In this document: piece by piece, positions 1 to 64,000 of the stretch
Layout: every line of letters starts with the position of its first letter
Numbering within the stretch: position 1 is the stretch's first letter
NCBI RefSeq assembly: GCF_013426895.1
Contig: NZ_AP023174.1
Location: forward strand, 3,658,001-3,722,000
From: Paraburkholderia largidicola
Lineage (GTDB): Bacteria; Pseudomonadota; Gammaproteobacteria; Burkholderiales; Burkholderiaceae
Length of the DNA stretch: 64,000 nucleotides
Reading direction: 5' to 3'
Program-made: the position numbers and the translations under genes
The notes under the pieces: generated by a model
What the model was told of the DNA's origin: nothing
The model's database searches: none
The model's input: only the letters and a program-made list of their open reading frames with translations

Positions 1-957
1 AATTCCGATCCGGGCGTCAAGGCTTTGGTGAGCAATGTCCAGGCGCATCTGAACGAGCCTGCGCACGCAGTGCGTCAGTTGCACACGGAAGGCACGCTGC
101 CTCACGAAGGCATCTACGACCAGAGCAAGGAAGCGGAGAAAGACCTCGACCTGTTGCGCGATGCCGCCCTCGCATGGCGTGCTACCAGCGACGACCGCTA
201 TCTGAAGCTGGTCGACCGCCTGCTGTATGCGTGGGTCACGACCTACCAGCCGTCTTTCAATCCCATCGACGAAACGCCGTTCGAAGGGCTGATTCTCGCG
301 TACGACATGACGGCGAGCGCGCTGCCCGTGAAGACGCGCAACGCGACGATGACGTTCCTCGCCAAGCTCGCGAACGGCTACATCGCGCAGATCGACGCGC
401 AACAGCGGCCGCTGACGGGCACGTTCCGCAACAACTGGCAAAGCCATCGCGTGAAGCTGATCGCCATGGCGGCCTTCACGCTCGACAACCGCAAGATGAT
501 CGAGGCGGCGCAGCGCCTGTACGTCGAGCACGTGAACGACAACATCGCGCCCGACGGCACGACCGTCGATTTCGGCGAGCGCGATGCGCTGCACTATGTG
601 ACCTACGATCTTCAACCGCTCGTGACGGCCGCGCTCGCCGCGCGCCGCCACAACCGCAACTGGCTCAACGAACGCGCGCCGAGCGGCGCGACGCTCGCCG
701 CCGCGTTGAACTGGCTCACGCCGTATGCAACGGGCGCGAAGACGCACGACGAATTCGTGCGTTCGACCGTGCCTTTCGACGCAAAACGCCGCGAGGCCGG
801 TTTGCCGGGCTATAGTGGTCAGTGGGACCCAAAAAATGCGGCCGAACTGTATCACCTCGCCGCGCGGCTCGACGGACGCTACACGCCCGTCGCGCTGAAA
901 CTGGCACCGACGCCGCCCGCGTGGCTCGCCGTGTGTCTGCCCTTGCCGGCGCGTTGA
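1..957 (+). CDS. Alginate lyase family protein, 5'-truncated by the window edge
   Basis: The frame is open from base 1, so only the C-terminal ~318 residues are present and the real start lies outside the window. The segments RNNWQSH and [16 protein letters not shown] resemble the asparagine/histidine core and the following ALHYH-type motif of the alginate lyase (PL5-like, alpha/alpha toroid) family, secreted or periplasmic enzymes that cleave uronate polysaccharides. It ends 76 bases before sdaA. No signal peptide can be judged because the N-terminus is missing. The family call is by recognition of these motifs; the substrate is not known and other uronan lyases or pseudo-enzymes remain possible. 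Confidence 0.7.
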
Positions 958-1033
958 TCACGCGCGGCATCTTCTGCTGCCGCGCTACCCGCGCAGTGCA
1001 GCACAAACGAATTTCCAGTTAGCAGGAGCAGTG

Positions 1034-2422
1034 ATGGCAGTCAGCGTTTTCGATCTCTTCAAAATCGGCATTGGCCCGTCGAGTTCACACACGGTCGGTC
1101 CCATGCGCGCGGCGTTGATGTTCGCGCAAGGGCTCGAGCGCGACGGCCTGCTCGACAACACCGCATCGGTGAAGGTCGATCTGTATGGTTCGCTCGGTGC
1201 GACGGGCAAAGGCCACGGCACCGATCGCGGCGTGATGCTCGGCCTGCTCGGCGACGCGCCCGACACCGTCGATCCCGACACGATTACGGCCCGCCTCGAA
1301 CAGGTCCGCACGTCGCGCACGCTCGCGCTGCTCGGCACGCACGTCATCCCGTTCGTGCAGAAGGACCACATTTCGTTCTACCGCCAGGCGCTGCCGGAGC
1401 ATCCGAACGGCCTCAAGCTGCGCGCGTTCGATGCGAACGGTGAAACGCTGCGCGAATCGACGTATCTGTCGGTTGGCGGCGGCTTCGTCGTGACGGCGGG
1501 CGCGCCGAATACGAAGGTGCTCGCCGCCGTCGAACAGTTGCCGCATCCATTCCGCAGCGGTGCCGATTTGCTGGAGATGTGCAAGACGACGGGCAAGAGC
1601 ATCGCGCAACTGATGTGGGAAAACGAGCGCGCATGGCATACAGATGAAGAAACGCGCGCGGGCCTGCTGAAAATCTGGGACGTGATGCAATCGTGCGTCG
1701 CGCGCGGCTGCGGCATCAACAACCCGGGCGCGGACGGTAATCTGCCCGGCCCGTTCCAGGTGAAGCGGCGCGCGCCGCAACTGTATCGCGCGCTGACGGG
1801 CAATCCGGAGCGCGGATTGCAAGATCCTCTTTCGATGATCGACTGGATCAATCTGTACGCGATTGCCGTCAACGAAGAAAACGCAGCGGGTGGCCGCGTG
1901 GTCACCGCGCCGACCAACGGCGCGGCGGGCATCATCCCCGCCGTGCTGCATTACTACACGCGCTTCATGCCGAACTCGAACCAGCAGGGCGTGTTCGACT
2001 TTCTGATGACGGCAGCCGCGATCGGCATTCTGTACAAGCTGAACGCGTCGATCTCCGGCGCGGAAGTGGGCTGCCAGGGCGAAGTGGGCGTCGCGTGCTC
2101 GATGGCGGCGGGCGCGCTCGCGGCCGTGATGGGCGGCACGCCGTTGCAGGTCGAAAATGCTGCGGAAATCGGCATGGAACACAATCTCGGCCTCACGTGC
2201 GACCCCGTGGGCGGCATGGTGCAGATTCCGTGTATCGAACGTAACGCAATGGCGTCGGTGAAAGCCGTGAACGCCGCGCGCATGGCGCTGCGTGGCGACG
2301 GCAGCCATTATGTTTCGCTTGATTCCGTCATCAAGACGATGCGCGAGACGGGCGCGGACATGAAGACCAAGTACAAGGAAACGTCGCGCGGCGGGCTGGC
2401 CGTGAACATCATCGAATGTTGA
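1034..2422 (+). CDS. sdaA: L-serine ammonia-lyase (L-serine dehydratase), iron-sulfur type
   Basis: Converts L-serine to pyruvate and ammonia in the cytoplasm using an oxygen-labile [4Fe-4S] cluster. The 462-residue single chain carries the N-terminal beta-domain motif [12 protein letters not shown] near residues 14-25 and three C-terminal cysteines, about 347 (GCQGEVG), 389 (GLTCDPVGG) and 400 (PCIERN), that match the cluster ligands of the family. The ATG at 1034 is preferred over the GTG at 1031 because an AGGAG lies five bases upstream of it. In Burkholderia relatives sdaA commonly follows the glycine cleavage genes; here the upstream neighbour is a lyase instead. The next gene starts 77 bases later on the same strand. 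Confidence 0.95.
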
Positions 2423-2499
2423 TGCCGCTTTTACGAATGACATCGGCGAGGGTCTCGGCGTAAGCTGTCGAAGCTCTTCTGACTGGAGGTGTCTTCGCA

Positions 2500-4200
2500 A
2501 TGTCGCTGTCTTCCGATGCTTCAAATATGACTACTGGCGCGCGGCTCATGGTCGACGCGCTGCTGACGCATGGCGTCGAGCGCGTGTTCTGCGTGCCCGG
2601 CGAGAGTTTTCTGGCAGTACTCGATTCGCTGCACGACGAGACGTCGCAAATTCAGACGGTCGTGTGCCGCCACGAAGCGGCCGCCGCCAACATGGCGGAA
2701 GCCGTCGGCAAGCTGACGGGCCGGCCCGGCATTGCAATCGTCACGCGCGGCCCGGGCGCGACGCACGCGTCGATTGGCGTGCACACCGCGTTTCAGGATT
2801 CGACGCCGATGATCCTGCTGATCGGTCAATGCGCGCGCGAGCATCTGGACCGCGAGGCGTTCCAGGAAATCGACTATCGGCGCATGTTCGGCCAGATGGC
2901 GAAGTGGGTCGCGCAGATTGACGACGCACGCCGCATTCCCGAATACATGAGCCACGCGTTCCACACGGCGACATCGGGCCGGCCGGGCCCTGTCGTGCTG
3001 TCGCTGCCGGAAGACATGTTGAGCGATGCGTGCGCCGCGATGCCGGGCGCACCCGCTTATCAGCGCGTTGCAGCAGCGCCTGCGCCGCAGCAAATCGAGC
3101 GTTTGCGCGGCCTGCTTGAACGCGCAAAAAAACCGATGGTGATTGCAGGCGGCAGCGGCTGGACACCGCAAGCGTGCGACGACTTGCGCACGTTCATCGA
3201 AAACTGGCAGCTTCCGATTGGCCTCGCGTTCCGCTTCCAGGACACGCTCGACAACGAGCATCCGAACTACGCGGGCGACGTCGGACTCGGCGTCAACCCT
3301 GCGCTTGCGAAGCGCATCCAGGACGCGGACGTACTGCTCGCGCTCGGCCCTCGCCTGGGCGAAGCGACGACGAACGGCTACACGCTCTTCGACATTCCGA
3401 AGACGAAGCAGACGTTGATCCATGTTCACCAGGGCGCGGAAGAACTGGGCCGCGTCTATTCCGCCGATCTCCCCATCGTCTCCGGCATGCCGGAAATCGC
3501 GTCGATGCTGGCGCAACTGAAGCCGTCGACGAAGCCCGCGTGGGAAGGCGCTGCAAAAGAAGCGCACGACGCGTACCTCGAATGGCGCAAGCCGCGCAAG
3601 ATTCCCGGCGACGTACAGCTTGGCGAAATCATGTTGCAGTTGCGCGAGCACTTGCCGAAGGACGCGATCCTGACGAACGGCGCGGGTAACTATGCAACGT
3701 GGCTGCACCGGCACTTTGCGTACCGCCACTTCCGCTCGCAGCTTGCGCCGACGAGCGGCGCGATGGGCTACGGCGTGCCGGCGGCGATTGCGGCGAAGTC
3801 GCTGTATCCGGACCGCGCGGTGGTGGCTTTTGCGGGCGATGGCTGCTTCATGATGTCGTCATCGGAAATCGCGACGGCGATGCAATACGACCTGCCCGTG
3901 ATCTTCATCGTCGTGAACAACAGCCAGTACGGCACGATCCGCATGCATCAGGAGCGGCACTATCCGAACCGCGTGCACGGAACGGGGCTGACGAACCCGG
4001 ACTTCGCAGCGTTCGCGAAATCGTTCGGCGCGCATGGGGAAACAGTGGAGCGAACGGAAGACTTCATGCCGGCGTTCAAACGCGCACAGGAATCGAAGAA
4101 ACCGGCGGTGATCGAAATTCGCCTGCTTCAGGAAGCGAGCACACCGGGCGCAACGCTGGAACAGGTTCGCGAGCAGGGCAAGAAGTTGCGCGGGGAGTAA
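2500..4200 (+). CDS. Thiamine-diphosphate-dependent enzyme, acetolactate-synthase-like large subunit
   Basis: A 566-residue member of the ThDP-dependent decarboxylase/synthase family. The catalytic glutamate is present near residue 59 (CRHEAAA), and the ThDP/Mg site begins with GDG near residue 446 and closes with NN in FIVVNN, the usual GDG-x(~25)-NN motif. A GGAGGT Shine-Dalgarno sequence lies ten bases upstream of the ATG. No regulatory small subunit follows, and biosynthetic IlvB normally has one, so a catabolic or unassigned role (acetolactate synthase-like, benzoylformate decarboxylase-like or sulfoacetaldehyde acetyltransferase-like) is as likely as branched-chain synthesis. It is followed by a clear terminator. 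Confidence 0.85.
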   Translation: MSLSSDASNMTTGARLMVDALLTHGVERVFCVPGESFLAVLDSLHDETSQIQTVVCRHEAAAANMAEAVGKLTGRPGIAIVTRGPGATHASIGVHTAFQDSTPMILLIGQCAREHLDREAFQEIDYRRMFGQMAKWVAQIDDARRIPEYMSHAFHTATSGRPGPVVLSLPEDMLSDACAAMPGAPAYQRVAAAPAPQQIERLRGLLERAKKPMVIAGGSGWTPQACDDLRTFIENWQLPIGLAFRFQDTLDNEHPNYAGDVGLGVNPALAKRIQDADVLLALGPRLGEATTNGYTLFDIPKTKQTLIHVHQGAEELGRVYSADLPIVSGMPEIASMLAQLKPSTKPAWEGAAKEAHDAYLEWRKPRKIPGDVQLGEIMLQLREHLPKDAILTNGAGNYATWLHRHFAYRHFRSQLAPTSGAMGYGVPAAIAAKSLYPDRAVVAFAGDGCFMMSSSEIATAMQYDLPVIFIVVNNSQYGTIRMHQERHYPNRVHGTGLTNPDFAAFAKSFGAHGETVERTEDFMPAFKRAQESKKPAVIEIRLLQEASTPGATLEQVREQGKKLRGE

Positions 4201-4258
4201 CGAGGCACGCGCACCATACGCAGCCCCGGGCCGTTGAGGGCCCGTGGGCAAACGTCAG

Positions 4259-4286
4259 GCGGCTCGGTGTGAGCCGCTTTCTTTTT
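4259..4286 (+). terminator. Intrinsic terminator of the sdaA / ThDP-enzyme unit
   Basis: A seven-base-pair GC-rich stem (GCGGCTC / GAGCCGC) with loop GGTGT is followed directly by TTTCTTTTT. It sits 58 bases after the stop codon of the ThDP enzyme and reads on the plus strand. Confidence 0.75.
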
Positions 4287-4291
4287 GCCTG

Positions 4292-4317
4292 CTTTTCTTT
4301 GCGGCGGCAAAGAAAAG
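4292..4317. repeat. Inverted repeat of a type often seen at gene ends in Burkholderiaceae
   Basis: CTTTTCTTTGC and GCAAAGAAAAG form a perfect 11-bp inverted repeat around GGCG, directly downstream of the terminator and followed by a C-rich tract. From memory, this type of element recurs behind many genes in Paraburkholderia-like genomes; only one copy is visible here, so its repetitive nature is not demonstrated by this window. Confidence 0.5.
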
Positions 4318-4390
4318 TAGGTGCCGCCCCGCACAGGGGCGACGCTTGAAGCACCAATAACAAAACGCGGACGCCATCGCCAGGCTCAAA

Positions 4391-4429
4391 AAACACAAAA
4401 GCCTCGCAGAGCAAAAAACCCTGCGAGGC
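4391..4429 (-). terminator. Intrinsic terminator of the orphan branched-chain binding-protein gene
   Basis: On the minus strand a nine-base-pair stem GCCTCGCAG / CTGCGAGGC with a T-rich loop is followed by TTTTGTGTTT. It lies 55 bases beyond the stop codon at 4484. Confidence 0.8.
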
Positions 4430-4483
4430 TTCGAAAAATCAGCAACGCTCAGCTAATCACCAAGCGCCGCAAAGGCAAAAAAC

Positions 4484-5632
4484 TTACTTACCGCCCACGC
4501 TCTGCAGCGTCGTCCACTTCCCATCGACGACCTTATACAGCGTGATACCGCCGTTCTTCAGATCGCCCTTCGGGTCATAGGCCAGATCCTTGGTGGTGAC
4601 AGCCGGCATGCTCGTCTTCGCCAGCACCGGCAGGTACTTCGCCGGATCCGTCGAATTAGCCTTCTTCATGGCATCGAACATGGCCATTGCGCCGTCATAA
4701 GCGTACGGCGAGTACGTCTGAACGTCTTCATTGAAACGCTTCTTGTACTTGGCAACATAGTCCTTGCCGCCAGGCATCTCTTCAAGCGGCAGACCAGCCA
4801 GCGAAGCAACCGTACCATTAGCCGCATCGCCTGCGACTTGCAGGAACGTCGGCGTGTGCACCATTTCGCCGCCCATCAGCGGAGCCTTGATGCCCAGCGT
4901 CTTCATCTGCTTGACCATCGGCGCAGCTTGCGAATCAGCACCGCCGTAGTAGATCAGATCCGGCTGAACCGACTTGAGCTTCGTCAGGATCGACTTGAAG
5001 TCGACAGCCTTGTCGTTCGTGAATTCACGATCGACGATCGTGCCGCCTGCAGCCTTCGCTGCCTTCTCGAACTGGTCGGCGAGGCCCTGGCCATAAGCCG
5101 TACGGTCGTCGACGATCGCGATCTTCTTCATGCCCAGCGTCTTCACAGCGAACGTGCCCGCGACGGAGCCTTGCTGCGTGTCCGAGGTCATCATGCGGAA
5201 CGTCGTCTTGAAGCCTTGCTGCGTGTATTCCGGCGCCGTCGCCATAGCGATCTGCGGAATGCCCGCGTTCGCGTAGATGCGCGATGCCGGGATCGTCGTG
5301 CCCGAGTTGAAGTGGCCGAGCATGCCCTTGATGTTGTCGTCGACGAGCTTTTGCGCGACCGTCGTGCCCGTGCGCGGGTCAGCCTGGTCGTCCGCCGTGT
5401 CGAGCACGAAGCGAACCTGCTTGCCGCCGATCATCGGCTTCGTCGCGTTCATGTCTTCGACTGCGAGCGTGATGCCGTTCTGGAAGTCCTTGCCGTAGTG
5501 CGCCTGCGCGCCCGTCATCGGGCCGGCGAAGCCGATCTTCACGTCTTCGACCTGCTGTGCATGCGCAGTCCCCGCCAGCGACATGGCAGCGAACAGCGTC
5601 GCGCCTGCCAGCTTTTTCATCGTATGTTGCAT
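4484..5632 (-). CDS. Branched-chain amino-acid-type ABC transporter periplasmic binding protein
   Basis: A 382-residue LivJ/LivK-type type-I periplasmic binding protein. The first ~26 residues form a signal peptide ending AHAQ, and the mature protein begins VEDVKIGFAGPMTG, the conserved first strand of this family. The start at 5632 is chosen because AGGAG lies five bases upstream; a longer frame reaches 5713 without a ribosome site. No permease or ATPase gene adjoins it, so it must share transport components with a Liv system elsewhere (two such systems lie at 33-45 kb). It follows putA by 88 bases on the same strand, suggesting co-transcription or co-regulation with proline catabolism (inference). 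Confidence 0.88.
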   Translation of the reverse strand: MQHTMKKLAGATLFAAMSLAGTAHAQQVEDVKIGFAGPMTGAQAHYGKDFQNGITLAVEDMNATKPMIGGKQVRFVLDTADDQADPRTGTTVAQKLVDDNIKGMLGHFNSGTTIPASRIYANAGIPQIAMATAPEYTQQGFKTTFRMMTSDTQQGSVAGTFAVKTLGMKKIAIVDDRTAYGQGLADQFEKAAKAAGGTIVDREFTNDKAVDFKSILTKLKSVQPDLIYYGGADSQAAPMVKQMKTLGIKAPLMGGEMVHTPTFLQVAGDAANGTVASLAGLPLEEMPGGKDYVAKYKKRFNEDVQTYSPYAYDGAMAMFDAMKKANSTDPAKYLPVLAKTSMPAVTTKDLAYDPKGDLKNGGITLYKVVDGKWTTLQSVGGK

Positions 5633-5720
5633 AGCTTCTCCTTGGTACCAGGTGTGGACGGCGCGGTGATCGGGGTCGCCGTCTCGCGCCATTTTTTTGA
5701 ATCGATCAAGCAAGGTTCGC

Positions 5721-8700
5721 TCAGCCGATCGTCATCAAATTCGCATTACCGCCTGCTGCTGCCGTATTCACGCTCACCGAACGCTCCGTCAACAGACGTT
5801 CGAGCGCGTAATCTTCATCGCCGCTTTCCAGCGCCCGCGCCGCAACGCCCTGCACCGACACGATCGGGCCCGCGCGTTTCGCGATGTCCTTCACGAGCGT
5901 CAGCAGCTCGTCGCTGTCGCCTTCGAAGAGCGCGGCATCGAACGATGTTTCCGCGTTCTTCTTCACGCTAGCGTACTGCTTGAGCGGCACCGGCAGCGCA
6001 GCATACAGCTGCTCGCCCGCCGCGCCTTCGAACAGCGCCTTGTTGCCCGTTGCAAGCGCCGCCGCGAACTGCACGCGTGCGCCGCTTGCCGTCGACGCAA
6101 CGCACAGCACCGTGCCGCGCGCACCGAGCGTGTACGTGTTGCGCTCGCCCGTCGGGCCGGACAGCACGGCCGTCGCGCCCGCCGGAATGTTTGCCAGATA
6201 ACCGTCGCAACGCGCGGCCAGCACAGGCTCGCGTTCCGCGATCAGCCAGTCGCGCAGCGCTGTCAGCGCTGCGGCAGGATTATCGCTTGCCGCGTTGCCG
6301 TTCTGTGCACCATTCGACGCAGCTTGCGAACCGTCGACCATCAGCGTTTGCGCGAGCGACTTCGGCAGACCAGCGGGACGCGTCGCGAGCAGACGTTGCA
6401 GATACAACGCGCCGCCCGCCTTCGGACCCGTGCCCGACAACCCTTCGCCGCCGAACGGCTGCACGCCGACCACGGCGCCGATCACGTTGCGGTTCACGTA
6501 GATGTTGCCCACGTGCGCGCGGCTGATCACATGCGCGATGGTTTCGTCGATACGCGTATGGATGCCGAGCGTCAGGCCATAACCCGTCGCGCGGATCTGC
6601 TCGAGCAGTTTGTCGAGCGCGCTGCGGCGATAACGCACCACGTGCAGCACCGGACCAAACACTTCGCGCTTCAATTCGTCGATGCTGTCGAGTTCGATCA
6701 GCGTCGGCGGCACGAACGTACCGGCGTTGCAGCCATCCGGCATCGGCAGTTGCGTGACCTTGCGGCCCTTCTCGCGCATCGTGGCGATGTGCGCGTCGAT
6801 GCCGCGCTTCGCTTCTGCGTCGATCACGGGGCCCACATCGGCCGACAGACGATCCGGGTTGCCCACCGCCAGTTCCTTCATCGCGCCCGTCAGCATTTCG
6901 AGCGTGCGGTCCGCGACGTCGTCCTGCAGACAGAGAACGCGCAGCGCCGAACAACGTTGACCGGCGGAATCGAACGACGACTGCAGCACATCCGCCACCA
7001 CCTGTTCCGCGAGCGCCGACGAATCGACGATCATCGCGTTCTGGCCGCCCGTTTCGGCGATCAGCGGAATCGGCTTGCCTTCGGGGTCGAGACGGTTCGA
7101 CAGCGTCTTGTTGATCAGACGCGCGACTTCCGTCGAGCCAGTGAACATCACGGCACGCGTGCGCGCATCGGCCACCAGCGCAGCGCCGACCGTTTCACCA
7201 TCGCCCGGCAGCAGTTGCACCGCGCCCGCTGGCACGCCCGCTTCGCGCAGAATGCGCACGGCTTGCGCGGCGATCAGCGGCGTCTGTTCAGCAGGCTTCG
7301 CGAGCACCGTGTTGCCTGCTGCGAGGGCAGCCGCAACCTGACCCATGAAGATCGCCAGCGGGAAGTTCCACGGGCTGATACAGACGACGGGACCGAGCGG
7401 ACGGTGCGTGTCGTTCGAAAATTCGTCGCGAATCTGCGTGGAGTAGTAGCGCAGGAAGTCGATCGCTTCGCGGATTTCAGCGACGGCGTTCGGCAGCGAC
7501 TTGCCCGCTTCGCGCACGACGAGGCCCATCAGCGTATGCATCTGCGCTTCGAGCAGATCGGCGGCACGCGCGAGGCAATCGGCGCGCGCTTCGACAGGCG
7601 TCGCCTGCCAGATCGGCGCGGCGGCGACAGCGTGCGAGAGCGCGGCGCTCACATGTTCCGGCGTCGCTTCGACAACCGTGCCGACGAGGTCGCGATGATC
7701 CGACGGGTTGCGCACGTCGCGCGCATTGCCGACTGCGATCTCGTTGTCTTCGAGCATCGGCGCAGCGCGCCACGGATGATTCGCGCTCGCCAGCAGCGCT
7801 GACGACAGCGACGCGAGACGATGCTCGTTCGACAGATCGAGGCCCATCGAATTGGTACGTTCCGTGCCGTACAGATTGCGCGGCAGCGGAATCTTCGCGT
7901 GCGGCGCGCCGAGCGGCACGACCCTGGATGCCTCTTCCACCGGATCGGCAACGAGATCCTTGATCGCCACGCTTTCGTCAGCGATGCGGTTCACGAACGA
8001 CGTGTTCGCTCCGTTTTCCAGCAGACGACGCACGAGATACGCGAGCAGCGTTTCATGCGTCCCGACGGGTGCATACACGCGGCACGGACGGTTCAGCTTG
8101 TCGCGGCCCGTGACTTCTTCGTACAGCGGTTCGCCCATGCCGTGCAGGCACTGAAACTCGTACTGGCCGGGATAGTAGTTCTGGCCCGCGAGGTGATAGA
8201 TGGCCGACAGCGTGTGCGCGTTGTGCGTCGCGAACTGCGGATAGACGGCATCCGGCGCGCCGAGCAGCTTCTTGGCGCAAGCGAGGTACGACACGTCCGT
8301 ATAGATCTTGCGCGTGTACACCGGATAGCCTTCGAGACCATCCACCTGCGCGCGCTTGATTTCCGTATCCCAGTACGCGCCCTTCACGAGACGGACCATG
8401 ATGCGGTGACGGCTGCGGCGTGCAAGATCGACGATGTAGTCGATCACGAACGGGCAGCGCTTCTGATACGCCTGCACGACGAAGCCGATGCCGTTCCAGC
8501 CTTGCAGCTCCGGATCGAAGCACAGCGCTTCGAGCAGATCGAGCGAAATTTCGAGGCGGTCTGCTTCTTCAGCGTCGATGTTCAGGCCGATGTCGTAGCG
8601 GCGCGCGAGAATAGCGAGCGCGCGCACGCGCGGCAGCAGCTCGTTCATCGTGCGTTCCTGCTGCGAACGCGAATAGCGCGGATGCAGCGCGGACAGCTTG

Positions 8701-9671
8701 ATCGAAATGCCGGGGCCTTCGTAGATGCCACGGCCGCCTGCCGCCTTGCCGATCGCGTGGATCGCCTGTTCGTACGACGCGTAGTAGCGCTGCGCGTCGG
8801 CTTCCGTCGTCGCGGCTTCGCCGAGCATGTCATACGAGTAGCGGAAACCGCGTGCTTCGAACTTGCGGCTGTTCGCCAGCGCTTCGGAGATGTTCTCACC
8901 CGTGACGAACTGCTCGCCCATCAGGCGCATCGCCATGTCGACGCCCTTGCGGATCAGCGGCTCGCCGCCCTTGCCGATCATGCGCGTCAACGCCGACGAA
9001 AGCCCCGTTTCGCTATTCGTCGTCACCAGCTTGCCGGTGATCATCAGGCCCCACGTCGCCGCGTTCACGAACAGCGACGGTGCATGGCCGACGTGCGAGC
9101 GCCAGTCGCCCTTGCTGATCTTGTCGCGGATCAGCGCGTCGCGCGTGGCGCGATCGGGAATGCGCAGCAGCGCCTCGGCGAGACACATCAGCGCGACGCC
9201 TTCCTGGCTCGACAGCGAGAACTCGTGAATCAGCCCTTCGACGCCGCCGCCCTTGCTCTTGCCGCGCAGCGTTTCGACGAGCTTGCCCGCCAGGGTCTGC
9301 ACGTCACTCGCGATGTTCGCGGGCAGGCGCGCCTGGCCGAGCAGGAACGGCACGCACTCCGGCTCGGGACGGCGATACGCCGCCGTGATCGCCGCGCGCA
9401 GCACCGATTGCGGCTGCACGCTCTGCGCAAATTCGAGGAACGGATGCAGCCCGTCGCTTTCGTCGGAATCGGCGGCACTGTCGGTCAGTTCGGTCGCGTG
9501 ATGGTGGCCCGACAGTTCGGCGGGCAGCTGACCGTGTTCGATCTTCTCCAGATACGCGAAGATCGCCTGCTTGATCAGCCAGTGCGGAGTGCGTTCGAGA
9601 CGCGTGGCGGCATCTTTCAGCCGGGTACGCAACAGGTCGTCGACTTTGACGCCAAGGGTGGTGCTCGCCAT
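5721..9671 (-). CDS. putA: Trifunctional PutA: transcriptional repressor, proline dehydrogenase, P5C dehydrogenase
   Basis: Oxidises proline to glutamate in two steps at the inner membrane. At 1316 residues it is a long-type PutA. Residues 1-50 form a ribbon-helix-helix DNA-binding domain (MASTTLGVKVDDLLRTRLKD), the mark of self-regulating PutA. The FAD-dependent proline dehydrogenase barrel contains RLVKGAYWD near residue 425. The aldehyde dehydrogenase domain has the glutamate in ETGGQN near 875 and the catalytic cysteine in GQRCSA near 908. A C-terminal ALDH-like extension follows. The upstream region holds several GTTGCA motifs, the known E. coli PutA operator core, so autorepression in the absence of proline is expected. 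Confidence 0.97.
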   Translation of the reverse strand: MASTTLGVKVDDLLRTRLKDAATRLERTPHWLIKQAIFAYLEKIEHGQLPAELSGHHHATELTDSAADSDESDGLHPFLEFAQSVQPQSVLRAAITAAYRRPEPECVPFLLGQARLPANIASDVQTLAGKLVETLRGKSKGGGVEGLIHEFSLSSQEGVALMCLAEALLRIPDRATRDALIRDKISKGDWRSHVGHAPSLFVNAATWGLMITGKLVTTNSETGLSSALTRMIGKGGEPLIRKGVDMAMRLMGEQFVTGENISEALANSRKFEARGFRYSYDMLGEAATTEADAQRYYASYEQAIHAIGKAAGGRGIYEGPGISIKLSALHPRYSRSQQERTMNELLPRVRALAILARRYDIGLNIDAEEADRLEISLDLLEALCFDPELQGWNGIGFVVQAYQKRCPFVIDYIVDLARRSRHRIMVRLVKGAYWDTEIKRAQVDGLEGYPVYTRKIYTDVSYLACAKKLLGAPDAVYPQFATHNAHTLSAIYHLAGQNYYPGQYEFQCLHGMGEPLYEEVTGRDKLNRPCRVYAPVGTHETLLAYLVRRLLENGANTSFVNRIADESVAIKDLVADPVEEASRVVPLGAPHAKIPLPRNLYGTERTNSMGLDLSNEHRLASLSSALLASANHPWRAAPMLEDNEIAVGNARDVRNPSDHRDLVGTVVEATPEHVSAALSHAVAAAPIWQATPVEARADCLARAADLLEAQMHTLMGLVVREAGKSLPNAVAEIREAIDFLRYYSTQIRDEFSNDTHRPLGPVVCISPWNFPLAIFMGQVAAALAAGNTVLAKPAEQTPLIAAQAVRILREAGVPAGAVQLLPGDGETVGAALVADARTRAVMFTGSTEVARLINKTLSNRLDPEGKPIPLIAETGGQNAMIVDSSALAEQVVADVLQSSFDSAGQRCSALRVLCLQDDVADRTLEMLTGAMKELAVGNPDRLSADVGPVIDAEAKRGIDAHIATMREKGRKVTQLPMPDGCNAGTFVPPTLIELDSIDELKREVFGPVLHVVRYRRSALDKLLEQIRATGYGLTLGIHTRIDETIAHVISRAHVGNIYVNRNVIGAVVGVQPFGGEGLSGTGPKAGGALYLQRLLATRPAGLPKSLAQTLMVDGSQAASNGAQNGNAASDNPAAALTALRDWLIAEREPVLAARCDGYLANIPAGATAVLSGPTGERNTYTLGARGTVLCVASTASGARVQFAAALATGNKALFEGAAGEQLYAALPVPLKQYASVKKNAETSFDAALFEGDSDELLTLVKDIAKRAGPIVSVQGVAARALESGDEDYALERLLTERSVSVNTAAAGGNANLMTIG

Positions 9672-9749
9672 GGTTCCTTCTTTATGCGCCGACGGACGCC
9701 GGCCAAAGACTAAAAAGTTGGCCGAATCGTACCCCTCTCAATAAAAAGG

Positions 9750-9844
9750 TGCAACCAGTTGCGAGAAACGGTTGCACCCTTCGGTGAGGCTTGTTGCACA
9801 AGGCTGAGCGGAGAACGTGCACCGCCACGAGGCACGCGGTTGCG
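9750..9844. promoter_or_regulatory. Putative PutA operator cluster (GTTGCA motifs)
   Basis: The 307-base gap between putA and the small membrane peptide contains three perfect GTTGCA motifs (9750-9755 on the minus strand, 9771-9776 and 9793-9798 on the plus strand) and two GTTGCG variants (9758-9763, 9839-9844). GGTGCAACC and GGTTGCACC form a nine-base inverted repeat. GTTGCA is the documented half-site of the E. coli PutA ribbon-helix-helix domain. The position 80-175 bases before the putA start fits a repressor operator. Use by this PutA is inferred. Confidence 0.6.
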
Positions 9845-9978
9845 CTCGGTGTTTTCCCTGGATCGGTTTATTTTCTGGCAACCCTTATCGAAACGAAAAT
9901 CCCGCCGTTATACCGGTTATGAGATGCGCAATGACGCACGGTACGGGGTTTGAAGTCTCGCTATACGGGGTGACCAAA

Positions 9979-10137
9979 ATGGAAAAATGGCTGGTAATAA
10001 CGGGCGTCTGGATGATGTTCGCAACATGCATGGTGCTGTTCATTCGCGGGGCGACGGGCGTGTCGCGCAGTGAACTGGTGCCCGTCGAAGTACGCGACGA
10101 CGAGCACGACGCGCAGCCGAAGTCGATTCGCGGCTAA
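9979..10137 (+). CDS. Small single-pass membrane protein, 52 residues
   Basis: I do not recognise a function. The reading frame encodes MEKWLVITGVWMMFATCMVLFIRGATG followed by an acidic soluble tail (VEVRDDEHDAQPKS), that is one N-terminal transmembrane helix with a probable cytoplasmic tail. The ATG at 9979 is chosen because GGGGTGA lies five bases upstream and the hydrophobic segment begins at once; the frame is open further upstream but that part has no protein-like character. It is divergent from putA and convergent with the next gene. A 9-bp hairpin follows the stop codon. Confidence 0.55.
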   Translation: MEKWLVITGVWMMFATCMVLFIRGATGVSRSELVPVEVRDDEHDAQPKSIRG

Positions 10138-10151
10138 GCCTTTCGAGGTGA

Positions 10152-10174
10152 GAGGCGCGCTGCACGCGCGCCTC
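10152..10174. terminator. GC-rich hairpin between convergent small genes
   Basis: GAGGCGCGC and GCGCGCCTC pair perfectly around TGCAC. It lies between the convergent stops at 10137 and 10193. There is no U tract on either strand, so it may block or stabilise 3' ends rather than act as a standard intrinsic terminator. Confidence 0.45.
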
Positions 10175-10192
10175 GATGACGCGGATGCCGTC

Positions 10193-10429
10193 TCAGCGCA
10201 TCCGCGAGAACTGGCTGCAGCTGTCGCGTGGAGCGACGAGCTGGTCGTGAATCAGGCACAGACGGCTGTCGGCGACACTGGCGCCGAAGCCCGACCCGAA
10301 CACTGCGAGGCCCGGAATGCTCTGCTCAAGCGAATGCCGATCGTCGGCGCGAAACCGGCAATCCGCGCAGCACGGCGGGCGCTCGCCGCGTTGCGCGCCG
10401 ATGGCTTCGTCGAGGACAGGCGTGCTCAT
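10193..10429 (-). CDS. Small cysteine-containing protein translationally coupled to the YeiH-type exporter
   Basis: A 78-residue protein with the start MSTPVLDEA, a CCADC cluster near residues 20-24 and further cysteines in SRLCLIHDQ and RDSCSQF. The spacing suggests a zinc or Fe-S site (inference). Its ATG overlaps the stop codon of the exporter in an ATGA arrangement, so it is almost certainly translated from the same mRNA. I have an impression of similar short proteins in other Burkholderia but no functional name. The protein-like composition and coupling argue against a chance frame. Confidence 0.65.
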   Translation of the reverse strand: MSTPVLDEAIGAQRGERPPCCADCRFRADDRHSLEQSIPGLAVFGSGFGASVADSRLCLIHDQLVAPRDSCSQFSRMR

Positions 10430-11850
10430 GAGCCCTGCCCCAAGCTATTCCAATACGGTGCGAACACGTGCGCGGACAGCGCGTAGCCGATGGCGATATT
10501 GACGGCGACGCCGACCGTGAACGCGATAAACGGCTTGATGCCCGTGGCCGCCAGTGAACGTACTCGCGTCGTCAGTCCGATGCTGAAGAAGCAGAAGATG
10601 AACGCCCACGTGCGCAGCGCGGTAATCGGCGCGACGAATTCGGGCGTCACCACCTTGCGGTAGTCGGCGAGCGAGTAATGGCTCGCGATCCACGTGACGA
10701 GCGCCGACGCGATCACGAAGCCGATCACGAACTTCGGAAAGCGCGCCCAGATTTCGCGCGCGTCGGCCTTCGCGCTCACGCCGCTTTCACTGGACTCCCA
10801 GCGCGTCGTTGCGACGATCGCAAGCAGGAACGCCCAGATGCCGATCCAGATGTCGCGGCCAACCACCTTCATCAACGTGAACGCCTGAAGCGACGCTTCG
10901 GGCGATCCCGCGATCGCGCCGCCCGCGTGCTTCGCGAAGTCGCCGTAGGCTTGCGCGGCGGCGATACCCGCCGCGTCGGCGAATTCCGAGGTGCCGATCC
11001 ATGCACCCGCGACAGCCGTCGACAATCCCAGCGACCGCGACGCGAATGGCAGCACGAAAATCATCACGATCGCCCACAGGATCACGAGCGTGATCGCCAC
11101 CGAAGCATGCTCGCGCTTCGCGCGGACCGCGCCCGCAATCGCGATCGCCGCCGACACGCCACACACCGCGCCGCCAACGCCGAGCACCGCAGCGAAGCGC
11201 TTGTCGAGCCCGAGCGCCTTCGCGGCGAAGAAGATCACGAAGAACGTGACGAGCGACACGATGGTCGCCTGTCCCACGGCAACCGGGCCCGCCCAGACGA
11301 GCAGCGTGAACGGCAGCGTCGCGCCGAGCAGCACGATCCCGACCTTGATGTAAAACTCGACGCGCAATCCCGCCGAAAACCATTCGGGCAAACGGAACAC
11401 GTTCGAGATCAGCAGCCCGAGGGCGAGCGCGACGAGCGGCGGTTCGAGGTTGTACTTCGATGCATTGGCCCACGCGCCGACTTCGAAGATCAGCACCGAC
11501 ACGGCGAACAGGATCGCGAACGACGCCACGAAATGCACGATGCGCTGCTTCAGCACGCTCAGGCTGACCCCGAACAGCACGGCAAACACGACGAACAGCG
11601 CGACGTAGTTCGGCAGATGTTTCACCAGGTCCTGTGCGGCTGCACCGGGATCGGACCATTTCGCGGGCGCAGTCGCAAGCCACTTGATGCTGCTGCCCGA
11701 CGCGAACAGCGCCCACGCGACGACGATCACCAGCAGGCCGACCCACACGGCCCACCAGTCTTCCGTCGAAAAAAGCCCGCCGCCGCCTGTCGTGCTTTCC
11801 CGTCGAGAAGGCTGCGCGCCTGCCGGCAAGGTATGTCTCGTATCGCTCAT
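10426..11850 (-). CDS. YeiH-family putative sulfate exporter, integral membrane protein
   Basis: A 474-residue inner-membrane protein of the YeiH/YadS (PSE, UPF0324) family, with about ten or more hydrophobic helices and a family-typical GVGGAVCGVSAAIA segment and AGAWIGTSEFADAAG loop. The N-terminal ~30 residues are polar and followed by EDWWAVWVG, the usual entry to the first helix. Members have been proposed to export sulfate or sulfite-related anions, but direct evidence is thin. It overlaps the downstream Cys-rich small gene by four bases, suggesting a functional pair. No regulator gene adjoins it. Confidence 0.85.
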   Translation of the reverse strand: MSDTRHTLPAGAQPSRRESTTGGGGLFSTEDWWAVWVGLLVIVVAWALFASGSSIKWLATAPAKWSDPGAAAQDLVKHLPNYVALFVVFAVLFGVSLSVLKQRIVHFVASFAILFAVSVLIFEVGAWANASKYNLEPPLVALALGLLISNVFRLPEWFSAGLRVEFYIKVGIVLLGATLPFTLLVWAGPVAVGQATIVSLVTFFVIFFAAKALGLDKRFAAVLGVGGAVCGVSAAIAIAGAVRAKREHASVAITLVILWAIVMIFVLPFASRSLGLSTAVAGAWIGTSEFADAAGIAAAQAYGDFAKHAGGAIAGSPEASLQAFTLMKVVGRDIWIGIWAFLLAIVATTRWESSESGVSAKADAREIWARFPKFVIGFVIASALVTWIASHYSLADYRKVVTPEFVAPITALRTWAFIFCFFSIGLTTRVRSLAATGIKPFIAFTVGVAVNIAIGYALSAHVFAPYWNSLGQGS

Positions 11851-11942
11851 CGTTGTGCCCCGATCAAGGTTGGCGGCGCACGCGCTATCGATTGTTGTGA
11901 TTCATGCGCCGATCCGGCGAAATATAGTCGAGCGATGTCGCG

Positions 11943-11963
11943 AAACGAAACGACCTTTCGTTT
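11943..11963. repeat. AT-rich inverted repeat upstream of the exporter / downstream of priA
   Basis: AAACGAAA and TTTCGTTT pair perfectly around CGACC. It lies 74 bases beyond the priA stop and 93 bases before the exporter start, so it could be a priA terminator or an operator for the exporter. Neither can be decided from the sequence. Confidence 0.4.
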
Positions 11964-12036
11964 TATCGATATGACTTAAATGGATTTGCTCGCAGATGCG
12001 TGCAGTTTGCCGACAAACGGCTTACAGCACGGCTCG

Positions 12037-14295
12037 CTAGATGTCGAGCGGATCGACCTCGATGCTCCAGCGCAGCACGCCCTTGAGCGTGCGCAACACG
12101 GGTTGCCAGGCGCGCAGCGTGGACTGCAACGCCGCCCGCGACGCGCTTTCGATCAGCAATTGCGCGCGATGCACGTGCATCACCTTGACGATGGTGAGCG
12201 GCACCGCGTCGTAGACGGTCACGCGGCTGGCGGCGGGAATGTCGGTCAAGGCCCCGGCCGCCTGCTGCAGGAACGTCAGCGCGGCGTCCAGTGTGCGGCC
12301 TTCGGCGCGAAGCATCGCCTGATAGACGAACGGCGGAAGATGCGCGTCGCGCCGTTCGGCCAGCGTCGAATTGGCGAAGCCGACGTAATCGTGACGAGCC
12401 AGCGCGTGATACAGCGCATGGCGCGGATAGCGCGTTTGCACCAGCACTTCGCCCGGCAAACCGCCGCGGCCCGCCCGGCCGCTCACCTGCATCAGTTGCG
12501 CGAAGAGGCGCTCGCTCGCGCGGAAGTCGTGGGAAAACAGTGCTGTGTCGGCGTTCAGCACGCCTACCAGCGACACCCGGCGGAAATCGTGCCCCTTCGC
12601 GATCATCTGCGTGCCGACGAGAATATCCACTTCGCCCGCGTGCACGTCCGAAAACAGCGCTTGCGCGCTGCCCTTGCGCCGCGTGCTGTCGGCATCGATA
12701 CGCAGCACGCGCGCGCCCGGCACCGCGCCGGCGAGCGCTTCTTCGATACGCTGCGTCCCGCGTCCGAGCGGCGCGATATCGACGTTGCCGCACTCGGGGC
12801 ACGAACGTGGAATGCGCGACTCCCAGCCGCAATGGTGACAGCGCAACGCGCGCTCCGGCTTGTGCAACACGACATAGGCGCTGCATCGCGGGCAGCCCGC
12901 GACCCATCCGCATGCGTCGCACGCCAGCTGCGGCGCGTAGCCGCGACGGTTCAGGAACACGAGGCTCTGTTCGCTTCGCTCGAGGCGCGCCTTCAACGCC
13001 GCGATCAGCGGCCCCGACAAGCCTTCCACTGAAGCACGTCCGCGCCGCCGCTCGTCTTCCAGGTCGACGAGGCGGACGGTTGGCAGCACTGCGTCGGCGA
13101 CCGCGCGGCGCGATAACGTGAGCCGCTTGTAGCGTCCTTGCTCGACCTGCCACCAGCTTTCCAGCGACGGCGTCGCAGAGCCGAGCACGACGGGCACGCC
13201 GAGTTGCTTCGCACGCCAGATGGCGAGATCGCGCGCGGAATAGCGCAAGCCTTCCTGCTGCTTGTACGCCGGGTCGTGTTCCTCGTCGACGACGATGATC
13301 GCCAGATGCGGCAACGACGCCAGCACCGCGAGCCGCGTGCCCAGCACGATGCGAGCGCGACCGGTGTGCGCAGCAAACCAGTTGCGCGCGCGCTCGCCCT
13401 CGGCGAGACCGCTGTGCAGCGTGACGATTTCGGTATCGTCCATCGACGCGAACCGCGCGCGAAACGCGGCCTCGAATTGCGGCGTCAAGTTGATCTCGGG
13501 CACGAGGACGAGTGCCTGCGCCTGCGGATTGGTCGCCAGCAGTCCCGCCAGCGCACGCAGGTACACCTCCGTCTTGCCGCTGCCCGTCACGCCATGCAAC
13601 AGGAACGGCGCGAAGGATTGCGCGTCGCGGATTGCTTCGACGGCTGCCGTTTGCTCGTCCGTGAGCGTCGGCAGCGTCGCGCTGTGCGGTGTGTGATCTC
13701 GCGACAGGCTGTGCGCGGCAGGATCGACCACTTCCAGTGCGACCCAGCCTTCCGCTTGCCACGCTTCGAGCGTCGCGGTTGCCTTCGCGTGCAACGCGCG
13801 GGCATCGGCGGCGGGTAATGTGTCGGCTTCCGCGAGCGCGGCCGCAAGACGGCGCAGCGCCGTGGCGCGCGCCGGAAGCGCGTCGGGTAGCGCGGCGCGG
13901 CCTGCGGGCAACAGACGATAGCGTTCCTCGGGCGCGAGAAGCCGCGTCCAGCGCGCCGCATCGCGCAACGCCTGAGGGAGCGCGGGCAGCGCGACTTCAC
14001 CGATGCCGCGCTGGTAGTAGTCGGCGGCGAACTGCGTGAGTTGCAGCCAGTGTTCGGATAGCGGCGGGCATGCGGCGCAGACGCTATGGACCGACTTCAG
14101 ACGGTCGGCGGGCACGTCACTGTGAGCAGTCACTTCCATGACGAGGCCCACGATATGCCGCTTGCCGAACGGCACGCTGACGAGCATCCCCGGCGCCGGC
14201 GCCAGTGAGGCGTCACAGCGGTAGTCGAACAGCGTCGCCAGCGGGTGGTCGAGTGCGACGCGGACGTAGGTGCTGGTCAGATCGACGACCCGCAT
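12037..14295 (-). CDS. priA: Primosomal replication restart helicase PriA
   Basis: Superfamily 2 DNA helicase that reloads the replisome at stalled forks. The 752-residue chain has an N-terminal 3'-DNA-binding domain, a Walker A motif VTGSGKTEVYL near residue 235, a DEEH box near 335, and an eight-cysteine zinc-binding strand inserted in the helicase domain (CDACGWVAGCPRC ... CHHCG ... CPECG, about residues 453-505). The ATG at 14295 is preferred to a GTG at 14301 because the conserved N-terminus begins MRVVDLTSTYVRVALD; neither start has a strong ribosome site. It has its own upstream region with DnaA-box-like sequences. Confidence 0.96.
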   Translation of the reverse strand: MRVVDLTSTYVRVALDHPLATLFDYRCDASLAPAPGMLVSVPFGKRHIVGLVMEVTAHSDVPADRLKSVHSVCAACPPLSEHWLQLTQFAADYYQRGIGEVALPALPQALRDAARWTRLLAPEERYRLLPAGRAALPDALPARATALRRLAAALAEADTLPAADARALHAKATATLEAWQAEGWVALEVVDPAAHSLSRDHTPHSATLPTLTDEQTAAVEAIRDAQSFAPFLLHGVTGSGKTEVYLRALAGLLATNPQAQALVLVPEINLTPQFEAAFRARFASMDDTEIVTLHSGLAEGERARNWFAAHTGRARIVLGTRLAVLASLPHLAIIVVDEEHDPAYKQQEGLRYSARDLAIWRAKQLGVPVVLGSATPSLESWWQVEQGRYKRLTLSRRAVADAVLPTVRLVDLEDERRRGRASVEGLSGPLIAALKARLERSEQSLVFLNRRGYAPQLACDACGWVAGCPRCSAYVVLHKPERALRCHHCGWESRIPRSCPECGNVDIAPLGRGTQRIEEALAGAVPGARVLRIDADSTRRKGSAQALFSDVHAGEVDILVGTQMIAKGHDFRRVSLVGVLNADTALFSHDFRASERLFAQLMQVSGRAGRGGLPGEVLVQTRYPRHALYHALARHDYVGFANSTLAERRDAHLPPFVYQAMLRAEGRTLDAALTFLQQAAGALTDIPAASRVTVYDAVPLTIVKVMHVHRAQLLIESASRAALQSTLRAWQPVLRTLKGVLRWSIEVDPLDI

Positions 14296-14301
14296 AGGCA
14301 C

Positions 14302-14738
14302 CGTTCGCAGGGAAAGTTATTCACAGGCCGGGAACTGCCGCCGACACACTTAAAGTAAAACTTCAATTTCGGCGCTAAGTTTTGATTTTGCATCGACAAT
14401 TGCGCCCGACCTCGCCTGCCTGTGGATAACTTTGTTGAGAACTTGGCCCGGGTGTCCCGCAAGCGCCGTCGTACGGGCCTCTGTGTGGGAAACCGCACAT
14501 TTGTCTTAGGAACCCGGAAACCCTTGTCGCTCAAGGCCTTCAACAGATTTCCGCGAACTTTTCAAGGCGGCTGCGACGATCCATCCCTCTACCGCGCCGC
14601 AGCGTGACAAGTGTGCATAAGTCAAGTCTTGACAACGCCAAGAGGGCCTCGGGGCGGACTTTGGAACGCTATTTTCCCCTCACGCCGAGAGCCCACGTCG
14701 TTGCATCGCAACAAAAACGTCACAATCCGGACGATGCC
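14302..14738. other. 437-base intergenic region between priA and hemE with DnaA-box-like sites
   Basis: No protein-like frame is present. The region contains a perfect DnaA box (TGTGGATAA, 14421-14429) and two single-mismatch boxes (TTATTCACA at 14317-14325; TGTGCATAA at 14612-14620). It should also hold the priA promoter and the hemE 3' end. I could not identify a clear -35/-10 pair or terminator. Confidence 0.5.
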
Positions 14739-15842
14739 TCATGCCTTGGCATCGCCACCTGCCGCCCGGATCGTGCGGCTATGCCGGTGCACTTCGTCGA
14801 CCAGCTCGGCGACGTTCTCGGGCGGCGTGAACTGCGAAATACCATGCCCAAGATTGAAGACGTGACCGGGGAAATTGCCGAAGCTGTCGAGCACCGCACG
14901 CGCTTCGATGCGAATCGTCGACGGCGGCGCGAACAGCACGGAAGGATCGATGTTGCCCTGTAGCGCCACCTTGCCGCCGACGCGCTCGCGCGCCTTGCCC
15001 AGATTCACCGTCCAGTCGAGCCCGACAGCATCGACGCCCGTCGCGGCAATCTCTTCGAGCCACAGGCCGCCGCCCTTCGTGAACGTGATCACGGGCACGC
15101 GGTTGCCGTCGTGCTCGCGCTTCAACTGATTCACGACCTGCTGGATGTAGTGCAGCGAGAAGCGCTGATAGATGCCGTCGGCGAGCGCGCCACCCCACGT
15201 GTCGAAAATCATCACGGCTTGCGCGCCGGCTTCGATCTGCGCGTTCAGATAGGCCGCGACGGCCTTCGCGTTGACATCGAGGATGCGGTGCATCAGGTCC
15301 GGACGGCCGTACAGCATCGACTTCACGGTTCGGAAATCGTCGGAGCCGCCGCCTTCGACCATATAGCACGCGAGCGTCCACGGGCTGCCCGAAAAACCGA
15401 TCAGCGGCACGCGCTGCCGGCCTTGCGCGTCGGTGAGCGCAGTGCGGATCTGGCGCACGGCGTCGGTGACGTAACGCAGCGTGCTGTCGATATCCGGTAC
15501 GGCCAGACGTGCGACATCTTCTTCAGTACGCACCGGACGCGCGAACTTCGGCCCTTCGCCGACCTGGAAATCAAGGCCCAAGCCCATCGCATCGGGGATG
15601 GTCAGGATGTCGGAGAAGAGAATCGCAGCGTCGAGCGGATAGCGGTCGAGCGGCTGCAGCGTGACTTCCGTCGCGTAATCGGGATTCTTCGCGAGGCCGA
15701 GAAAACTGCCCGCGCGGCTACGCGTCGCGTTGTACTCGGGCAGATAGCGCCCTGCCTGGCGCATCAGCCAGATCGGCGTGTACTCGGTCGGCTGGCGCAA
15801 CAACGCGCGCAGGAAGGTGTCGTTGAGGAGGTTGTGGGCCAC
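14739..15842 (-). CDS. hemE: Uroporphyrinogen III decarboxylase
   Basis: Catalyses the four decarboxylations of uroporphyrinogen III to coproporphyrinogen III in haem synthesis, in the cytoplasm. The family motifs [14 protein letters not shown] (start of the active-site cleft) and [17 protein letters not shown] are intact, and the substrate-binding aspartate region FSDILT is present. The length of 367 residues is normal. The GTG at 15842 gives the usual N-terminus [17 protein letters not shown]; a TTG at 15863 would add seven residues that the family lacks. Neither start has a strong Shine-Dalgarno sequence, so the exact start is uncertain. Confidence 0.95.
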
Positions 15843-16014
15843 GGCGCTCGCGACTGAAGGCAAAGAGACATTTTAACCGTTGCGCGCCCGACGCCGCCTC
15901 CGTAATCCTGGCAATTGCTGTTTGTCCTATGCCTTCCGGTCGATGGTCACAGGCAGTGGCGCGGACTATTATCGATTCCGTTGCACCCACATAGATAACG
16001 ATAAAGGAGACTCA

Positions 16015-16797
16015 ATGAAGAAAGCTGCTTTGGCGCTTCTTGGCGCCATATGCTGTGTCGGCGCGGTGCAGGCGCAAAGTGTCGCACCTGCGCCGGCGTC
16101 GCGGCTGGATGAGATTCTCGCGCGCGGCACGATGCGGGCGTGCACGACGGGCGACTACAAGCCGTACTCGTTCTATAAACAGGACGGCCAGTTCGAAGGC
16201 ATCGACATCGATATGGCCGAGTCGCTGGCGAAATCGCTCGGCGTCAAAGCGGAGTTCGTAAAAACGTCGTGGTCGAACCTGATGACCGACTTCGTGGCGA
16301 AATGCGATGTCGCCGTCGGTGGTGTGTCGACGACGCTGGATCGGCAAAAGCGGGCTTTCTTCACGGTTGCGTATCAGGTGGACGGAAAGTCGCCCATCGT
16401 GCGTTGCGACGACGTCGACAAGTACCAGACAGTCGCGCAGATCGACCAGTCGACTACCCGCGTGATCTTCAATCCGGGCGGCACCAATGAGCGATTCGCA
16501 AAGCAGTTCTTTCCGCATGCGAACCTCGTCGTCTATCCCGACAACGTGACGATCTTCAAACAGATTCTCGCGGGCAAGGCGGACGTGATGGTGACGGACG
16601 CGTCCGAGACGCTGTTGCAGCAAAAGCTCAATCCCGGTTTGTGCGCGGTGCATCCCGACAAACCGTTCCAGTACGGAGAAAAAGCGTGGCTGGTGCCGCG
16701 CGGCGATGTGGTGTTCCAGCAGTACGTCGACCAGTGGTTGCACCTCGCTCGCGCGTCGGGGGAATACCAGTCGATATCTGACAAATGGCTGAAATGA
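16015..16797 (+). CDS. pheC: Periplasmic cyclohexadienyl dehydratase-like protein (PheC type)
   Basis: A 260-residue protein with a signal peptide (MKKAALALLGAICCVGAVQAQ) and a type-3 solute-binding fold. The motifs TTGDYKPYSFY, TSWSNLM, NPGGTNERFAKQFF, DNVTIFKQILAGKADVM and CAVHPDKPF closely follow Pseudomonas aeruginosa PheC, a binding-protein-derived enzyme that converts prephenate to phenylpyruvate and arogenate to phenylalanine in the periplasm. The TDAsE segment keeps the glutamate of the PheC active-site loop. An AAAGGAG lies seven bases before the ATG. A polar amino-acid binding protein is the alternative, but no transporter genes adjoin it. Confidence 0.8.
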   Translation: MKKAALALLGAICCVGAVQAQSVAPAPASRLDEILARGTMRACTTGDYKPYSFYKQDGQFEGIDIDMAESLAKSLGVKAEFVKTSWSNLMTDFVAKCDVAVGGVSTTLDRQKRAFFTVAYQVDGKSPIVRCDDVDKYQTVAQIDQSTTRVIFNPGGTNERFAKQFFPHANLVVYPDNVTIFKQILAGKADVMVTDASETLLQQKLNPGLCAVHPDKPFQYGEKAWLVPRGDVVFQQYVDQWLHLARASGEYQSISDKWLK

Positions 16798-16817
16798 CGC
16801 CGAGATTGTGACGGCCG

Positions 16818-16855
16818 AGGCAGTCGCACTTACCGATTGGTACGAGCGGCTGCCT
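16818..16855 (+). terminator. Hairpin after the pheC-like gene
   Basis: AGGCAGTCGC pairs with GCGGCTGCCT (one G-U pair) and encloses an inner TACC/GGTA hairpin. It lies 20 bases after the stop codon. The downstream sequence TTGTGCTCC has only a weak U tract, so efficiency is uncertain. Confidence 0.45.
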
Positions 16856-17289
16856 TGTGCTCCGTGTGACGTATTGGAGTATTTGTGGAGTCGCTGACAA
16901 TTCCCGTCAGGACGGTCGGTGATTGCTGCAATGCACCATTTCAACGTCCGATGGCAAACACCAGTTTTAAACAAGTAGCGGCGCAATCCGTATGAGCATT
17001 GGACTTCGAACCCTTGCGCAGATGAAGTGGACACATGATGAACGGCTAAATATGCGGTAGCGCAGCGCAGTATCCGATTCGAACGGGTGGGCGAAAGATG
17101 AGCCAATGGCCCCGAAAGGTATCGGTAATAATTGCCGAACATGCGTTTCGATATCGCAAAAAATCCCGCAACGCCTTATCTGGCGGGCGTTACAACCTGA
17201 AACACTTTGTTACCGCGCGAGCGGGGTAATTCGCCCACAATGCCTTTCACGGGTTCAGCACGGATGCGGCCGGGTAGTGGTGTCTTTGA
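16856..17289. other. Gene-free stretch upstream of the candidate small RNA
   Basis: No frame here has protein-like composition or a ribosome site. It must contain the promoter of whatever transcript ends at the terminator at 17433-17459, but I could not identify a convincing sigma-70 pair. A short hairpin CGCC-TTATCT-GGCG occurs near 17180. Confidence 0.35.
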
Positions 17290-17459
17290 AGACCATTTCC
17301 TGGACGGTCGACGGAAAGCGTCGAAGCTCTTCACAGGGGCATCTCTGCTGGAATCGTGATCGGCGTCGATCGCGCCGAGTAGTCGGTTCCTCCAATGGTC
17401 TCCTCGCGCTAACCCCGTAGCGTGTGGTTTTTAGCGGGCTCCAGGCCCGCTTTTTTTTT
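17290..17459 (+). ncRNA. Candidate structured small RNA with its own terminator
   Basis: The segment contains no plausible gene but folds well by eye. An outer stem AGACCATT (17290-17297) pairs with AATGGTCT (17394-17401). Inside are a hairpin TCGACG-GAAAG-CGTCGA (17308-17324), and a stem GGAATC/GGTTCC (17350-17355 / 17385-17390) capped by CGGCG/CGCCG (17361-17365 / 17373-17377). A further hairpin CGCTA/TAGCG and then a strong terminator follow. It does not carry the hallmark sequences of tmRNA, RNase P RNA or SRP RNA; a divergent 6S-like RNA is not excluded. The 5' end is not defined. Confidence 0.45.
17433..17459 (+). terminator. Strong intrinsic terminator with no protein gene upstream
   Basis: AGCGGGC and GCCCGCT pair around TCCAG and run into nine Ts on the plus strand. 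The nearest upstream plus-strand gene ends more than 600 bases away and has its own hairpin, so this terminator implies a separate transcript. Confidence 0.85.
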
Positions 17460-17520
17460 GCCCTGCCAAACGTTTGCGCGCTATCGAGCTTCTGTGCGCG
17501 AGCGGGCACTTCCCCTGTAA

Positions 17521-17560
17521 GCGAAACGCCGTGTGCAGTGCACACGGCGTTTCGCCTTTT
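17521..17560. terminator. Near-perfect 35-base palindromic hairpin, terminator of the acyl-CoA synthetase side
   Basis: Two 17-base arms (17521-17537 and 17539-17555) pair perfectly around one base. On the plus strand CTTTTCT follows. It sits 32 bases downstream of the minus-strand synthetase stop, where it has no U tract on that strand, so it may stop transcription from both sides or only the plus-strand transcript. Confidence 0.6.
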
Positions 17561-17586
17561 CTGCTTCGGGATACAGCTGCGCTACG

Positions 17587-19317
17587 TTACGCAGTCTTGT
17601 CTTCTTTCAAGCGAAGCTCATCGATCATCCGTTCGCGCATCACGAATTTCTGAACCTTGCCCGTCACCGTCATTGGAAGCTCGTCGACGAAGCGGATGTA
17701 TTTCGGAATCTTGTAGTGGGCAATCTGGCCGCGGCAAAACTCCTGCACGTCTTCAGCTGTGAGATGCTCGCCAGCGCGCACGACGATCCACGCGCACACT
17801 TCCTCGCCGTACTTCGAATCCGGCACGCCGAACACCTGCGCGCTCTGAATCTTCGGGTGGCGGAACAGAAATTCTTCGATTTCGCGCGGGTAGATGTTTT
17901 CGCCGCCGCGAATCAGCATGTCCTTCAGGCGGCCGACGATGTTGCAATAGCCCTCGGCGTCGATCGTCGCCAGGTCACCTGTGTGCATCCAGCCGTCGAC
18001 AACGCTTTCACGTGTCTTCGCCTCGTCTCCCCAATAGCCGTCCATCACCGAATAGCCGCGCGTGCACAGCTCGCCCGTTTCGCCCACGGGCACGATGTTG
18101 CCGAGCGGATCAACCACCTTCACTTCCAGATGCGGTTGAATCCGGCCAACCGTGGTCGTACGCTTGTCCAGGGGATCGGTCGTCGAACTCTGGAACGACA
18201 CCGGGCTTGTCTCGGTCATTCCATAGGCGATCGTGATTTCGGCAAGGTGCATCTGGGATACGACACGTTTCATCGTTTCGATCGGGCACGGCGAGCCTGC
18301 CATGATGCCGGTGCGTAGCCGCGTCAGATCGAAAGTCGCGAAGTCCGGATGATCCAGCTCGGCAATGAACATGGTCGGCACGCCATGCAGCGCCGTGCAT
18401 TTCTCCTCGGCGACGGCCTTGAGCGTCGCGCCGGGATCGAATGCCTCGCCCGGAAAGACCATTGCGGCTCCCACCGAGACGCATGCCAGCACGGCGAGCA
18501 CCATCCCAAAGCAGTGATACAGCGGTACCGGGATGCACAGGGAATCCTGCTCCGAGAGCCGCATCGCCATCGCGATATAGCGCGCGTTATTCACCACGTT
18601 CCGGTGCGTCAGCGTCGCGCCTTTCGGATTGCCCGTCGTACCGCTCGTGAACTGGATGTTGATCGGGTCGTTCGCGTTGAGCGTCGCGCCGATTGCGTCG
18701 AGCTTTGCGGGATCGAATGCGGTGCGCCCCTGTTCGATGACATCCGAGAACGTCAGCATGCCTGGCGTCTCGGTGTCGCACATCCGGATCACGATGCGCA
18801 AGTCGGGCAGCCGCGCAGCGTGCAGATCTCCCGGCGTTGCCGACGCCAGTTCGGGCGCCAGCTCCTGCAGCATCTGCAGATACATCGACGACTTGAATTT
18901 CTCGGCCGAGATAATCGCCTTGCAACCCACCTTGTTCAGCGCGTACTCGAGCTCGGCCAGGCGATATGCGGGATTGATGTTCACGAGCACGGCACCGATC
19001 CGCGCCGTCGCAAATTGCGTCATTAGCCACTCGACGCGGTTCGGCGACCAGATGCCGACTCGGTCGCCCGTCTGGATGCCAAGCTCCAGCAATCCCGCCG
19101 CCAACGTGTCGACTTCTTGCTGAAACTCCCTCCAACTCCAGCGAATCTCCTGCTCACGAAACACCACAGCCTGCCGTTCGGGGAAGCGTCGTGCCGTATC
19201 GACAAGAAATTGTCCGACGGTCGACTCACTCAGCGGCACGTCAGTCGAACCCCGCACGTAAGACAGCCCGTCTTTCGGTTCGATGACTGCGCCCACTCCT
19301 GTCGCTTGCGTTGCCAT
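17587..19317 (-). CDS. Acyl-CoA synthetase (AMP-forming), medium/long-chain fatty-acid type
   Basis: A 576-residue ANL-superfamily enzyme that activates a carboxylic acid with ATP and CoA. The P-loop [10 protein letters not shown] is near residue 222, followed by YGMTETSP, the hinge [16 protein letters not shown], and the catalytic lysine in VTGKVQKF near the C-terminus. The order and spacing match the ACSF2/FadD-like clade rather than acetyl-CoA synthetase. It stands alone, with a terminator region on one side and the atp operon terminator on the other; there are no beta-oxidation genes next to it. Chain-length preference cannot be read from the sequence. Confidence 0.9.
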
Positions 19318-19478
19318 GGTGTTGTCTCCAGAGATGAATCCCAGTATTGGAATGAGTTTGCGACCGATTGTGCCCCGCGGATGATCCGTCCGGCATCAAG
19401 TCTTACCCGCAGCTTTCTAGCTGTTTCGGGCATCGGTACGATTTTGCTGACCTTTCCGTAAACGTCAAGTAGACGACG

Positions 19479-19507
19479 AAAAAAAAGCAGCCACGAGGGC
19501 TGCTTTT
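19479..19507 (-). terminator. Intrinsic terminator of the ATP synthase operon
   Basis: On the minus strand a 10-bp stem with core GCAGCC/GGCTGC around CTCGT ends in a run of eight Ts (the As at 19479-19486 on the plus strand). It begins 13 bases beyond the atpC stop codon. Confidence 0.85.
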
Positions 19508-19519
19508 CAATTGTGCTGC

Positions 19520-19945
19520 TTATTGCTGTCCGCGCAGCTTGCGCAGACGCTGGATCGCGGCCAGCTGAGCCGTCGCGTACGCGAGTTCCGCTTGTGCAGT
19601 CGCGTATTCGAGGTTCGAGCCGGTGTTCTGCAGCGCTTCTTCTGCGCGCTTGCGAGCCTGCTCGGCCTTCGCTTCGTCGAGATCCTTGCCGCGGATCGCC
19701 GTGTCGGCCAGAACCGTCACCGCGCCCGGCTGAACTTCGAGAATGCCGCCAGCGACGAACACGAATTCCTCTTCGCCGTTTTCAGCTTCGATGCGCACCG
19801 CACCCGGACGAATCCGGGTGATGAGCGGCGTGTGGCCCGGCAAAATGCCGAGTTCGCCCGCCTCGCCCGGTAGCGCAACGAACTTCGCCTCGCCCGAGAA
19901 GATCTGCTCTTCCGCGCTGACGACGTCTACCTTGATGGTTGCCAT
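19520..19945 (-). CDS. atpC: ATP synthase F1 epsilon subunit
   Basis: Central-stalk subunit that couples rotation to catalysis and can inhibit ATP hydrolysis. The 141 residues comprise the N-terminal beta-sandwich ([21 protein letters not shown], then [17 protein letters not shown]) and a two-helix C-terminal domain rich in Ala, Glu and Arg. Length is normal for the family. It is the last gene of the atp operon, 150 bases after atpD and just before the operon terminator. Confidence 0.97.
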
Positions 19946-20095
19946 TTATGTCGACTCCTGTCGACCAGAGTTGGCGCTTGCGTGCCTTGCTCTGGTCCCA
20001 TGGTTGAGCGTAGGACGTGGCGCCCGCTTTGCCCGACAACCGTCTTGCGACGGCAGCCGCGCGCGAGCCGGCGCCCGCTTCATTACACCCAGCCG

Positions 20096-21508
<1,413 letters not shown>

Positions 21509-21582
21509 TCAATTCTTCACTCGCGCAACGGCGCAGTTTCGGTGGAATCGCCCTAAGGCGCTTCCGCGTGTCGACGTTAGCG

Positions 21583-22470
21583 TCAGACTGCCGCGGCGCC
21601 ACCGACGATTTCCGACAGTTCCTTCGTGATCGCTGCCTGACGGCTCTTGTTGTACACGAGCTGCAGTTCGTTGATGACCGTCTTCGCATTGTCCGAAGCG
21701 GCCTTCATTGCGACCATCCGTGCCGACTGTTCCGATGCCATGTTTTCCGCGACGGCCTGATAGACCAGCGCTTCGACATAACGCACCAGCAGTTCGTCGA
21801 CGACGGTTTGCGCGTCCGGCTCGTAGATGTAGTCCCACGACGTTTTCGGCGTCGGACCATCCTTGTCGTCCTTGCGTTCGAACTGTTCCGCCGACAGCGG
21901 CAGCAACTGCTCGATCACCGGCTCCTGCTTCATCGTGTTGACGAAGCGGGTGTACGCGATGTACACGGCGGAAACCTTGCCTTCCGAGTACATGTCGAGC
22001 TGAACCTTCACCGCGCCGATCAGCTTTTCGAGGTGCGGCGTGTCGCCCAGTTGCACGACGTTCGACACGACCTTCGCGCGCAGACGGTTCAGGAAACCGA
22101 GACCCTTGCCGCCGATTGCCGTCGCTTCGACCGTCTTGCCCTGGCCTTCCAGCTCCTTGAACTTCTGGAGCGAAGCGCGCAGCACGTTCGTGTTCATACC
22201 GCCGCACAAACCCTTGTCAGTCGTGACGAGGATGAAGCCTGTCGACTTCGCCCCTTCGTTCGTGACCATGAACGGGTGACGGTACTCCGGAGTAGCACTG
22301 CTCATGTGCGCAGCGATATCGCGGACCTTGTCGGCATACGGGCGAGCAGCGCGCATGCGCTCCTGAGCGCGGCGCATCTTCGATGCGGCCACCATCTCCA
22401 TCGCTTTCGTGATCTTGCGCGTGTTTTGCACGCTCTTGATCTTGCCGCGAATTTCCTTCATTCCAGCCAT
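21583..22470 (-). CDS. atpG: ATP synthase F1 gamma subunit
   Basis: Rotor shaft subunit. The N-terminal helix [20 protein letters not shown] and the C-terminal helix with [10 protein letters not shown] (here [33 protein letters not shown]) form the coiled-coil axle; the middle is the Rossmann-like domain. 295 residues is slightly longer than the E. coli protein. AAGGAG precedes the ATG by seven bases. It lies between atpA and atpD as usual. Confidence 0.97.
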
Positions 22471-22560
22471 TGCTTGCTCCTTGATCGAAGCAGCGCGGAT
22501 GCGCTTTCACGCGCCCACGCTGCTTCAAGGTCCGTTTATGCCTTGCGGATCACTCGCGGA

Positions 22561-24102
<1,542 letters not shown>

Positions 24103-24160
24103 TATTCGCTCCTGATAGTCAATTCTGTTGCGTGCCAGCCGTCACAACCACGTGAGGGCT

Positions 24161-24700
24161 TCAGGCCGTCAGAGCCGTCTGCATGCTGGCGAGCCGCGCG
24201 CGGACCGAGGTATCGAGCACTTCGTCGCCAACCGTCACGCGAACGCCGCCGATCAGCGACGAGTCCACCTGGACCGTCGGCTTCAGCTTGCGCTTGAATT
24301 TGCGTTCGAGGCTTGCGACGAGGTCGTTCAGCTGCGCACCTTCGAGGGGGAATGCGCTGACGATCAGCGCATCGGCCGCACCTTCGCGGGCGTTCTTCAA
24401 CTCTTCGAACTGCGTGGCGATTTCCGGCAAAAGCGGCAGACGATGATTGTCGACCAGCATCTGAACCAGATTCTTCGCCTGCGGGTTGTCCTTGAGCGGC
24501 GATTTCACCGCGGCCAGCAGCAGTTCGCTGATCTGGGCACGGCTGACTTTCGGGCTCGAGGCAATCGACAGCACTTCGGGCAGACGCGCAACCTGTGCCA
24601 GCTCCTGCACGAGCGTGGACCAGGCGGCGGTGTCACCAGCTTCGGCCACGCCAAACAGCGCTTCTGCGTACGGACGGGCGATGGTTGCAAGTTCGGCCAT
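24161..24700 (-). CDS. atpH: ATP synthase F1 delta subunit
   Basis: Peripheral-stalk subunit that fixes the b dimer to the top of F1. The 179 residues start [20 protein letters not shown], typical of the N-terminal helical bundle, and contain the C-terminal FSLE-like segment [14 protein letters not shown] and [19 protein letters not shown]. It begins two bases after the atpF stop codon, so translation is tightly coupled. Confidence 0.97.
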
Positions 24701-24702
24701 GA

Positions 24703-25173
24703 TCAGAGCTCGGCTTTGAGTTGATTCAGCAGGTCAGCGTGAGCTGCCTGGTCGACTTCGCGCTTCAGGATCTGCTCGGCGCCCTTCACGGCGAGCGCAG
24801 CGACTTCGCCACGCAGCGTTTCACGGGCCTTCACGACCTGCTGTTCCGCGTCGGCTTTCGCCTGAGCGATGATGCGCGCCGCTTCGGCTTGCGCCTGTGC
24901 CTTGATTTCGTCAGCGACCGCGACTGCACGCTTTTCGGCGTCAGCAATACGTTGCTGGCCGTCGTTGCGTGCCTGAGCGAGTTCCTGGTCGACGCGCTTG
25001 TGCGCGGCTTCGAGTTCCAACTTGCCCTTTTCAGCGGCCGAGAGGCCGTCGGCGATCTTTTTCGAGCGCTCGTCGAGGGCGTTGATCAGCGGCGGCCACA
25101 CGAACTTCATCGTGAACCACGCGAGGATCAGGAACACGACCATTTGCGCAAACAGGGTTGCGTTGAGATTCAC
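24703..25173 (-). CDS. atpF: ATP synthase Fo b subunit
   Basis: Peripheral-stalk subunit anchored in the membrane by one N-terminal helix ([22 protein letters not shown]) followed by a long charged coiled coil. 156 residues equals the E. coli length. The start is a GTG at 25173 encoding [10 protein letters not shown], with AAGGAAA seven bases upstream. The gene lies between atpE and atpH in the standard order. Confidence 0.97.
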
Positions 25174-25310
25174 GGTGTTTCCTTAAACGTTGCTTGGTCG
25201 GAGGAGGAAACGGCAAGGCGCTCATCGATTCGTTGGTCGATCAGCGCCTTAGTGCCCGTTCCGCTTCGCGCCTTATCAGTTATAGATCAGGCGCACACTT
25301 CCGAGGAACC

Positions 25311-25640
<330 letters not shown>

Positions 25641-25653
25641 TTACGACGCCACG

Positions 25654-26505
25654 TTAATGGGAGTCGTGTGCCTGGCCGATGTACACCAGCGTCAGCATCA
25701 TGAAAATGAACGCCTGCAGCAGAACGATCAGGATGTGGAAGACCGCCCACACGCTGCCCGCGATCACGTGGCCGATGAAGCCAAGCACCGTCGTGTCCGC
25801 GCCGAAGCTCCAGATGCTGCCGAGCAGGGCAATCAGCAGGAACAACAGCTCGCCCGCGTACATGTTGCCGAACAGCCGCATGCCGAGGGAAACCGTCTTC
25901 GCGACGAACTCGATGATGTTCAGTGCAAGGTTCGGGATCCACAGCAGCGGATGCGCGCCGAACGGAGCGGACAGCAGCTCGTGCACGAAGCCGCCTGCGC
26001 CCTTGATCTTGAAGTTGTAGTAAATCATCAGCGCGAACACGCCGAGCGCGATGCCGAGCGTGCCGTTCAGGTCGGCAGTCGGAACGATGCGGTGGTGCGG
26101 GATGACTTCCGACAGACCCAGCCAGCCAATCACGCGGCCCGGCAGGTCTACGGGGAGAAAGTCGAGCGAGTTCATCAGCGCGACCCAGACGAACACGGTC
26201 AGCGCGAGCGGTGCGATGAAAGTGCGGTTGCCGTGGATCATCGACTTCGATTGATCCTCGACCATCTCGACCAGCATTTCGATTGCGCACTGGAAGCGGC
26301 CCGGCACGCCGGACGTCGCCTTACGCGCAGCGAGACGCAAGATGAGGATGGTGACGAGACCGCATACGATCGACCAGAAAAGCGTATCGAGATTCCAGAC
26401 GTGAATGTCGAAAATCGACGTCTGATGAGCGGTGGAAAAATTCTGCAAGTGGTGCGCAATGTACTCGGACGGATCCAGAGCGCGCGTTCCTTCGCTAGCT
26501 GCCAT
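25654..26505 (-). CDS. atpB: ATP synthase Fo a subunit
   Basis: Membrane stator subunit that forms the proton half-channels. The 283-residue protein has several hydrophobic helices, a cytoplasmic-side segment [12 protein letters not shown], and the essential arginine region in [15 protein letters not shown]. The start at [16 protein letters not shown] (26505) is chosen because earlier residues of the open frame have no family character; GGTGG lies ten bases upstream. It follows atpI and precedes atpE by 73 bases. Confidence 0.96.
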
Positions 26506-26666
26506 ATCGTTAATGCCACCCAAATTGTCGAAAATCTTTCTGGGCCGCTCCCGCCGCAATGCTCTATTGCGGGAACACGCCAGCGCGGACCTTTGTCGAA
26601 CCCGCGCGCCTCGTTGGTGACGCCGCGCCGTTCGCGCCTTGCATCAACCTGTTTGTCTCGTTTGCT

Positions 26667-27212
26667 TCACCGCCAGGCGAGCGCAATCCAGTACGTCTTG
26701 AGAGCGATGAGATAGGTCACGAGCAGCGGAATCCACCGTACGTCGTGATACCAGAAGGCGATGGCAATAAACATCGCGATCGTTGTCCCCATCTTGAGCG
26801 CTTCGCCGATCATCCAGCTCATCGCTGTCTGGGCGCCGCTCAACTTCTTAAGACGTGCCGCGAACAATGCGCTCGGCACCCAGCAAATCGCTCCTCCCAG
26901 AAAGGCGGACAGCGCAGCATCGCCCGGCGGCTTGTAGAACAGCCACCACAGCAGCGTCGCACCCAGGGACAAAACCATTTGCGCAATCACGACCTTGAAC
27001 GGTGTAACGCGCGATGGACGACTCACGTTCGGGCCAAACAGTTTTTCGGCCTCGGCCCGCGTGAGCGGAACGATATTGTTATCTTGCTGCTCGGCATCCC
27101 ACGCCTCGTCATGCTCGGCGCGCTGACCACCAGTCGCATGCGGGCCGCTGCGCTCGTCGCGGTGTTCGTCGTGCCGTTGTTGCGGCGTTTGGTTCGACGT
27201 TTTGACCGCCAT
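26667..27212 (-). CDS. atpI: ATP synthase-associated AtpI protein
   Basis: Small membrane protein at the head of the atp operon. A polar, histidine- and glutamine-rich N-terminal region of ~60 residues precedes four hydrophobic segments (from VVIAQMVLSLGATLLWWLF to VRWIPLLVTYLIALKTYWIALAWR), typical of betaproteobacterial AtpI. Family members assist c-ring assembly or Mg transport. The start at 27212 (MAVKTSNQTPQQ) is chosen by homology-like N-terminal composition; the frame is open to 27362 and the ribosome site is weak, so the start is uncertain. Confidence 0.85.
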   Translation of the reverse strand: MAVKTSNQTPQQRHDEHRDERSGPHATGGQRAEHDEAWDAEQQDNNIVPLTRAEAEKLFGPNVSRPSRVTPFKVVIAQMVLSLGATLLWWLFYKPPGDAALSAFLGGAICWVPSALFAARLKKLSGAQTAMSWMIGEALKMGTTIAMFIAIAFWYHDVRWIPLLVTYLIALKTYWIALAWR

Positions 27213-27493
27213 CGCAGTGTTCCGCAGAGTCCTGTTCAGTCCGCGAGCTTTCGCACCGCTTACGGGATTGCCTAGCAAATAAATCCGGGCGATTGTAAGC
27301 GATAGTTGCAGGCAATTCAAGACTTTAGCCCGACCAATAACCCGCATGAAACGGTGCTTCACGATACGGGAAAACTCCGATTTTCATGCTGTCGGACTGC
27401 AAATGTAAGGAGGTCGCGGCAGAGCAGGAAATGCGGGGCAGACTGTGCTAAGTCGGCGGGTTGAGATGCGTGTTTTCGCCGCACTCAGCAGTG

Positions 27494-28642
27494 TCAAAAA
27501 TGCAACAGAAGCCACCCGCCGACGGCACCACCGATCACCCAGAACGGGATCGAAAAGAGGTGAAATTGCGCCCACATTCCTCGCTGTCCTGAAAGCCTCA
27601 TTGCAATCAGATTCGCCAACGAACCGATCGCGAATCCAAAGCCGCCGACGCTGACACCGAACGCAAGCGCTCGCCAATCCTTCGAAAACTCGGCCAGCAT
27701 GATCGCAGCGGGCACGTTGCTGATGAACTGCGAGAGGACCGCGCCCGCCGCGTAGGCGCGCAATGGCGTCGAGAGATGCAGCTCCCCGACGGCGTTGTGT
27801 ACCCAGGGCAATGCCGCGACGCTTCTCAACACAATGAACATGAACACGAAGATCAGCAGCAGAAGCCAGTCGATCTTCAGGACGATTCGCGGTCGCCAGA
27901 AGATGAATCCGATGCCGACGCCAATCAGTCCGATGCCCGCTCGATGAGAATCGGCGAGCAGCACGAACGCCGCAAACAACACGACAGCCACGCCAAGCAG
28001 CGGACGATCGACAGGATGCGGTTCGGTGTCTTTCGACAAATCAAGCTCGGTGCGCTTGAACGACACCGTGGCCAACGCGTACAGCATCGCCATTAACGCC
28101 AGACACAAGGGCGCGAGCGCCAGCACGAATCCGCCGAACGAGACGCCGCTCGTCTGCCAGAGAAACAGATTTTGCGGATTGCCCAAAGGCGTGAGGATCG
28201 AGCCTGCGTTGACCGCTATCGCGATGAAAATGACGAGACGTTTGAGCGGCAGCGGCGTCAATTCATTCAACGACAACGCGAGCGGTACGACGACGAACAA
28301 CGCGACATCGTTGGTGAGCAATGTCGACAGCGCAGCGGCAAGCGCGATCAACAGATACGCGAGTGCGCGCTGCGACCGGATGTGATGGACGACGCGATGC
28401 GCGAGCCACATCAGGAATCCTGAATATTCGACGGCCTTCGTCAGGATCAGGAGACCGGCAAGCGTCATCACCGTCTGCCAGTCGACCAACCCGGGCAACG
28501 ATTCCCATGGACGCGGATGAAAAACCTGCAACGCGACCAATGCAACGACGAGCACGGTGAGAACCGGCTCCTTCGTTGCACAGTGGATGATCGTGCGTAG
28601 CAGGTTGCGATGTGGTTTTAGCGCTTGCTCGGCAGCGGGCAT
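27494..28642 (-). CDS. SLC13/ArsB-NhaD-type anion transporter
   Basis: A 382-residue inner-membrane protein with about ten helices of the ion-transporter superfamily. The two repeated clamshell motifs are visible: ALSTLLTNDVALFVVVPLAL with VNAGSILTPLGNPQNLFLW in the first half, and LSQFISNVPAAIMLAEF with IGSLANLIAMRL in the second. These match the anion-permease family that includes ArsB, NhaD and dicarboxylate carriers. It starts 12 bases after parB, so it is probably in the mnmG-parB transcript, and lies between parB and atpI. The substrate is unknown. Confidence 0.85.
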   Translation of the reverse strand: MPAAEQALKPHRNLLRTIIHCATKEPVLTVLVVALVALQVFHPRPWESLPGLVDWQTVMTLAGLLILTKAVEYSGFLMWLAHRVVHHIRSQRALAYLLIALAAALSTLLTNDVALFVVVPLALSLNELTPLPLKRLVIFIAIAVNAGSILTPLGNPQNLFLWQTSGVSFGGFVLALAPLCLALMAMLYALATVSFKRTELDLSKDTEPHPVDRPLLGVAVVLFAAFVLLADSHRAGIGLIGVGIGFIFWRPRIVLKIDWLLLLIFVFMFIVLRSVAALPWVHNAVGELHLSTPLRAYAAGAVLSQFISNVPAAIMLAEFSKDWRALAFGVSVGGFGFAIGSLANLIAMRLSGQRGMWAQFHLFSIPFWVIGGAVGGWLLLHF

Positions 28643-28654
28643 TGGCGACGTTGC

Positions 28655-29545
28655 TTATGCAGCCGCTGCGTTGCCCCGCAAGCGGGCGAGAATCCCTTCC
28701 AGCGCATCGAGGTCGCCGAAATCGACGAGCACCTGCCCTCGCCCCCGGCGTCCGAGCTTGATCTTCACCGTAGCGGCGAGCAGATCCGACAGTTCCTCTT
28801 CGAGCCGTCGCGTGTCGCGGCCACCGTCGTTGTTCGCTTTCGCCTTGACAGCGGGTACCGCCTTCGTCGTCGCCGTGACCAGCTTTTCGGTTTCACGCAC
28901 CGACATGCGCTTGTTGACGACCTGGTTCGCGAGTGTGATCTGCGTGGCACCGTCCACGGCAAGCAGTGCACGTGCGTGGCCCATGTCCAGATCGCCGGCG
29001 AGCAGCATCGTTTGCACGGGCGACGCCAGATTCAGCAGACGCAGCAGATTCGACACCGCACTGCGCGAGCGCCCTACCGACTCGGCCGCCTGCTCGTGCG
29101 TGAAGCTGAACTCATCGAGCAGCCGCTGGATACCCTGCGCCTCTTCCAGCGGGTTCAGGTCCTCGCGCTGGATATTCTCGATAAGCGCCATCGCGGCAGC
29201 AGCCTGATCGGGCACATCGCGTACGAGGACAGGCACTTCTTCGAGACCAGCAAGGCGCGCAGCGCGAAAACGCCGCTCACCCGCAATGATTTCAAACTTT
29301 TCCGCAGAGACAGGCCGCACCAGAATCGGTTGCATCAGACCCTGCGCGCGAATGCTAGCCGCCAGTTCCTGCAGTGCACCCTCGTCCATGCGGGTGCGCG
29401 GCTGATACTTGCCCGCCTGCATCTTGTCGAGCGGCAACGTGTGAGGTGCGCCGTTGATCTTCACCGCTTCCGTGATATCCGCGCTTCCGCCGAGCAGTGC
29501 CTCCAGCCCCCTGCCCAACCCCTTCTTCCGTGCTACTGCGTTCAT
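28655..29545 (-). CDS. parB: Chromosome-partitioning protein ParB (CTP-dependent DNA clamp)
   Basis: Binds parS, loads as a sliding clamp and spreads along DNA for origin segregation. The N-terminus RKKGLGRGLEALLGG is the ParA-interacting motif; the CTP-binding box GERRFRAARLAGL is near residue 88; the parS-binding helix-turn-helix (THEQAAESVGRSRSAVSNLLRLL) begins near 147; the C-terminal ~50 residues form the dimerisation domain. The ATG at 29545 has GAGGA at good spacing; an earlier ATG at 29587 overlaps the parA stop (ATGA) and would add 14 residues. Two perfect parS sites lie 2-4 kb away. Confidence 0.97.
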   Translation of the reverse strand: MNAVARKKGLGRGLEALLGGSADITEAVKINGAPHTLPLDKMQAGKYQPRTRMDEGALQELAASIRAQGLMQPILVRPVSAEKFEIIAGERRFRAARLAGLEEVPVLVRDVPDQAAAAMALIENIQREDLNPLEEAQGIQRLLDEFSFTHEQAAESVGRSRSAVSNLLRLLNLASPVQTMLLAGDLDMGHARALLAVDGATQITLANQVVNKRMSVRETEKLVTATTKAVPAVKAKANNDGGRDTRRLEEELSDLLAATVKIKLGRRGRGQVLVDFGDLDALEGILARLRGNAAAA

Positions 29546-29583
29546 CGTGGTTCCTCGATCCGCTTTGGATGATTGACGCTGCG

Positions 29584-30354
29584 TCATAGCAGGCGCACCC
29601 GCTCGATCATTTCCGCGCCGAACTGCACATAAGCCTGCGCGCCGCGCGATGCGCGGTCGAACACGACACCCGGCAGGCCGTAACTCGGCGCCTCGGCGAG
29701 TCGCACGTTGCGCGGAATGACGACGTCGAACACCTTGTCTCCAAAATGCTCTTTCAGTTGTTCCGATACCTGCTGTTGCAGCGTGATGCGTGGATCGAAC
29801 ATAACGCGCAACAGGCCGATCACCTTCAAGTCACGGTTCAGGTTCGCATGCACCTGCTTGATCGTATTGATGAGGTCCGACAGGCCCTCGAGCGCAAAAT
29901 ATTCGCATTGCATCGGGATAACGACGCCGTGCGCGGCGCAAAGGCCGTTCAGCGTCAGCAGCGAGAGCGCGGGAGGACAGTCGATCAGCACGAAGTCGTA
30001 GTCCGCCACGACGTGAGAAATCGCCTCCTTGAGCTGACGCTCGCGATTCTCCATGCCCACGAGTTCGACTTCGGCACCGGCAAGTTCGCGGTTCGCCGGC
30101 ACGACATCATATGAAACGGCTTCCGACTTCACTCGCGCGTCGGCCACCGACACGCCGTCGACCAGCACTTCATATACCGTGTTCTCGCAAGCGGCCTTGT
30201 CGACGCCACTACCCATGGTGGCGTTGCCTTGCGGATCGAGATCGATGAGCAGGACCCGCTGTCCCTGCGATGCGAGGCTCGCGGCGAGATTGACCGCGGT
30301 CGTCGTTTTGCCGACTCCACCCTTCTGGTTCGCAACGCAGAAGATTTTTGCCAT
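29584..30354 (-). CDS. parA: Chromosome-partitioning ATPase ParA
   Basis: Deviant Walker ATPase that binds DNA non-specifically and moves ParB-parS complexes. The 256-residue protein starts MAKIFCVANQKGGVGKTTTAVN, the deviant Walker A motif with the signature lysine. The Walker B-like segment is DYDFVLIDCPPALSLLT. It lacks the N-terminal regulatory HTH of plasmid-type ParA, which places it in the chromosomal Soj group. It lies between rsmG and parB on the minus strand. Confidence 0.97.
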   Translation of the reverse strand: MAKIFCVANQKGGVGKTTTAVNLAASLASQGQRVLLIDLDPQGNATMGSGVDKAACENTVYEVLVDGVSVADARVKSEAVSYDVVPANRELAGAEVELVGMENRERQLKEAISHVVADYDFVLIDCPPALSLLTLNGLCAAHGVVIPMQCEYFALEGLSDLINTIKQVHANLNRDLKVIGLLRVMFDPRITLQQQVSEQLKEHFGDKVFDVVIPRNVRLAEAPSYGLPGVVFDRASRGAQAYVQFGAEMIERVRLL

Positions 30355-30403
30355 CTGTTAGGTGTCCCTTTGCAGCCTGTTTAATGAAATTTCGATGTGG
30401 AAA

Positions 30404-31081
30404 TCAGCCTACCGTGACTTCGATCAGATGCCGCTCGGCATCCAGCGCAGGCACTTTGAGACGAATCACTTGCTTCACGTGGGCGCCATCAGGCAAGCGC
30501 TCGATTTCCCCGTCCGGTCGAACGCCCTTCATTGCCCAGATCGCGCCATCGTCCGCGACGAGGTGACGGGCCAGTGTAACGAAATCCGCAAGCTCTGCGA
30601 ACGCGCGCGAGACAATTACATCGAACTTTCCTGGAACCTCGGCTCCCGGCCGCAGATTTTCGACGCGCCCCGTGACAACCGACAGATTTCCCAAGCCTAG
30701 CTCCGCCTTAGCCTGAGACTGGAACGCAGACTTTTTCTGAACGATGTCGTTGACGGTGATCGACCATTCGGGAAACACGATCGCCAGGACGATACCCGGC
30801 AGCCCGCCTCCCGAGCCGACGTCCAGCAGCGTCGCGGGGCCAAGTGCGGCCAGATGTGGAACGATCGAAAGTGAATCGAGGATGTGCTGAATCAGCATTT
30901 GCCGCGGATCGCGGATCGCCGTCAGGTTATAGACAGCGTTCCACTTGGCCAGCAACGCGACGTAGTCGAGCAATTTGCCCTTTTGTTCCGGGCTCAGCTG
31001 GATGTCCAGTTCACGCAGGCCCTCTTCCAGCAGCGCGGCGAGTGCCTCGCGCCCCGCCGTCGTGTCGATACGCGCCGTCAT
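30404..31081 (-). CDS. rsmG: 16S rRNA (guanine-N7) methyltransferase RsmG
   Basis: Methylates G527 of 16S rRNA using S-adenosylmethionine; loss gives low-level streptomycin resistance. The SAM-binding motif [17 protein letters not shown] is intact, as is the DSLSIVPHL region preceding it and the KKSAFQ segment. 225 residues is a normal length. Its ATG overlaps the mnmG stop codon (ATGA), so the two are translationally coupled. Confidence 0.97.
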
Positions 31082-33036
31082 TGAGCCACCGGCGAGTTGT
31101 CGGTGCCAGCGCCAGCAGGCTTCTGAGCGCGCCGACCGAGGCCACGCTTCAGGTGAACCATCAGGAGCGAGATAGCGGCTGGCGTGATGCCCGAGATGCG
31201 CGACGCCTGGCCGATCGTTTCCGGGCGGAACTGCGTCAGCTTCTGACGCGCCTCGAACGACAGCCCACGGACCTCCGCGTAGTCGAGGTTTTCCGGCAAT
31301 TTCGTGTTCTCGTGTGCCTCGTTTCGTTCGATCTCACCCGCTTGCCGCTCGATATACCCCTGATATTTGACGCCGATCTCGATCTGCTCCTTGATCTGTG
31401 CGAGCAGCACTTCGTCGTTGGCGAGCGCTTCGGCCGGACCGCAGGCGCCTTCGCGCAGCGCGCAGACGCCGTCGTACGACACGCCCGGACGCCGCAGCAG
31501 ATCGGCGAGGCTGTACTCGTGGTCGATCGGCTTGCCGAGCAATGCCGTCGCTTCCTCAGACGAAAGCGTCTTCGGATTGACCCACGTGGTACGCAGCCGC
31601 TCTGTTTCACGTGAAACAGCGTCGCGTTTCCGGCTGAATGCATCCCACCGCTCGTCATCCACCACGCCGAGTTCACGCCCGATCTCGGTCAGACGCATGT
31701 CGGCGTTGTCTTCGCGCAGGCTCAAGCGATATTCCGCGCGGCTCGTGAACATCCGATACGGTTCGGAGACGCCACGCGTCACCAGATCGTCAACCAGCAC
31801 GCCGAGGTAGGCCTGATCGCGGCGCGGGCACCACGCTTCCTTGTCCTGTACATACAGGCCAGCATTGATCCCCGCCAGCAGCCCTTGCGCCGCCGCCTCT
31901 TCATAGCCCGTCGTTCCGTTGATCTGACCGGCAAAGAACAGGCCGTTGATCACCTTCGTTTCCAACGATGCTTTCAATCCGCGGGGATCGAAGTAGTCGT
32001 ACTCGATTGCATAGCCCGGACGCAGGATGTGTGCATGCTCCAGACCGACCATCGAACGAACCAACTCCAGCTGGACGTCGAACGGCAGGCTCGTCGAGAT
32101 CCCGTTCGGATAGAACTCGTTCGTGGTCAAGCCTTCCGGCTCGAGAAAGATCTGATGCGACTCTTTCGACGCAAACCGATGAATCTTGTCCTCGATCGAC
32201 GGGCAATAACGCGGGCCAACGCCCTCGATCACGCCCGTGTACATGGGCGAACGGTCCAGACCGCTACGGATGATGTCGTGCGTTTGCGAATTCGTGTGCG
32301 TGACCCAGCACGGAACCTGACGCGGATGCTGTTCGACACGCCCAAGGAACGAGAACACGGGGACCGGATCGAGATCGCCCGGCTGCTCTTCCAGCTTCGA
32401 GAAATCGATCGTACGGCCGTCGATACGCGGCGGTGTGCCCGTCTTCAACCGGCCCTGCGGCAGCTTCAACTCCTTGAGCCGCGCTGACAGCGACACCGCT
32501 GCCGGGTCCCCTGCTCGCCCGCCCGTATAGTTATTGAGGCCGACGTGGATTTTCCCATCGAGGAACGTGCCGGCCGTCAACACGACCGCACGCGAGCGGA
32601 AACGAACCCCGACCTGCGTCACAGCGCCGACGACGCGGTCGCCTTCGACCATCAAATCGTCGACAGACTGCTGAAACAGCCAAAGATTCGGCTGATTTTC
32701 GAGGCGATGGCGGATCGCCGCCTTGTACAGAATGCGGTCAGCCTGTGCGCGGGTCGCCCGAACGGCGGGCCCCTTCGACGAGTTGAGAATACGGAACTGA
32801 ATCCCGCCTTCGTCAGTGGCAGCCGCCATTGCGCCGCCGAGCGCGTCGACTTCCTTGACCAGATGGCCTTTGCCAATGCCGCCAATCGACGGATTGCAGC
32901 TCATCTGACCGAGGGTTTCGATGTTGTGCGTTAGCAAAAGCGTCTTGTTGCCCATGCGCGCGGACGCCAAAGCGGCTTCCGTGCCGGCATGACCGCCGCC
33001 AACGACGATTACGTCAAACTCTGTGGGATAAAGCAT
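31078..33036 (-). CDS. mnmG: tRNA uridine-34 5-carboxymethylaminomethyl modification enzyme MnmG (GidA)
   Basis: FAD-dependent subunit that acts with MnmE to modify the wobble uridine of several tRNAs. The FAD-binding motif [17 protein letters not shown] begins near residue 12, and the family segments [22 protein letters not shown] and [17 protein letters not shown] are present. The ATG at 33036 ([15 protein letters not shown]) is used in preference to a start four codons earlier. A perfect parS palindrome lies inside the coding sequence at 31602-31619 and encodes part of AVSRETERL. It is first in mnmG-rsmG-parA-parB. Confidence 0.97.
31602..31619. other. parS: parS centromere site within mnmG
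   Basis: TGTTTCACGTGAAACA (31603-31618) is a perfect match to the universal chromosomal parS consensus and is extended to an 18-bp palindrome by flanking C/G. It lies inside mnmG, about 2 kb from parB. ParB would nucleate here. Confidence 0.93.
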
Positions 33037-33138
33037 CGCGGATCTCACGCGGGATCCAGCGTGAGCCTAAAAGAAAGTATGGGCGAAATTATAGCGGGTT
33101 CGCTTTTGGCCCGAATTCCGTCCAGATGGTATAGGACG

Positions 33139-33170
33139 AAAAAACGGCGTGTTTCACGTGAAACACGCCG
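33139..33170 (-). terminator. Intrinsic terminator of the first liv operon, built on the parS palindrome
   Basis: Read on the minus strand, the 26-base palindrome at 33145-33170 folds to a hairpin with a GC-rich base and runs directly into six Ts (As at 33139-33144 on the plus strand). It lies 37 bases after the livF stop codon and 103 bases before the mnmG start, the expected place for a liv terminator. Confidence 0.7.
33145..33170. other. parS: parS centromere site between mnmG and the first liv operon
   Basis: The core TGTTTCACGTGAAACA (33150-33165) is the perfect parS consensus. It is extended on both sides by CGGCG/CGCCG to a 26-bp perfect palindrome. It lies 1.53 kb from the copy within mnmG, in the intergenic region upstream of mnmG. 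Confidence 0.93.
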
Positions 33171-33206
33171 CTCGTTTGACAGCCAATCCGCCAAAAATTC
33201 CTTTCG

Positions 33207-33968
33207 CTAGGCGACTTTCTTTGTCAGGCCCAAATATGTTTCGATGACACGCGGATTCTGCGCCAACTCATTCGCCTCCCCTTCCAACGCTAGCTCTCCT
33301 GTTTCGAGAACATAGCCATAGTCGGAGATCTGTAGCGCAGCGCGTGCGTTCTGCTCGATCAACAGCGTGGCGACACCCGTCTGACGCAATGCGCTGATGA
33401 TATGAAAAATCTCTTTCACAATGAGTGGCGCCAGACCCAAGCTCGGCTCATCGAGCATCAGCAGATCCGGCTTGCCCATCAGCGCGCGCCCAACCGCCAG
33501 CATTTGCCGCTCGCCGCCCGACAACGTGCCAGCAGCCTGTTTGCGTCGCTCCTTCAGCCGCGGAAAAAGCTGGAACACCGGCTCAAGTTGGTCGAGATAA
33601 TTCCGCTCGCCAGCGCGCTTGCGCCGATAAGCGCCCAAAACCAGATTGTCCTCGACCGTCATTGCTGAAAACAGCTCGCGCTTCTCCGGCACAAGACACA
33701 TTCCACGCGCCACGCGCTTCTCGATGGGGACATGGCTGACATCCTCGTCCCGATAGGTGATCGCGCCCTTGGCATGCCCGGTCACGGGCAGCGCGCCCAT
33801 GATCGCGTTCAGCAGCGTCGACTTGCCCGCGCCGTTCGGACCGATCACCGAGACGATCTGGCCGGGGCGCACCGCGATCTTCGCGCCATGCAGCGCTTCG
33901 ACCTTTCCATAACGCACGGAAAGGCTGCTCACTTCGAGAATCGGTGCAGCTGTTGTCTGATTCGCCAT
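33207..33968 (-). CDS. livF: Branched-chain amino-acid-type ABC transporter ATPase LivF
   Basis: Second ATPase of the first Liv system, energising uptake at the inner membrane. The 253-residue protein has Walker [10 protein letters not shown], the signature LSGGERQMLAVGRAL, Walker B LLMLDEPSLGLAP, and the H-loop region LLIEQNARAAL. Its ATG at 33968 overlaps the stop of the fused LivM-LivG gene (TGATG) with GGGGTGGAG upstream, so the two are coupled. It is the last gene before the parS/terminator element. Confidence 0.93.
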   Translation of the reverse strand: MANQTTAAPILEVSSLSVRYGKVEALHGAKIAVRPGQIVSVIGPNGAGKSTLLNAIMGALPVTGHAKGAITYRDEDVSHVPIEKRVARGMCLVPEKRELFSAMTVEDNLVLGAYRRKRAGERNYLDQLEPVFQLFPRLKERRKQAAGTLSGGERQMLAVGRALMGKPDLLMLDEPSLGLAPLIVKEIFHIISALRQTGVATLLIEQNARAALQISDYGYVLETGELALEGEANELAQNPRVIETYLGLTKKVA

Positions 33969-35752
33969 CACTCCACCCCGCCCAAGTACGCTTCCAGCAC
34001 GGCCGGATCGTTCTGCACGTCTTGCGGCAAACCTTCCGCGATACGCGTCCCAAACTCCATGACCACCAGCCGATCCGTCAGATTCATCACGAAATCCATA
34101 TCGTGTTCGACGAGCAGAACGCTCATGCCTTCCTCGCGAAGCTTGCGCAGCAGCGTCGCCAGTTGCTGCTTTTCCTGATAACGCAGGCCGGCTGCCGGCT
34201 CATCGAGCAGCAGAAGCGTCGGATCGCAGCACAGCGCCCGTGCAATCTCCAGAATCCGCTGTTTGCCCAGCGCGAGGCTACCCGCCTCATCGTACATATG
34301 CTCTTCGAGGCCAACGCGCCGAATCTGGCGAGCCGCTTCCGCCATCAGCCGCGCCTCCTCGGCCGCGTTCAGGCGCGCCACGCTGCGCCACACGCCGGCA
34401 TGCCCACGCAGGTGCGCGCCGATCGCGACATTCTCCAGCACGGTCATCCCCGGCAGCAGCTTGACATGCTGAAAGGTGCGCCCAATGCCCCTTCTGACGA
34501 TTTCACGTGAATTGAGCGCATCGATACGTTGGCCCTGAAATGAAATCGAGCCGCTCGTCGGCTGCAGGACGCCTGTGACCAGATTGAAGGTCGTCGATTT
34601 GCCTGCGCCGTTAGGCCCAATCAAGCCAATGATCTGCCCCGCCTTCACTTCGAAGCTGACATCGTTCACCGCGACCAGACCGCCGAACTGCTTACGCGCC
34701 TTGTCCACCACCAGCAGCGATTCACCCGCAGTCGGCTTGCTGCGCTGCGGCAAAGCATCCGCATGATCTGGCACATGCGCGCGCGGGCCGCGCGGGAACA
34801 TCCGCGCGACGAACGGCCACACACCTTGGCGCGCATACTGCAAAAGCAGCACCATCAGGACGCCAAACACGATAATTTCGAAGTTGCCGTTTTCACCGAG
34901 CAGTTTCGGCAGCAGGGTCTGCAAATAGTCCTGCAGAATCGTCAGGATCGCCGCACCCAGCACCGCGCCCCAGACGTGCGCAACGCCCCCGACCACGGCC
35001 ATGAACAGAAACTCGATGCCGTGATTGAGGCCGAACGGCGTCGGATTCACCGCGCGCTGCAAATGCGCGTAGAGAAAGCCCGAAATCGCTGCCAGCACCG
35101 CTGCGTAGACGAAGATCACGACGCGCATCCACGCCGTATTCACGCCCATTGCCTCTGCCATCAAGCCACCGCCGCGCAGAGCGCGAATCGCACGCCCCGG
35201 CCGGCTATTAAGCAGATTCTGAACAGACACCACGGCGCCGAGCACGACGATCCAGATCAGGTAGTAGATATGGCGGCCCGATTCCAGATTGATGCCGAGC
35301 ACGTTCAACACCGGTATTCCGTTGATCCCGTCGTACTTGCCGAGCATCTCCATATTGCCGAACAGGAAGAACAGCGCGAGACCCCATGCGATCGTTCCGA
35401 GCGGCAGGAAGTGGCCCGACAGCCGCATCGTGACGGCGCCCAGCAGCAGCGCAATCAGCGCCGTCAGCACGACGCCGACGATCAGCGCGAGCCACGGTGA
35501 CACGCCGAACTGCGTCGTCAGATACGCCGTCGTATACGCGCCGACGCCGACGAATGCCGCCTGCCCAAAGCTCGTCATTCCGCCGATACCCGTCAGCAGC
35601 ACGAGGCCGATCGCCACGATCGAATACAGCCCGATGTAGTTGAGCAGCGTCACCCAGTACTCGGGCACGCGGATCGGCTGCGGTAGCACGGGCAGCGCGA
35701 ACATGACGACGAGGAACAACCAGAAGAACCTGTTTTTCATGATGCGTTTCAT
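33968..35752 (-). CDS. livM-livG: Fused LivM permease - LivG ATPase of a branched-chain amino-acid ABC transporter
   Basis: A 594-residue natural fusion. Residues 1 to ~325 are a LivM-type permease with about eight to ten helices, including the conserved [11 protein letters not shown] and [13 protein letters not shown] segments. After a polar linker, residues ~345-594 are a LivG ATPase with Walker [10 protein letters not shown] near 381 and Walker [12 protein letters not shown] near 517. The ABC signature near 494 is [14 protein letters not shown], lacking the usual LSxGxQ start. The ribosome site AGGAG overlaps the poly-glutamate tail and stop of livH. A sequencing join is unlikely, because the linker reads smoothly in frame. 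Confidence 0.93.
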
Positions 35753-35756
35753 CGCG

Positions 35757-36812
35757 TCACTCCTCCTCTTCTTCCGCGTGCGGGCTGGCTAGACTCCGCC
35801 AGAGCAGCACGGGAATGATCAGCGTGAACACGATCACTTCCTTGTAGGAACTGGCCCAGAACGATGAATAAGACTCCAGCAAGCCGACGAGTATCGAACC
35901 CGCAAACGCCAGCGGATAACTGACCAGCCCGCCGATAATCGCCCCTACGAAGCCCTTCAGACCGATCAGGAAGCCCGAGTCGTAGTAGATGGTCGTCAGC
36001 GGCGCGACGAGAATCCCGCACAGCACGCCGAGGCCGGCCGCCAGCGTGAACGCGAGCCGACCCGCCTGCGTCGTGCCGATGCCGACCAGCTGCGCGCCGA
36101 GCCGGTTCACCGACGTCGCGCGCAATGCCTTGCCGGAAATCGAGCGATCGAAATACACGTACAGCACACCGATCAGCACCACGGCCACACCGATCACCCA
36201 CACGCTCTGCCCTGAGATCGCCAGGCTGCCGATGTTGAAGGTGGAATCGGTGAAGGCGTTGGTCCGCGAGCCTTCCGCGCCGAACATCACGAGCCCGAGG
36301 CCGACCATCGCGAAGTGCACGGCGACGGAGACGATCAGCAGCAACAGCGTCGTCCCTTCGGCAACTGGCTCGTAGGCGAGGCGATAGACGAACGGCCCCA
36401 TCGGCACCACGATCAGCAGCGTCAGCGCGATCTGCGCGAGCATCGGCAGCGGCTGCATGAATACGCCGCGCGTGACCGCGTAGACGGCAACGGGAAACAG
36501 CAGATACTTGCCGACCAGCATCACGAGTGCGCGCGCCGCATGACGCCGCCGCTCCGCGTGCCGCGCCATGCCGATCACCTCGACCACGAAGCACGCGAGC
36601 CCCATCGCCATCAGCAGCCAGCATGTCGCCGGAAACTTCTGTGTCTGCAATGCGGCGAGCGTCAGCGCGCCATACGACACGAACTCCCCTTGCGGGATGA
36701 AAATGGCGCGCGTCACGGAGAACACCAGCACCAACGCGAGCGCGAGCAATGCGTAGATCGCGCCGGTCGTGATGCCGTCCTGCGCGAGGATCGCCGCAAT
36801 TGATAGATCCAT
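35757..36812 (-). CDS. livH: Branched-chain amino-acid-type ABC transporter permease LivH
   Basis: A 351-residue inner-membrane permease with about nine helices. The family motif region TGAIYALLALALVLVFSVTRAIFIPQGEFV is at the N-terminus, and the second conserved loop is FDRSISGKALRATSVNRLGAQLVGI. It has an inserted hydrophilic stretch (GMARHAERRRHAARALV) and ends in five glutamates whose GAG codons double as the ribosome site for livM-livG. AGGAA precedes the ATG. Confidence 0.92.
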   Translation of the reverse strand: MDLSIAAILAQDGITTGAIYALLALALVLVFSVTRAIFIPQGEFVSYGALTLAALQTQKFPATCWLLMAMGLACFVVEVIGMARHAERRRHAARALVMLVGKYLLFPVAVYAVTRGVFMQPLPMLAQIALTLLIVVPMGPFVYRLAYEPVAEGTTLLLLIVSVAVHFAMVGLGLVMFGAEGSRTNAFTDSTFNIGSLAISGQSVWVIGVAVVLIGVLYVYFDRSISGKALRATSVNRLGAQLVGIGTTQAGRLAFTLAAGLGVLCGILVAPLTTIYYDSGFLIGLKGFVGAIIGGLVSYPLAFAGSILVGLLESYSSFWASSYKEVIVFTLIIPVLLWRSLASPHAEEEEE

Positions 36813-36900
36813 ACTTCCTCGTCCTGGAACGTCGAAATCGAAACTAAGAAACGATGAGAGCTGGCTGACCGACCACCAGCCACGAAGCGAAGCTGAAACA

Positions 36901-36938
36901 CATAAAACAACTGCCGCGCCTGAGATACGGCGCGGCAG
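36901..36938 (-). terminator. Attenuating hairpin between the binding-protein gene and livH
   Basis: CTGCCGCGCC and GGCGCGGCAG (36911-36920 and 36929-36938) pair perfectly around TGAGATAC. On the minus strand TTGTTTTATG follows. It lies 95 bases after the stop of the binding-protein gene at 37033 and 90 bases before livH, consistent with partial termination that makes more binding protein than permease. Confidence 0.6.
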
Positions 36939-37032
36939 GGCTTGCCATTGTTATCGATCAGAAATGGCCGCGTGGCTTAAGAGTCTTCGCATACGCCGGC
37001 CACCACGCATTGCGCGAGAGGCGCGTACCGTC

Positions 37033-38193
37033 TTAGTCGTTTTGGAGTTTCCACTTGCCATCAGAAATCTCGACGATTACGCGTGCGCGCTTGTCGAGAC
37101 CGTTGTGGTCGGTGGGCGTCGTGTTCATGATGCCGTGCGAAAGTGGCAAGTCCTTGACGTTCTCGAGCGCTTCACGCAATGCGACGCGGAACGCTTCCGT
37201 GCCCGGCTGGCCCTTCTTCAGCGCCTCGGGAATCGCACGCTGGAGCATCTGGCCGGCATCCCACGCGTGACCGCCGAAGGTCGCCACCGTACCCACGCCA
37301 TAGGCCTTCTCATACGCGTTCTTGTACGCGAGCGACGACTTCTTCACCGGGTTCGAATCGGGCAACTGATCGGCGACGAGAATCGGGCCTGCGGGCAGCA
37401 ATTCGCCTTCGCAATCCTTGCCGCACACGCGCAGGAAGTCGTTGTTCGCGACGCCGTGCGTCTGATAGATCTTGCCCTTGTAGCCGCGCTCCTTGAGCGC
37501 CTTCGCTGGCAGCGCGGACGGCGTGCCCGCGCCGGCGATCAGCACCGCGTCCGCATTCGATGCAGCGAGCTTCAGCACCTGCCCCGTCACCGATGCATCG
37601 GTGCGGTTATAGCGTTCATTCGCGACGATCTTCAGATGATGGGCTTCCGCCGCCTTGCTGAACACGTTGTACCAGTTCTCGCCATAGGCATCTGCGAAGC
37701 CGATGAACGCCACCGTCTTCACGCCGTGCTTCTCCATGTACTCGGCGATCGCATCGGCCATCAGACCGTCGTTTTGCGGCGTCTTGAACGCCCATGAACG
37801 CTTCGCATCCATCGGCGAGATGATGGCCGCCGATGCCGCGAGCGAGATCACCGGCGTCTTGCCTTCGGAAGCGGGGTCTAGCATGGCGAGCGAGTTCGGC
37901 GTGACCGTCGAGCCGATGATCGCATCGACGTGATCTTCATCGATCAGCTTGCGCGTGTTCTGCACGGCGCGGCTCGTATCCGATGCGTCGTCGAGCACGA
38001 TGTACTGCACGCTCTTGCCCGCGATTTCCTTCGGCAGCAGCGCAATCGTGTTTTTCTCAGGGATGCCGAGCGATGCAGCCGGTCCCGTCGTGGACAGCGT
38101 GACCCCGATCTTCACCTGCGCCATCGCCGCACTTGCTCCGCACACGAGCGCCATCGCGATCGCGGTACGGACCCATTGCTTTGTCGTTTTCAT
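37033..38193 (-). CDS. Branched-chain amino-acid-type periplasmic binding protein (copy A)
   Basis: A 386-residue type-I binding protein with a signal peptide ending ASAAMAQ and the mature start VKIGVTLSTTGPAASLG. It contains two cysteines in RVCGKDCEG that could form a disulfide. GGAGA lies six bases before the ATG. It precedes the livH, livM-livG, livF genes with a hairpin between, and is very similar along its length to the next upstream gene (shared GIPEKNT, VLDDA, MDAKRSW, THGVANNDFLRVCGKDCEG, FGGHAWDAG). The ligand is likely a branched-chain or aromatic/other amino acid. Confidence 0.9.
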   Translation of the reverse strand: MKTTKQWVRTAIAMALVCGASAAMAQVKIGVTLSTTGPAASLGIPEKNTIALLPKEIAGKSVQYIVLDDASDTSRAVQNTRKLIDEDHVDAIIGSTVTPNSLAMLDPASEGKTPVISLAASAAIISPMDAKRSWAFKTPQNDGLMADAIAEYMEKHGVKTVAFIGFADAYGENWYNVFSKAAEAHHLKIVANERYNRTDASVTGQVLKLAASNADAVLIAGAGTPSALPAKALKERGYKGKIYQTHGVANNDFLRVCGKDCEGELLPAGPILVADQLPDSNPVKKSSLAYKNAYEKAYGVGTVATFGGHAWDAGQMLQRAIPEALKKGQPGTEAFRVALREALENVKDLPLSHGIMNTTPTDHNGLDKRARVIVEISDGKWKLQND

Positions 38194-38390
38194 TGCTCGT
38201 CTCCAAACGCTTTAAATGCGTGTCGTAATCCGGTTCAGGAACCGGGTAACTGAATCTAGTTATCGGGTATAAGCCTGCCAAGCATGGTTTTCCCTGCTCG
38301 TTGCAATTGCGTCAAACGTCAAACGCAGGCTCTACCGCTTTCGTCACTCCCCTACCCATTGCACGGCTTTTTTATTCAGACATCTCGCGT

Positions 38391-38429
38391 GCAATAAAAA
38401 AGACGCGTCAACTGCTCGCGTCTTTTTTT
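38391..38429 (-). terminator. Intrinsic terminator of binding-protein copy B
   Basis: AGACGCG and CGCGTCT (38401-38407 and 38417-38423) pair; on the minus strand TTTTTATTGC follows, and on the plus strand seven Ts follow. It lies 36 bases beyond the stop codon at 38459. The U tracts on both sides make it a possible bidirectional terminator. Confidence 0.8.
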
Positions 38430-38458
38430 GTGAATTCGAGTTCGTTAATTCGCCTCGT

Positions 38459-39625
38459 TTAATCGGAAGCAAGCTTCCATTTGCCGTCGACGATTTGCAC
38501 CATCACACGTGCGCGCTGATCGAGACCCGCGTGATCGTTCACGCTCATGTTGAAGATACCGTGCGAGCCCGGCAGATCTTTCGTGTCTTCGAGCGCGACG
38601 CGCAATGCTTCACGGAATTGCGGCGTACCCGGCTGGCCCTTCTTCAAAGCGATGGGAATGGCGTGCTGCAGAAGCAGACCCGCGTCCCATGCGTGACCGC
38701 CGAACGTCGAGATCGAACCCGCGCCGTTGGCGCCTTCATAGGCGTGCTTATAGGCGAGCGAAGCCTTCTTCACAGGATTCGAATCGGGCAGCTGATCGGC
38801 GACGAGCAGCGGGCCGGCGGGCAGATACGTGCCTTCGCAATCCTTGCCGCACACGCGCAGGAAGTCGTTATTCGCAACGCCGTGCGTCTGATAGTACTTG
38901 CCCTTGAAGCCGCGCTCGCGCAGTGTCTTTTCCGGCAATGCGGCCGGCGTGCCCGCACCGGCGATGAGCACGGCATCCGGGTTCTGCGACATCATCTTCA
39001 GCACCTGGCCCGTCACGGACGCATCGTTGCGCGCGAAACGTTCATTCGCGACGACCTTGATCTTCTTGAGATCGGCGGCCTTGGTGAATTCCTTGAACCA
39101 GCTCTCGCCGTACGCATCCGAGAAGCCGATGAAAGCCACCGTCTTCACGCCGTGGTTCGACATGTGTTGTGCAATCGCCGTCGCCATCAGAATGTCGTTC
39201 TGCGGCGTCTTGAAGACCCACGAGCGCTTCGCATCCATCGGCTCGACGATCGACGCCGCTGCCGCCATCGAGATCATCGGCGTTTGCGTTTCGTTGGCGA
39301 TGTCGATCATGGCCAGCGAGTTCGGCACGACAGTCGAGCCGATCAACGCGTCGACGTGATCTTCACTGGTGAGCTTGCGTGCGTTCTTGACGGCTTGCGT
39401 CGAGTCGGTTGCATCGTCGAGCACGATGTAGTCGATTTTCTGGCCCGCGATTTCCTTCGGCAGAAGTGCGCTGGTGTTCTTCTCCGGAATGCCGAGCGAG
39501 GCCGCGGGCCCCGTCGCCGATACCGTCATGCCGATTTTCACGTCCGCGAATGCCGCGCCGCTATAGGTTGCGCACACGCCTGCCGCGACGAGTGCCGCGC
39601 TGATCCACCGCAATGCCGACTTCAT
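38459..39625 (-). CDS. Branched-chain amino-acid-type periplasmic binding protein (copy B)
   Basis: A 388-residue paralogue of the gene immediately downstream, with signal peptide ending GAAFA and mature start DVKIGMTVSATGPAASLGIPEK. It retains the RVCGKDCEG cysteine pair. GAGGAG precedes the ATG. It has its own terminator and a likely separate promoter, so it is expressed independently of copy A while presumably feeding the same LivH-LivMG-LivF transporter. The tandem pair looks like a local duplication followed by divergence, perhaps giving different ligand range. Confidence 0.9.
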   Translation of the reverse strand: MKSALRWISAALVAAGVCATYSGAAFADVKIGMTVSATGPAASLGIPEKNTSALLPKEIAGQKIDYIVLDDATDSTQAVKNARKLTSEDHVDALIGSTVVPNSLAMIDIANETQTPMISMAAAASIVEPMDAKRSWVFKTPQNDILMATAIAQHMSNHGVKTVAFIGFSDAYGESWFKEFTKAADLKKIKVVANERFARNDASVTGQVLKMMSQNPDAVLIAGAGTPAALPEKTLRERGFKGKYYQTHGVANNDFLRVCGKDCEGTYLPAGPLLVADQLPDSNPVKKASLAYKHAYEGANGAGSISTFGGHAWDAGLLLQHAIPIALKKGQPGTPQFREALRVALEDTKDLPGSHGIFNMSVNDHAGLDQRARVMVQIVDGKWKLASD

Positions 39626-40120
39626 TCCGCTCCTCTACGCCCCGATGTTCGAATGGATTCGAATGTTTCCAAAGGCCGACCCGATGGTCGGCGAATGGCG
39701 AGTGTAGCGGAGGCATACCGCAGGCGGCAAGCGCTTTGAAGGCTTTGAATCTTTGGGGAAAAATGCCGGGCGCAGCGAGAGAGAAAACGCCAGATTTACA
39801 ACGCCGCGCGACGCAGAAAGGCGCGCTGAAGAAGATGAGTTTTGAACGGAAAAAGTAAAAAGCGCTGTTGGATTTCGTCCAACAGCGCTTTTGTATGGGC
39901 ACTTATGCGCCTCATGTCTCCTCGTTCTCCACCTGCAAAATTCGGTGCATCAGAACTGTGTGAAGATTAAACGGGGGACGCTTCACGAGCAACTAGCATT
40001 TACCCTAGTGGTGCAGCGCCGCACAAAATTGGGGCGCATTCTTGTAGTTTCGCTCCATGTTCGCGTCATTTCGCAGCGGCTAACCCTTACTTCGGATCGC
40101 AAACTAATTTCCTGGCCCAC
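39626..40120. other. 495-base spacer between the two liv regions
   Basis: No protein-like frame. It includes the probable promoter of binding-protein copy B and, at 39858-39891, the terminator of the second liv operon. The rest (39893-40120) shows nothing recognisable. Confidence 0.4.
39854..39893 (-). terminator. Intrinsic terminator of the second liv operon
   Basis: AAGCGCTGTTGGA and TCCAACAGCGCTT form a 13-bp perfect stem around TTTCG (39860-39890). On the minus strand TTTACTTTTT follows, and on the plus strand TTTTG. It is 230 bases past the permease stop at 40121. Confidence 0.75.
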
Positions 40121-41095
40121 TCAGGCGCGCAACGGTTTGACCCGCTGCACGATCTCGCCGACGATGCCGCGCCGGAACGCCAGCACGCACGCGATGAAAA
40201 TAAGCCCTGTGACGATCGTCGCCGACTCACCGAGTGAACGGAACCACTCAACACCCGTCACCGACGCCAGCCCGCTGCCGATATCGCCAAGCCGGTCTTC
40301 CAGCGCGACGATCAACGCGGCGCCGAGCAACGGACCGAACAGCGTGCCCATGCCGCCCACCAGCGTCATCAGCACGACGAGGCCCGACATCGTCCAGTAC
40401 GCATCGCCGAGCGTTTCGAAGCCAAGCACCAGTACCTTGAGCGAGCCGGCAAGACCCGCAAGACCCGCCGACAGAATGAACGCCAGCAGCTTGAAGCGGT
40501 TCGTATCATAGCCGAGCGAGATCGCGCGAGGCTCGTTCTCCTTGATCGCGATCAGCACCTGCCCGAACGGCGAATGCACGATCCTCACGATCAGCAGGAA
40601 CGCGAGCACCATCACGGCCAGCACGACGAAGTACAGCGTCAGGTCCGAAGACAGGCTCAACGTGCCGAACAGCTTGCCGCGCGGCACGCCTTGCAGGCCA
40701 TCTTCGCCATGTGTGAACGGAGCCTGCAGGAACACGAAGTAGACCATCTGCGCGAGCGCGAGCGTCACCATCGCGAAGTAAATGCCCTGTCGGCGAATCG
40801 CGAACAGACCGACCACAAAGCCCAGTAGGGTCGCCGCCGCCACGCCCGCTATCACGCCAACTTCGGGCGACATGCCGAGCGTCTGGATCGTGTAACCGGT
40901 GATATAGCCGGCCGTCGCGAGAAACATTGCGTGTCCAAACGACAGCAGGCCCGTATAGCCGATCAGCAGATTGAACGCGGCCGCGAACAACGCAAAGCAC
41001 AACACCTTCATCACGAACACGGGATACGCGCCAACAAACGGCGCGACGATCAGCGCGACCAGCAGCAGAACGTAGAGCGCTTTTCTCTGCATCAT
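40121..41095 (-). CDS. livM: Branched-chain amino-acid-type ABC transporter permease LivM (second system)
   Basis: A 324-residue inner-membrane permease with about nine helices. The family segment YTGLLSFGHAMFLATAGYITGY and the cytoplasmic-loop motif FGQVLIAIKENEPRAISLGY are clear. Unlike the first system it is not fused to an ATPase. Its start overlaps the livH stop codon by four bases. It is the last gene of the operon ordered livG, livF, binding protein, livH, livM. Confidence 0.93.
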   Translation of the reverse strand: MMQRKALYVLLLVALIVAPFVGAYPVFVMKVLCFALFAAAFNLLIGYTGLLSFGHAMFLATAGYITGYTIQTLGMSPEVGVIAGVAAATLLGFVVGLFAIRRQGIYFAMVTLALAQMVYFVFLQAPFTHGEDGLQGVPRGKLFGTLSLSSDLTLYFVVLAVMVLAFLLIVRIVHSPFGQVLIAIKENEPRAISLGYDTNRFKLLAFILSAGLAGLAGSLKVLVLGFETLGDAYWTMSGLVVLMTLVGGMGTLFGPLLGAALIVALEDRLGDIGSGLASVTGVEWFRSLGESATIVTGLIFIACVLAFRRGIVGEIVQRVKPLRA

Positions 41096-41976
41096 TTTTC
41101 CTTGCCGAAGAGACCCGCCGGACGCACGAGCAACACGAGCGCCATGATCACGAAGACCACGGTCGCCGACGCTTCCGGATAGAACACGCGCGTGAACCCT
41201 TCGATCACGCCCAGCAACAGGCCCGTGAGAATCGACCCCATGATCGAGCCCATGCCGCCGATCACGACGACCGCGAACACCGTGATGATCATCGGCTGGC
41301 CCATCAGCGGCGATACCTGAATGACGGGCGCCGCCAGCACGCCGGCAAACGCGGCCAGCGCGACGCCGAAGCCATACGTGAGCGTGACCATCATCGGTAC
41401 GTTAACGCCGAATGCCTCGACGAGCTTCGGGTTCTCCGTGCCCGCGCGCAGATACGCGCCAAGACGCGTCTTCTCGATCACGAACCACGTCGCGAAGCAC
41501 ACGATCAACGACGCGACGACCACCCACGCGCGATAGTTCGGCAGAAACATGAAGCCGAGATTGGTTGCGCCCGCAAGCGCCGACGGCACGTCGTACGGCT
41601 GCCCCGACGAACCGTAGATCGAATGGAACACGCCTTCGACGACGAGCGTCAGCCCGAATGTGAGCAACAGGCCGTAGAGGTGGTCGAGCTTGTACAGCCA
41701 GCGCAGCATCGAACGTTCGATCACGATGCCGAACAGCCCGACCAGCACGGGCGCGAGCACGAGCATCACCCAGTACGGCAGACTGAAATACGACAGGCCC
41801 ATCCACGTGAGCATCGCACCCAGCATGAACAACGCGCCATGCGCGAAGTTGATCACGTTGAGCAGACCGAAGATCACCGCCAGCCCCAGACTCAGAATCG
41901 CGTAGAACGAACCGTTCACGAGACCGAGCAGCAACTGGCTGAGCATCGCCGGAAGCGGAATGCCAAAGATATCCAT
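41092..41976 (-). CDS. livH: Branched-chain amino-acid-type ABC transporter permease LivH (second system)
   Basis: A 294-residue inner-membrane permease. The N-terminal segment LLLGLVNGSFYAILSLGLAVIFGLLNVINFAHGALFMLGA is the LivH signature, and the loop RTKLGAYLRAGTEN-like stretch (KTRLGAYLRAGTENPKLVEAFG) is conserved. The ATG at 41976 is used because the residues upstream in the open frame (to 42012) are not family-like; the ribosome site is weak. A hairpin separates it from the binding-protein gene. Confidence 0.92.
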   Translation of the reverse strand: MDIFGIPLPAMLSQLLLGLVNGSFYAILSLGLAVIFGLLNVINFAHGALFMLGAMLTWMGLSYFSLPYWVMLVLAPVLVGLFGIVIERSMLRWLYKLDHLYGLLLTFGLTLVVEGVFHSIYGSSGQPYDVPSALAGATNLGFMFLPNYRAWVVVASLIVCFATWFVIEKTRLGAYLRAGTENPKLVEAFGVNVPMMVTLTYGFGVALAAFAGVLAAPVIQVSPLMGQPMIITVFAVVVIGGMGSIMGSILTGLLLGVIEGFTRVFYPEASATVVFVIMALVLLVRPAGLFGKEK

Positions 41977-42023
41977 TGAATCCGCCGTCAGAATGATATC
42001 GACGCAGTTCACTCACGAGACAC

Positions 42024-42048
42024 AACGGGCGGCGCTGCGCCGCCCGTT
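42024..42048 (-). other. Perfect 11-bp hairpin between binding-protein and permease genes
   Basis: AACGGGCGGCG and CGCCGCCCGTT pair perfectly around CTG. There is no U tract, so it is more likely an mRNA-stabilising 3' hairpin for the binding-protein message than a terminator. Confidence 0.6.
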
Positions 42049-42068
42049 ACATCTTCGCTGCGAACCGC

Positions 42069-43286
42069 TTACTTCCAGAGCGCGCAGCGCGACTCCGCTT
42101 TCGTTCCGAATGCCTGATCGCCTGGAATCGTCGCGGTGATCTTGTAGTAATCCCACGGCTCTTTCGATTCCGACGGCTTCTTCACTTCCATCAGGTACAT
42201 GTCGTGGATCATGCTGCCGTCCTGACGGATGTAGCCCTTCGCGTAGAAATCGTCGATCTTCGTCTTGCGCAGTTGATCCATCACCTTGTCGCTGTCGGTC
42301 GTGCCAGTTGCCTGCACGGCCTTCAGATAAGTGGTGACGGCCGAATAGTCCGCTGCCTGCAGGCTGGTCGGCATCTTCTTCATCTTGTCGAAGTAGCGCT
42401 GCGCCCACTTGCGGGTATTGGCGTCCTTGTTCCAGTACCAGCTATCGGTGGCGACCAGACCTTGCGTCGTTTCAAGTCCGAGGCTGTGAATATCGGTCAG
42501 GAAGATCAGCAGCGCGGCGATCTTCATCGACTTCGTCACGCCGAATTCCTTGGCGGCCTTGATCGAGTTGATCGTGTCGCCACCCGCGTTCGCGAGACCC
42601 AGCACCTGCGCCTTCGATCCTTGCGCCTGCAACAGGAACGACGAGAAATCCGATGCCGACAGCGGATGACGCACCGTGCCGAGCACCTGTCCGCCATTCG
42701 CCTTCACCACGTCCGACGTGTTCTTTTCGAGCGCCTTGCCGAACGCGTAGTCCGCAGTCAGAAAGTACCAGGTCTTGCCGCCCTGCTTCGTCACGGCCGA
42801 ACCCGTGCCTTTTGCGAGCGCCATCGTGTCGTACGCGTAGTGCACCGTGTACGGCGTGCATTGCTCGTTGGTCAGGTTGTCCGCGCCTGCGCCGATGTTG
42901 ATGTACGGAACCTTCTTTTCACCCGCAACCTGATTGGTCGACAACGCAGTGGCCGAATTCGTGCCGCCGATGATCACGTTGACGCCGTCGCGGTCGATCC
43001 ATTCACGTGCACGCGACGCGGCGATATCCGCCTTGTTCTGGTGATCGGCGTAGACCAGCTCGACCGTCTTGCCGTTGACCTTGCCGCCGAAATCGGCAAT
43101 CGCCATGCGGATCGCCTCGAGGCCACCCTGGCCATCGATATCCGCATACAGACCGGAAAGATCGGTGATGTAGCCGATCTTGACGGTCGCGCCATCCGCG
43201 GCCTGCGCGTTACCCGCAGCGAACATCGTGCCCGCGGCGGCCGCAAAGCAGACTGCTGACAACCTGGCGAAGTTCTTCAGTTTCAT
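42069..43286 (-). CDS. Branched-chain amino-acid-type periplasmic binding protein (second system)
   Basis: A 405-residue type-I binding protein with a signal peptide ending AGNAQAA and mature start DGATVKIGYITDLSGLYAD. It is more distant from the tandem pair at 37-39 kb and has a different cysteine pattern (EQCTPYT, SRCALWK). It lies between livF and livH of its operon. The neighbouring GMC oxidoreductase and semialdehyde dehydrogenase suggest the ligand may be an organic acid, alcohol or amine rather than a branched-chain amino acid (inference). Confidence 0.9.
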   Translation of the reverse strand: MKLKNFARLSAVCFAAAAGTMFAAGNAQAADGATVKIGYITDLSGLYADIDGQGGLEAIRMAIADFGGKVNGKTVELVYADHQNKADIAASRAREWIDRDGVNVIIGGTNSATALSTNQVAGEKKVPYINIGAGADNLTNEQCTPYTVHYAYDTMALAKGTGSAVTKQGGKTWYFLTADYAFGKALEKNTSDVVKANGGQVLGTVRHPLSASDFSSFLLQAQGSKAQVLGLANAGGDTINSIKAAKEFGVTKSMKIAALLIFLTDIHSLGLETTQGLVATDSWYWNKDANTRKWAQRYFDKMKKMPTSLQAADYSAVTTYLKAVQATGTTDSDKVMDQLRKTKIDDFYAKGYIRQDGSMIHDMYLMEVKKPSESKEPWDYYKITATIPGDQAFGTKAESRCALWK

Positions 43287-43393
43287 GCGTGTCTCCTGTT
43301 TCCATGCTTGTGGTTATCAGAGGCATCTGGGTATGTCGTGCGTCGCAGTTCCCATGACGACCCCGATTGCTGGTCGGGATGCGTCCACCCCAC

Positions 43394-44149
43394 TTAGACG
43401 CCGAGCAAATCGTGCAGCACCGGCATTTTGCTTTCGAGTTCCTTTGCTCCGAAATGCTCGACGATGCGTCCATGCTCCATCACATAGAAACGATCGGCGA
43501 GCGGCGCGGCAAAGCGGAAGTTCTGTTCGACCATCACGATCGTGTAGCCGCGCGCTTTCAATGTGACGATCATGCGCGCGAGCGCCTGGACGATCACGGG
43601 GGCAAGGCCTTCGGAGATTTCATCCAGCAACAGCAGGTTCGCGCCCGTGCGAAGGATGCGCGCCACGGCCAGCATCTGTTGCTCGCCACCCGACAGGCGC
43701 GTGCCCTGGCTCATGCGCCGTTCCTGGAGATTGGGAAACATCTGGTAGATCTCGTCGATCGACATCATCAACGACTTGTCGCCGACGGGCGGCGGCAACA
43801 TCAGATTTTCCTCGCACGACAGGCTCGAAAAAATGCCGCGCTCTTCCGGGCAATACCCGACGCCGCAATGCGCGATGCGGTGCGTCGCCATCGAAATCGT
43901 TTCGCGTCCGCCGACGCGGATCGAGCCCGTACGCCGGCCCGTCAGGCCCATGATCGCGCGCAGCGTCGTGGTGCGGCCCGCGCCATTGCGGCCGAGCAGC
44001 GTGACGACTTCACCGCGGCTGACGGTCAGATCGACGCCATGCAGGATGTGCGATTCGCCGTACCACGCCTGCAGCCCCGCGATTTCCAGCGCGGGTTCGC
44101 CGCTCACCACACTGACCGATGCGTCTTCCTGTTCGCTCACTGTGCTCAT
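43394..44149 (-). CDS. livF: Branched-chain amino-acid-type ABC transporter ATPase LivF (second system), variant Walker A
   Basis: A 251-residue ATPase with normal signature LSGGEQQMLAVARIL and Walker B LLLLDEISEGLAP, but the Walker A reads GRNGAGRTT, with arginine where the invariant lysine is expected; the codon is CGC and unambiguous. I recall arginine variants in this LivF clade in related genomes, so it is probably inherited rather than an error. The N-terminal ~20 residues are a polar extension. Its ATG overlaps the livG stop (ATGA). Confidence 0.9.
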   Translation of the reverse strand: MSTVSEQEDASVSVVSGEPALEIAGLQAWYGESHILHGVDLTVSRGEVVTLLGRNGAGRTTTLRAIMGLTGRRTGSIRVGGRETISMATHRIAHCGVGYCPEERGIFSSLSCEENLMLPPPVGDKSLMMSIDEIYQMFPNLQERRMSQGTRLSGGEQQMLAVARILRTGANLLLLDEISEGLAPVIVQALARMIVTLKARGYTIVMVEQNFRFAAPLADRFYVMEHGRIVEHFGAKELESKMPVLHDLLGV

Positions 44150-44925
44150 GCATGCGCTCCGGCAAGCGCCGCGTCCGCACTGCCCATATAGGCCTGCATG
44201 ACGAGCGGGTTCTTCGAGACTTCCGCGTACGTGCCTTCGGCGAGCACCTCGCCGCGTTGCAGGACGGTAATCGTGTCGGAGATGCCGGCTATCACATTCA
44301 TGTTGTGTTCGACCATCAGGATCGTGCGACCCGCCGATACTTTTTTGATCAGCGCGGTCACGCGGTCGACGTCTTCATGCCCCATGCCTTGCGTCGGTTC
44401 GTCGAGCAGCATCAGTTCGGGTTCCATGCCGAGCGTCGTGGCGATTTCGAGCGCGCGTTTGCGCCCATACGACAGTTCGACGGCGGGCACATCGGCGAAA
44501 TCGGTCAAGCCTACCTGAGTGAGCAGATCGATCGCGCGGTCGTCGAGTTGACGCAATGTGCGTTCGCTTCTCCAGAAATGAAACGCCGAGCCGAGCTGAC
44601 GTTGCAGACCCACGCGCACATTCTGCAATGCCGTCAGATGCGGAAATACAGCGGAAATCTGAAAGGAGCGGATGATGCCGCGACGCGCGACCTGCGCTGG
44701 ACGTTCGCCCGTGATGTCGATACCGTCAAAGACGATCTGACCCGCAGTGGGCACGAGAAATTTGGTGAGCAGATTGAAGCAGGTGGTCTTGCCTGCGCCG
44801 TTCGGCCCGATGAGCGCATGGATCGAACCGCGCTTCACGCGCAGGTTCACACCGTTGACTGCGGTAAAACCCTTGAACTCACGAGTGAGCCCGCGCGTTT
44901 CGAGTATCGTATCGCCGAGAATCAT
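44146..44925 (-). CDS. livG: Branched-chain amino-acid-type ABC transporter ATPase LivG (second system)
   Basis: A ~259-residue ATPase with Walker A GPNGAGKTT, signature region ELSYGRKRALEIATTL, Walker B LMLLDEPTQGM and H-loop MVEHNMNVI. The ATG at 44925 is favoured because GAAGGGAAC lies just before it; an ATG four codons upstream (44937) has no ribosome site. It is the first gene of the second liv operon. Confidence 0.92.
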   Translation of the reverse strand: MILGDTILETRGLTREFKGFTAVNGVNLRVKRGSIHALIGPNGAGKTTCFNLLTKFLVPTAGQIVFDGIDITGERPAQVARRGIIRSFQISAVFPHLTALQNVRVGLQRQLGSAFHFWRSERTLRQLDDRAIDLLTQVGLTDFADVPAVELSYGRKRALEIATTLGMEPELMLLDEPTQGMGHEDVDRVTALIKKVSAGRTILMVEHNMNVIAGISDTITVLQRGEVLAEGTYAEVSKNPLVMQAYMGSADAALAGAHA

Positions 44926-45169
44926 GTTCCCTTCCATGCGAAGTAAGGCGAAGCATTACCGCGTTTTATTCCGCGCTGAAACGGCGCGACTGTTATTGGC
45001 GATGACACCCCCGTGCCAATCGTGGCGTGGTGCACCAATGCGGACGGTAATCCATGCCGCACCACGCAGCATGGATGCCATTGTCGCGCCAATGATGCAG
45101 CGCAATCATTGGGATTTGCACTTAGTGTTTAATTCGACCTTCACTGCGCAAAACGTTAAACGTTGCGTG

Positions 45170-46864
45170 TCATGCAACGGACATCGGAGACGGGGCGCGG
45201 GTTTCGATGCTGTGACTGTCTCTTTGCGCACGACGGTCTGCGCGAATCATGTCGCTCGCGCGTTCCGCGATCATCAGTGTCGGCGAGTTCGTGTTCCCTG
45301 AGGTAATCGTGGGCATCACGGATGCATCGACCACGCGCAGTCCTTCGACACCGATCACACGCAAGCGGCTATCCACGACCGCGCCGGGATCATTCAATGT
45401 GCCCATCCGGCATGTACCGACGGGATGGAAGATGGTGGTACCGACCTGCCCCGCCGCGATCTGCAATTCTTCCTCGGTCTGAAACTGGATGCCGGGCAAG
45501 ATCTCTTCGGGCCGATACGGCTTCAGTGCAGGCGACGCCGCAATGCGCCGCGTGAGACGCAACGCGTTCGCAGCGACGTGACGGTCATACTCCGTCGAAA
45601 GATAGTTCGGCGCGATCAGCGGCGCGGCGTGCGGATTGCGTGATTCGATATGCACGCTGCCGCGCGAAGTCGGACGCAAATGACAGACCGATGCCGTGAA
45701 CGCGTTGAAGCGATGCAAAGGTTCGCCGAACTTGTCGAGCGAAAGCGGTTGCACGTGATACTCGAGATCGGAACGCGTCAACGATCTGTCGTTCACATCG
45801 GACTTCGCAAACGCGCCGAGTTGCGACGGCGACATCGACATCGGCCCGCTTTGCATCAGCAGATACTGCAGCCCGATCATCATCTTGCCCCACCAGTGCG
45901 CGGAGGCCGTATTCAACGTGCGCACGCCGTGCACCTTATACGCCATACGCAACTGCAAATGGTCCTGAAGATTTTCACCGACGCCGCGCAGATCGTTCAC
46001 GACCTCGATGCCGAGATTCTGCAGACGCGCGCCATTACCGATGCCCGACAGCTCGAGTAATTGCGGCGAGTTCACCGCGCCCGAACTCATGACGACTTCA
46101 ATGCGCGCCTTCGCGATGTACTCGACATCGCCGCCGCGATATTCGACACCGACGCAGCGCTTGCCTTCGAATACAACGCGTTGCGTGTGCGCGCCCGTGA
46201 TGACCGTGAGATTCGGCCGCTGCATCGCAGGCCGCAAAAAAGCCTTCGATGCATTCCAGCGAATGCCGCGCTTCTGGTTCACATCGAAATAGCCGACGCC
46301 CGTGTTGTCGCCGCGATTGAAATCGTCGGTGGCGGGAATGCCGGCTTCCTGCGCGGCCTCGGCGAACTTCTCCAGAATCTTCCATTTGAGGCGCTGCTTT
46401 TCCACGCGCCATTGACCGCCCGCGCCGTGGAATTCATTTGCACCGCCATGATGGTCTTCGCTACGTTTGAAGACAGGCAGTACGGCATCCCACGACCACG
46501 ACGAATCTTCCGTCACACGCGCCCATTCGTCGTAGTCTTCGCGCTGGCCGCGCATGTAGATCATGCCGTTGATCGACGAGGAGCCCCCCAATACACGGCC
46601 CCGCGGATACGACAATGCACGTCCGTTGAGTCCCGGTTCTGCCTGCGTTTTATAGAGCCAATCAGTGCGCGGATTGCCGATGCAATAGAGGTAACCGACA
46701 GGCACGTGAATCCAGTGATAGTCGTCCTTGCCGCCTGCTTCTAGCAGCAGCACGGTGACGTCGGGATCTTCAGTCAGGCGATTCGCAAGCACACAACCTG
46801 CCGTGCCCGCACCAATGACGATGTAGTCGAATTCGCCTTCGAGTTTTCTTGCTGTCGTGCTCAC
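45170..46864 (-). CDS. GMC-family flavin oxidoreductase (choline dehydrogenase-like)
   Basis: A 564-residue FAD enzyme that oxidises a primary alcohol, probably at the inner membrane with quinone. The FAD motif GAGTAGCVLANRLTEDP follows the start, GMC signature 1 is in YPRGRVLGGSSSINGMIYMRGQ, and the active-site histidine lies in HPVGTCRMG near residue 478, with the second catalytic residue in TSGNTNSPTLMIAERASDMI. A GTG start at 46864 has AAGGAG at ideal spacing, whereas the upstream frame to 46966 has none. It may oxidise the substrate imported by the adjacent transporter, with the aldehyde handled by the dehydrogenase upstream (inference). Confidence 0.92.
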   Translation of the reverse strand: MSTTARKLEGEFDYIVIGAGTAGCVLANRLTEDPDVTVLLLEAGGKDDYHWIHVPVGYLYCIGNPRTDWLYKTQAEPGLNGRALSYPRGRVLGGSSSINGMIYMRGQREDYDEWARVTEDSSWSWDAVLPVFKRSEDHHGGANEFHGAGGQWRVEKQRLKWKILEKFAEAAQEAGIPATDDFNRGDNTGVGYFDVNQKRGIRWNASKAFLRPAMQRPNLTVITGAHTQRVVFEGKRCVGVEYRGGDVEYIAKARIEVVMSSGAVNSPQLLELSGIGNGARLQNLGIEVVNDLRGVGENLQDHLQLRMAYKVHGVRTLNTASAHWWGKMMIGLQYLLMQSGPMSMSPSQLGAFAKSDVNDRSLTRSDLEYHVQPLSLDKFGEPLHRFNAFTASVCHLRPTSRGSVHIESRNPHAAPLIAPNYLSTEYDRHVAANALRLTRRIAASPALKPYRPEEILPGIQFQTEEELQIAAGQVGTTIFHPVGTCRMGTLNDPGAVVDSRLRVIGVEGLRVVDASVMPTITSGNTNSPTLMIAERASDMIRADRRAQRDSHSIETRAPSPMSVA

Positions 46865-47021
46865 CCTTGTCTCCTTCGCATGGCCACGTTGCATGGCATC
46901 TGATTGCGCTTTGGGCGTTTGTGTCGCTACTGCTTTTTGTTTATCAACACCACATGCGATGCGCACGGCACTGCGCTATTGAAAACGCAATGCCGTGACC
47001 ATTCCAATCTACTGATTCGCG

Positions 47022-48539
47022 TTACTTCGCAACAGGCATCGTGAACTCGGCGCCCTTCGCGATACTGTCCGGCCAGCGCTGCATGATGCTCTTGTAGCGC
47101 GTATAGAAGCGCACGCCTTCTTCGCCATACGCGTGGTGATCGCCGAACAGCGACCGCTTCCAGCCGCCGAACGAGTGCCATGCCATCGGTACGGGAATCG
47201 GCACGTTGATGCCAACCATGCCGATCTGAATCTGACGCGAGAACGCACGCGCGACGCCGCCATCCGACGTGAACAGCGACACGCCGTTCGCAAACTCGTT
47301 CTTGTTGATGAGTTCGACAGCCGAAGCAAAATCGGGCACGCGCACCACGCACAACACCGGGCCGAAGATTTCTTCTCGATAGATCTTCATGTCGGTCTTC
47401 ACATCGTCGAACAATGTGCCGCCGAGGAAGAAGCCTTTCTCGTGACCCGGCACCTTGTGCCCGCGTCCATCGACCACCAGCTTTGCGCCCGCCTCGATGC
47501 CCGCGTCGATATAACCCGACACTTTCTCGCGATGCGCCGCCGTCACGAGCGGACCCATTTCGGCTTCGCCTTCCATGCCGTTCATGATCTTCAGCGTCTT
47601 CACGCGCGGCGTGAGCCTGTCGATCAGTTCGTCGGCGATATGACCGACTGCGACTGCAACCGAAATCGCCATGCAACGCTCGCCCGCCGAACCATAGGCC
47701 GCGCCGATCAATGCATCGACGGCCTGATCGAGATCCGCATCCGGCATTACGACGAGATGATTTTTCGCACCGCCCAAGGCCTGCACGCGCTTACCGTGCT
47801 TCGTGCCTTCCGTGTAGATGTATTCGGCGATCGGCGTCGAGCCGACAAACGACAATGCGCTGACATCGGGATGCGCGAGCAATGCATCGACGGCCACCTT
47901 ATCGCCGTGCACGACGTTGAACACGCCATCCGGCAAGCCCGCTTCTTTCAGCAATTCGGCAAGGCGGATCGACGCCGACGGATCGCGCTCAGACGGCTTC
48001 AATACGAACGTATTGCCGCATGCGATCGCGACCGGGAACATCCAGCACGGGACCATCATCGGAAAGTTGAACGGCGTGATGCCCGCGACCACACCCAACG
48101 ACTGACGCAGATTCCAGTTGTCGATGCCACCGCCGATCTGATCGGTGAAGTCGGTCTTCAACAGATTCGGAATGCCGCACGCGAATTCGACGATCTCGAT
48201 GCCGCGCATGACTTCGCCCTTCGCGTCCGAAAACACCTTGCCGTGCTCGCGCGTGATCAGTTCGGCGAGTTCGTCGTGGTGACGGTCGAGCAATTCCTTG
48301 AACTTGAAGAGCACGCGTGCGCGCTTGATCGGCGCGGTTTCGCTCCACGCGGGAAAAGCGGCCTTTGCGGCGGCAACGGCTGCATCGACTTCGGTGACGC
48401 TGGCGAGCGGCACGCGCGACGACACTTCGCCTGTCGCCGGATTGAACACGTCGCCGAAACGCTGGCTCGTGCCATCGATAGGATGGCCGTTGATCACGTG
48501 CGTCAGCGCGCGCACCTTCCCTTGATCTGTCTCGCTCAT
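47022..48539 (-). CDS. mmsA: CoA-acylating methylmalonate-semialdehyde dehydrogenase
   Basis: A 505-residue NAD-dependent aldehyde dehydrogenase of the MmsA family, which converts methylmalonate or malonate semialdehyde to propionyl- or acetyl-CoA in valine, beta-alanine and inositol breakdown. The catalytic cysteine lies in [11 protein letters not shown] near residue 289, and the MmsA-type segments [21 protein letters not shown] and [23 protein letters not shown] are present. The start at MSETDQGKV has GGAGACACC upstream. It is divergent from a LysR gene across 148 bases. A valine link would fit the nearby Liv systems. Confidence 0.93.
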
Positions 48540-48687
48540 GGTGTCTCCTGTATAGGGCTTTCTGATGGTCGATGCTGCGGCGCAATGCGGCGCGCTTTCG
48601 CATGATCGTTCCAGCGTAATCGGCAAGTGCATCGCAAATCCAATCAGAAATGCTCAAATGCGATATAAGGCGCGTTAATATCAGCGG

Positions 48688-49587
48688 ATGGATCTCACCC
48701 TGCTCCGCGCCTTTGCGACGGTGGCGCGCGAAGGCAATCTGACGCGCGCTGCCACGCAATTGCATTTGACCCAGCCCGCCGTCAGTCTGCAGATCAAGAA
48801 CCTGCAGACGGCGCTCGGCGTGACGCTATTCACGCGCACATCGCACGGGCTTGCGCTCACGCGCGACGGTCAGGCGCTGTTGCCGCATGCAGAGCGCGCG
48901 CTGGCGGCCGCGAACGACGTCGAACGGGCGGCCGCCACGCTGCGCCAGGAAGTGCGCGGGCGGCTGCGCATCGGCACGATTCTCGACCCCGCGTTTCTGC
49001 GGCTTGGCGGGTTTCTTAAGCAGCTTGTCGAGACGTGGCCGCACATCGAAACGCAACTGCGGCACGGCATGTCCGGCTGGGTACGCGACCAGGTCCGCGC
49101 GGGCGAACTCGACGTCGGTTATTACATCGGCCAGCCGGACGAGGACGAACCGCGCGACAGCGCGATCTTCCACGCCGTTACGCTGACCCACTTCCAGTAC
49201 CGCGTGCTGGCGCCGCCCGGCTGGAAAGATCGCATGAAAGGCGCGCGCGACTGGCGTGCGCTCGCTTCGTTTCCGTGGATCTGGACGCCCCCCGCGTCCG
49301 CGCACAACCGGCTGCTGACGCGCCGCTTCGCCGATGCCGGCGTCAAGCCCATCAAGGTTGCGGAAGTCGATCAGGAACCGTCGATGCTCGATCTCGTCAA
49401 ATCGGGCGTAGGACTCACGCTCGCGCGCGATTCGACCGCGCTTGCCGAGGCGCACGCGCACGCGCTGACGATCGTCGAAGGCATCACGGTGCCGACGGAG
49501 TTGACGTTCATCACGCTCGCCGCGCACAAGGACGAGCCGGCGATCGCCGTGGCATTGAAGCTGATCGAACAGCAGTGGTCGGCATAA
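48688..49587 (+). CDS. LysR-family transcriptional regulator
   Basis: A 299-residue regulator. The N-terminal winged helix-turn-helix is MDLTLLRAFATVAREGNLTRAATQLHLTQPAVSLQIKNLQ, followed by a type-2 periplasmic-binding-like effector domain (RLRIGTILDPAFLRLGGF onwards). It is transcribed away from mmsA across a 148-base gap, the classical arrangement for a regulator that controls the divergent gene and itself. The effector may be a catabolite of the mmsA pathway. No regulatory half-sites could be assigned with confidence. Confidence 0.93.
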   Translation: MDLTLLRAFATVAREGNLTRAATQLHLTQPAVSLQIKNLQTALGVTLFTRTSHGLALTRDGQALLPHAERALAAANDVERAAATLRQEVRGRLRIGTILDPAFLRLGGFLKQLVETWPHIETQLRHGMSGWVRDQVRAGELDVGYYIGQPDEDEPRDSAIFHAVTLTHFQYRVLAPPGWKDRMKGARDWRALASFPWIWTPPASAHNRLLTRRFADAGVKPIKVAEVDQEPSMLDLVKSGVGLTLARDSTALAEAHAHALTIVEGITVPTELTFITLAAHKDEPAIAVALKLIEQQWSA

Positions 49588-49863
49588 GCGAAGCGAGTGG
49601 AACGAGCATCGCGTAGCGCGAAAAGCAGCGTCGCGCGATATGAGCCGACCTCATGACACAGCGACGGTTTTGCACCCTTCACGTGCCGTGGCCTTTAACC
49701 ACATCGTCATGGGCTTTTTGCTAGATTGACGCTTTGCCCGCTTTTCCCCCGCTGTTTTCCGTACCCCTTTGGTCTCTGCCGACCGGTTTGCGCACTCAGG
49801 CAATCGGGGCGAACCCGTTGTCGTCAGAAGCCGTCCACGTTCACCTTTCGACAGGAGCTTCAC

Positions 49864-50394
49864 ATGGCACGCAACATCGAAATCAAAGCTCGCGCGCAGC
49901 ACTTCGAGCAGCTTCGCGAGCGCGCCGCTGCGCTTTCGCCTGACGCTCCTCTGATTTTTCGCCAGCAGGACTTTTTCTACGACGTGCCGCGCGGCCGTCT
50001 GAAGCTGCGCCAGTTCGACGACGGCACGCCCGCCGAACTGATCTTCTATCAGCGCGACGACCGCGACGGCCCGAAGGCGTCGTACTACACGCGCAGCCCG
50101 GTGACGAACCCCGAAGCGATGCACTCGCTGCTCGCCACTGCACTCACGACGCGCGGCATCGTCACGAAGGAGCGCCACGTCTATATCGTCGGGCGCACGC
50201 GGATTCACCTGGATCGCGTCGACGGTCTCGGCGATTTCGTCGAACTTGAAGTCGTGCTCGCGCAGGATGACGACGAAGAAGGTGGCGAAAAGGAAGCGCA
50301 CGCCGTGTTCTCGAAGCTCGGCGTGCCGGAATCGGACCTGGTCGCCGTCGCCTATGTGGATATGCTGAATCAGGAGCCGTTGAAGGCCGCCTGA
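49864..50394 (+). CDS. CYTH-domain protein (class IV adenylate cyclase-like)
   Basis: A 176-residue protein of the CYTH (triphosphate tunnel) fold, which handles polyphosphate-containing substrates with divalent metal. The start MARNIEIKARA resembles the conserved ExExK strand but has Asn at the first Glu position. Basic and acidic strands follow (GRLKLRQFDD, ELIFYQRDD, VGRTRIHLDRVDGLGDFVELEVVL), typical of the tunnel. AGGAG precedes the ATG. It may make cAMP or hydrolyse triphosphates or thiamine triphosphate; the sequence does not decide which. Confidence 0.8.
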   Translation: MARNIEIKARAQHFEQLRERAAALSPDAPLIFRQQDFFYDVPRGRLKLRQFDDGTPAELIFYQRDDRDGPKASYYTRSPVTNPEAMHSLLATALTTRGIVTKERHVYIVGRTRIHLDRVDGLGDFVELEVVLAQDDDEEGGEKEAHAVFSKLGVPESDLVAVAYVDMLNQEPLKAA

Positions 50395-50413
50395 TCGCCG
50401 ATATGCCGCGAGG

Positions 50414-50905
50414 TCAGACGGCGGCCGCGCCCGGCGTCAGATGACCGAGCGGCAATGGGCCGTTGCGCTTGAAGGTGGTCAGCACGATATACGAGCGCAC
50501 GCTGTCGACGCCCGGCACCCGCATCAGCTTCTTCATCACGAACGACGACAGCGCGTTCAGATCCGGCGCGACGATGCGTAGCAGGTAATCCGCGTCGCCA
50601 ACCACTGCGTGGCACTCCAGCACCTCGGGCAGCACGTCGATCTGCTGCTGGAACTGCTCGATGATCGAATCGCCGTGGTGTTTCAGCTTCAGGCTCGTGA
50701 AGGCCGTCACGCCGAGCCCGAGCTTTTCCGGCCGCAGCACCACGCGATACCCGTCGACCACGCCGATCGACTCCAGCCGCTGCAAGCGCCGCCCGATCTG
50801 CGATGGCGACAGCGGCACCTGCTCGCCGAGTTGCTGGTGCGTCGCGCGCCCGAAGCGTTGCAGGACATCGAGCAGCGCCAGATCGAAGTGATCGAGTTCT
50901 AGCAT
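50414..50905 (-). CDS. Lrp/AsnC-family regulator, divergent to phhA
   Basis: A 163-residue regulator with an N-terminal winged helix (LDHFDLALLDVLQRFGRATHQQLGEQVPLSPSQIGRRLQRLE) and a C-terminal RAM ligand-binding domain (LLRIVAPDLNALSSFVMKKLMRVPGVDSVRSYIVL). GGAG lies seven bases before the ATG at 50905. It is transcribed divergently from phhA across ~150 bases. In Burkholderia and Ralstonia an AsnC-type regulator occupies this position, so control of phenylalanine catabolism is likely. Confidence 0.93.
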   Translation of the reverse strand: MLELDHFDLALLDVLQRFGRATHQQLGEQVPLSPSQIGRRLQRLESIGVVDGYRVVLRPEKLGLGVTAFTSLKLKHHGDSIIEQFQQQIDVLPEVLECHAVVGDADYLLRIVAPDLNALSSFVMKKLMRVPGVDSVRSYIVLTTFKRNGPLPLGHLTPGAAAV

Positions 50906-51056
50906 GTAAATTCTCCGCATGAATTGGCGATCTAATGCACGATTATCGCATCATCGCCGTGCGATTCGGAAAACATGCGCCCTTTCCGCGCGTTACCCGC
51001 TCTAGACTTGCACGATATCCACTTAGCCGGCGAGCCGCGCCAGTCAGTCATTCGTC

Positions 51057-51947
51057 ATGTCAGTCCCGAACACCGCGAAGCTCAAGGAGCAATTCGACGC
51101 CGGCCTCGAAACCCGTGCCGACTTCACCATCGACCAGCCGACGCATCGCTACGGCGCCGTCGATCACGCGGTGTGGAAGCAGCTCTATACGCGGCAGACG
51201 GCGCTGCTCAAAGGGCGCGTGTGCGACGCGTTTCTGGAAGGCGTCGAACGGCTGAATCTGTCGCCGGAACGCGTGCCTTCGTTCGAAGCGATCAACGAAC
51301 AGCTAATGCCCGCCACTGGCTGGCAGATCGTTGCCGTGCCTGGTCTCGTGCCGGATCAGGTGTTCTTCGAGCATCTGGCGAACCGCCGCTTTCCCGTGAC
51401 GTGGTGGATGCGCCGCCCGGACCAGCTCGACTATCTGCAGGAGCCTGACTGCTTCCACGATCTGTACGGCCACGTGCCGCTGCTGATCAACCCCGTGTTC
51501 GCCGACTACATGCACGCGTATGGCCGCGCGGCCCTCGCTGCGAACGACGCGAATGCGCTGCCGCTGCTCGCGCGCCTGTATTGGTACACAGTCGAGTTTG
51601 GCCTGATCCGCGATGAAGCAAGTCCGAATGGCGTGAAAATCTACGGAGCGGGCATCGTGTCGAGCAAAGGCGAAACGCTCTACAGCCTGCAAAGCGACGC
51701 GCCCAATCGCATCGGGTTCGATCTCGAACGCGTGATGCAGACGCAGTACCGGATCGACACGTTTCAGAAGACCTACTTCATGATCGACGATTTCTCGCAA
51801 CTGTTCGACGTCGCGCGTACCGATTTCGCGCCGCTGCTGGCCAGGCTCACGCATGCGGCACCGTTCCCGGCAGGCGTAGTACTCAGCACCGACACCGTCA
51901 TCACGCGTGGCACAGGCGAAGGCTGGGAGACGGACGGCGACATCTGA
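51057..51947 (+). CDS. phhA: Phenylalanine 4-monooxygenase
   Basis: Tetrahydrobiopterin- and Fe(II)-dependent hydroxylase that converts phenylalanine to tyrosine in the cytoplasm. The 296-residue bacterial form lacks the eukaryotic regulatory domain. The iron ligands are His134 and His139 in CFHDLYGHVPLL and Glu180 in WYTVEFGL. Length and motifs are typical of monomeric proteobacterial enzymes. The downstream phhB regenerates the pterin cofactor. Controlled most likely by the divergent AsnC-type gene. Confidence 0.96.
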   Translation: MSVPNTAKLKEQFDAGLETRADFTIDQPTHRYGAVDHAVWKQLYTRQTALLKGRVCDAFLEGVERLNLSPERVPSFEAINEQLMPATGWQIVAVPGLVPDQVFFEHLANRRFPVTWWMRRPDQLDYLQEPDCFHDLYGHVPLLINPVFADYMHAYGRAALAANDANALPLLARLYWYTVEFGLIRDEASPNGVKIYGAGIVSSKGETLYSLQSDAPNRIGFDLERVMQTQYRIDTFQKTYFMIDDFSQLFDVARTDFAPLLARLTHAAPFPAGVVLSTDTVITRGTGEGWETDGDI

Positions 51948-52054
51948 CGTAACGCGCTGCAGCAACCCTTCAACCGTGAAAAAATAGGACGACCGCGCAT
52001 GCGTCGATGCATGCGGCATCGGCGCGGCCAGGCGCGCCTTCAAGAGGTGACACG

Positions 52055-52363
52055 ATGATCCAGAAACTCTCTCCCGAGCAACGCACGACGCAGGTCGCTC
52101 AACTCGACGGCTGGCAAAACGTCGAAGGCCGCGACGCAATCAAACGGCAATTGAAGTTCGTGGACTTCAACGCAGCATTCGGCTTCATGACGCGCGTCGC
52201 GATCAAGGCCCAGGAGATGGACCATCATCCGGAATGGTTCAACGTCTACAGCAACGTCGAGATCACGCTATCGACGCACGAAGCAAATGGAATCACCGAG
52301 CGCGACATTCGCCTCGCACGTTTTATCGATGAAATTGCGGCGGGAAGTGACTTGAGCCGTTGA
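52055..52363 (+). CDS. phhB: Pterin-4-alpha-carbinolamine dehydratase
   Basis: Dehydrates the 4a-hydroxypterin made by PhhA so it can be recycled. The 102-residue protein has the active-site motif [22 protein letters not shown], with histidines that act in catalysis. It is 107 bases downstream of phhA on the same strand, with AAGAGGT upstream of the ATG. It may have its own ribosome site but probably shares the phhA transcript. Confidence 0.96.
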
Positions 52364-52446
52364 TCGGACGAATGCCGGTGACGCTCCAAAACCCTGACGA
52401 AAACCCGTTATGAAAGCGTTTTGCAGGTAATCAGGCCACCAAACCT

Positions 52447-52677
52447 TCACTTCTTTAGGCGATTCTTAAGGGACACGTAAGAATCCCACGCGGCGCGGGC
52501 AATCTCGTCCATTCCTTCCTGCGGCAGCACGGTCTGTCGCTGTACAATCATCAGCGCATACGGCTTGGAGAGCGCGCTTGCCTCCTTGCACAGAACGAGT
52601 TCGTCACCGCTCGAAGGCGAGCGGGAACGCCAGAAATTGATCGCGGCTTCCAGTTCGTAGATCGTAATATCGGACAT
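52447..52677 (-). CDS. DUF3717-type small protein
   Basis: A 76-residue protein starting MSDITIYELEAAINFWRSRSP, which I recognise as the DUF3717-type family found in Burkholderiales; no function is known. It is alpha-helical and soluble by composition, with a basic C-terminus (KNRLKK). The longer frame to 52971 is a shadow of the response-regulator gene. It is convergent with phhB and divergent from the response regulator. Confidence 0.75.
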   Translation of the reverse strand: MSDITIYELEAAINFWRSRSPSSGDELVLCKEASALSKPYALMIVQRQTVLPQEGMDEIARAAWDSYVSLKNRLKK

Positions 52678-52792
52678 GGCTGGCAGATCTGTTGAAGGCC
52701 GCATCGACGGCACGCCGCACGGCATTCTGTGCAGCAGGCGCCCCGGCGAACCGCGTGCCCCTTGCCCAACCCATTGTACTTGAGCGAAACCC

Positions 52793-53479
52793 ATGCGACT
52801 CCTTCTGATCGAAGACGACCGCCCTATCGCGCGCGGCATCCAAAGCAGTCTCGAACAAGCCGGCTTCACGGTCGACATGGTCCACGACGGCATCTTCGCC
52901 GAACAGGCCCTCACACAAAACCGCCATGAGCTCGTGATCCTCGATCTGGGTCTGCCCGGCATCGACGGCATGACGCTGCTCTCGCGTTTCCGTCAGAGCA
53001 ACCGTCATACGCCCGTGATCGTGCTGACCGCGCGCGACGAACTGAACGACCGCGTGCAAGGCCTCAACTCCGGCGCCGACGACTACATGCTGAAGCCGTT
53101 CGAACCCGCGGAACTCGAAGCGCGTATTCGCGCCGTGATGCGCCGCAGCGGACCTCATGGCGACATGCCGCGTCCGGAAGTGTCGCTGGGTGGCGTGCGT
53201 CTGTCGGGTGTGGATCGCCGCATCTTCAACGACGACAAGCCGCTCGAACTGTCGCCGCGCGAATTCGCGGTGCTGGAAATGCTGTTGCTGCGCCATGGCC
53301 GCGTGGTCAGCAAGGCGCAACTGCAGGATCACCTGACGCACTTCGGCGGCGATCTCGGCGACACCGCGATCGAAGTCTATGTGCACCGGGTGCGCAAAAA
53401 GCTCGAAAACTGCCGCGTCGAAATCGTCACGGTGCGCGGCTTCGGCTATCTGCTCCAGGAAATCCGCCAGGCGTCATAA
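52793..53479 (+). CDS. OmpR-family response regulator
   Basis: A 228-residue two-component regulator. The receiver domain has the acidic pair EDD at residues 8-10, the phosphorylation site Asp51 in LDLGLPGIDG, and the switch Thr/Lys positions (VLTARDE, LKPF). The C-terminal winged helix (ELSPREFAVLEMLLLRHGRVVSKAQLQDHL) is of the OmpR/PhoB type. It resembles TctD/QseB-type regulators. The gene for its sensor kinase begins 194 bases downstream. Confidence 0.94.
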   Translation: MRLLLIEDDRPIARGIQSSLEQAGFTVDMVHDGIFAEQALTQNRHELVILDLGLPGIDGMTLLSRFRQSNRHTPVIVLTARDELNDRVQGLNSGADDYMLKPFEPAELEARIRAVMRRSGPHGDMPRPEVSLGGVRLSGVDRRIFNDDKPLELSPREFAVLEMLLLRHGRVVSKAQLQDHLTHFGGDLGDTAIEVYVHRVRKKLENCRVEIVTVRGFGYLLQEIRQAS

Positions 53480-53673
53480 TGGTCGCCAGGACCGTTGTGG
53501 TCTGACGGCGTCCGGGTTGTCCGACGGGCGGCCGCAAGCGCATCTTCATCCATGCGCGGCGGCCGCCTGTGTCATTCAGCCCGGATGTGAATTGCCGTTT
53601 CAACTGTATTTGGAACGCATGACTGACGCGGTCGATCATCCCTCGGCGTCGGTCTTTTACCGCGGGTTCGATC

Positions 53674-55176
53674 ATGCCCTATCCCGCCGCGAATAGCCTG
53701 CGCCGCCAGTTGTTGCGCCGGCTCGCCGCTCCCCTTTCGCTGCTCGCGCTGATGAGCGGCCTCATCGCGTACTGGCTCGCGTGGCAATACACGCAGCATG
53801 TCGTCGACCGTTCGCTCGCCGACCTCGCCACGGCCATTTCGAAGCAGATCCAGATTGCCGGCCCCGAGGCGCCGATCACCGTGCCGCCGCTCGCGCAGGC
53901 GATGTTCTCGGATCCCGTCGAACAACTGGTGTATCGGATCAGCAATGGCGAAACAGAAATTGCCGGCGATCCGAAGCTGCCGCTGCAAGGCACCAACGTG
54001 CGGCGCATGCACTACGCGTACGTGTTCGAGACGCAGCATGAAGGCACAGCCGTGCGGGTCGCGCAGGTTCGCGTCGATCAGCCGACGGGCAATCCCGTCG
54101 TTATCGAAGTCGGCCAGCCGGTGCATCACCGCTTCCGTATCGCCGCCGAATTTCTGGTTGCGATCATGATGCCGCTGCTGCTGTTGCTGCTCGCGGGCTG
54201 GGTGATCGTGTGGCGCGTCGTGAACCAGCAGTTGAACCCGCTGACCGATCTCGCCGATTCGCTGAACCGCCAGACGCACACGTCGCTGGAACCCGTCGAC
54301 GAAACCTTCGTCCCCGTTGAAATCCGTCCGCTGACGGGCGCGCTGAACGGTTTGCTCGACCGGCTGAAATCCGCGCTCGACGCGCAGCGCAAATTCATCG
54401 CCGACGCTGCGCATCAGCTGCGCACACCGCTCACTGCGATCAAGCTGCACGCGGAACAGGCAGCCATTGCGCGCGATCCGCAACAGACGCTCGCCGCCGT
54501 CAAGGAACTGCGTGCGGCTGCCGATCGCGCGGTGCGTCTGTCGAACCAGCTGCTGTCGCTGGCGCGTGCTGAGCCGGGTGAACAAGCCGCGCGTTTTGTG
54601 AATCTGGACGTCGCATCGCTCGCTTTCGATACTGGCGCCGAGTGGGTGCCGCGCGCGCTTGCCGTGCATGTGGATCTCGGATTCCAGCGGCTCGACGATC
54701 CGTCGAACGATCACCCGTTGATTGCGCGCGGCAACCCTGTGTTGTTGCGCGAAGTGATCGCGAACCTGCTCGACAATGCGCTGAAATACGTGCCGCCGTC
54801 ACGGATGAACGGCGCGCGGATCACGATGACAGTCGCGCAATCGGTCGTCGATGGCATTCCGATGGCGGAAGTCACCGTCGAGGACAACGGCCCCGGCGTG
54901 CCTCACAAGCAGCAACCCGATCTGTTCAAACGCTTCTTCCGCGGCGACGGCCAGGGACTGAGCGACGGCACCGTCGACGGTGGCGCGGGTCTCGGCCTTG
55001 CGATCGTGCACGACATCATGGCGCTGCATCACGGCAGCGTGCATTACGAAGATGCCGCTGATGGCGGCGCACGCTTTATCGTGAGGCTTCCCGTTGCGGC
55101 GGGCGCCGTGCTGCGCGCGCCGGAACCGCAGCGTGAAACAAAAAAACCGGCGCATCATGCGCCGGTCGATCCCTGA
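53674..55176 (+). CDS. Sensor histidine kinase (TctE/QseC-like)
   Basis: A 500-residue inner-membrane kinase paired with the upstream regulator. An N-terminal helix (LLALMSGLIAYWLAWQY), a periplasmic sensor of ~135 residues of the two-component sensor kinase N-terminal type, and a second helix (VAIMMPLLLLLLAGWVIVWRV) are followed by an H-box DAAHQLRTPLTAIK with phospho-acceptor His247. The N-box VIANLLDNALKY, G1 DNGPGVP and G2 GAGLGLAIV are intact. The last codons overlap an antisense terminator. TctE-like sensors often detect tricarboxylates, but the ligand cannot be read from sequence. Confidence 0.93.
   Translation: MPYPAANSLRRQLLRRLAAPLSLLALMSGLIAYWLAWQYTQHVVDRSLADLATAISKQIQIAGPEAPITVPPLAQAMFSDPVEQLVYRISNGETEIAGDPKLPLQGTNVRRMHYAYVFETQHEGTAVRVAQVRVDQPTGNPVVIEVGQPVHHRFRIAAEFLVAIMMPLLLLLLAGWVIVWRVVNQQLNPLTDLADSLNRQTHTSLEPVDETFVPVEIRPLTGALNGLLDRLKSALDAQRKFIADAAHQLRTPLTAIKLHAEQAAIARDPQQTLAAVKELRAAADRAVRLSNQLLSLARAEPGEQAARFVNLDVASLAFDTGAEWVPRALAVHVDLGFQRLDDPSNDHPLIARGNPVLLREVIANLLDNALKYVPPSRMNGARITMTVAQSVVDGIPMAEVTVEDNGPGVPHKQQPDLFKRFFRGDGQGLSDGTVDGGAGLGLAIVHDIMALHHGSVHYEDAADGGARFIVRLPVAAGAVLRAPEPQRETKKPAHHAPVDP
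55140..55166 (-). terminator. Intrinsic terminator of the SET-domain gene, embedded in the kinase coding sequence
   Basis: ACCGGCGCAT and ATGCGCCGGT pair perfectly around one base (55146-55166). On the minus strand seven Ts follow (As at 55140-55146 on the plus strand). It lies 63 bases past the SET gene stop codon but inside the final codons of the plus-strand kinase gene (encoding KKPAHHAP). Confidence 0.75.
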
Positions 55177-55228
55177 AGCGTGTCCCAAGAAGTGCGCTGC
55201 GTTCGATACGAACGGCAGCGCACATGGG

Positions 55229-55711
55229 TCACTTTTTCTTCTTCGCTTTCTTCTCGTCCTTCTTGTCCGGTGCGGCGAGCATCGTGCCGCGGCACTTGCG
55301 CGCGCCGCAACGGCACTCGTATTCCTTCTTCAGCTTCTTCGTCTGACGCGCGTCGATCACGAGCCCGTAGTCGTAGAACAGCTCTTCGCCCGCGTCGATA
55401 TCACGCAACGCGTCGATAAATACGTGGCCGTCGATCTCTTCCGCTTCGCAGTTCGGCGCGCACGAGTGGTTGATCCAGCGTGCGCTGTTGCCCTTCACCT
55501 TGCCGTCGATCACGTCGCCGCTATCGAGTGCGAAGTAGAACGTGTGATTCGGTTCGTCCGGATTGTGAGGATGCCGCCGCAGCGCTTCCTTCCAGGAAAT
55601 CCGTTGGCCCTTGTATTCGATCAACCGCTCGCCGGCTGCGATCGGTTCGAGTGCAAACACGCCTTTGCCGTGCACGCCCGATTGACGCACAGCGATCCTG
55701 CGTGAACTCAT
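55229..55711 (-). CDS. SET-domain protein lysine methyltransferase-like
   Basis: A 160-residue protein that is essentially a complete SET domain: GVHGKGVFALEPIAAGERLIEYKG at the N-terminus, NHSCAPNCEAEEIDGHVFIDALRDIDAGEELFYDYG in the centre, and a post-SET cysteine cluster (CRCGARKCRG). With the cysteine of NHSCAPNC this could form the zinc site seen in SET1/MLL-type enzymes. The C-terminus is a lysine-rich tail. AAGGA lies eight bases before the ATG. It likely methylates a protein lysine; whether the target is a nucleoid protein or a host protein is unknown. Confidence 0.85.
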   Translation of the reverse strand: MSSRRIAVRQSGVHGKGVFALEPIAAGERLIEYKGQRISWKEALRRHPHNPDEPNHTFYFALDSGDVIDGKVKGNSARWINHSCAPNCEAEEIDGHVFIDALRDIDAGEELFYDYGLVIDARQTKKLKKEYECRCGARKCRGTMLAAPDKKDEKKAKKKK

Positions 55712-55817
55712 TGAATCAATCCTTGTAGAACGGTGGATGAATAAACGCCTTGTTTGCCGATGCCTCCGCGTTCGAGGCGCCTTCGCAGATGCGTGGCTTT
55801 TCTGACGCGGATAGCAA

Positions 55818-55842
55818 ACGCGGCGCCTTGCTGGCGCCGCGT
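55818..55842. terminator. GC-rich hairpin downstream of the old-yellow-enzyme gene
   Basis: ACGCGGCGCC and GGCGCCGCGT pair perfectly around TTGCT. On the minus strand only TTTGC follows. It is 134 bases beyond the minus-strand stop at 55976 and 107 bases before the SET start; a terminator function is plausible but weak. Confidence 0.4.
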
Positions 55843-55975
55843 CGACATGCGACGCACACAGCGTCACAACCGAAATCGTACACGGATGATGTGGCTTCGT
55901 TCAACCGTCTTACGTACAGATCCACATCGCATGTGCGCGTGATGCGTATTCTACGTAGTCGGTCGAACGCAGCGT

Positions 55976-57088
55976 TCAGCGCTGACCGAAGGAAATATCG
56001 CCGAACAGCGCCTTCTGTTCGCGCGGTTGCGAGCGCCAGTATTGCGGCGGAGCGTCCACCGTCGCGCCGAGTTGCGCGGCCGCGTGCCACGGCCAGCGCG
56101 GATCGTAGAGCATCGCGCGGGCCATCGCGATGAGATCCGCGTCGCCCTCTTCGATCAGCCGGTTCGCGTGCTCGGGGTCCGTGATCAGGCCAACGGCCAT
56201 CGTCGTCATGCCTGTCGCTTCCTTCACTGCCTTTGCGAACGGCACCTGATAGCCGGGTTCGAGCGGGATCTTCTGCAACGGCGACACGCCACCCGACGAC
56301 ACATCGACCCAGTCGCAGCCGCGCTTCTTCAACTCTTGCGCGAACGCGATCGTGTCTTCGATCGTGATGCCGCCATCCACCCAGTCGATTGCCGAGACGC
56401 GCACGCCGACGGGTTTGTCGGCGGGGAATGCGGCGCGCACGATGTCGAAGATTTCGAGCGGAAAACGCATACGATTTTCGCGCGAGCCGCCGTATTCGTC
56501 GCTGCGCTGGTTCGCAAGCGGCGACAGGAACTGATGCAGCAGATAACCGTGTGCGGCATGCACTTCGAGTGCATCGATGCCCAGACGCGCAGCACGCCGC
56601 GCCGACGCTGCGAACGCCTCGCGGATGCGGTTGAGACCCGCGTTGTCCAGCGCGAGCGGCGGCTCCTCTCCGGCCTTGTGCGGCAACGCGGACGGCGCAT
56701 GCGGCAGCCAGCCGCCGTCGGCGACGGGAATCAGTTGCCCGCCTTCCCACGGCACGTTACTCGAAGCCTTGCGCCCCGCGTGCGAGAGCTGCATCGCGAC
56801 GTGCACTTTCGAGTGCTTGCGGATCGCGGCGAGCACAGGCTTCAGGGCTTCTTCCGTCGCGTCGTCCCACAGGCCGAGGTCGGCAGGCGTGATGCGGCCA
56901 TCGGGCTCGACGGCCGTCGCCTCGATGCACAGCATGCCCGCGCCCGACAGCGCAAGATGGCCGAGATGGATCATGTGCCATGCCGTCGCTTCGCCGCGTT
57001 CGGCAGAGTATTGACACATCGGTGACACGACAATGCGGTTCGGCAGCGTCACGCTACGCAGCGTGAGCGGAGTGAAAAGTGCGCTCAT
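55976..57088 (-). CDS. NADH:flavin oxidoreductase, old yellow enzyme (YqjM type)
   Basis: A 370-residue FMN-dependent ene-reductase. The motif PMCQYSAERGEATAWHMIHLGHLALSGAGM carries the YqjM-class cysteine, and AAHGYLLHQFLSPLANQRSDEYGG and the C-terminal ARAMLYDPRWP are family features. It reduces alpha,beta-unsaturated carbonyls or nitro compounds with NAD(P)H. An upstream ATG at 57106 would add six residues; neither start has a strong ribosome site. It stands alone. Confidence 0.92.
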   Translation of the reverse strand: MSALFTPLTLRSVTLPNRIVVSPMCQYSAERGEATAWHMIHLGHLALSGAGMLCIEATAVEPDGRITPADLGLWDDATEEALKPVLAAIRKHSKVHVAMQLSHAGRKASSNVPWEGGQLIPVADGGWLPHAPSALPHKAGEEPPLALDNAGLNRIREAFAASARRAARLGIDALEVHAAHGYLLHQFLSPLANQRSDEYGGSRENRMRFPLEIFDIVRAAFPADKPVGVRVSAIDWVDGGITIEDTIAFAQELKKRGCDWVDVSSGGVSPLQKIPLEPGYQVPFAKAVKEATGMTTMAVGLITDPEHANRLIEEGDADLIAMARAMLYDPRWPWHAAAQLGATVDAPPQYWRSQPREQKALFGDISFGQR

Positions 57089-57186
57089 GGTGGTGGGATT
57101 ACCCATCGAAACTCAAGAGCGATCGAGGATAGCACCGGGTCCGATTTGCTGCAGACGGCCAGGCGCGTCCCTTTCAACAGGGTGAG

Positions 57187-57918
57187 TCAGCTTTGACTGT
57201 GAGGCGTATCGAGGCGCTTCGACCACGATTCGACTTCGCCGCTTTCGAGGCGCTTCATCGCGGTCTTGCGCCACGATGGCGTCAACGTGTCGAGCTGTGC
57301 CATCGCCTCCAGCGCCTGCCGGTCGTCGCGATCGACATAGAGCACGCGCAACAGGCGCTCGACGCTCCACTGCGCGTGAGGACGCGCGAGCCGCTCGATT
57401 GAATCGCCTGCGCCGACTTCGCCCGCTTCGAGCACGCGGTAATACCAGCCCGTGCGGCGCGTGTTCTGCACGGCGCGCGACATGTCGGCGCGCGCGAACC
57501 GCAGGTTCAGTTTCCAGCACGGCTGGCGAGGCTGCGATACCTGAACGATCGCCCCGCCGATCCGGTACACGTCGCCGACGCAAACATCCGCTTCCGTCAG
57601 GCCGCGCGTGCTGAGGTTTTCGCCGAATGCACCGCATCCGTCGAGCGTCGACAGACCGGAGGTGCCCGCCTGCCATTCGCTGCGCCAGGTTGCGTAGTGG
57701 TCGAACGGATAGTGATGCAGCGCTTTTTCCGGGCCGCCGTGATGCTTGAGTTCGGCCTGCTGATCACCTTCGAGGCCTGTTTCGCCCAGCCACACACGGC
57801 CATCGACAGGCGTCTTGCCGATCGCACTCGTCTTGCCCGGCAGGTCACCGTCCAACGGGGCGATCTTGCCGGTCAGCACGGCATCGACGGTAGAAGCGCG
57901 GTGATCCACGACGGTCAT
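57187..57918 (-). CDS. MOSC-domain protein (YiiM-like)
   Basis: A 243-residue protein of the MOSC family, which uses a molybdenum cofactor bound through a cysteine. The segment QPRQPCWKLNLRFARADM contains that conserved cysteine, and GLEGDQQAELKHHGGPEKALHHYP is a typical YiiM motif. Members reduce N-hydroxylated compounds such as 6-hydroxylaminopurine. It starts 10 bases after the stop of the amidotransferase gene, so the two form a transcription unit. The longer frame to 58002 is a shadow. Confidence 0.9.
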   Translation of the reverse strand: MTVVDHRASTVDAVLTGKIAPLDGDLPGKTSAIGKTPVDGRVWLGETGLEGDQQAELKHHGGPEKALHHYPFDHYATWRSEWQAGTSGLSTLDGCGAFGENLSTRGLTEADVCVGDVYRIGGAIVQVSQPRQPCWKLNLRFARADMSRAVQNTRRTGWYYRVLEAGEVGAGDSIERLARPHAQWSVERLLRVLYVDRDDRQALEAMAQLDTLTPSWRKTAMKRLESGEVESWSKRLDTPHSQS

Positions 57919-57928
57919 TGGGATGTGT

Positions 57929-58642
57929 TCAGGGTCGCGCGGCCAGCTGATCGAGCCATTCGCCGAACATGCTGGTCGCCGCGGCCTCCAGCTTCGGGCC
58001 ATGCTTCGCGGTATCGGCGCGCAGCGTGCGCACGTCGATGCCGTGGCCCGCGATTTCGCCGGCGTTGCCGATCAGCCAGGGCTCGAAACGGTCAGTGCGG
58101 ATTTCAGGGTGACATTGCAGGCCAAGCACATGCTTGCCCCACGAGAACGCCTGGTTCTCACAGGCCGGCGTGGAGGCGAGATGCACCGCGCCTTGCGGAA
58201 GATCGAATGTATCGCCGTGCCAATGAAGCATCGACGTGTGCGCTGCATCCAGATGCCGCAGCGGCGACTGCTTGCCGGCATCGGTGAGCGTCAACGGCGT
58301 CCAGCCGATTTCCGTCTGCCCCGACGGATAGACTCGCGCGCCGAGCACACGCGCGATCAGTTGCGCGCCGAGACAGATGCCGAGCGTCGGCAAGCCTGCG
58401 GCGATACGCTTTTCGATCATGGAGACCAACGGCGCGATGGTCGGATAGCGATCGTCGTCGTAGGCGCTGATTGGACCGCCGAGCACCACCATCAGCGACG
58501 GCATCACGGGGTTGGGCGCCTCGATGCGCGCGAAGCCGACATCCAGATAGCGGACAGGACGCCCCCGCTCGCCGAGCACCCGTTCGAGACTGCCCAGATC
58601 CTCGAAGTGCACATGGCGGATGGCGAGAACTTCGTGATGCAT
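57929..58642 (-). CDS. Class-I glutamine amidotransferase-like protein (GuaA-type domain, unassigned substrate)
   Basis: A 237-residue stand-alone amidotransferase. The nucleophile is Cys90 in GICLGAQLIARVLGA, and the catalytic histidine and glutamate are in LQCHPEIR. There is no synthetase domain, so it is not GMP synthase; such proteins may hydrolyse gamma-glutamyl or other amides. The ATG at 58642 is used because the upstream TTG lacks support; GGTGGGA lies eight bases before it. It precedes the MOSC gene. Confidence 0.88.
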   Translation of the reverse strand: MHHEVLAIRHVHFEDLGSLERVLGERGRPVRYLDVGFARIEAPNPVMPSLMVVLGGPISAYDDDRYPTIAPLVSMIEKRIAAGLPTLGICLGAQLIARVLGARVYPSGQTEIGWTPLTLTDAGKQSPLRHLDAAHTSMLHWHGDTFDLPQGAVHLASTPACENQAFSWGKHVLGLQCHPEIRTDRFEPWLIGNAGEIAGHGIDVRTLRADTAKHGPKLEAAATSMFGEWLDQLAARP

Positions 58643-58787
58643 CGGCAAATCCCACCGTCAGGTTGACTGGACGCGCCCAAAGGCGCGCCGGAAGACACGC
58701 CGTCTGCCGATGCGCAAAACGGCGCAAGCTCGCCCGCCCCGCTCGCGCAAACCCACGAGCGGCGGCCGGCTCAGCAGTTTAGCCGAC

Positions 58788-59432
58788 TCAGGCTTGCTGC
58801 GCGAAGATCTTCCAGGTCTTTTTCTGCGTGGCGGCGTCGGCCGTTTCGTGTACCGAGCAGTCCAGGCGCAGATCGGTATCCGACATCGACAGATCGAGCA
58901 GCATGCAGCGATGCGGCGTTTTCTTCGGGTTCTTGCTCGGCTCGAAATGCGTGCAGGTCACGCACATCCGGTGCGGCGGAATGTGGCCTTGCACTTCGAG
59001 CTGACGCACGGTCTTCAGCAACGTGCGATAGAAGATCGATTGCTCTTCGTCGCGCAGCGTGCCGACCGCCTTCGCGAGGAAGTCGGGCCATTGCGCGGCG
59101 CGCTTGGCCGCAGTGCGGCCGCGAGCCGTCAGACGCACGGCCAGCGCGCGCCCGTCGTCGAGCGCGCGGCGCTTTTCGACGAGACCCTTGCTTTCCAGCG
59201 TGCTCACGGCATCGCTGGTGGTCGCGGCCGTCAACGCCGTTTCGCGTGCGATTTCGCCGAGCCGCATCGGCCCCTTGCGCTGCATCAGCAGCACGAGGAT
59301 TTCGCCCTGGGTAGGCGTCAGACCCGCGCCTTCCGCCCATTCCCATGCCTGGCTCCGCATGGCCGTGCTGAGTCGCAGCAGGCTGTGGGTCACCCGCCCG
59401 GTTGCCTGCTCTCCGTATACGCCTTCGCTCAT
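58788..59432 (-). CDS. MarR-family regulator with a cysteine-rich C-terminal extension
   Basis: A 214-residue regulator. Residues ~15-145 form the MarR winged helix (LTPTQGEILVLLMQRKGPMRLGEIARETALTAATTSDAVSTLESKGLVEKRRALDDGRA). A C-terminal extension holds CVTCTHF, HRCMLLD and LDCSVHE, four cysteines plus histidines in a pattern that suggests a metal or redox site (inference). The start at 59432 is supported by GAAAGA upstream; the frame to 59531 is not protein-like. It is divergent to no obvious target; the gene upstream is the gshA-like ligase, beyond a large gap. Confidence 0.88.
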   Translation of the reverse strand: MSEGVYGEQATGRVTHSLLRLSTAMRSQAWEWAEGAGLTPTQGEILVLLMQRKGPMRLGEIARETALTAATTSDAVSTLESKGLVEKRRALDDGRALAVRLTARGRTAAKRAAQWPDFLAKAVGTLRDEEQSIFYRTLLKTVRQLEVQGHIPPHRMCVTCTHFEPSKNPKKTPHRCMLLDLSMSDTDLRLDCSVHETADAATQKKTWKIFAQQA

Positions 59433-59930
59433 AGTCTTTCGTTCGTTGTTGACAGCGTGCCGTTGCCCGTCGACATCCGATTTCCGATGCCGGCGCGCCG
59501 ACAGTCTGTGGGGGGAAGCTTCGCCGGTCAATCCGGCTCGCCGATTCCTACTATCTCAAAAACTTCCTGCGATGCGGGCCTTGTCCCGGCCGCTTACTCA
59601 GGCTTTGCAAATGTTCATGCAGTGCGACTGCTGCAATCTGGGCCACGCATCGACGTGATCCTGGCAGGCCGCAACGACGAAAAACGACATTCTATGCGAG
59701 AGCGGCAAATCGTACAGCTAAGTTATCCAATGCAATCTGTGGATAACCACGGGATAAGACGGGGGACGACATGTGCGTCGATTCTTGATAACTCCCTCGA
59801 CCCCAGCAGCGATGAGAATCGTTCTCCCAGGTTTACGGCCGGGATGCACGCCCGATCCGCGTGGTTATAGTTTACGCAGCCTCTTGAGTTTGCAGGGAAT
59901 TATTTGGTTGTCCACAGGCAAACGCAATGC

Positions 59931-59951
59931 TTGTTAACTACTACTACGTAT
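59931..59951 (+). repeat. Left copy of a 21-bp inverted repeat
   Basis: TTGTTAACTACTACTACGTA with one more T matches, in opposite orientation and with one mismatch, the sequence at 63207-63227. Beyond the 21 bases, both copies continue into related TACGTA/GTAAAC-containing sequence. Confidence 0.8.
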
Positions 59952-60005
59952 GTATACGTAAACTTTGAGAAAAGCTGGAGAGCGTCCTATCGGTCTTCGA
60001 TAAAA

Positions 60006-60031
60006 AGAAAAAAACCCGCAAAAAGCGGGTT
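60006..60031 (-). terminator. Intrinsic terminator of the glutamate-cysteine ligase gene
   Basis: On the minus strand AACCCGC and GCGGGTT pair around TTTTT and run into at least seven Ts. It lies 87 bases past the ligase stop codon at 60118. Confidence 0.85.
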
Positions 60032-60117
60032 TCGTTGAGTCTGCCTGACGACGAGGCAATGACATGCGACGCGCCAGCCGCGCCGGATTGCATCGTGCGG
60101 CCTGTACGCGCCAGCTT

Positions 60118-61233
60118 TTAGGCGCGCCACTGCAGGCACTGCTGCCGCACCACTTCATGCAGCGATTGTTCCTGTTCGGACACATTGCGCAACCAGGTCG
60201 CATCGTTCACCTGCCCACGCGCGATCGCGCCGATTTCTTCGAGCGCCTTGCCCGAGCCGAGCGCATCCGCATGCGGCGCGATGCGCTCGAGCGTGTGAAT
60301 GATGTCTTCGGAGATCGTACGGCGCTCACCCGTCTGAGGATCGATACACGTGCCCGCCAGACCGAAACGGCAGGCCTCGAAACGGTTGAACGTGTAGACG
60401 AGATAGTCGTCTTCCTTTGGCATCAAAGGCTTGTCGAGCAGCAGATGACGCGCGAGCGTCTGGATGTAGCAGGCAATTGCGGCCGCGCGATCGACGGAAA
60501 GCGGCGTGTCCATCACGCGCACTTCGATGGTGCCGAAGCCGGGCTTCGGCCGGATATCCCAGTAGAAGTCCTTCATGCTGTTGACGACGCCCGTGTGCAC
60601 CATCTTCGAAAAGTACTCTTCGAAGCTGTCCCACGTGAGGACGAACGGTGCGCGGCCCGACAGCGGGAACGCGAACACGGAATTCAGGCGTGCCGAGTGA
60701 AAGCCCGTATCGACGCCCTGCACGAACGGCGACGACGCCGACAGCGCGATGAAGTGCGGTATGTAGCGCGACATCGAATGCAGCAGGAACAACGCGCTAT
60801 CGGCATCCGGGCAGCCGATGTGCACGTGCTGGCCGAATACCGTGAACTGCTTCGCGAGGTAGCCGTAGAGTTCCGAAAGGTACTGAAAGCGCGGCGTGTC
60901 GACGATCTTCCGCTCGCTCCATTGCTGGAAAGCGTGCGTGCCGCCGCCGCACAGGCCGACGTTCAGCCGGTCCGCCGCGGCGACCAGCGTGTCGCGAATG
61001 GTGCGCAGATCGGCGACGGCCTGTTCGTGCGTCGTGCAGATGCCCGTCGACAGCTCGATCATGCTTTCGGTGATTTCCGGCGTGATATTGCCTGGGATCT
61101 TTTCGTCCTTGATGAGCCGGAGCAGGTCGGTTCCGGCTTTGGTCAGATCATAGTCATGGGTATTGACGATCTGCATCTCGAGTTCGACACCGAAGGTGAA
61201 CGGTTTCGAATCGACGAAGGCTTCGAGTGACAT
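60118..61233 (-). CDS. Glutamate-cysteine ligase 2 family (YbdK-type carboxylate-amine ligase)
   Basis: A 371-residue ATP-dependent ligase of the GCS2/YbdK family. The N-terminus [13 protein letters not shown] is the glutamate-binding start of the fold, and GQHVHIGC and [13 protein letters not shown] are active-site motifs. YbdK has weak gamma-glutamylcysteine synthetase activity; the true substrate is often unknown, though in this lineage the gene is commonly annotated gshA. It is followed by a clear terminator and preceded by the antiporter gene on the same strand. Confidence 0.88.
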
Positions 61234-61355
61234 AGCGTTTCCTGATTCATGTCGGCATCAGCGCCCGATACGGGCGGCGCCGGCTGGATTGACTGTCGAA
61301 TGCTGCAGCCGAACGCTCGAGCTGCATGAAAAATAGAGGGTGCCGGCTTTCCGCT

Positions 61356-62558
61356 TTACTCGCGGCGTTCGCCCACCAGCGCGAGCGAGCGGTAGACGAG
61401 CCAAGGCCCGACCAGCTGCAACACGACGATCGAGCACATCGTGACCGCGCGCAGTGTCGGATCGAAATTCGGATAGAGCTGGTAGGTATCGTCGACGAGC
61501 AGATACGCGAGCGCCGACATTGGCGACAGCGATAATCCCAGCGCCATGCCCTGCTTCATGTCGAGTCCGCTCGGCTTGGCGAACGCGAGCACGCCGACCA
61601 GCTTGGCCACCAGCCGCGCGACGATCAGTCCGACGGCGGCCAGGCCGCCCAGCGCCACGTCGTGCCATTCGAACGTCGTCAGCGTGAGCACGAACAGAAT
61701 CACCGTCAGCAGCCAACCCGCCGTGCCGAAATGCTCCGGCCAAAGTTGCGGGCGCGCTTCCAGATTCTTCACGATGATGCCCGCCGCGAGCAGGCTGAGA
61801 ATCGTCGACAGTTTGAAGATATGCGCGACGGCAATGGCGAGCAGCACGAGGCCGAACAGCGCGACGAACGAGTGCTCGTCCTGCAGATTCACACGCTTGT
61901 AAAAGAACGTGATGGTGCGCGCGAGCAGGTACGCGAGGATCAGCGAGCCGATCAGCAGATACAGCGGCTGAAGAATGGTCGCGAGCACGTTGCCGTAGGC
62001 TTCCTGATGCAGCCAGCCGGACGCGAGCTTCTCGACGATCACCGCATACATGCTGTTGAGCGCCGTCAGCGTCAGCAGGCGCTGCGTGACCTGGCCTTCG
62101 GCGCGCACCTCGGTTTTCAGCTGGATGACCATCGCGGGTGAAGTCGCCATCGCGATCGACGCAAGCACGAGCGCCGTCACCGACGACACGTTCAGAAACA
62201 GCAGCACCAGCAGCACGAGCACGAACGTGAGCGTCGATTCGGCGATGCTCGACACGATCAGCCACGTATTGCGGCGAATCCAGCGCAGATCCAGCCGGCT
62301 GCCGAGCTCGAACAGCAGCAGGCCGAGCGCGACATCGAGCAACGGGCGCGCGGTGCTTGCCGAGTCCGCGTCGATCACGCCAGAACCCGCCGAGCCCGCG
62401 ATCAGCCCGATCACGGCATAGCCGGAAATGCGCGGCAGATGCCACGCGCGATAGCACAGCTCGCCGACGAGGCCTGCGGCGAGCAAAGCGAGGCCTGCCC
62501 AGAAAATGGCATCGGGCGTGAGCGGCCAGCCTGGAAAGAATGAAAACGCCGACTTCAT
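61356..62558 (-). CDS. CPA2-family monovalent cation:proton antiporter
   Basis: A 400-residue inner-membrane protein with about eleven helices, the KefB/NapA-type fold. The unwound-helix region LALLAAGLVGELCY at the start, TRHLAP-type loop ASIAMATSPAMVIQLKTE, and the C-terminal RAVTMCSIVVLQLVGPWLV are visible. It lacks the cytoplasmic RCK domain of Kef systems. The start MKSAFSFFPGW has AGGAG upstream; the open frame to 62711 is spurious. Sits between the ligase and the gap that precedes mnmC. Confidence 0.88.
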   Translation of the reverse strand: MKSAFSFFPGWPLTPDAIFWAGLALLAAGLVGELCYRAWHLPRISGYAVIGLIAGSAGSGVIDADSASTARPLLDVALGLLLFELGSRLDLRWIRRNTWLIVSSIAESTLTFVLVLLVLLFLNVSSVTALVLASIAMATSPAMVIQLKTEVRAEGQVTQRLLTLTALNSMYAVIVEKLASGWLHQEAYGNVLATILQPLYLLIGSLILAYLLARTITFFYKRVNLQDEHSFVALFGLVLLAIAVAHIFKLSTILSLLAAGIIVKNLEARPQLWPEHFGTAGWLLTVILFVLTLTTFEWHDVALGGLAAVGLIVARLVAKLVGVLAFAKPSGLDMKQGMALGLSLSPMSALAYLLVDDTYQLYPNFDPTLRAVTMCSIVVLQLVGPWLVYRSLALVGERRE

Positions 62559-63206
62559 CGTGGTGGCTTCTCCTTGGCAGCAACACCCGGCAACGCGAAC
62601 GGGCAGACGACGTCGGCACGCAAAGCGCGCGCCGCGTCCGTTGCCGCGATCGGTTCGCGTCTGCCGGCGTTGCGGGTTGTCAACGATCGGGTGAAAAACT
62701 GAAACGACCACGCCGATGCCGCATGACTACGGGCAGCCCGACGTGAGTGAAAAGAGCGCCGTCGACTTTTGAATCAGATTCTGTGGGTCCGGCAACCGTT
62801 CCATTTGGCGCGTCGGTTGCGGGGGCAAAACGCGACGCGGAAGAACGGCGATTGTGCCATAGCTTTTTTACACTTGACGGAAAAGCGTCGAACGAGCGCT
62901 CAAAGCGGTAAAACGTACGCTAACTTCAGGGCAACAGGAAAAAGCGACCGGAAAATGCGTGTGCTTTGGGGAAGATCGGCCTTATCAGTCGCGCATTTGC
63001 AAGTCTGAGAGGGACCTCGCGCAACGCATGTTCACCGTGCTTGCGTTTGAGTGCCGTTCCGCTCAGGCGTTCCGGCTTCTCAACGATGAACAGCAAACAA
63101 GACGGTCCGTGAAGCGAAGCGGGTATTGCGAAATTCTTAATAGGAAAGAGGATGCCGCCGGAGGCCGACCCACTGAGGGCTCTTCATCAATAGGTTTACT
63201 GTACGT

Positions 63207-63227
63207 ATACGTAGTAGAAGTTAACAA
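63207..63227 (-). repeat. Right copy of a 21-bp inverted repeat
   Basis: Read on the minus strand it is TTGTTAACTTCTACTACGTA plus one base, differing from the left copy at 59931-59951 at one position. The two copies face each other across a 3.3-kb block that holds the ligase and antiporter genes. Confidence 0.8.
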
Positions 63228-63421
63228 GGCCGCTGCATTTCTGTGGATAACCCGGGTTTACCGAAGCGAATCAGCGTCTTGCCGAACGCATAACCGGATG
63301 CACTTGATGTGCGCGCCCGGCTGGGTTCGATGAATAACTTTTGGCCAAAGTTTACGTCCGGCGAGTTACCCCGTTTACGTCCACATCCGATCCACACGAG
63401 TTTCGCCCGCATTTTTCCCGG

Positions 63422-63455
63422 TTATCCACAACGCGCCGTGGATAACTTTTCCACA
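63422..63455. other. Cluster of DnaA boxes
   Basis: TTATCCACA at 63422-63430 is a perfect box. CGTGGATAA (63437-63445) and TTTTCCACA (63447-63455) each differ from consensus at one base. Three boxes within 34 bases are far above chance. They lie ten bases before the mnmC stop codon. Confidence 0.75.
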
Positions 63456-63464
63456 GGAAGATAG

Positions 63465-64000
63465 TCAGTTCGCGGTGCCCTGCCGTAGCGCACGCAAGAG
63501 AAAGCGCGCGGGATCGAGCGCTTCGGCGAGATCCCGTTCGATGGGCCACGGCTCGCCCTCGATCTGCGAAGCGATCAGTTCCGCGCCCAGCGACGCCCAT
63601 ACGAGTCCGCGCGAGCCAAACGCGAATGCGCCATATAGCCCTTGCGCGCGAGGCAGATCCAGTGGCCACGCGCCGCGCAGCTTGTCTGCTTCATGAGTCG
63701 CGGCGGCTTCGTCGGCGAAGGCGCCGATCATCGGCAAACGGTCACTCGTCACGCAGCGAAACGCGACGCGCCCTGCCAGCGACGAAGGGACGTGCATATC
63801 GGTTGCATCGCGCATGTCGGGCAGCATCTGTGCAACGCGCTCGATGTTCTCGGTGTGCGCGTCATCGCGTATTTGCGTGTCGGGATCGTCGATGTCATAG
63901 GTTGCGCCCGTCAGCGTGGTGCCATCGGGCAGCGGCACCGCGTACCCTTCGCCGATCACGGGGACCCGCAACGCGTGCGTCGCATCGCTGGGCAGCAGCG
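63465..64000 (-). CDS. mnmC: C-terminal part of MnmC (tRNA mnm5s2U biosynthesis bifunctional protein), truncated by the window edge
   Basis: The frame is open to the end of the window, so about the last 178 residues are visible. They form the end of the FAD-dependent C-terminal domain that converts cmnm5U to nm5U (EGYAVPLPDG, FRCVTSDRLPMIG, GLYGAFAFGSRGLVWASLGAELIASQIEGEP). The N-terminal methyltransferase domain should lie beyond 64000. Together with mnmG in the same window, two steps of wobble-uridine modification are near each other. A stand-alone FAD oxidoreductase (MnmC2 only) is possible. Confidence 0.85.
   Translation of the reverse strand, partial: LLPSDATHALRVPVIGEGYAVPLPDGTTLTGATYDIDDPDTQIRDDAHTENIERVAQMLPDMRDATDMHVPSSLAGRVAFRCVTSDRLPMIGAFADEAAATHEADKLRGAWPLDLPRAQGLYGAFAFGSRGLVWASLGAELIASQIEGEPWPIERDLAEALDPARFLLRALRQGTAN

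Follow-up and report, generated by a model that had tools for sequence, protein, structure and literature searches.

Where does replication of the primary chromosome of Paraburkholderia largidicola begin, and what kind of origin would lie there? In the 64,000-nucleotide stretch analysed here (the window; positions 3,658,001 to 3,722,000 of contig NZ_AP023174.1), two gene-poor segments flank a ybdK-type gene and an antiporter gene, and a preliminary description had read them as a candidate bipartite oriC. Its sequence and that of its relatives make it very probable that this locus serves as oriC of the primary chromosome. In our preferred reading, which we hold to be quite likely, this oriC would consist of two mirrored whole units, the right one being the main start and the left one assisting, with satellites elsewhere as retained copies.

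The composition of the two segments had been described largely correctly. Allowing a single mismatch to TTATCCACA in a count of DnaA boxes, we recovered the six perfect or single-mismatch boxes claimed (59738−, 59908+, 63242−, 63422+, 63437− and 63447+) among a window total of 12. When the window was simulated 200 times with a first-order Markov model, no stretch of 270 bp exceeded two boxes, compared with four in the right segment, and the cluster of high-affinity boxes, as in an oriC, exceeds chance. The segments are indeed AT-richer (G+C 48.6% and 51.3% vs. 61.7% for the window). The seven GTTTAC hexamers are also there (GTTTAC/GTAAAC, with two more elsewhere in the window), but they belong to the wider GTWWAC motif, which is targeted by a methyltransferase that Burkholderiaceae have conserved (PMC5390034, PMC7364216). 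GTWWAC reaches six per 270 bp against a maximum of four in simulations. The window overall shows no enrichment (16 sites, 15.4 expected), and 11 of these sites sit in the two segments:

59831..59963, unstranded: five GTWWAC sites of the left arm, at 59831, 59870, 59933, 59952 and 59958 (motif count)
63194..63378, unstranded: six GTWWAC sites of the right arm, at 63194, 63205, 63220, 63256, 63350 and 63373 (motif count)

The candidate for an orphan methyltransferase is the one PF01555 match in the genome, on C2. In addition, the expected parABS system was found 27–35 kb from the locus. Its two perfect parS (GTTTCACGTGAAAC) are the only ones in the whole 9.47-Mb genome, one inside mnmG and one just upstream of it, with the ParA and ParB genes adjoining:

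28655-29587, minus strand: ParB gene (beside parS)
29584-30354, minus strand: ParA gene (beside parS)
31603-31618 and 33150-33165, unstranded: two perfect parS (motif search)

Both gene-poor segments are whole oriC-like units of ~250 bp. In each, an R4-like and an R1-like DnaA box face outward, 170 or 180 bp apart, and after the R1-like box come a G, a 12-nt stretch of free sequence, CTTGTTAAC and a run of three triplets resembling DnaA-trios, of which the first lies 21 nt from the box in both arms. The two units face each other as mirror images across ybdK and the antiporter gene:

59720..59983, plus strand: left arm ("D unit"), oriC-like, unwinding end pointing right to ybdK (module pattern with 0 mismatches at C1:3717908; profile match of 64.5 bits)
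59738..59746, minus strand: left-arm R4-like perfect DnaA box, outward-facing, 170 bp from the R1-like box
59908..59916, plus strand: left-arm R1-like DnaA box TTGTCCACA, then G (box count)
59918..59929, plus strand: left-arm 12-nt spacer, fixed in length and free in sequence (arm comparison)
59930..59937, plus strand: left-arm CTTGTTAA (TTGTTAA invariant in the 44 D arms counted)
59938..59946, plus strand: left-arm DnaA-trio-like triplets CTA CTA CTA, 3'-GAT on the other strand (arm comparison)
60118..61233, minus strand: ybdK-type gene, GCS2 family, between the arms (Pfam PF04107)
61356..62558, minus strand: Na+/H+ antiporter-family gene between the arms (Pfam PF00999)
63180..63472, minus strand: right arm ("U unit"), the best-conserved oriC-like unit, unwinding end pointing left (C1:3721220; in 74/80 loci)
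63212..63220, minus strand: right-arm DnaA-trio-like triplets CTT CTA CTA (arm comparison)
63221..63228, minus strand: right-arm CTTGTTAA (TTGTTAA invariant in the 76 U-side arms counted)
63229..63240, minus strand: right-arm 12-nt spacer (arm comparison)
63242..63250, minus strand: right-arm R1-like perfect DnaA box (TTATCCACAG; box count)
63422..63430, plus strand: right-arm R4-like perfect DnaA box, 180 bp from the R1-like box
63437..63455, both strands: two extra one-mismatch DnaA boxes of the right arm (63437 minus, 63447 plus; box count)

The inverted repeat reported as 21 bp is present in both segments (59930-59951 / 63207-63228); its size is rather 22 nt, 95% complementary, and it is part of this larger unit of fixed geometry. 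Beside the DnaA box, the conserved triplets and an AT-richer segment are sequence signs of a putative unwinding element. Folding of the left unwinding segment did not clearly point to a hairpin (z −1.13), since 31 of the 200 shuffled versions fold equally well. Because both halves carry such an unwinding-type element by sequence, the locus is probably not an ordinary bipartite origin, and the label "bipartite" is not supported as it stands: both halves are laid out like a complete oriC, trio-like element included, and further copies of the unit occur on the chromosome.

The GC-skew check suggested for this locus bears on its function. Cumulative skew has its minimum at window position 60268, between the units, in both a 302-kb and a 540-kb tile, and not at dnaA, which, as anticipated, lies elsewhere (C1:665, across the contig start and ~39 kb from the right unit). 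In five genomes whose tiles were centred on the locus, and which thus compare it with dnaA and the third copy rather than with the whole chromosome, the minimum fell 2.6 to 5.9 kb from the right unit, 42–73 kb from dnaA and 43–105 kb from the third copy, that is, at the locus and not at dnaA in all five. Sampled along the chromosome, skew changes sign near 3.72 Mb and, roughly on the opposite side, between 1.58 and 1.74 Mb, and KOPS-like GGGHAGGG motifs switch strand (12 plus and 3 minus in samples right of the locus, 1 plus and 13 minus left of it). The locus is therefore at the strand-composition switch of the chromosome, as an oriC would be, which upholds the earlier assignment.

Which of the two arms coincides with the switch is less clear from raw skew, the minimum of which lies at most 0.4 kb from the left arm in three of the five genomes, contrary to four-fold degenerate sites. 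In a test that rests on few genes (matches below 70% length or 45% identity were excluded, and two genes yielded no loci), coding-strand skew at four-fold sites was +0.092 for ybdK (80 loci) and +0.165 for the antiporter gene (78), compared with −0.054 (71) and −0.030 (67) for the two nearest minus-strand genes beyond the right arm, and since the sign changes between these pairs, the switch would be at the right arm. Minus-strand genes left of the left arm gave +0.043 (55976-57106; 63 loci), +0.052 (57187-58002; 7) and −0.022 (58771-59346; 48); both inter-arm genes exceed all of them, and gene-specific effects therefore contribute. We set aside a choice by raw skew alone, and weighed the right arm more because four-fold sites assign both inter-arm genes to the left replichore, although the conflict with raw skew partly remains.

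Conservation among relatives also differs between the arms. The module is present at the right arm in 74 of 80 loci, all retrieved via YbdK and thus representing relatives whose origin adjoins ybdK, and intact at the left arm in 43 of 78; of these 78 left arms, 67 keep at least two DnaA boxes. Among the triplets of 76 U-side and 44 left arms (full-length, at most three mismatches, including the two arms of the window and two units of L091), 347 of 360 retain the middle T and 358 of 360 begin with C or T, the former count being partly ascertained, mainly for left arms, because the selection pattern contains the middle T. The middle A is the key base of DnaA-trios (PMC10721633), and the variation seen is that expected of such trios. 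Both halves carry the triplet element here and in 39 relatives' loci, and only the right half does so in nine Burkholderia loci. Most Burkholderia sensu stricto loci (L069 being an exception) and several Paraburkholderia have lost the left triplets and can therefore do without a second opening site. More widely, the module pattern occurs at one mismatch or fewer in 8 of 300 Burkholderiales genomes, and the unit profile in 9 of 150 genomes at E ≤ 0.001 and in 103 of 120 genomes of the family at E ≤ 0.01. The modelled unit is therefore mainly a Burkholderiaceae feature, with the proviso that a profile built from Burkholderiaceae, under stricter filters beyond 40 genomes, may miss diverged forms.

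The alternatives to our preferred reading overlap with one another and with parts of it, and their probabilities do not sum to one. The strongest, to which we give slightly less than an even chance, is a classical bipartite origin in which the right arm alone opens and the left arm is a looping DnaA-box enhancer like oriC1 of B. subtilis, for which looping has been described (PMC6669920, PMC13220808), its triplets being relics. The four-fold skew switch at the right arm would fit, as would the 28 of 35 left arms that lack the module and still carry two or more boxes, and the nine Burkholderia left arms that keep TTATCCACAG without triplets. However, the 43 intact left arms retain the 12-nt spacer, TTGTTAA and triplets in their own lineage-specific form, which speaks against this reading.

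The remaining alternatives concern copies of the unit outside the window. In the 9.47-Mb genome, the module matches four times at two mismatches or fewer, always exactly (reversed control, 0), the extra copies lying approximately +53 kb and −240 kb away. R4–R1 spacings of the four copies are 180, 170, 181 and 170 bp, the R4-like box of the fourth having two mismatches, and one satellite is a recent duplicate of the right unit. The profile finds 2–4 copies in 58 of 58 genus genomes searched; more than one oriC-like unit lies on one chromosome. Satellites keep the box, the spacer length, TTGTTAA, the triplets and an R4-like box (at most two mismatches, 168–170 or 179–181 bp away) in 31 of 31 units examined, which are related by descent and were detected by the core profile, making the conservation of the core partly ascertained. 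Treating the satellite M3 as a single orthologous site was rejected: M3 of the own clade falls inside the clade of right arms, and the remaining M3 lineages are placed in other groups. It sits between araC-like and dbpA-like genes in the own genome and G318, and ~11.6 kb from dbpA in G320 and G325. The unit tree and the 31-unit survey omit G421, G364 and G437. A separate tabulation covers 31 of 37 closed genomes searched, with the highest-scoring unit of each taken as the right unit; it omits G437, G444, G410 (one copy), G364 (two direct copies ~0.5 kb apart), and G372 and G405 (three weak copies each).

Regulators of the datA/DARS type consist of DnaA boxes that lie apart from the origin and lack an unwinding element. 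It is possible, if somewhat doubtful, that the satellites are such DnaA sinks or reactivation sites, derived from old oriC copies, which time initiation and never fire. They have strong boxes, and in most of the tabulated genomes that possess them they are no more than ~300 kb from the pair (distances wrap-corrected only for genomes of known contig extent). However, satellites keep the triplet element, and it is not evident why a pure sink would require the 12-nt spacer of fixed length, the TTGTTAA and the triplets that are kept, albeit in a core that was used for detection; this objection weakens for M3 of the Burkholderia type, whose second triplet has a middle C (five units).

On the other hand, the right unit, the left unit and the satellites might all be used at times, giving several DnaA-type starts within ~300 kb, which we consider unlikely. 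The features kept at satellites and the recurrence of the unit in all genus genomes searched would agree with it, and the own-genome skew minimum for 3.44-3.54 Mb is 2.3 kb from M4. Skew steps at satellites run in the direction of a start site in six of seven tests at the 15-kb scale (Fisher p = 0.005, with 0.019 at 25 kb and 0.014 at 35 kb), the controls being autocorrelated and uncorrected for gene orientation and two of the tests sharing ancestry; at 25 kb only three of seven rank under 8%, and M4 of G320 fails, with 87% of controls as high at 15 kb. These steps are no more than suggestive. Against several starts stand these caveats, the partly ascertained core and common descent of the satellites, and marker frequency in B. 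cenocepacia, read in 10-kb bins as one origin region (PMC4948915). A family-wide version, in which Burkholderiaceae primary chromosomes would have several whole, opening-competent DnaA-type oriC units (a mirror pair where the skew switches plus satellites on one or both sides), fire more than one, and duplicate or move units within the origin region, seems to us improbable as well. That the main origin is at dnaA, and the locus a regulatory DnaA-box cluster, is hardly credible: a perfect DnaA box does lie at C1:3759839, which on a circular C1 would be ~0.8 kb ahead of the DnaA-domain match, but we rejected this on the lack of a skew switch at dnaA in any of the five genomes and of the module there (two mismatches or fewer, 9.47-Mb genome).

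Returning to the mirrored pair, we think that the right unit fires, that the left one assists, and that the satellites are retained oriC copies of putative activity. DnaA-ATP would bind the strong boxes and then fill the unit, extending from the R1-like box onto the strand reading 3'-GAT, where the duplex would open. The right unit would be the main initiation site; the left would add capacity for DnaA and, if its triplets have been preserved, also offer another place for opening. Methylation of GTWWAC may mark new origins, and the satellites would at least bind DnaA and could perhaps open DNA.

Where exactly replication of the B. cenocepacia primary chromosome starts was not settled in print (PMC4948915), and a defined unit tells where to look. 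The loading of two helicases in opposite directions has been described as unclear (PMC10201434); two mirrored units that each possess an unwinding-type element provide a natural system for testing it. Satellites that keep such an element offer a testable case for more than one DnaA-type origin per bacterial chromosome, a question raised before (PMC4403523). Among the literature matches listed, which cover few subscription papers, titles and abstracts do not describe the unit, the twin unwinding elements or the satellites. In Burkholderiaceae, where dnaA and the origin lie apart, the unit is a practical oriC marker.

The box names R1 and R4 come from oriC of E. coli, where the unwinding element lies 3' of R1. 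The E. coli K-12 origin likewise has outward-facing R4 and R1 180 bp apart, but it is a single, monopartite copy adjoining mnmG, compared with two facing copies 27–30 kb from mnmG here, where GTWWAC may take the role of GATC. As in the bipartite origins of B. subtilis and H. pylori, two DnaA-box clusters enclose genes; those origins have boxes in both halves and an unwinding element in one, span at most ~2 kb and usually have dnaA as the spacer gene (PMC4285127), whereas this locus spans 3.3 kb, with two unrelated spacer genes and, by sequence, unwinding-type elements in both halves. The basal unwinding system (BUS; DnaA box plus DnaA-trio) is similar in its box, spacer and at least three NAN trios with the middle A of the bottom strand conserved (the 347 of 360 above). 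It differs in distance: BUS searches place the box at most 16 nt from the trios (PMC8287927), and here 21 nt containing a near-fixed TTGTTAA intervene, unless a four-mismatch box TTGTTAACT is counted (by hand).

Closer relatives offer partial parallels. In B. cenocepacia J2315 chromosome 1, GTWWAC and CACAG methylation occur at origins (PMC7364216), and the available text on that origin does not describe a repeated unit, trios or satellites; our guess is that the present locus corresponds to the cluster near nt 1 of that chromosome. In Cupriavidus metallidurans CH34 chromosome 1, the skew switch is likewise apart from dnaA (~90 kb) and accompanied by a cluster of perfect boxes (three in 213 nt, with four weaker ones further upstream), unlike here with no unit structure reported in the portion available (PMC2864759). 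More than one oriC-like sequence per chromosome has been described for Ralstonia pickettii 12D, with a putative double origin, and for P. aeruginosa, with two autonomously replicating elements of which only one was essential (PMC4403523). Compared with the two sites in each of these, which were located by skew and box counts or by cloning, the Paraburkholderia locus presents a defined unit, in 2–4 copies in every genome of the genus searched.

The primary chromosome of Paraburkholderia largidicola (C1, 3,759,946 bp of a 9.47-Mb genome in five contigs) changes its strand bias where the preliminary description had proposed a bipartite oriC, around the YbdK ligase and antiporter genes and with dnaA elsewhere. 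The cumulative GC-skew minimum falls at C1:3718268 (window position 60268) in both 302-kb and 540-kb tiles, and the only DnaA-family match in the genome is at C1:665, which is 39.4 kb to the right of the right arm, provided that C1 is circular. The minus-strand reading of the genes from mnmG to atp was also right wherever it was tested by Pfam.

Features of the primary chromosome (genes of the window by Pfam)
Window 20-24 kb: two ATP-synthase subunit genes
Window 28.7-33.0 kb, minus strand: ParB, ParA, GidB and MnmG genes
Window 59720..59983, plus strand: left arm
Window 63180..63472, minus strand: right arm
C1:14527, plus strand: satellite copy M3, between AraC-type regulator and DbpA-type helicase genes
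C1:3481721, minus strand: satellite copy M4, near a gene with SIS and glutamine amidotransferase domains

In 20-kb samples of C1, skew was positive in 14 of 16 up to 1.58 Mb and negative in all ten from 1.74 to 3.38 Mb; it was positive in two samples (3.48-3.50 and 3.598-3.618 Mb), and after 3.618 Mb negative again until the last part of the window. KOPS-like octamers are directed away from the locus, with 12 plus and 3 minus to its right and 1 plus and 13 minus to its left. In four relatives, too, skew has a local minimum at the pair: in G392 it lies on the left-arm side of the right unit at a distance of 2.6 kb, in G325 and G318 it is 0.3 and 0.2 kb from the left arm, and in G320 it is 2.7 kb beyond that arm. 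Its distance from dnaA and from the third copy is 43-105 kb in these genomes. At four-fold sites, the two genes between the arms have coding-strand skews of +0.092 (80 loci) and +0.165 (78 loci), the pattern of genes on the leading strand of a fork that moves left. Past the right arm, the first two minus-strand genes lack this leading-strand pattern (-0.054, 71 loci; -0.030, 67 loci), and the plus-strand gene after them has it (+0.082, 62 loci). On the other side, beyond the left arm, skew is +0.043 (63 loci), +0.052 (7) and -0.022 (48) for minus-strand genes and +0.008 (70) for one on the plus strand. These values also contain gene-specific effects, since the -0.022 runs opposite and both genes between the arms have higher values than any gene to the left; on balance, the four-fold sites place the strand switch at the right arm. 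Besides two perfect parS sites, the window has a partial parS core, TTCACGTGAA, at 34502.

The six DnaA boxes, the inverted repeat and the seven GTTTAC/GTAAAC hexamers noted previously are all present. Aligned on their R1-like boxes, both arms carry the same elements in the same order: TTRTCCACAG, 12 free nucleotides, CTTGTTAAC, three triplets (CTA CTA CTA in the left arm, CTT CTA CTA in the right), an AT-rich run and GTAAAC. Upstream lies an opposite-facing R4-like box, at 170 bp in the left arm and 180 bp in the right, and the spacing classes of the units are ~11 bp apart, close to one helical turn. In Escherichia coli K-12 oriC, measured identically, the outer perfect boxes R4 and R1 face outward and are 180 bp apart. 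Each arm is thus organized like a complete oriC, so that the proposed two arms of DnaA boxes stand, but not as halves of one origin.

We gathered loci by a YbdK search of genome contigs, keeping the 80 best loci from 584 relatives; those of the closest relatives bear Paraburkholderia and Burkholderia names. At up to three mismatches, 74 of the 80 contain the right-arm module and, of the 78 loci of sufficient length, 43 contain that of the left arm; 39 contain both. Where the left module is missing (35 loci), at least two boxes remain in 28, one in four and none in three. The nine Burkholderia left arms inspected have TTATCCACAG and lack the triplets, and B. singularis retains the left module. 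Near ybdK, the three Pandoraea loci carry the left-arm unit only. Robbsia has two units upstream in direct orientation (L091 7375-7910), and similar direct tandems, ~0.4-0.5 kb apart and not mirrored, occur in another genus of the family (G364 C1:161705-162265) and in a genome of another family (G006 C1:5138110-5138571).

On the opposite strand the triplets read 3'-[G/A]A[N]-5', which is the DnaA-trio rule. Among the 360 triplets of 76 right-side and 44 left arms, 347 have the middle T and 358 begin with C or T, counts that are partly ascertained because the arms were selected at up to three mismatches to a pattern that includes the triplet bases; the resulting loss is small for right arms (74/80 loci pass) and large for left arms (43/78). 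Right arms differ in the last base of their first triplet (A 18, C 1, G 26, T 31), and in Bacillus subtilis DnaA is described as capturing the first two bases of each trio, the third facing away (PMC10721633). Since the box-to-triplet distance is 21 nt here, against at most 16 nt in a published search (PMC8287927), we regard the element as BUS-like rather than as a BUS. The G after the R1-like box is nearly invariant (73/76 right-side and 44/44 left arms), giving CACAG, reported as a second methylation target in B. cenocepacia (PMC7364216).

In 200 simulated sequences with the length and dinucleotide content of the window, no 270-bp stretch held more than two DnaA boxes or four GTWWAC sites, compared with four and six seen. 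GTWWAC is not enriched over the whole window (16 seen, 15.4 expected), and 11 of the 16 sites are concentrated in the two arms. An orphan methyltransferase conserved across the family is reported to methylate adenine in this motif (PMC5390034), and such methylation is reported near B. cenocepacia origins (PMC7364216); the single PF01555 (N6/N4 DNA methyltransferase) match in the genome, on the second contig at C2:2055302-2055961, is a candidate for the enzyme. Three further DnaA boxes without the module lie 45 kb left of the pair, at window 14317-14620 (14317+ and 14612-, one mismatch each; 14421-, perfect). The second contig has two close pairs of DnaA-type boxes (C2:1560104-1560138 and C2:2433452-2433578), which may be an origin of that contig or a site that responds to DnaA.

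Allowing up to two mismatches, the unit pattern has four matches in the genome, all exact: the two arms and the two satellites. With a profile of the unit core (R1, built from 39 units), 11 of 58 genomes of the genus have two copies, 23 have three and 24 have four. Among the 31 closed genomes tabulated, 20 have an inward-facing pair 2.9-4.5 kb apart, 17 have a right-side copy at +41 to +126 kb, always pointing away from the pair, and 15 have a copy at -144 to -304 kb, ten oriented one way and five the other; G393, G389 and G421 have extra copies elsewhere. Across the satellites compared (17 M3; 14 M4, including the far copy of G393), TTGTTAA is identical throughout and the triplets are 88% identical, against 38-39% for the spacer and 46-50% for the interior, although these copies were found with the core, so that part of its conservation reflects ascertainment. 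The R4-like box played no part in the search, yet at up to two mismatches it stands at 168-170 or 179-181 bp in all 31 satellites, which are related by descent; by our own estimate chance would place it in ~3% of units. Five Burkholderia-type M3 copies have a middle C in the second triplet. In a tree of 56 units, the M3 copies of the own clade (G000, the genome studied here, with G339, G350 and G318) fall inside the right-arm clade beside the right arm of G318 (support 0.892; 0.997 for own-clade right arms plus M3), and they are 72-78% identical to the right arm of the same genome, which makes own-clade M3 a recent duplicate. Other M3 and M4 copies form separate groups, and left arms cluster together with weak support (0.618). 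Reading frames next to M4 are common to groups of four or five genomes, so M4 copies stay in place for some time.

If satellites fired, skew should step from negative to positive at them. Seven satellites from five genomes were compared with control positions at the 15-kb scale: the step falls within the top 3-10% for five of them, at 26% for one and at 87% for one (M4 of G320). Fisher p values are 0.005 (15 kb), 0.019 (25 kb) and 0.014 (35 kb), with overlapping controls and gene orientation uncorrected, and at 25 kb only three of the seven rank under 8%. In the own genome, a secondary cumulative-skew minimum of the 3.44-3.54 Mb stretch lies at C1:3479347, 2.3 kb from M4, skew stays near zero from there to ~3.56 Mb, and a shallow minimum lies near M3 (4-kb bins). 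As a sign of firing, these steps are only suggestive. Copy number in B. cenocepacia, binned at 10 kb, was interpreted as showing a single origin region (PMC4948915), and third copies 41-61 kb away, as in the g6 genomes (probably Burkholderia), would be hard to resolve at that bin size.

From the geometry, conservation and skew observed for the pair, we infer a mode of action in which DnaA would fill the right unit and open the duplex at the triplets, the left unit would join through DnaA-DnaA contact across a 3.3-kb loop and, where intact, could open too, and GTWWAC methylation may tag old versus new copies, as GATC does in E. coli. The mirror pair would supply a separate opening site for each helicase. 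In most Burkholderia the right unit alone must suffice, because the left triplets are absent from those loci.

None of the literature matches listed describes a whole oriC unit that is repeated, has trio-type elements and occurs as a mirror pair with satellites. Origins away from dnaA, with DnaA boxes at the skew switch, have been published for Cupriavidus (PMC2864759) and Burkholderia, and the S1 figure of PMC4948915 is a map of DnaA boxes in the B. cenocepacia origin region. Putative double origins are described for Ralstonia pickettii (PMC4403523), and a natural single-chromosome Vibrio cholerae is reported to have two functional origins that differ in type (PMC6284228, PMC10225481).
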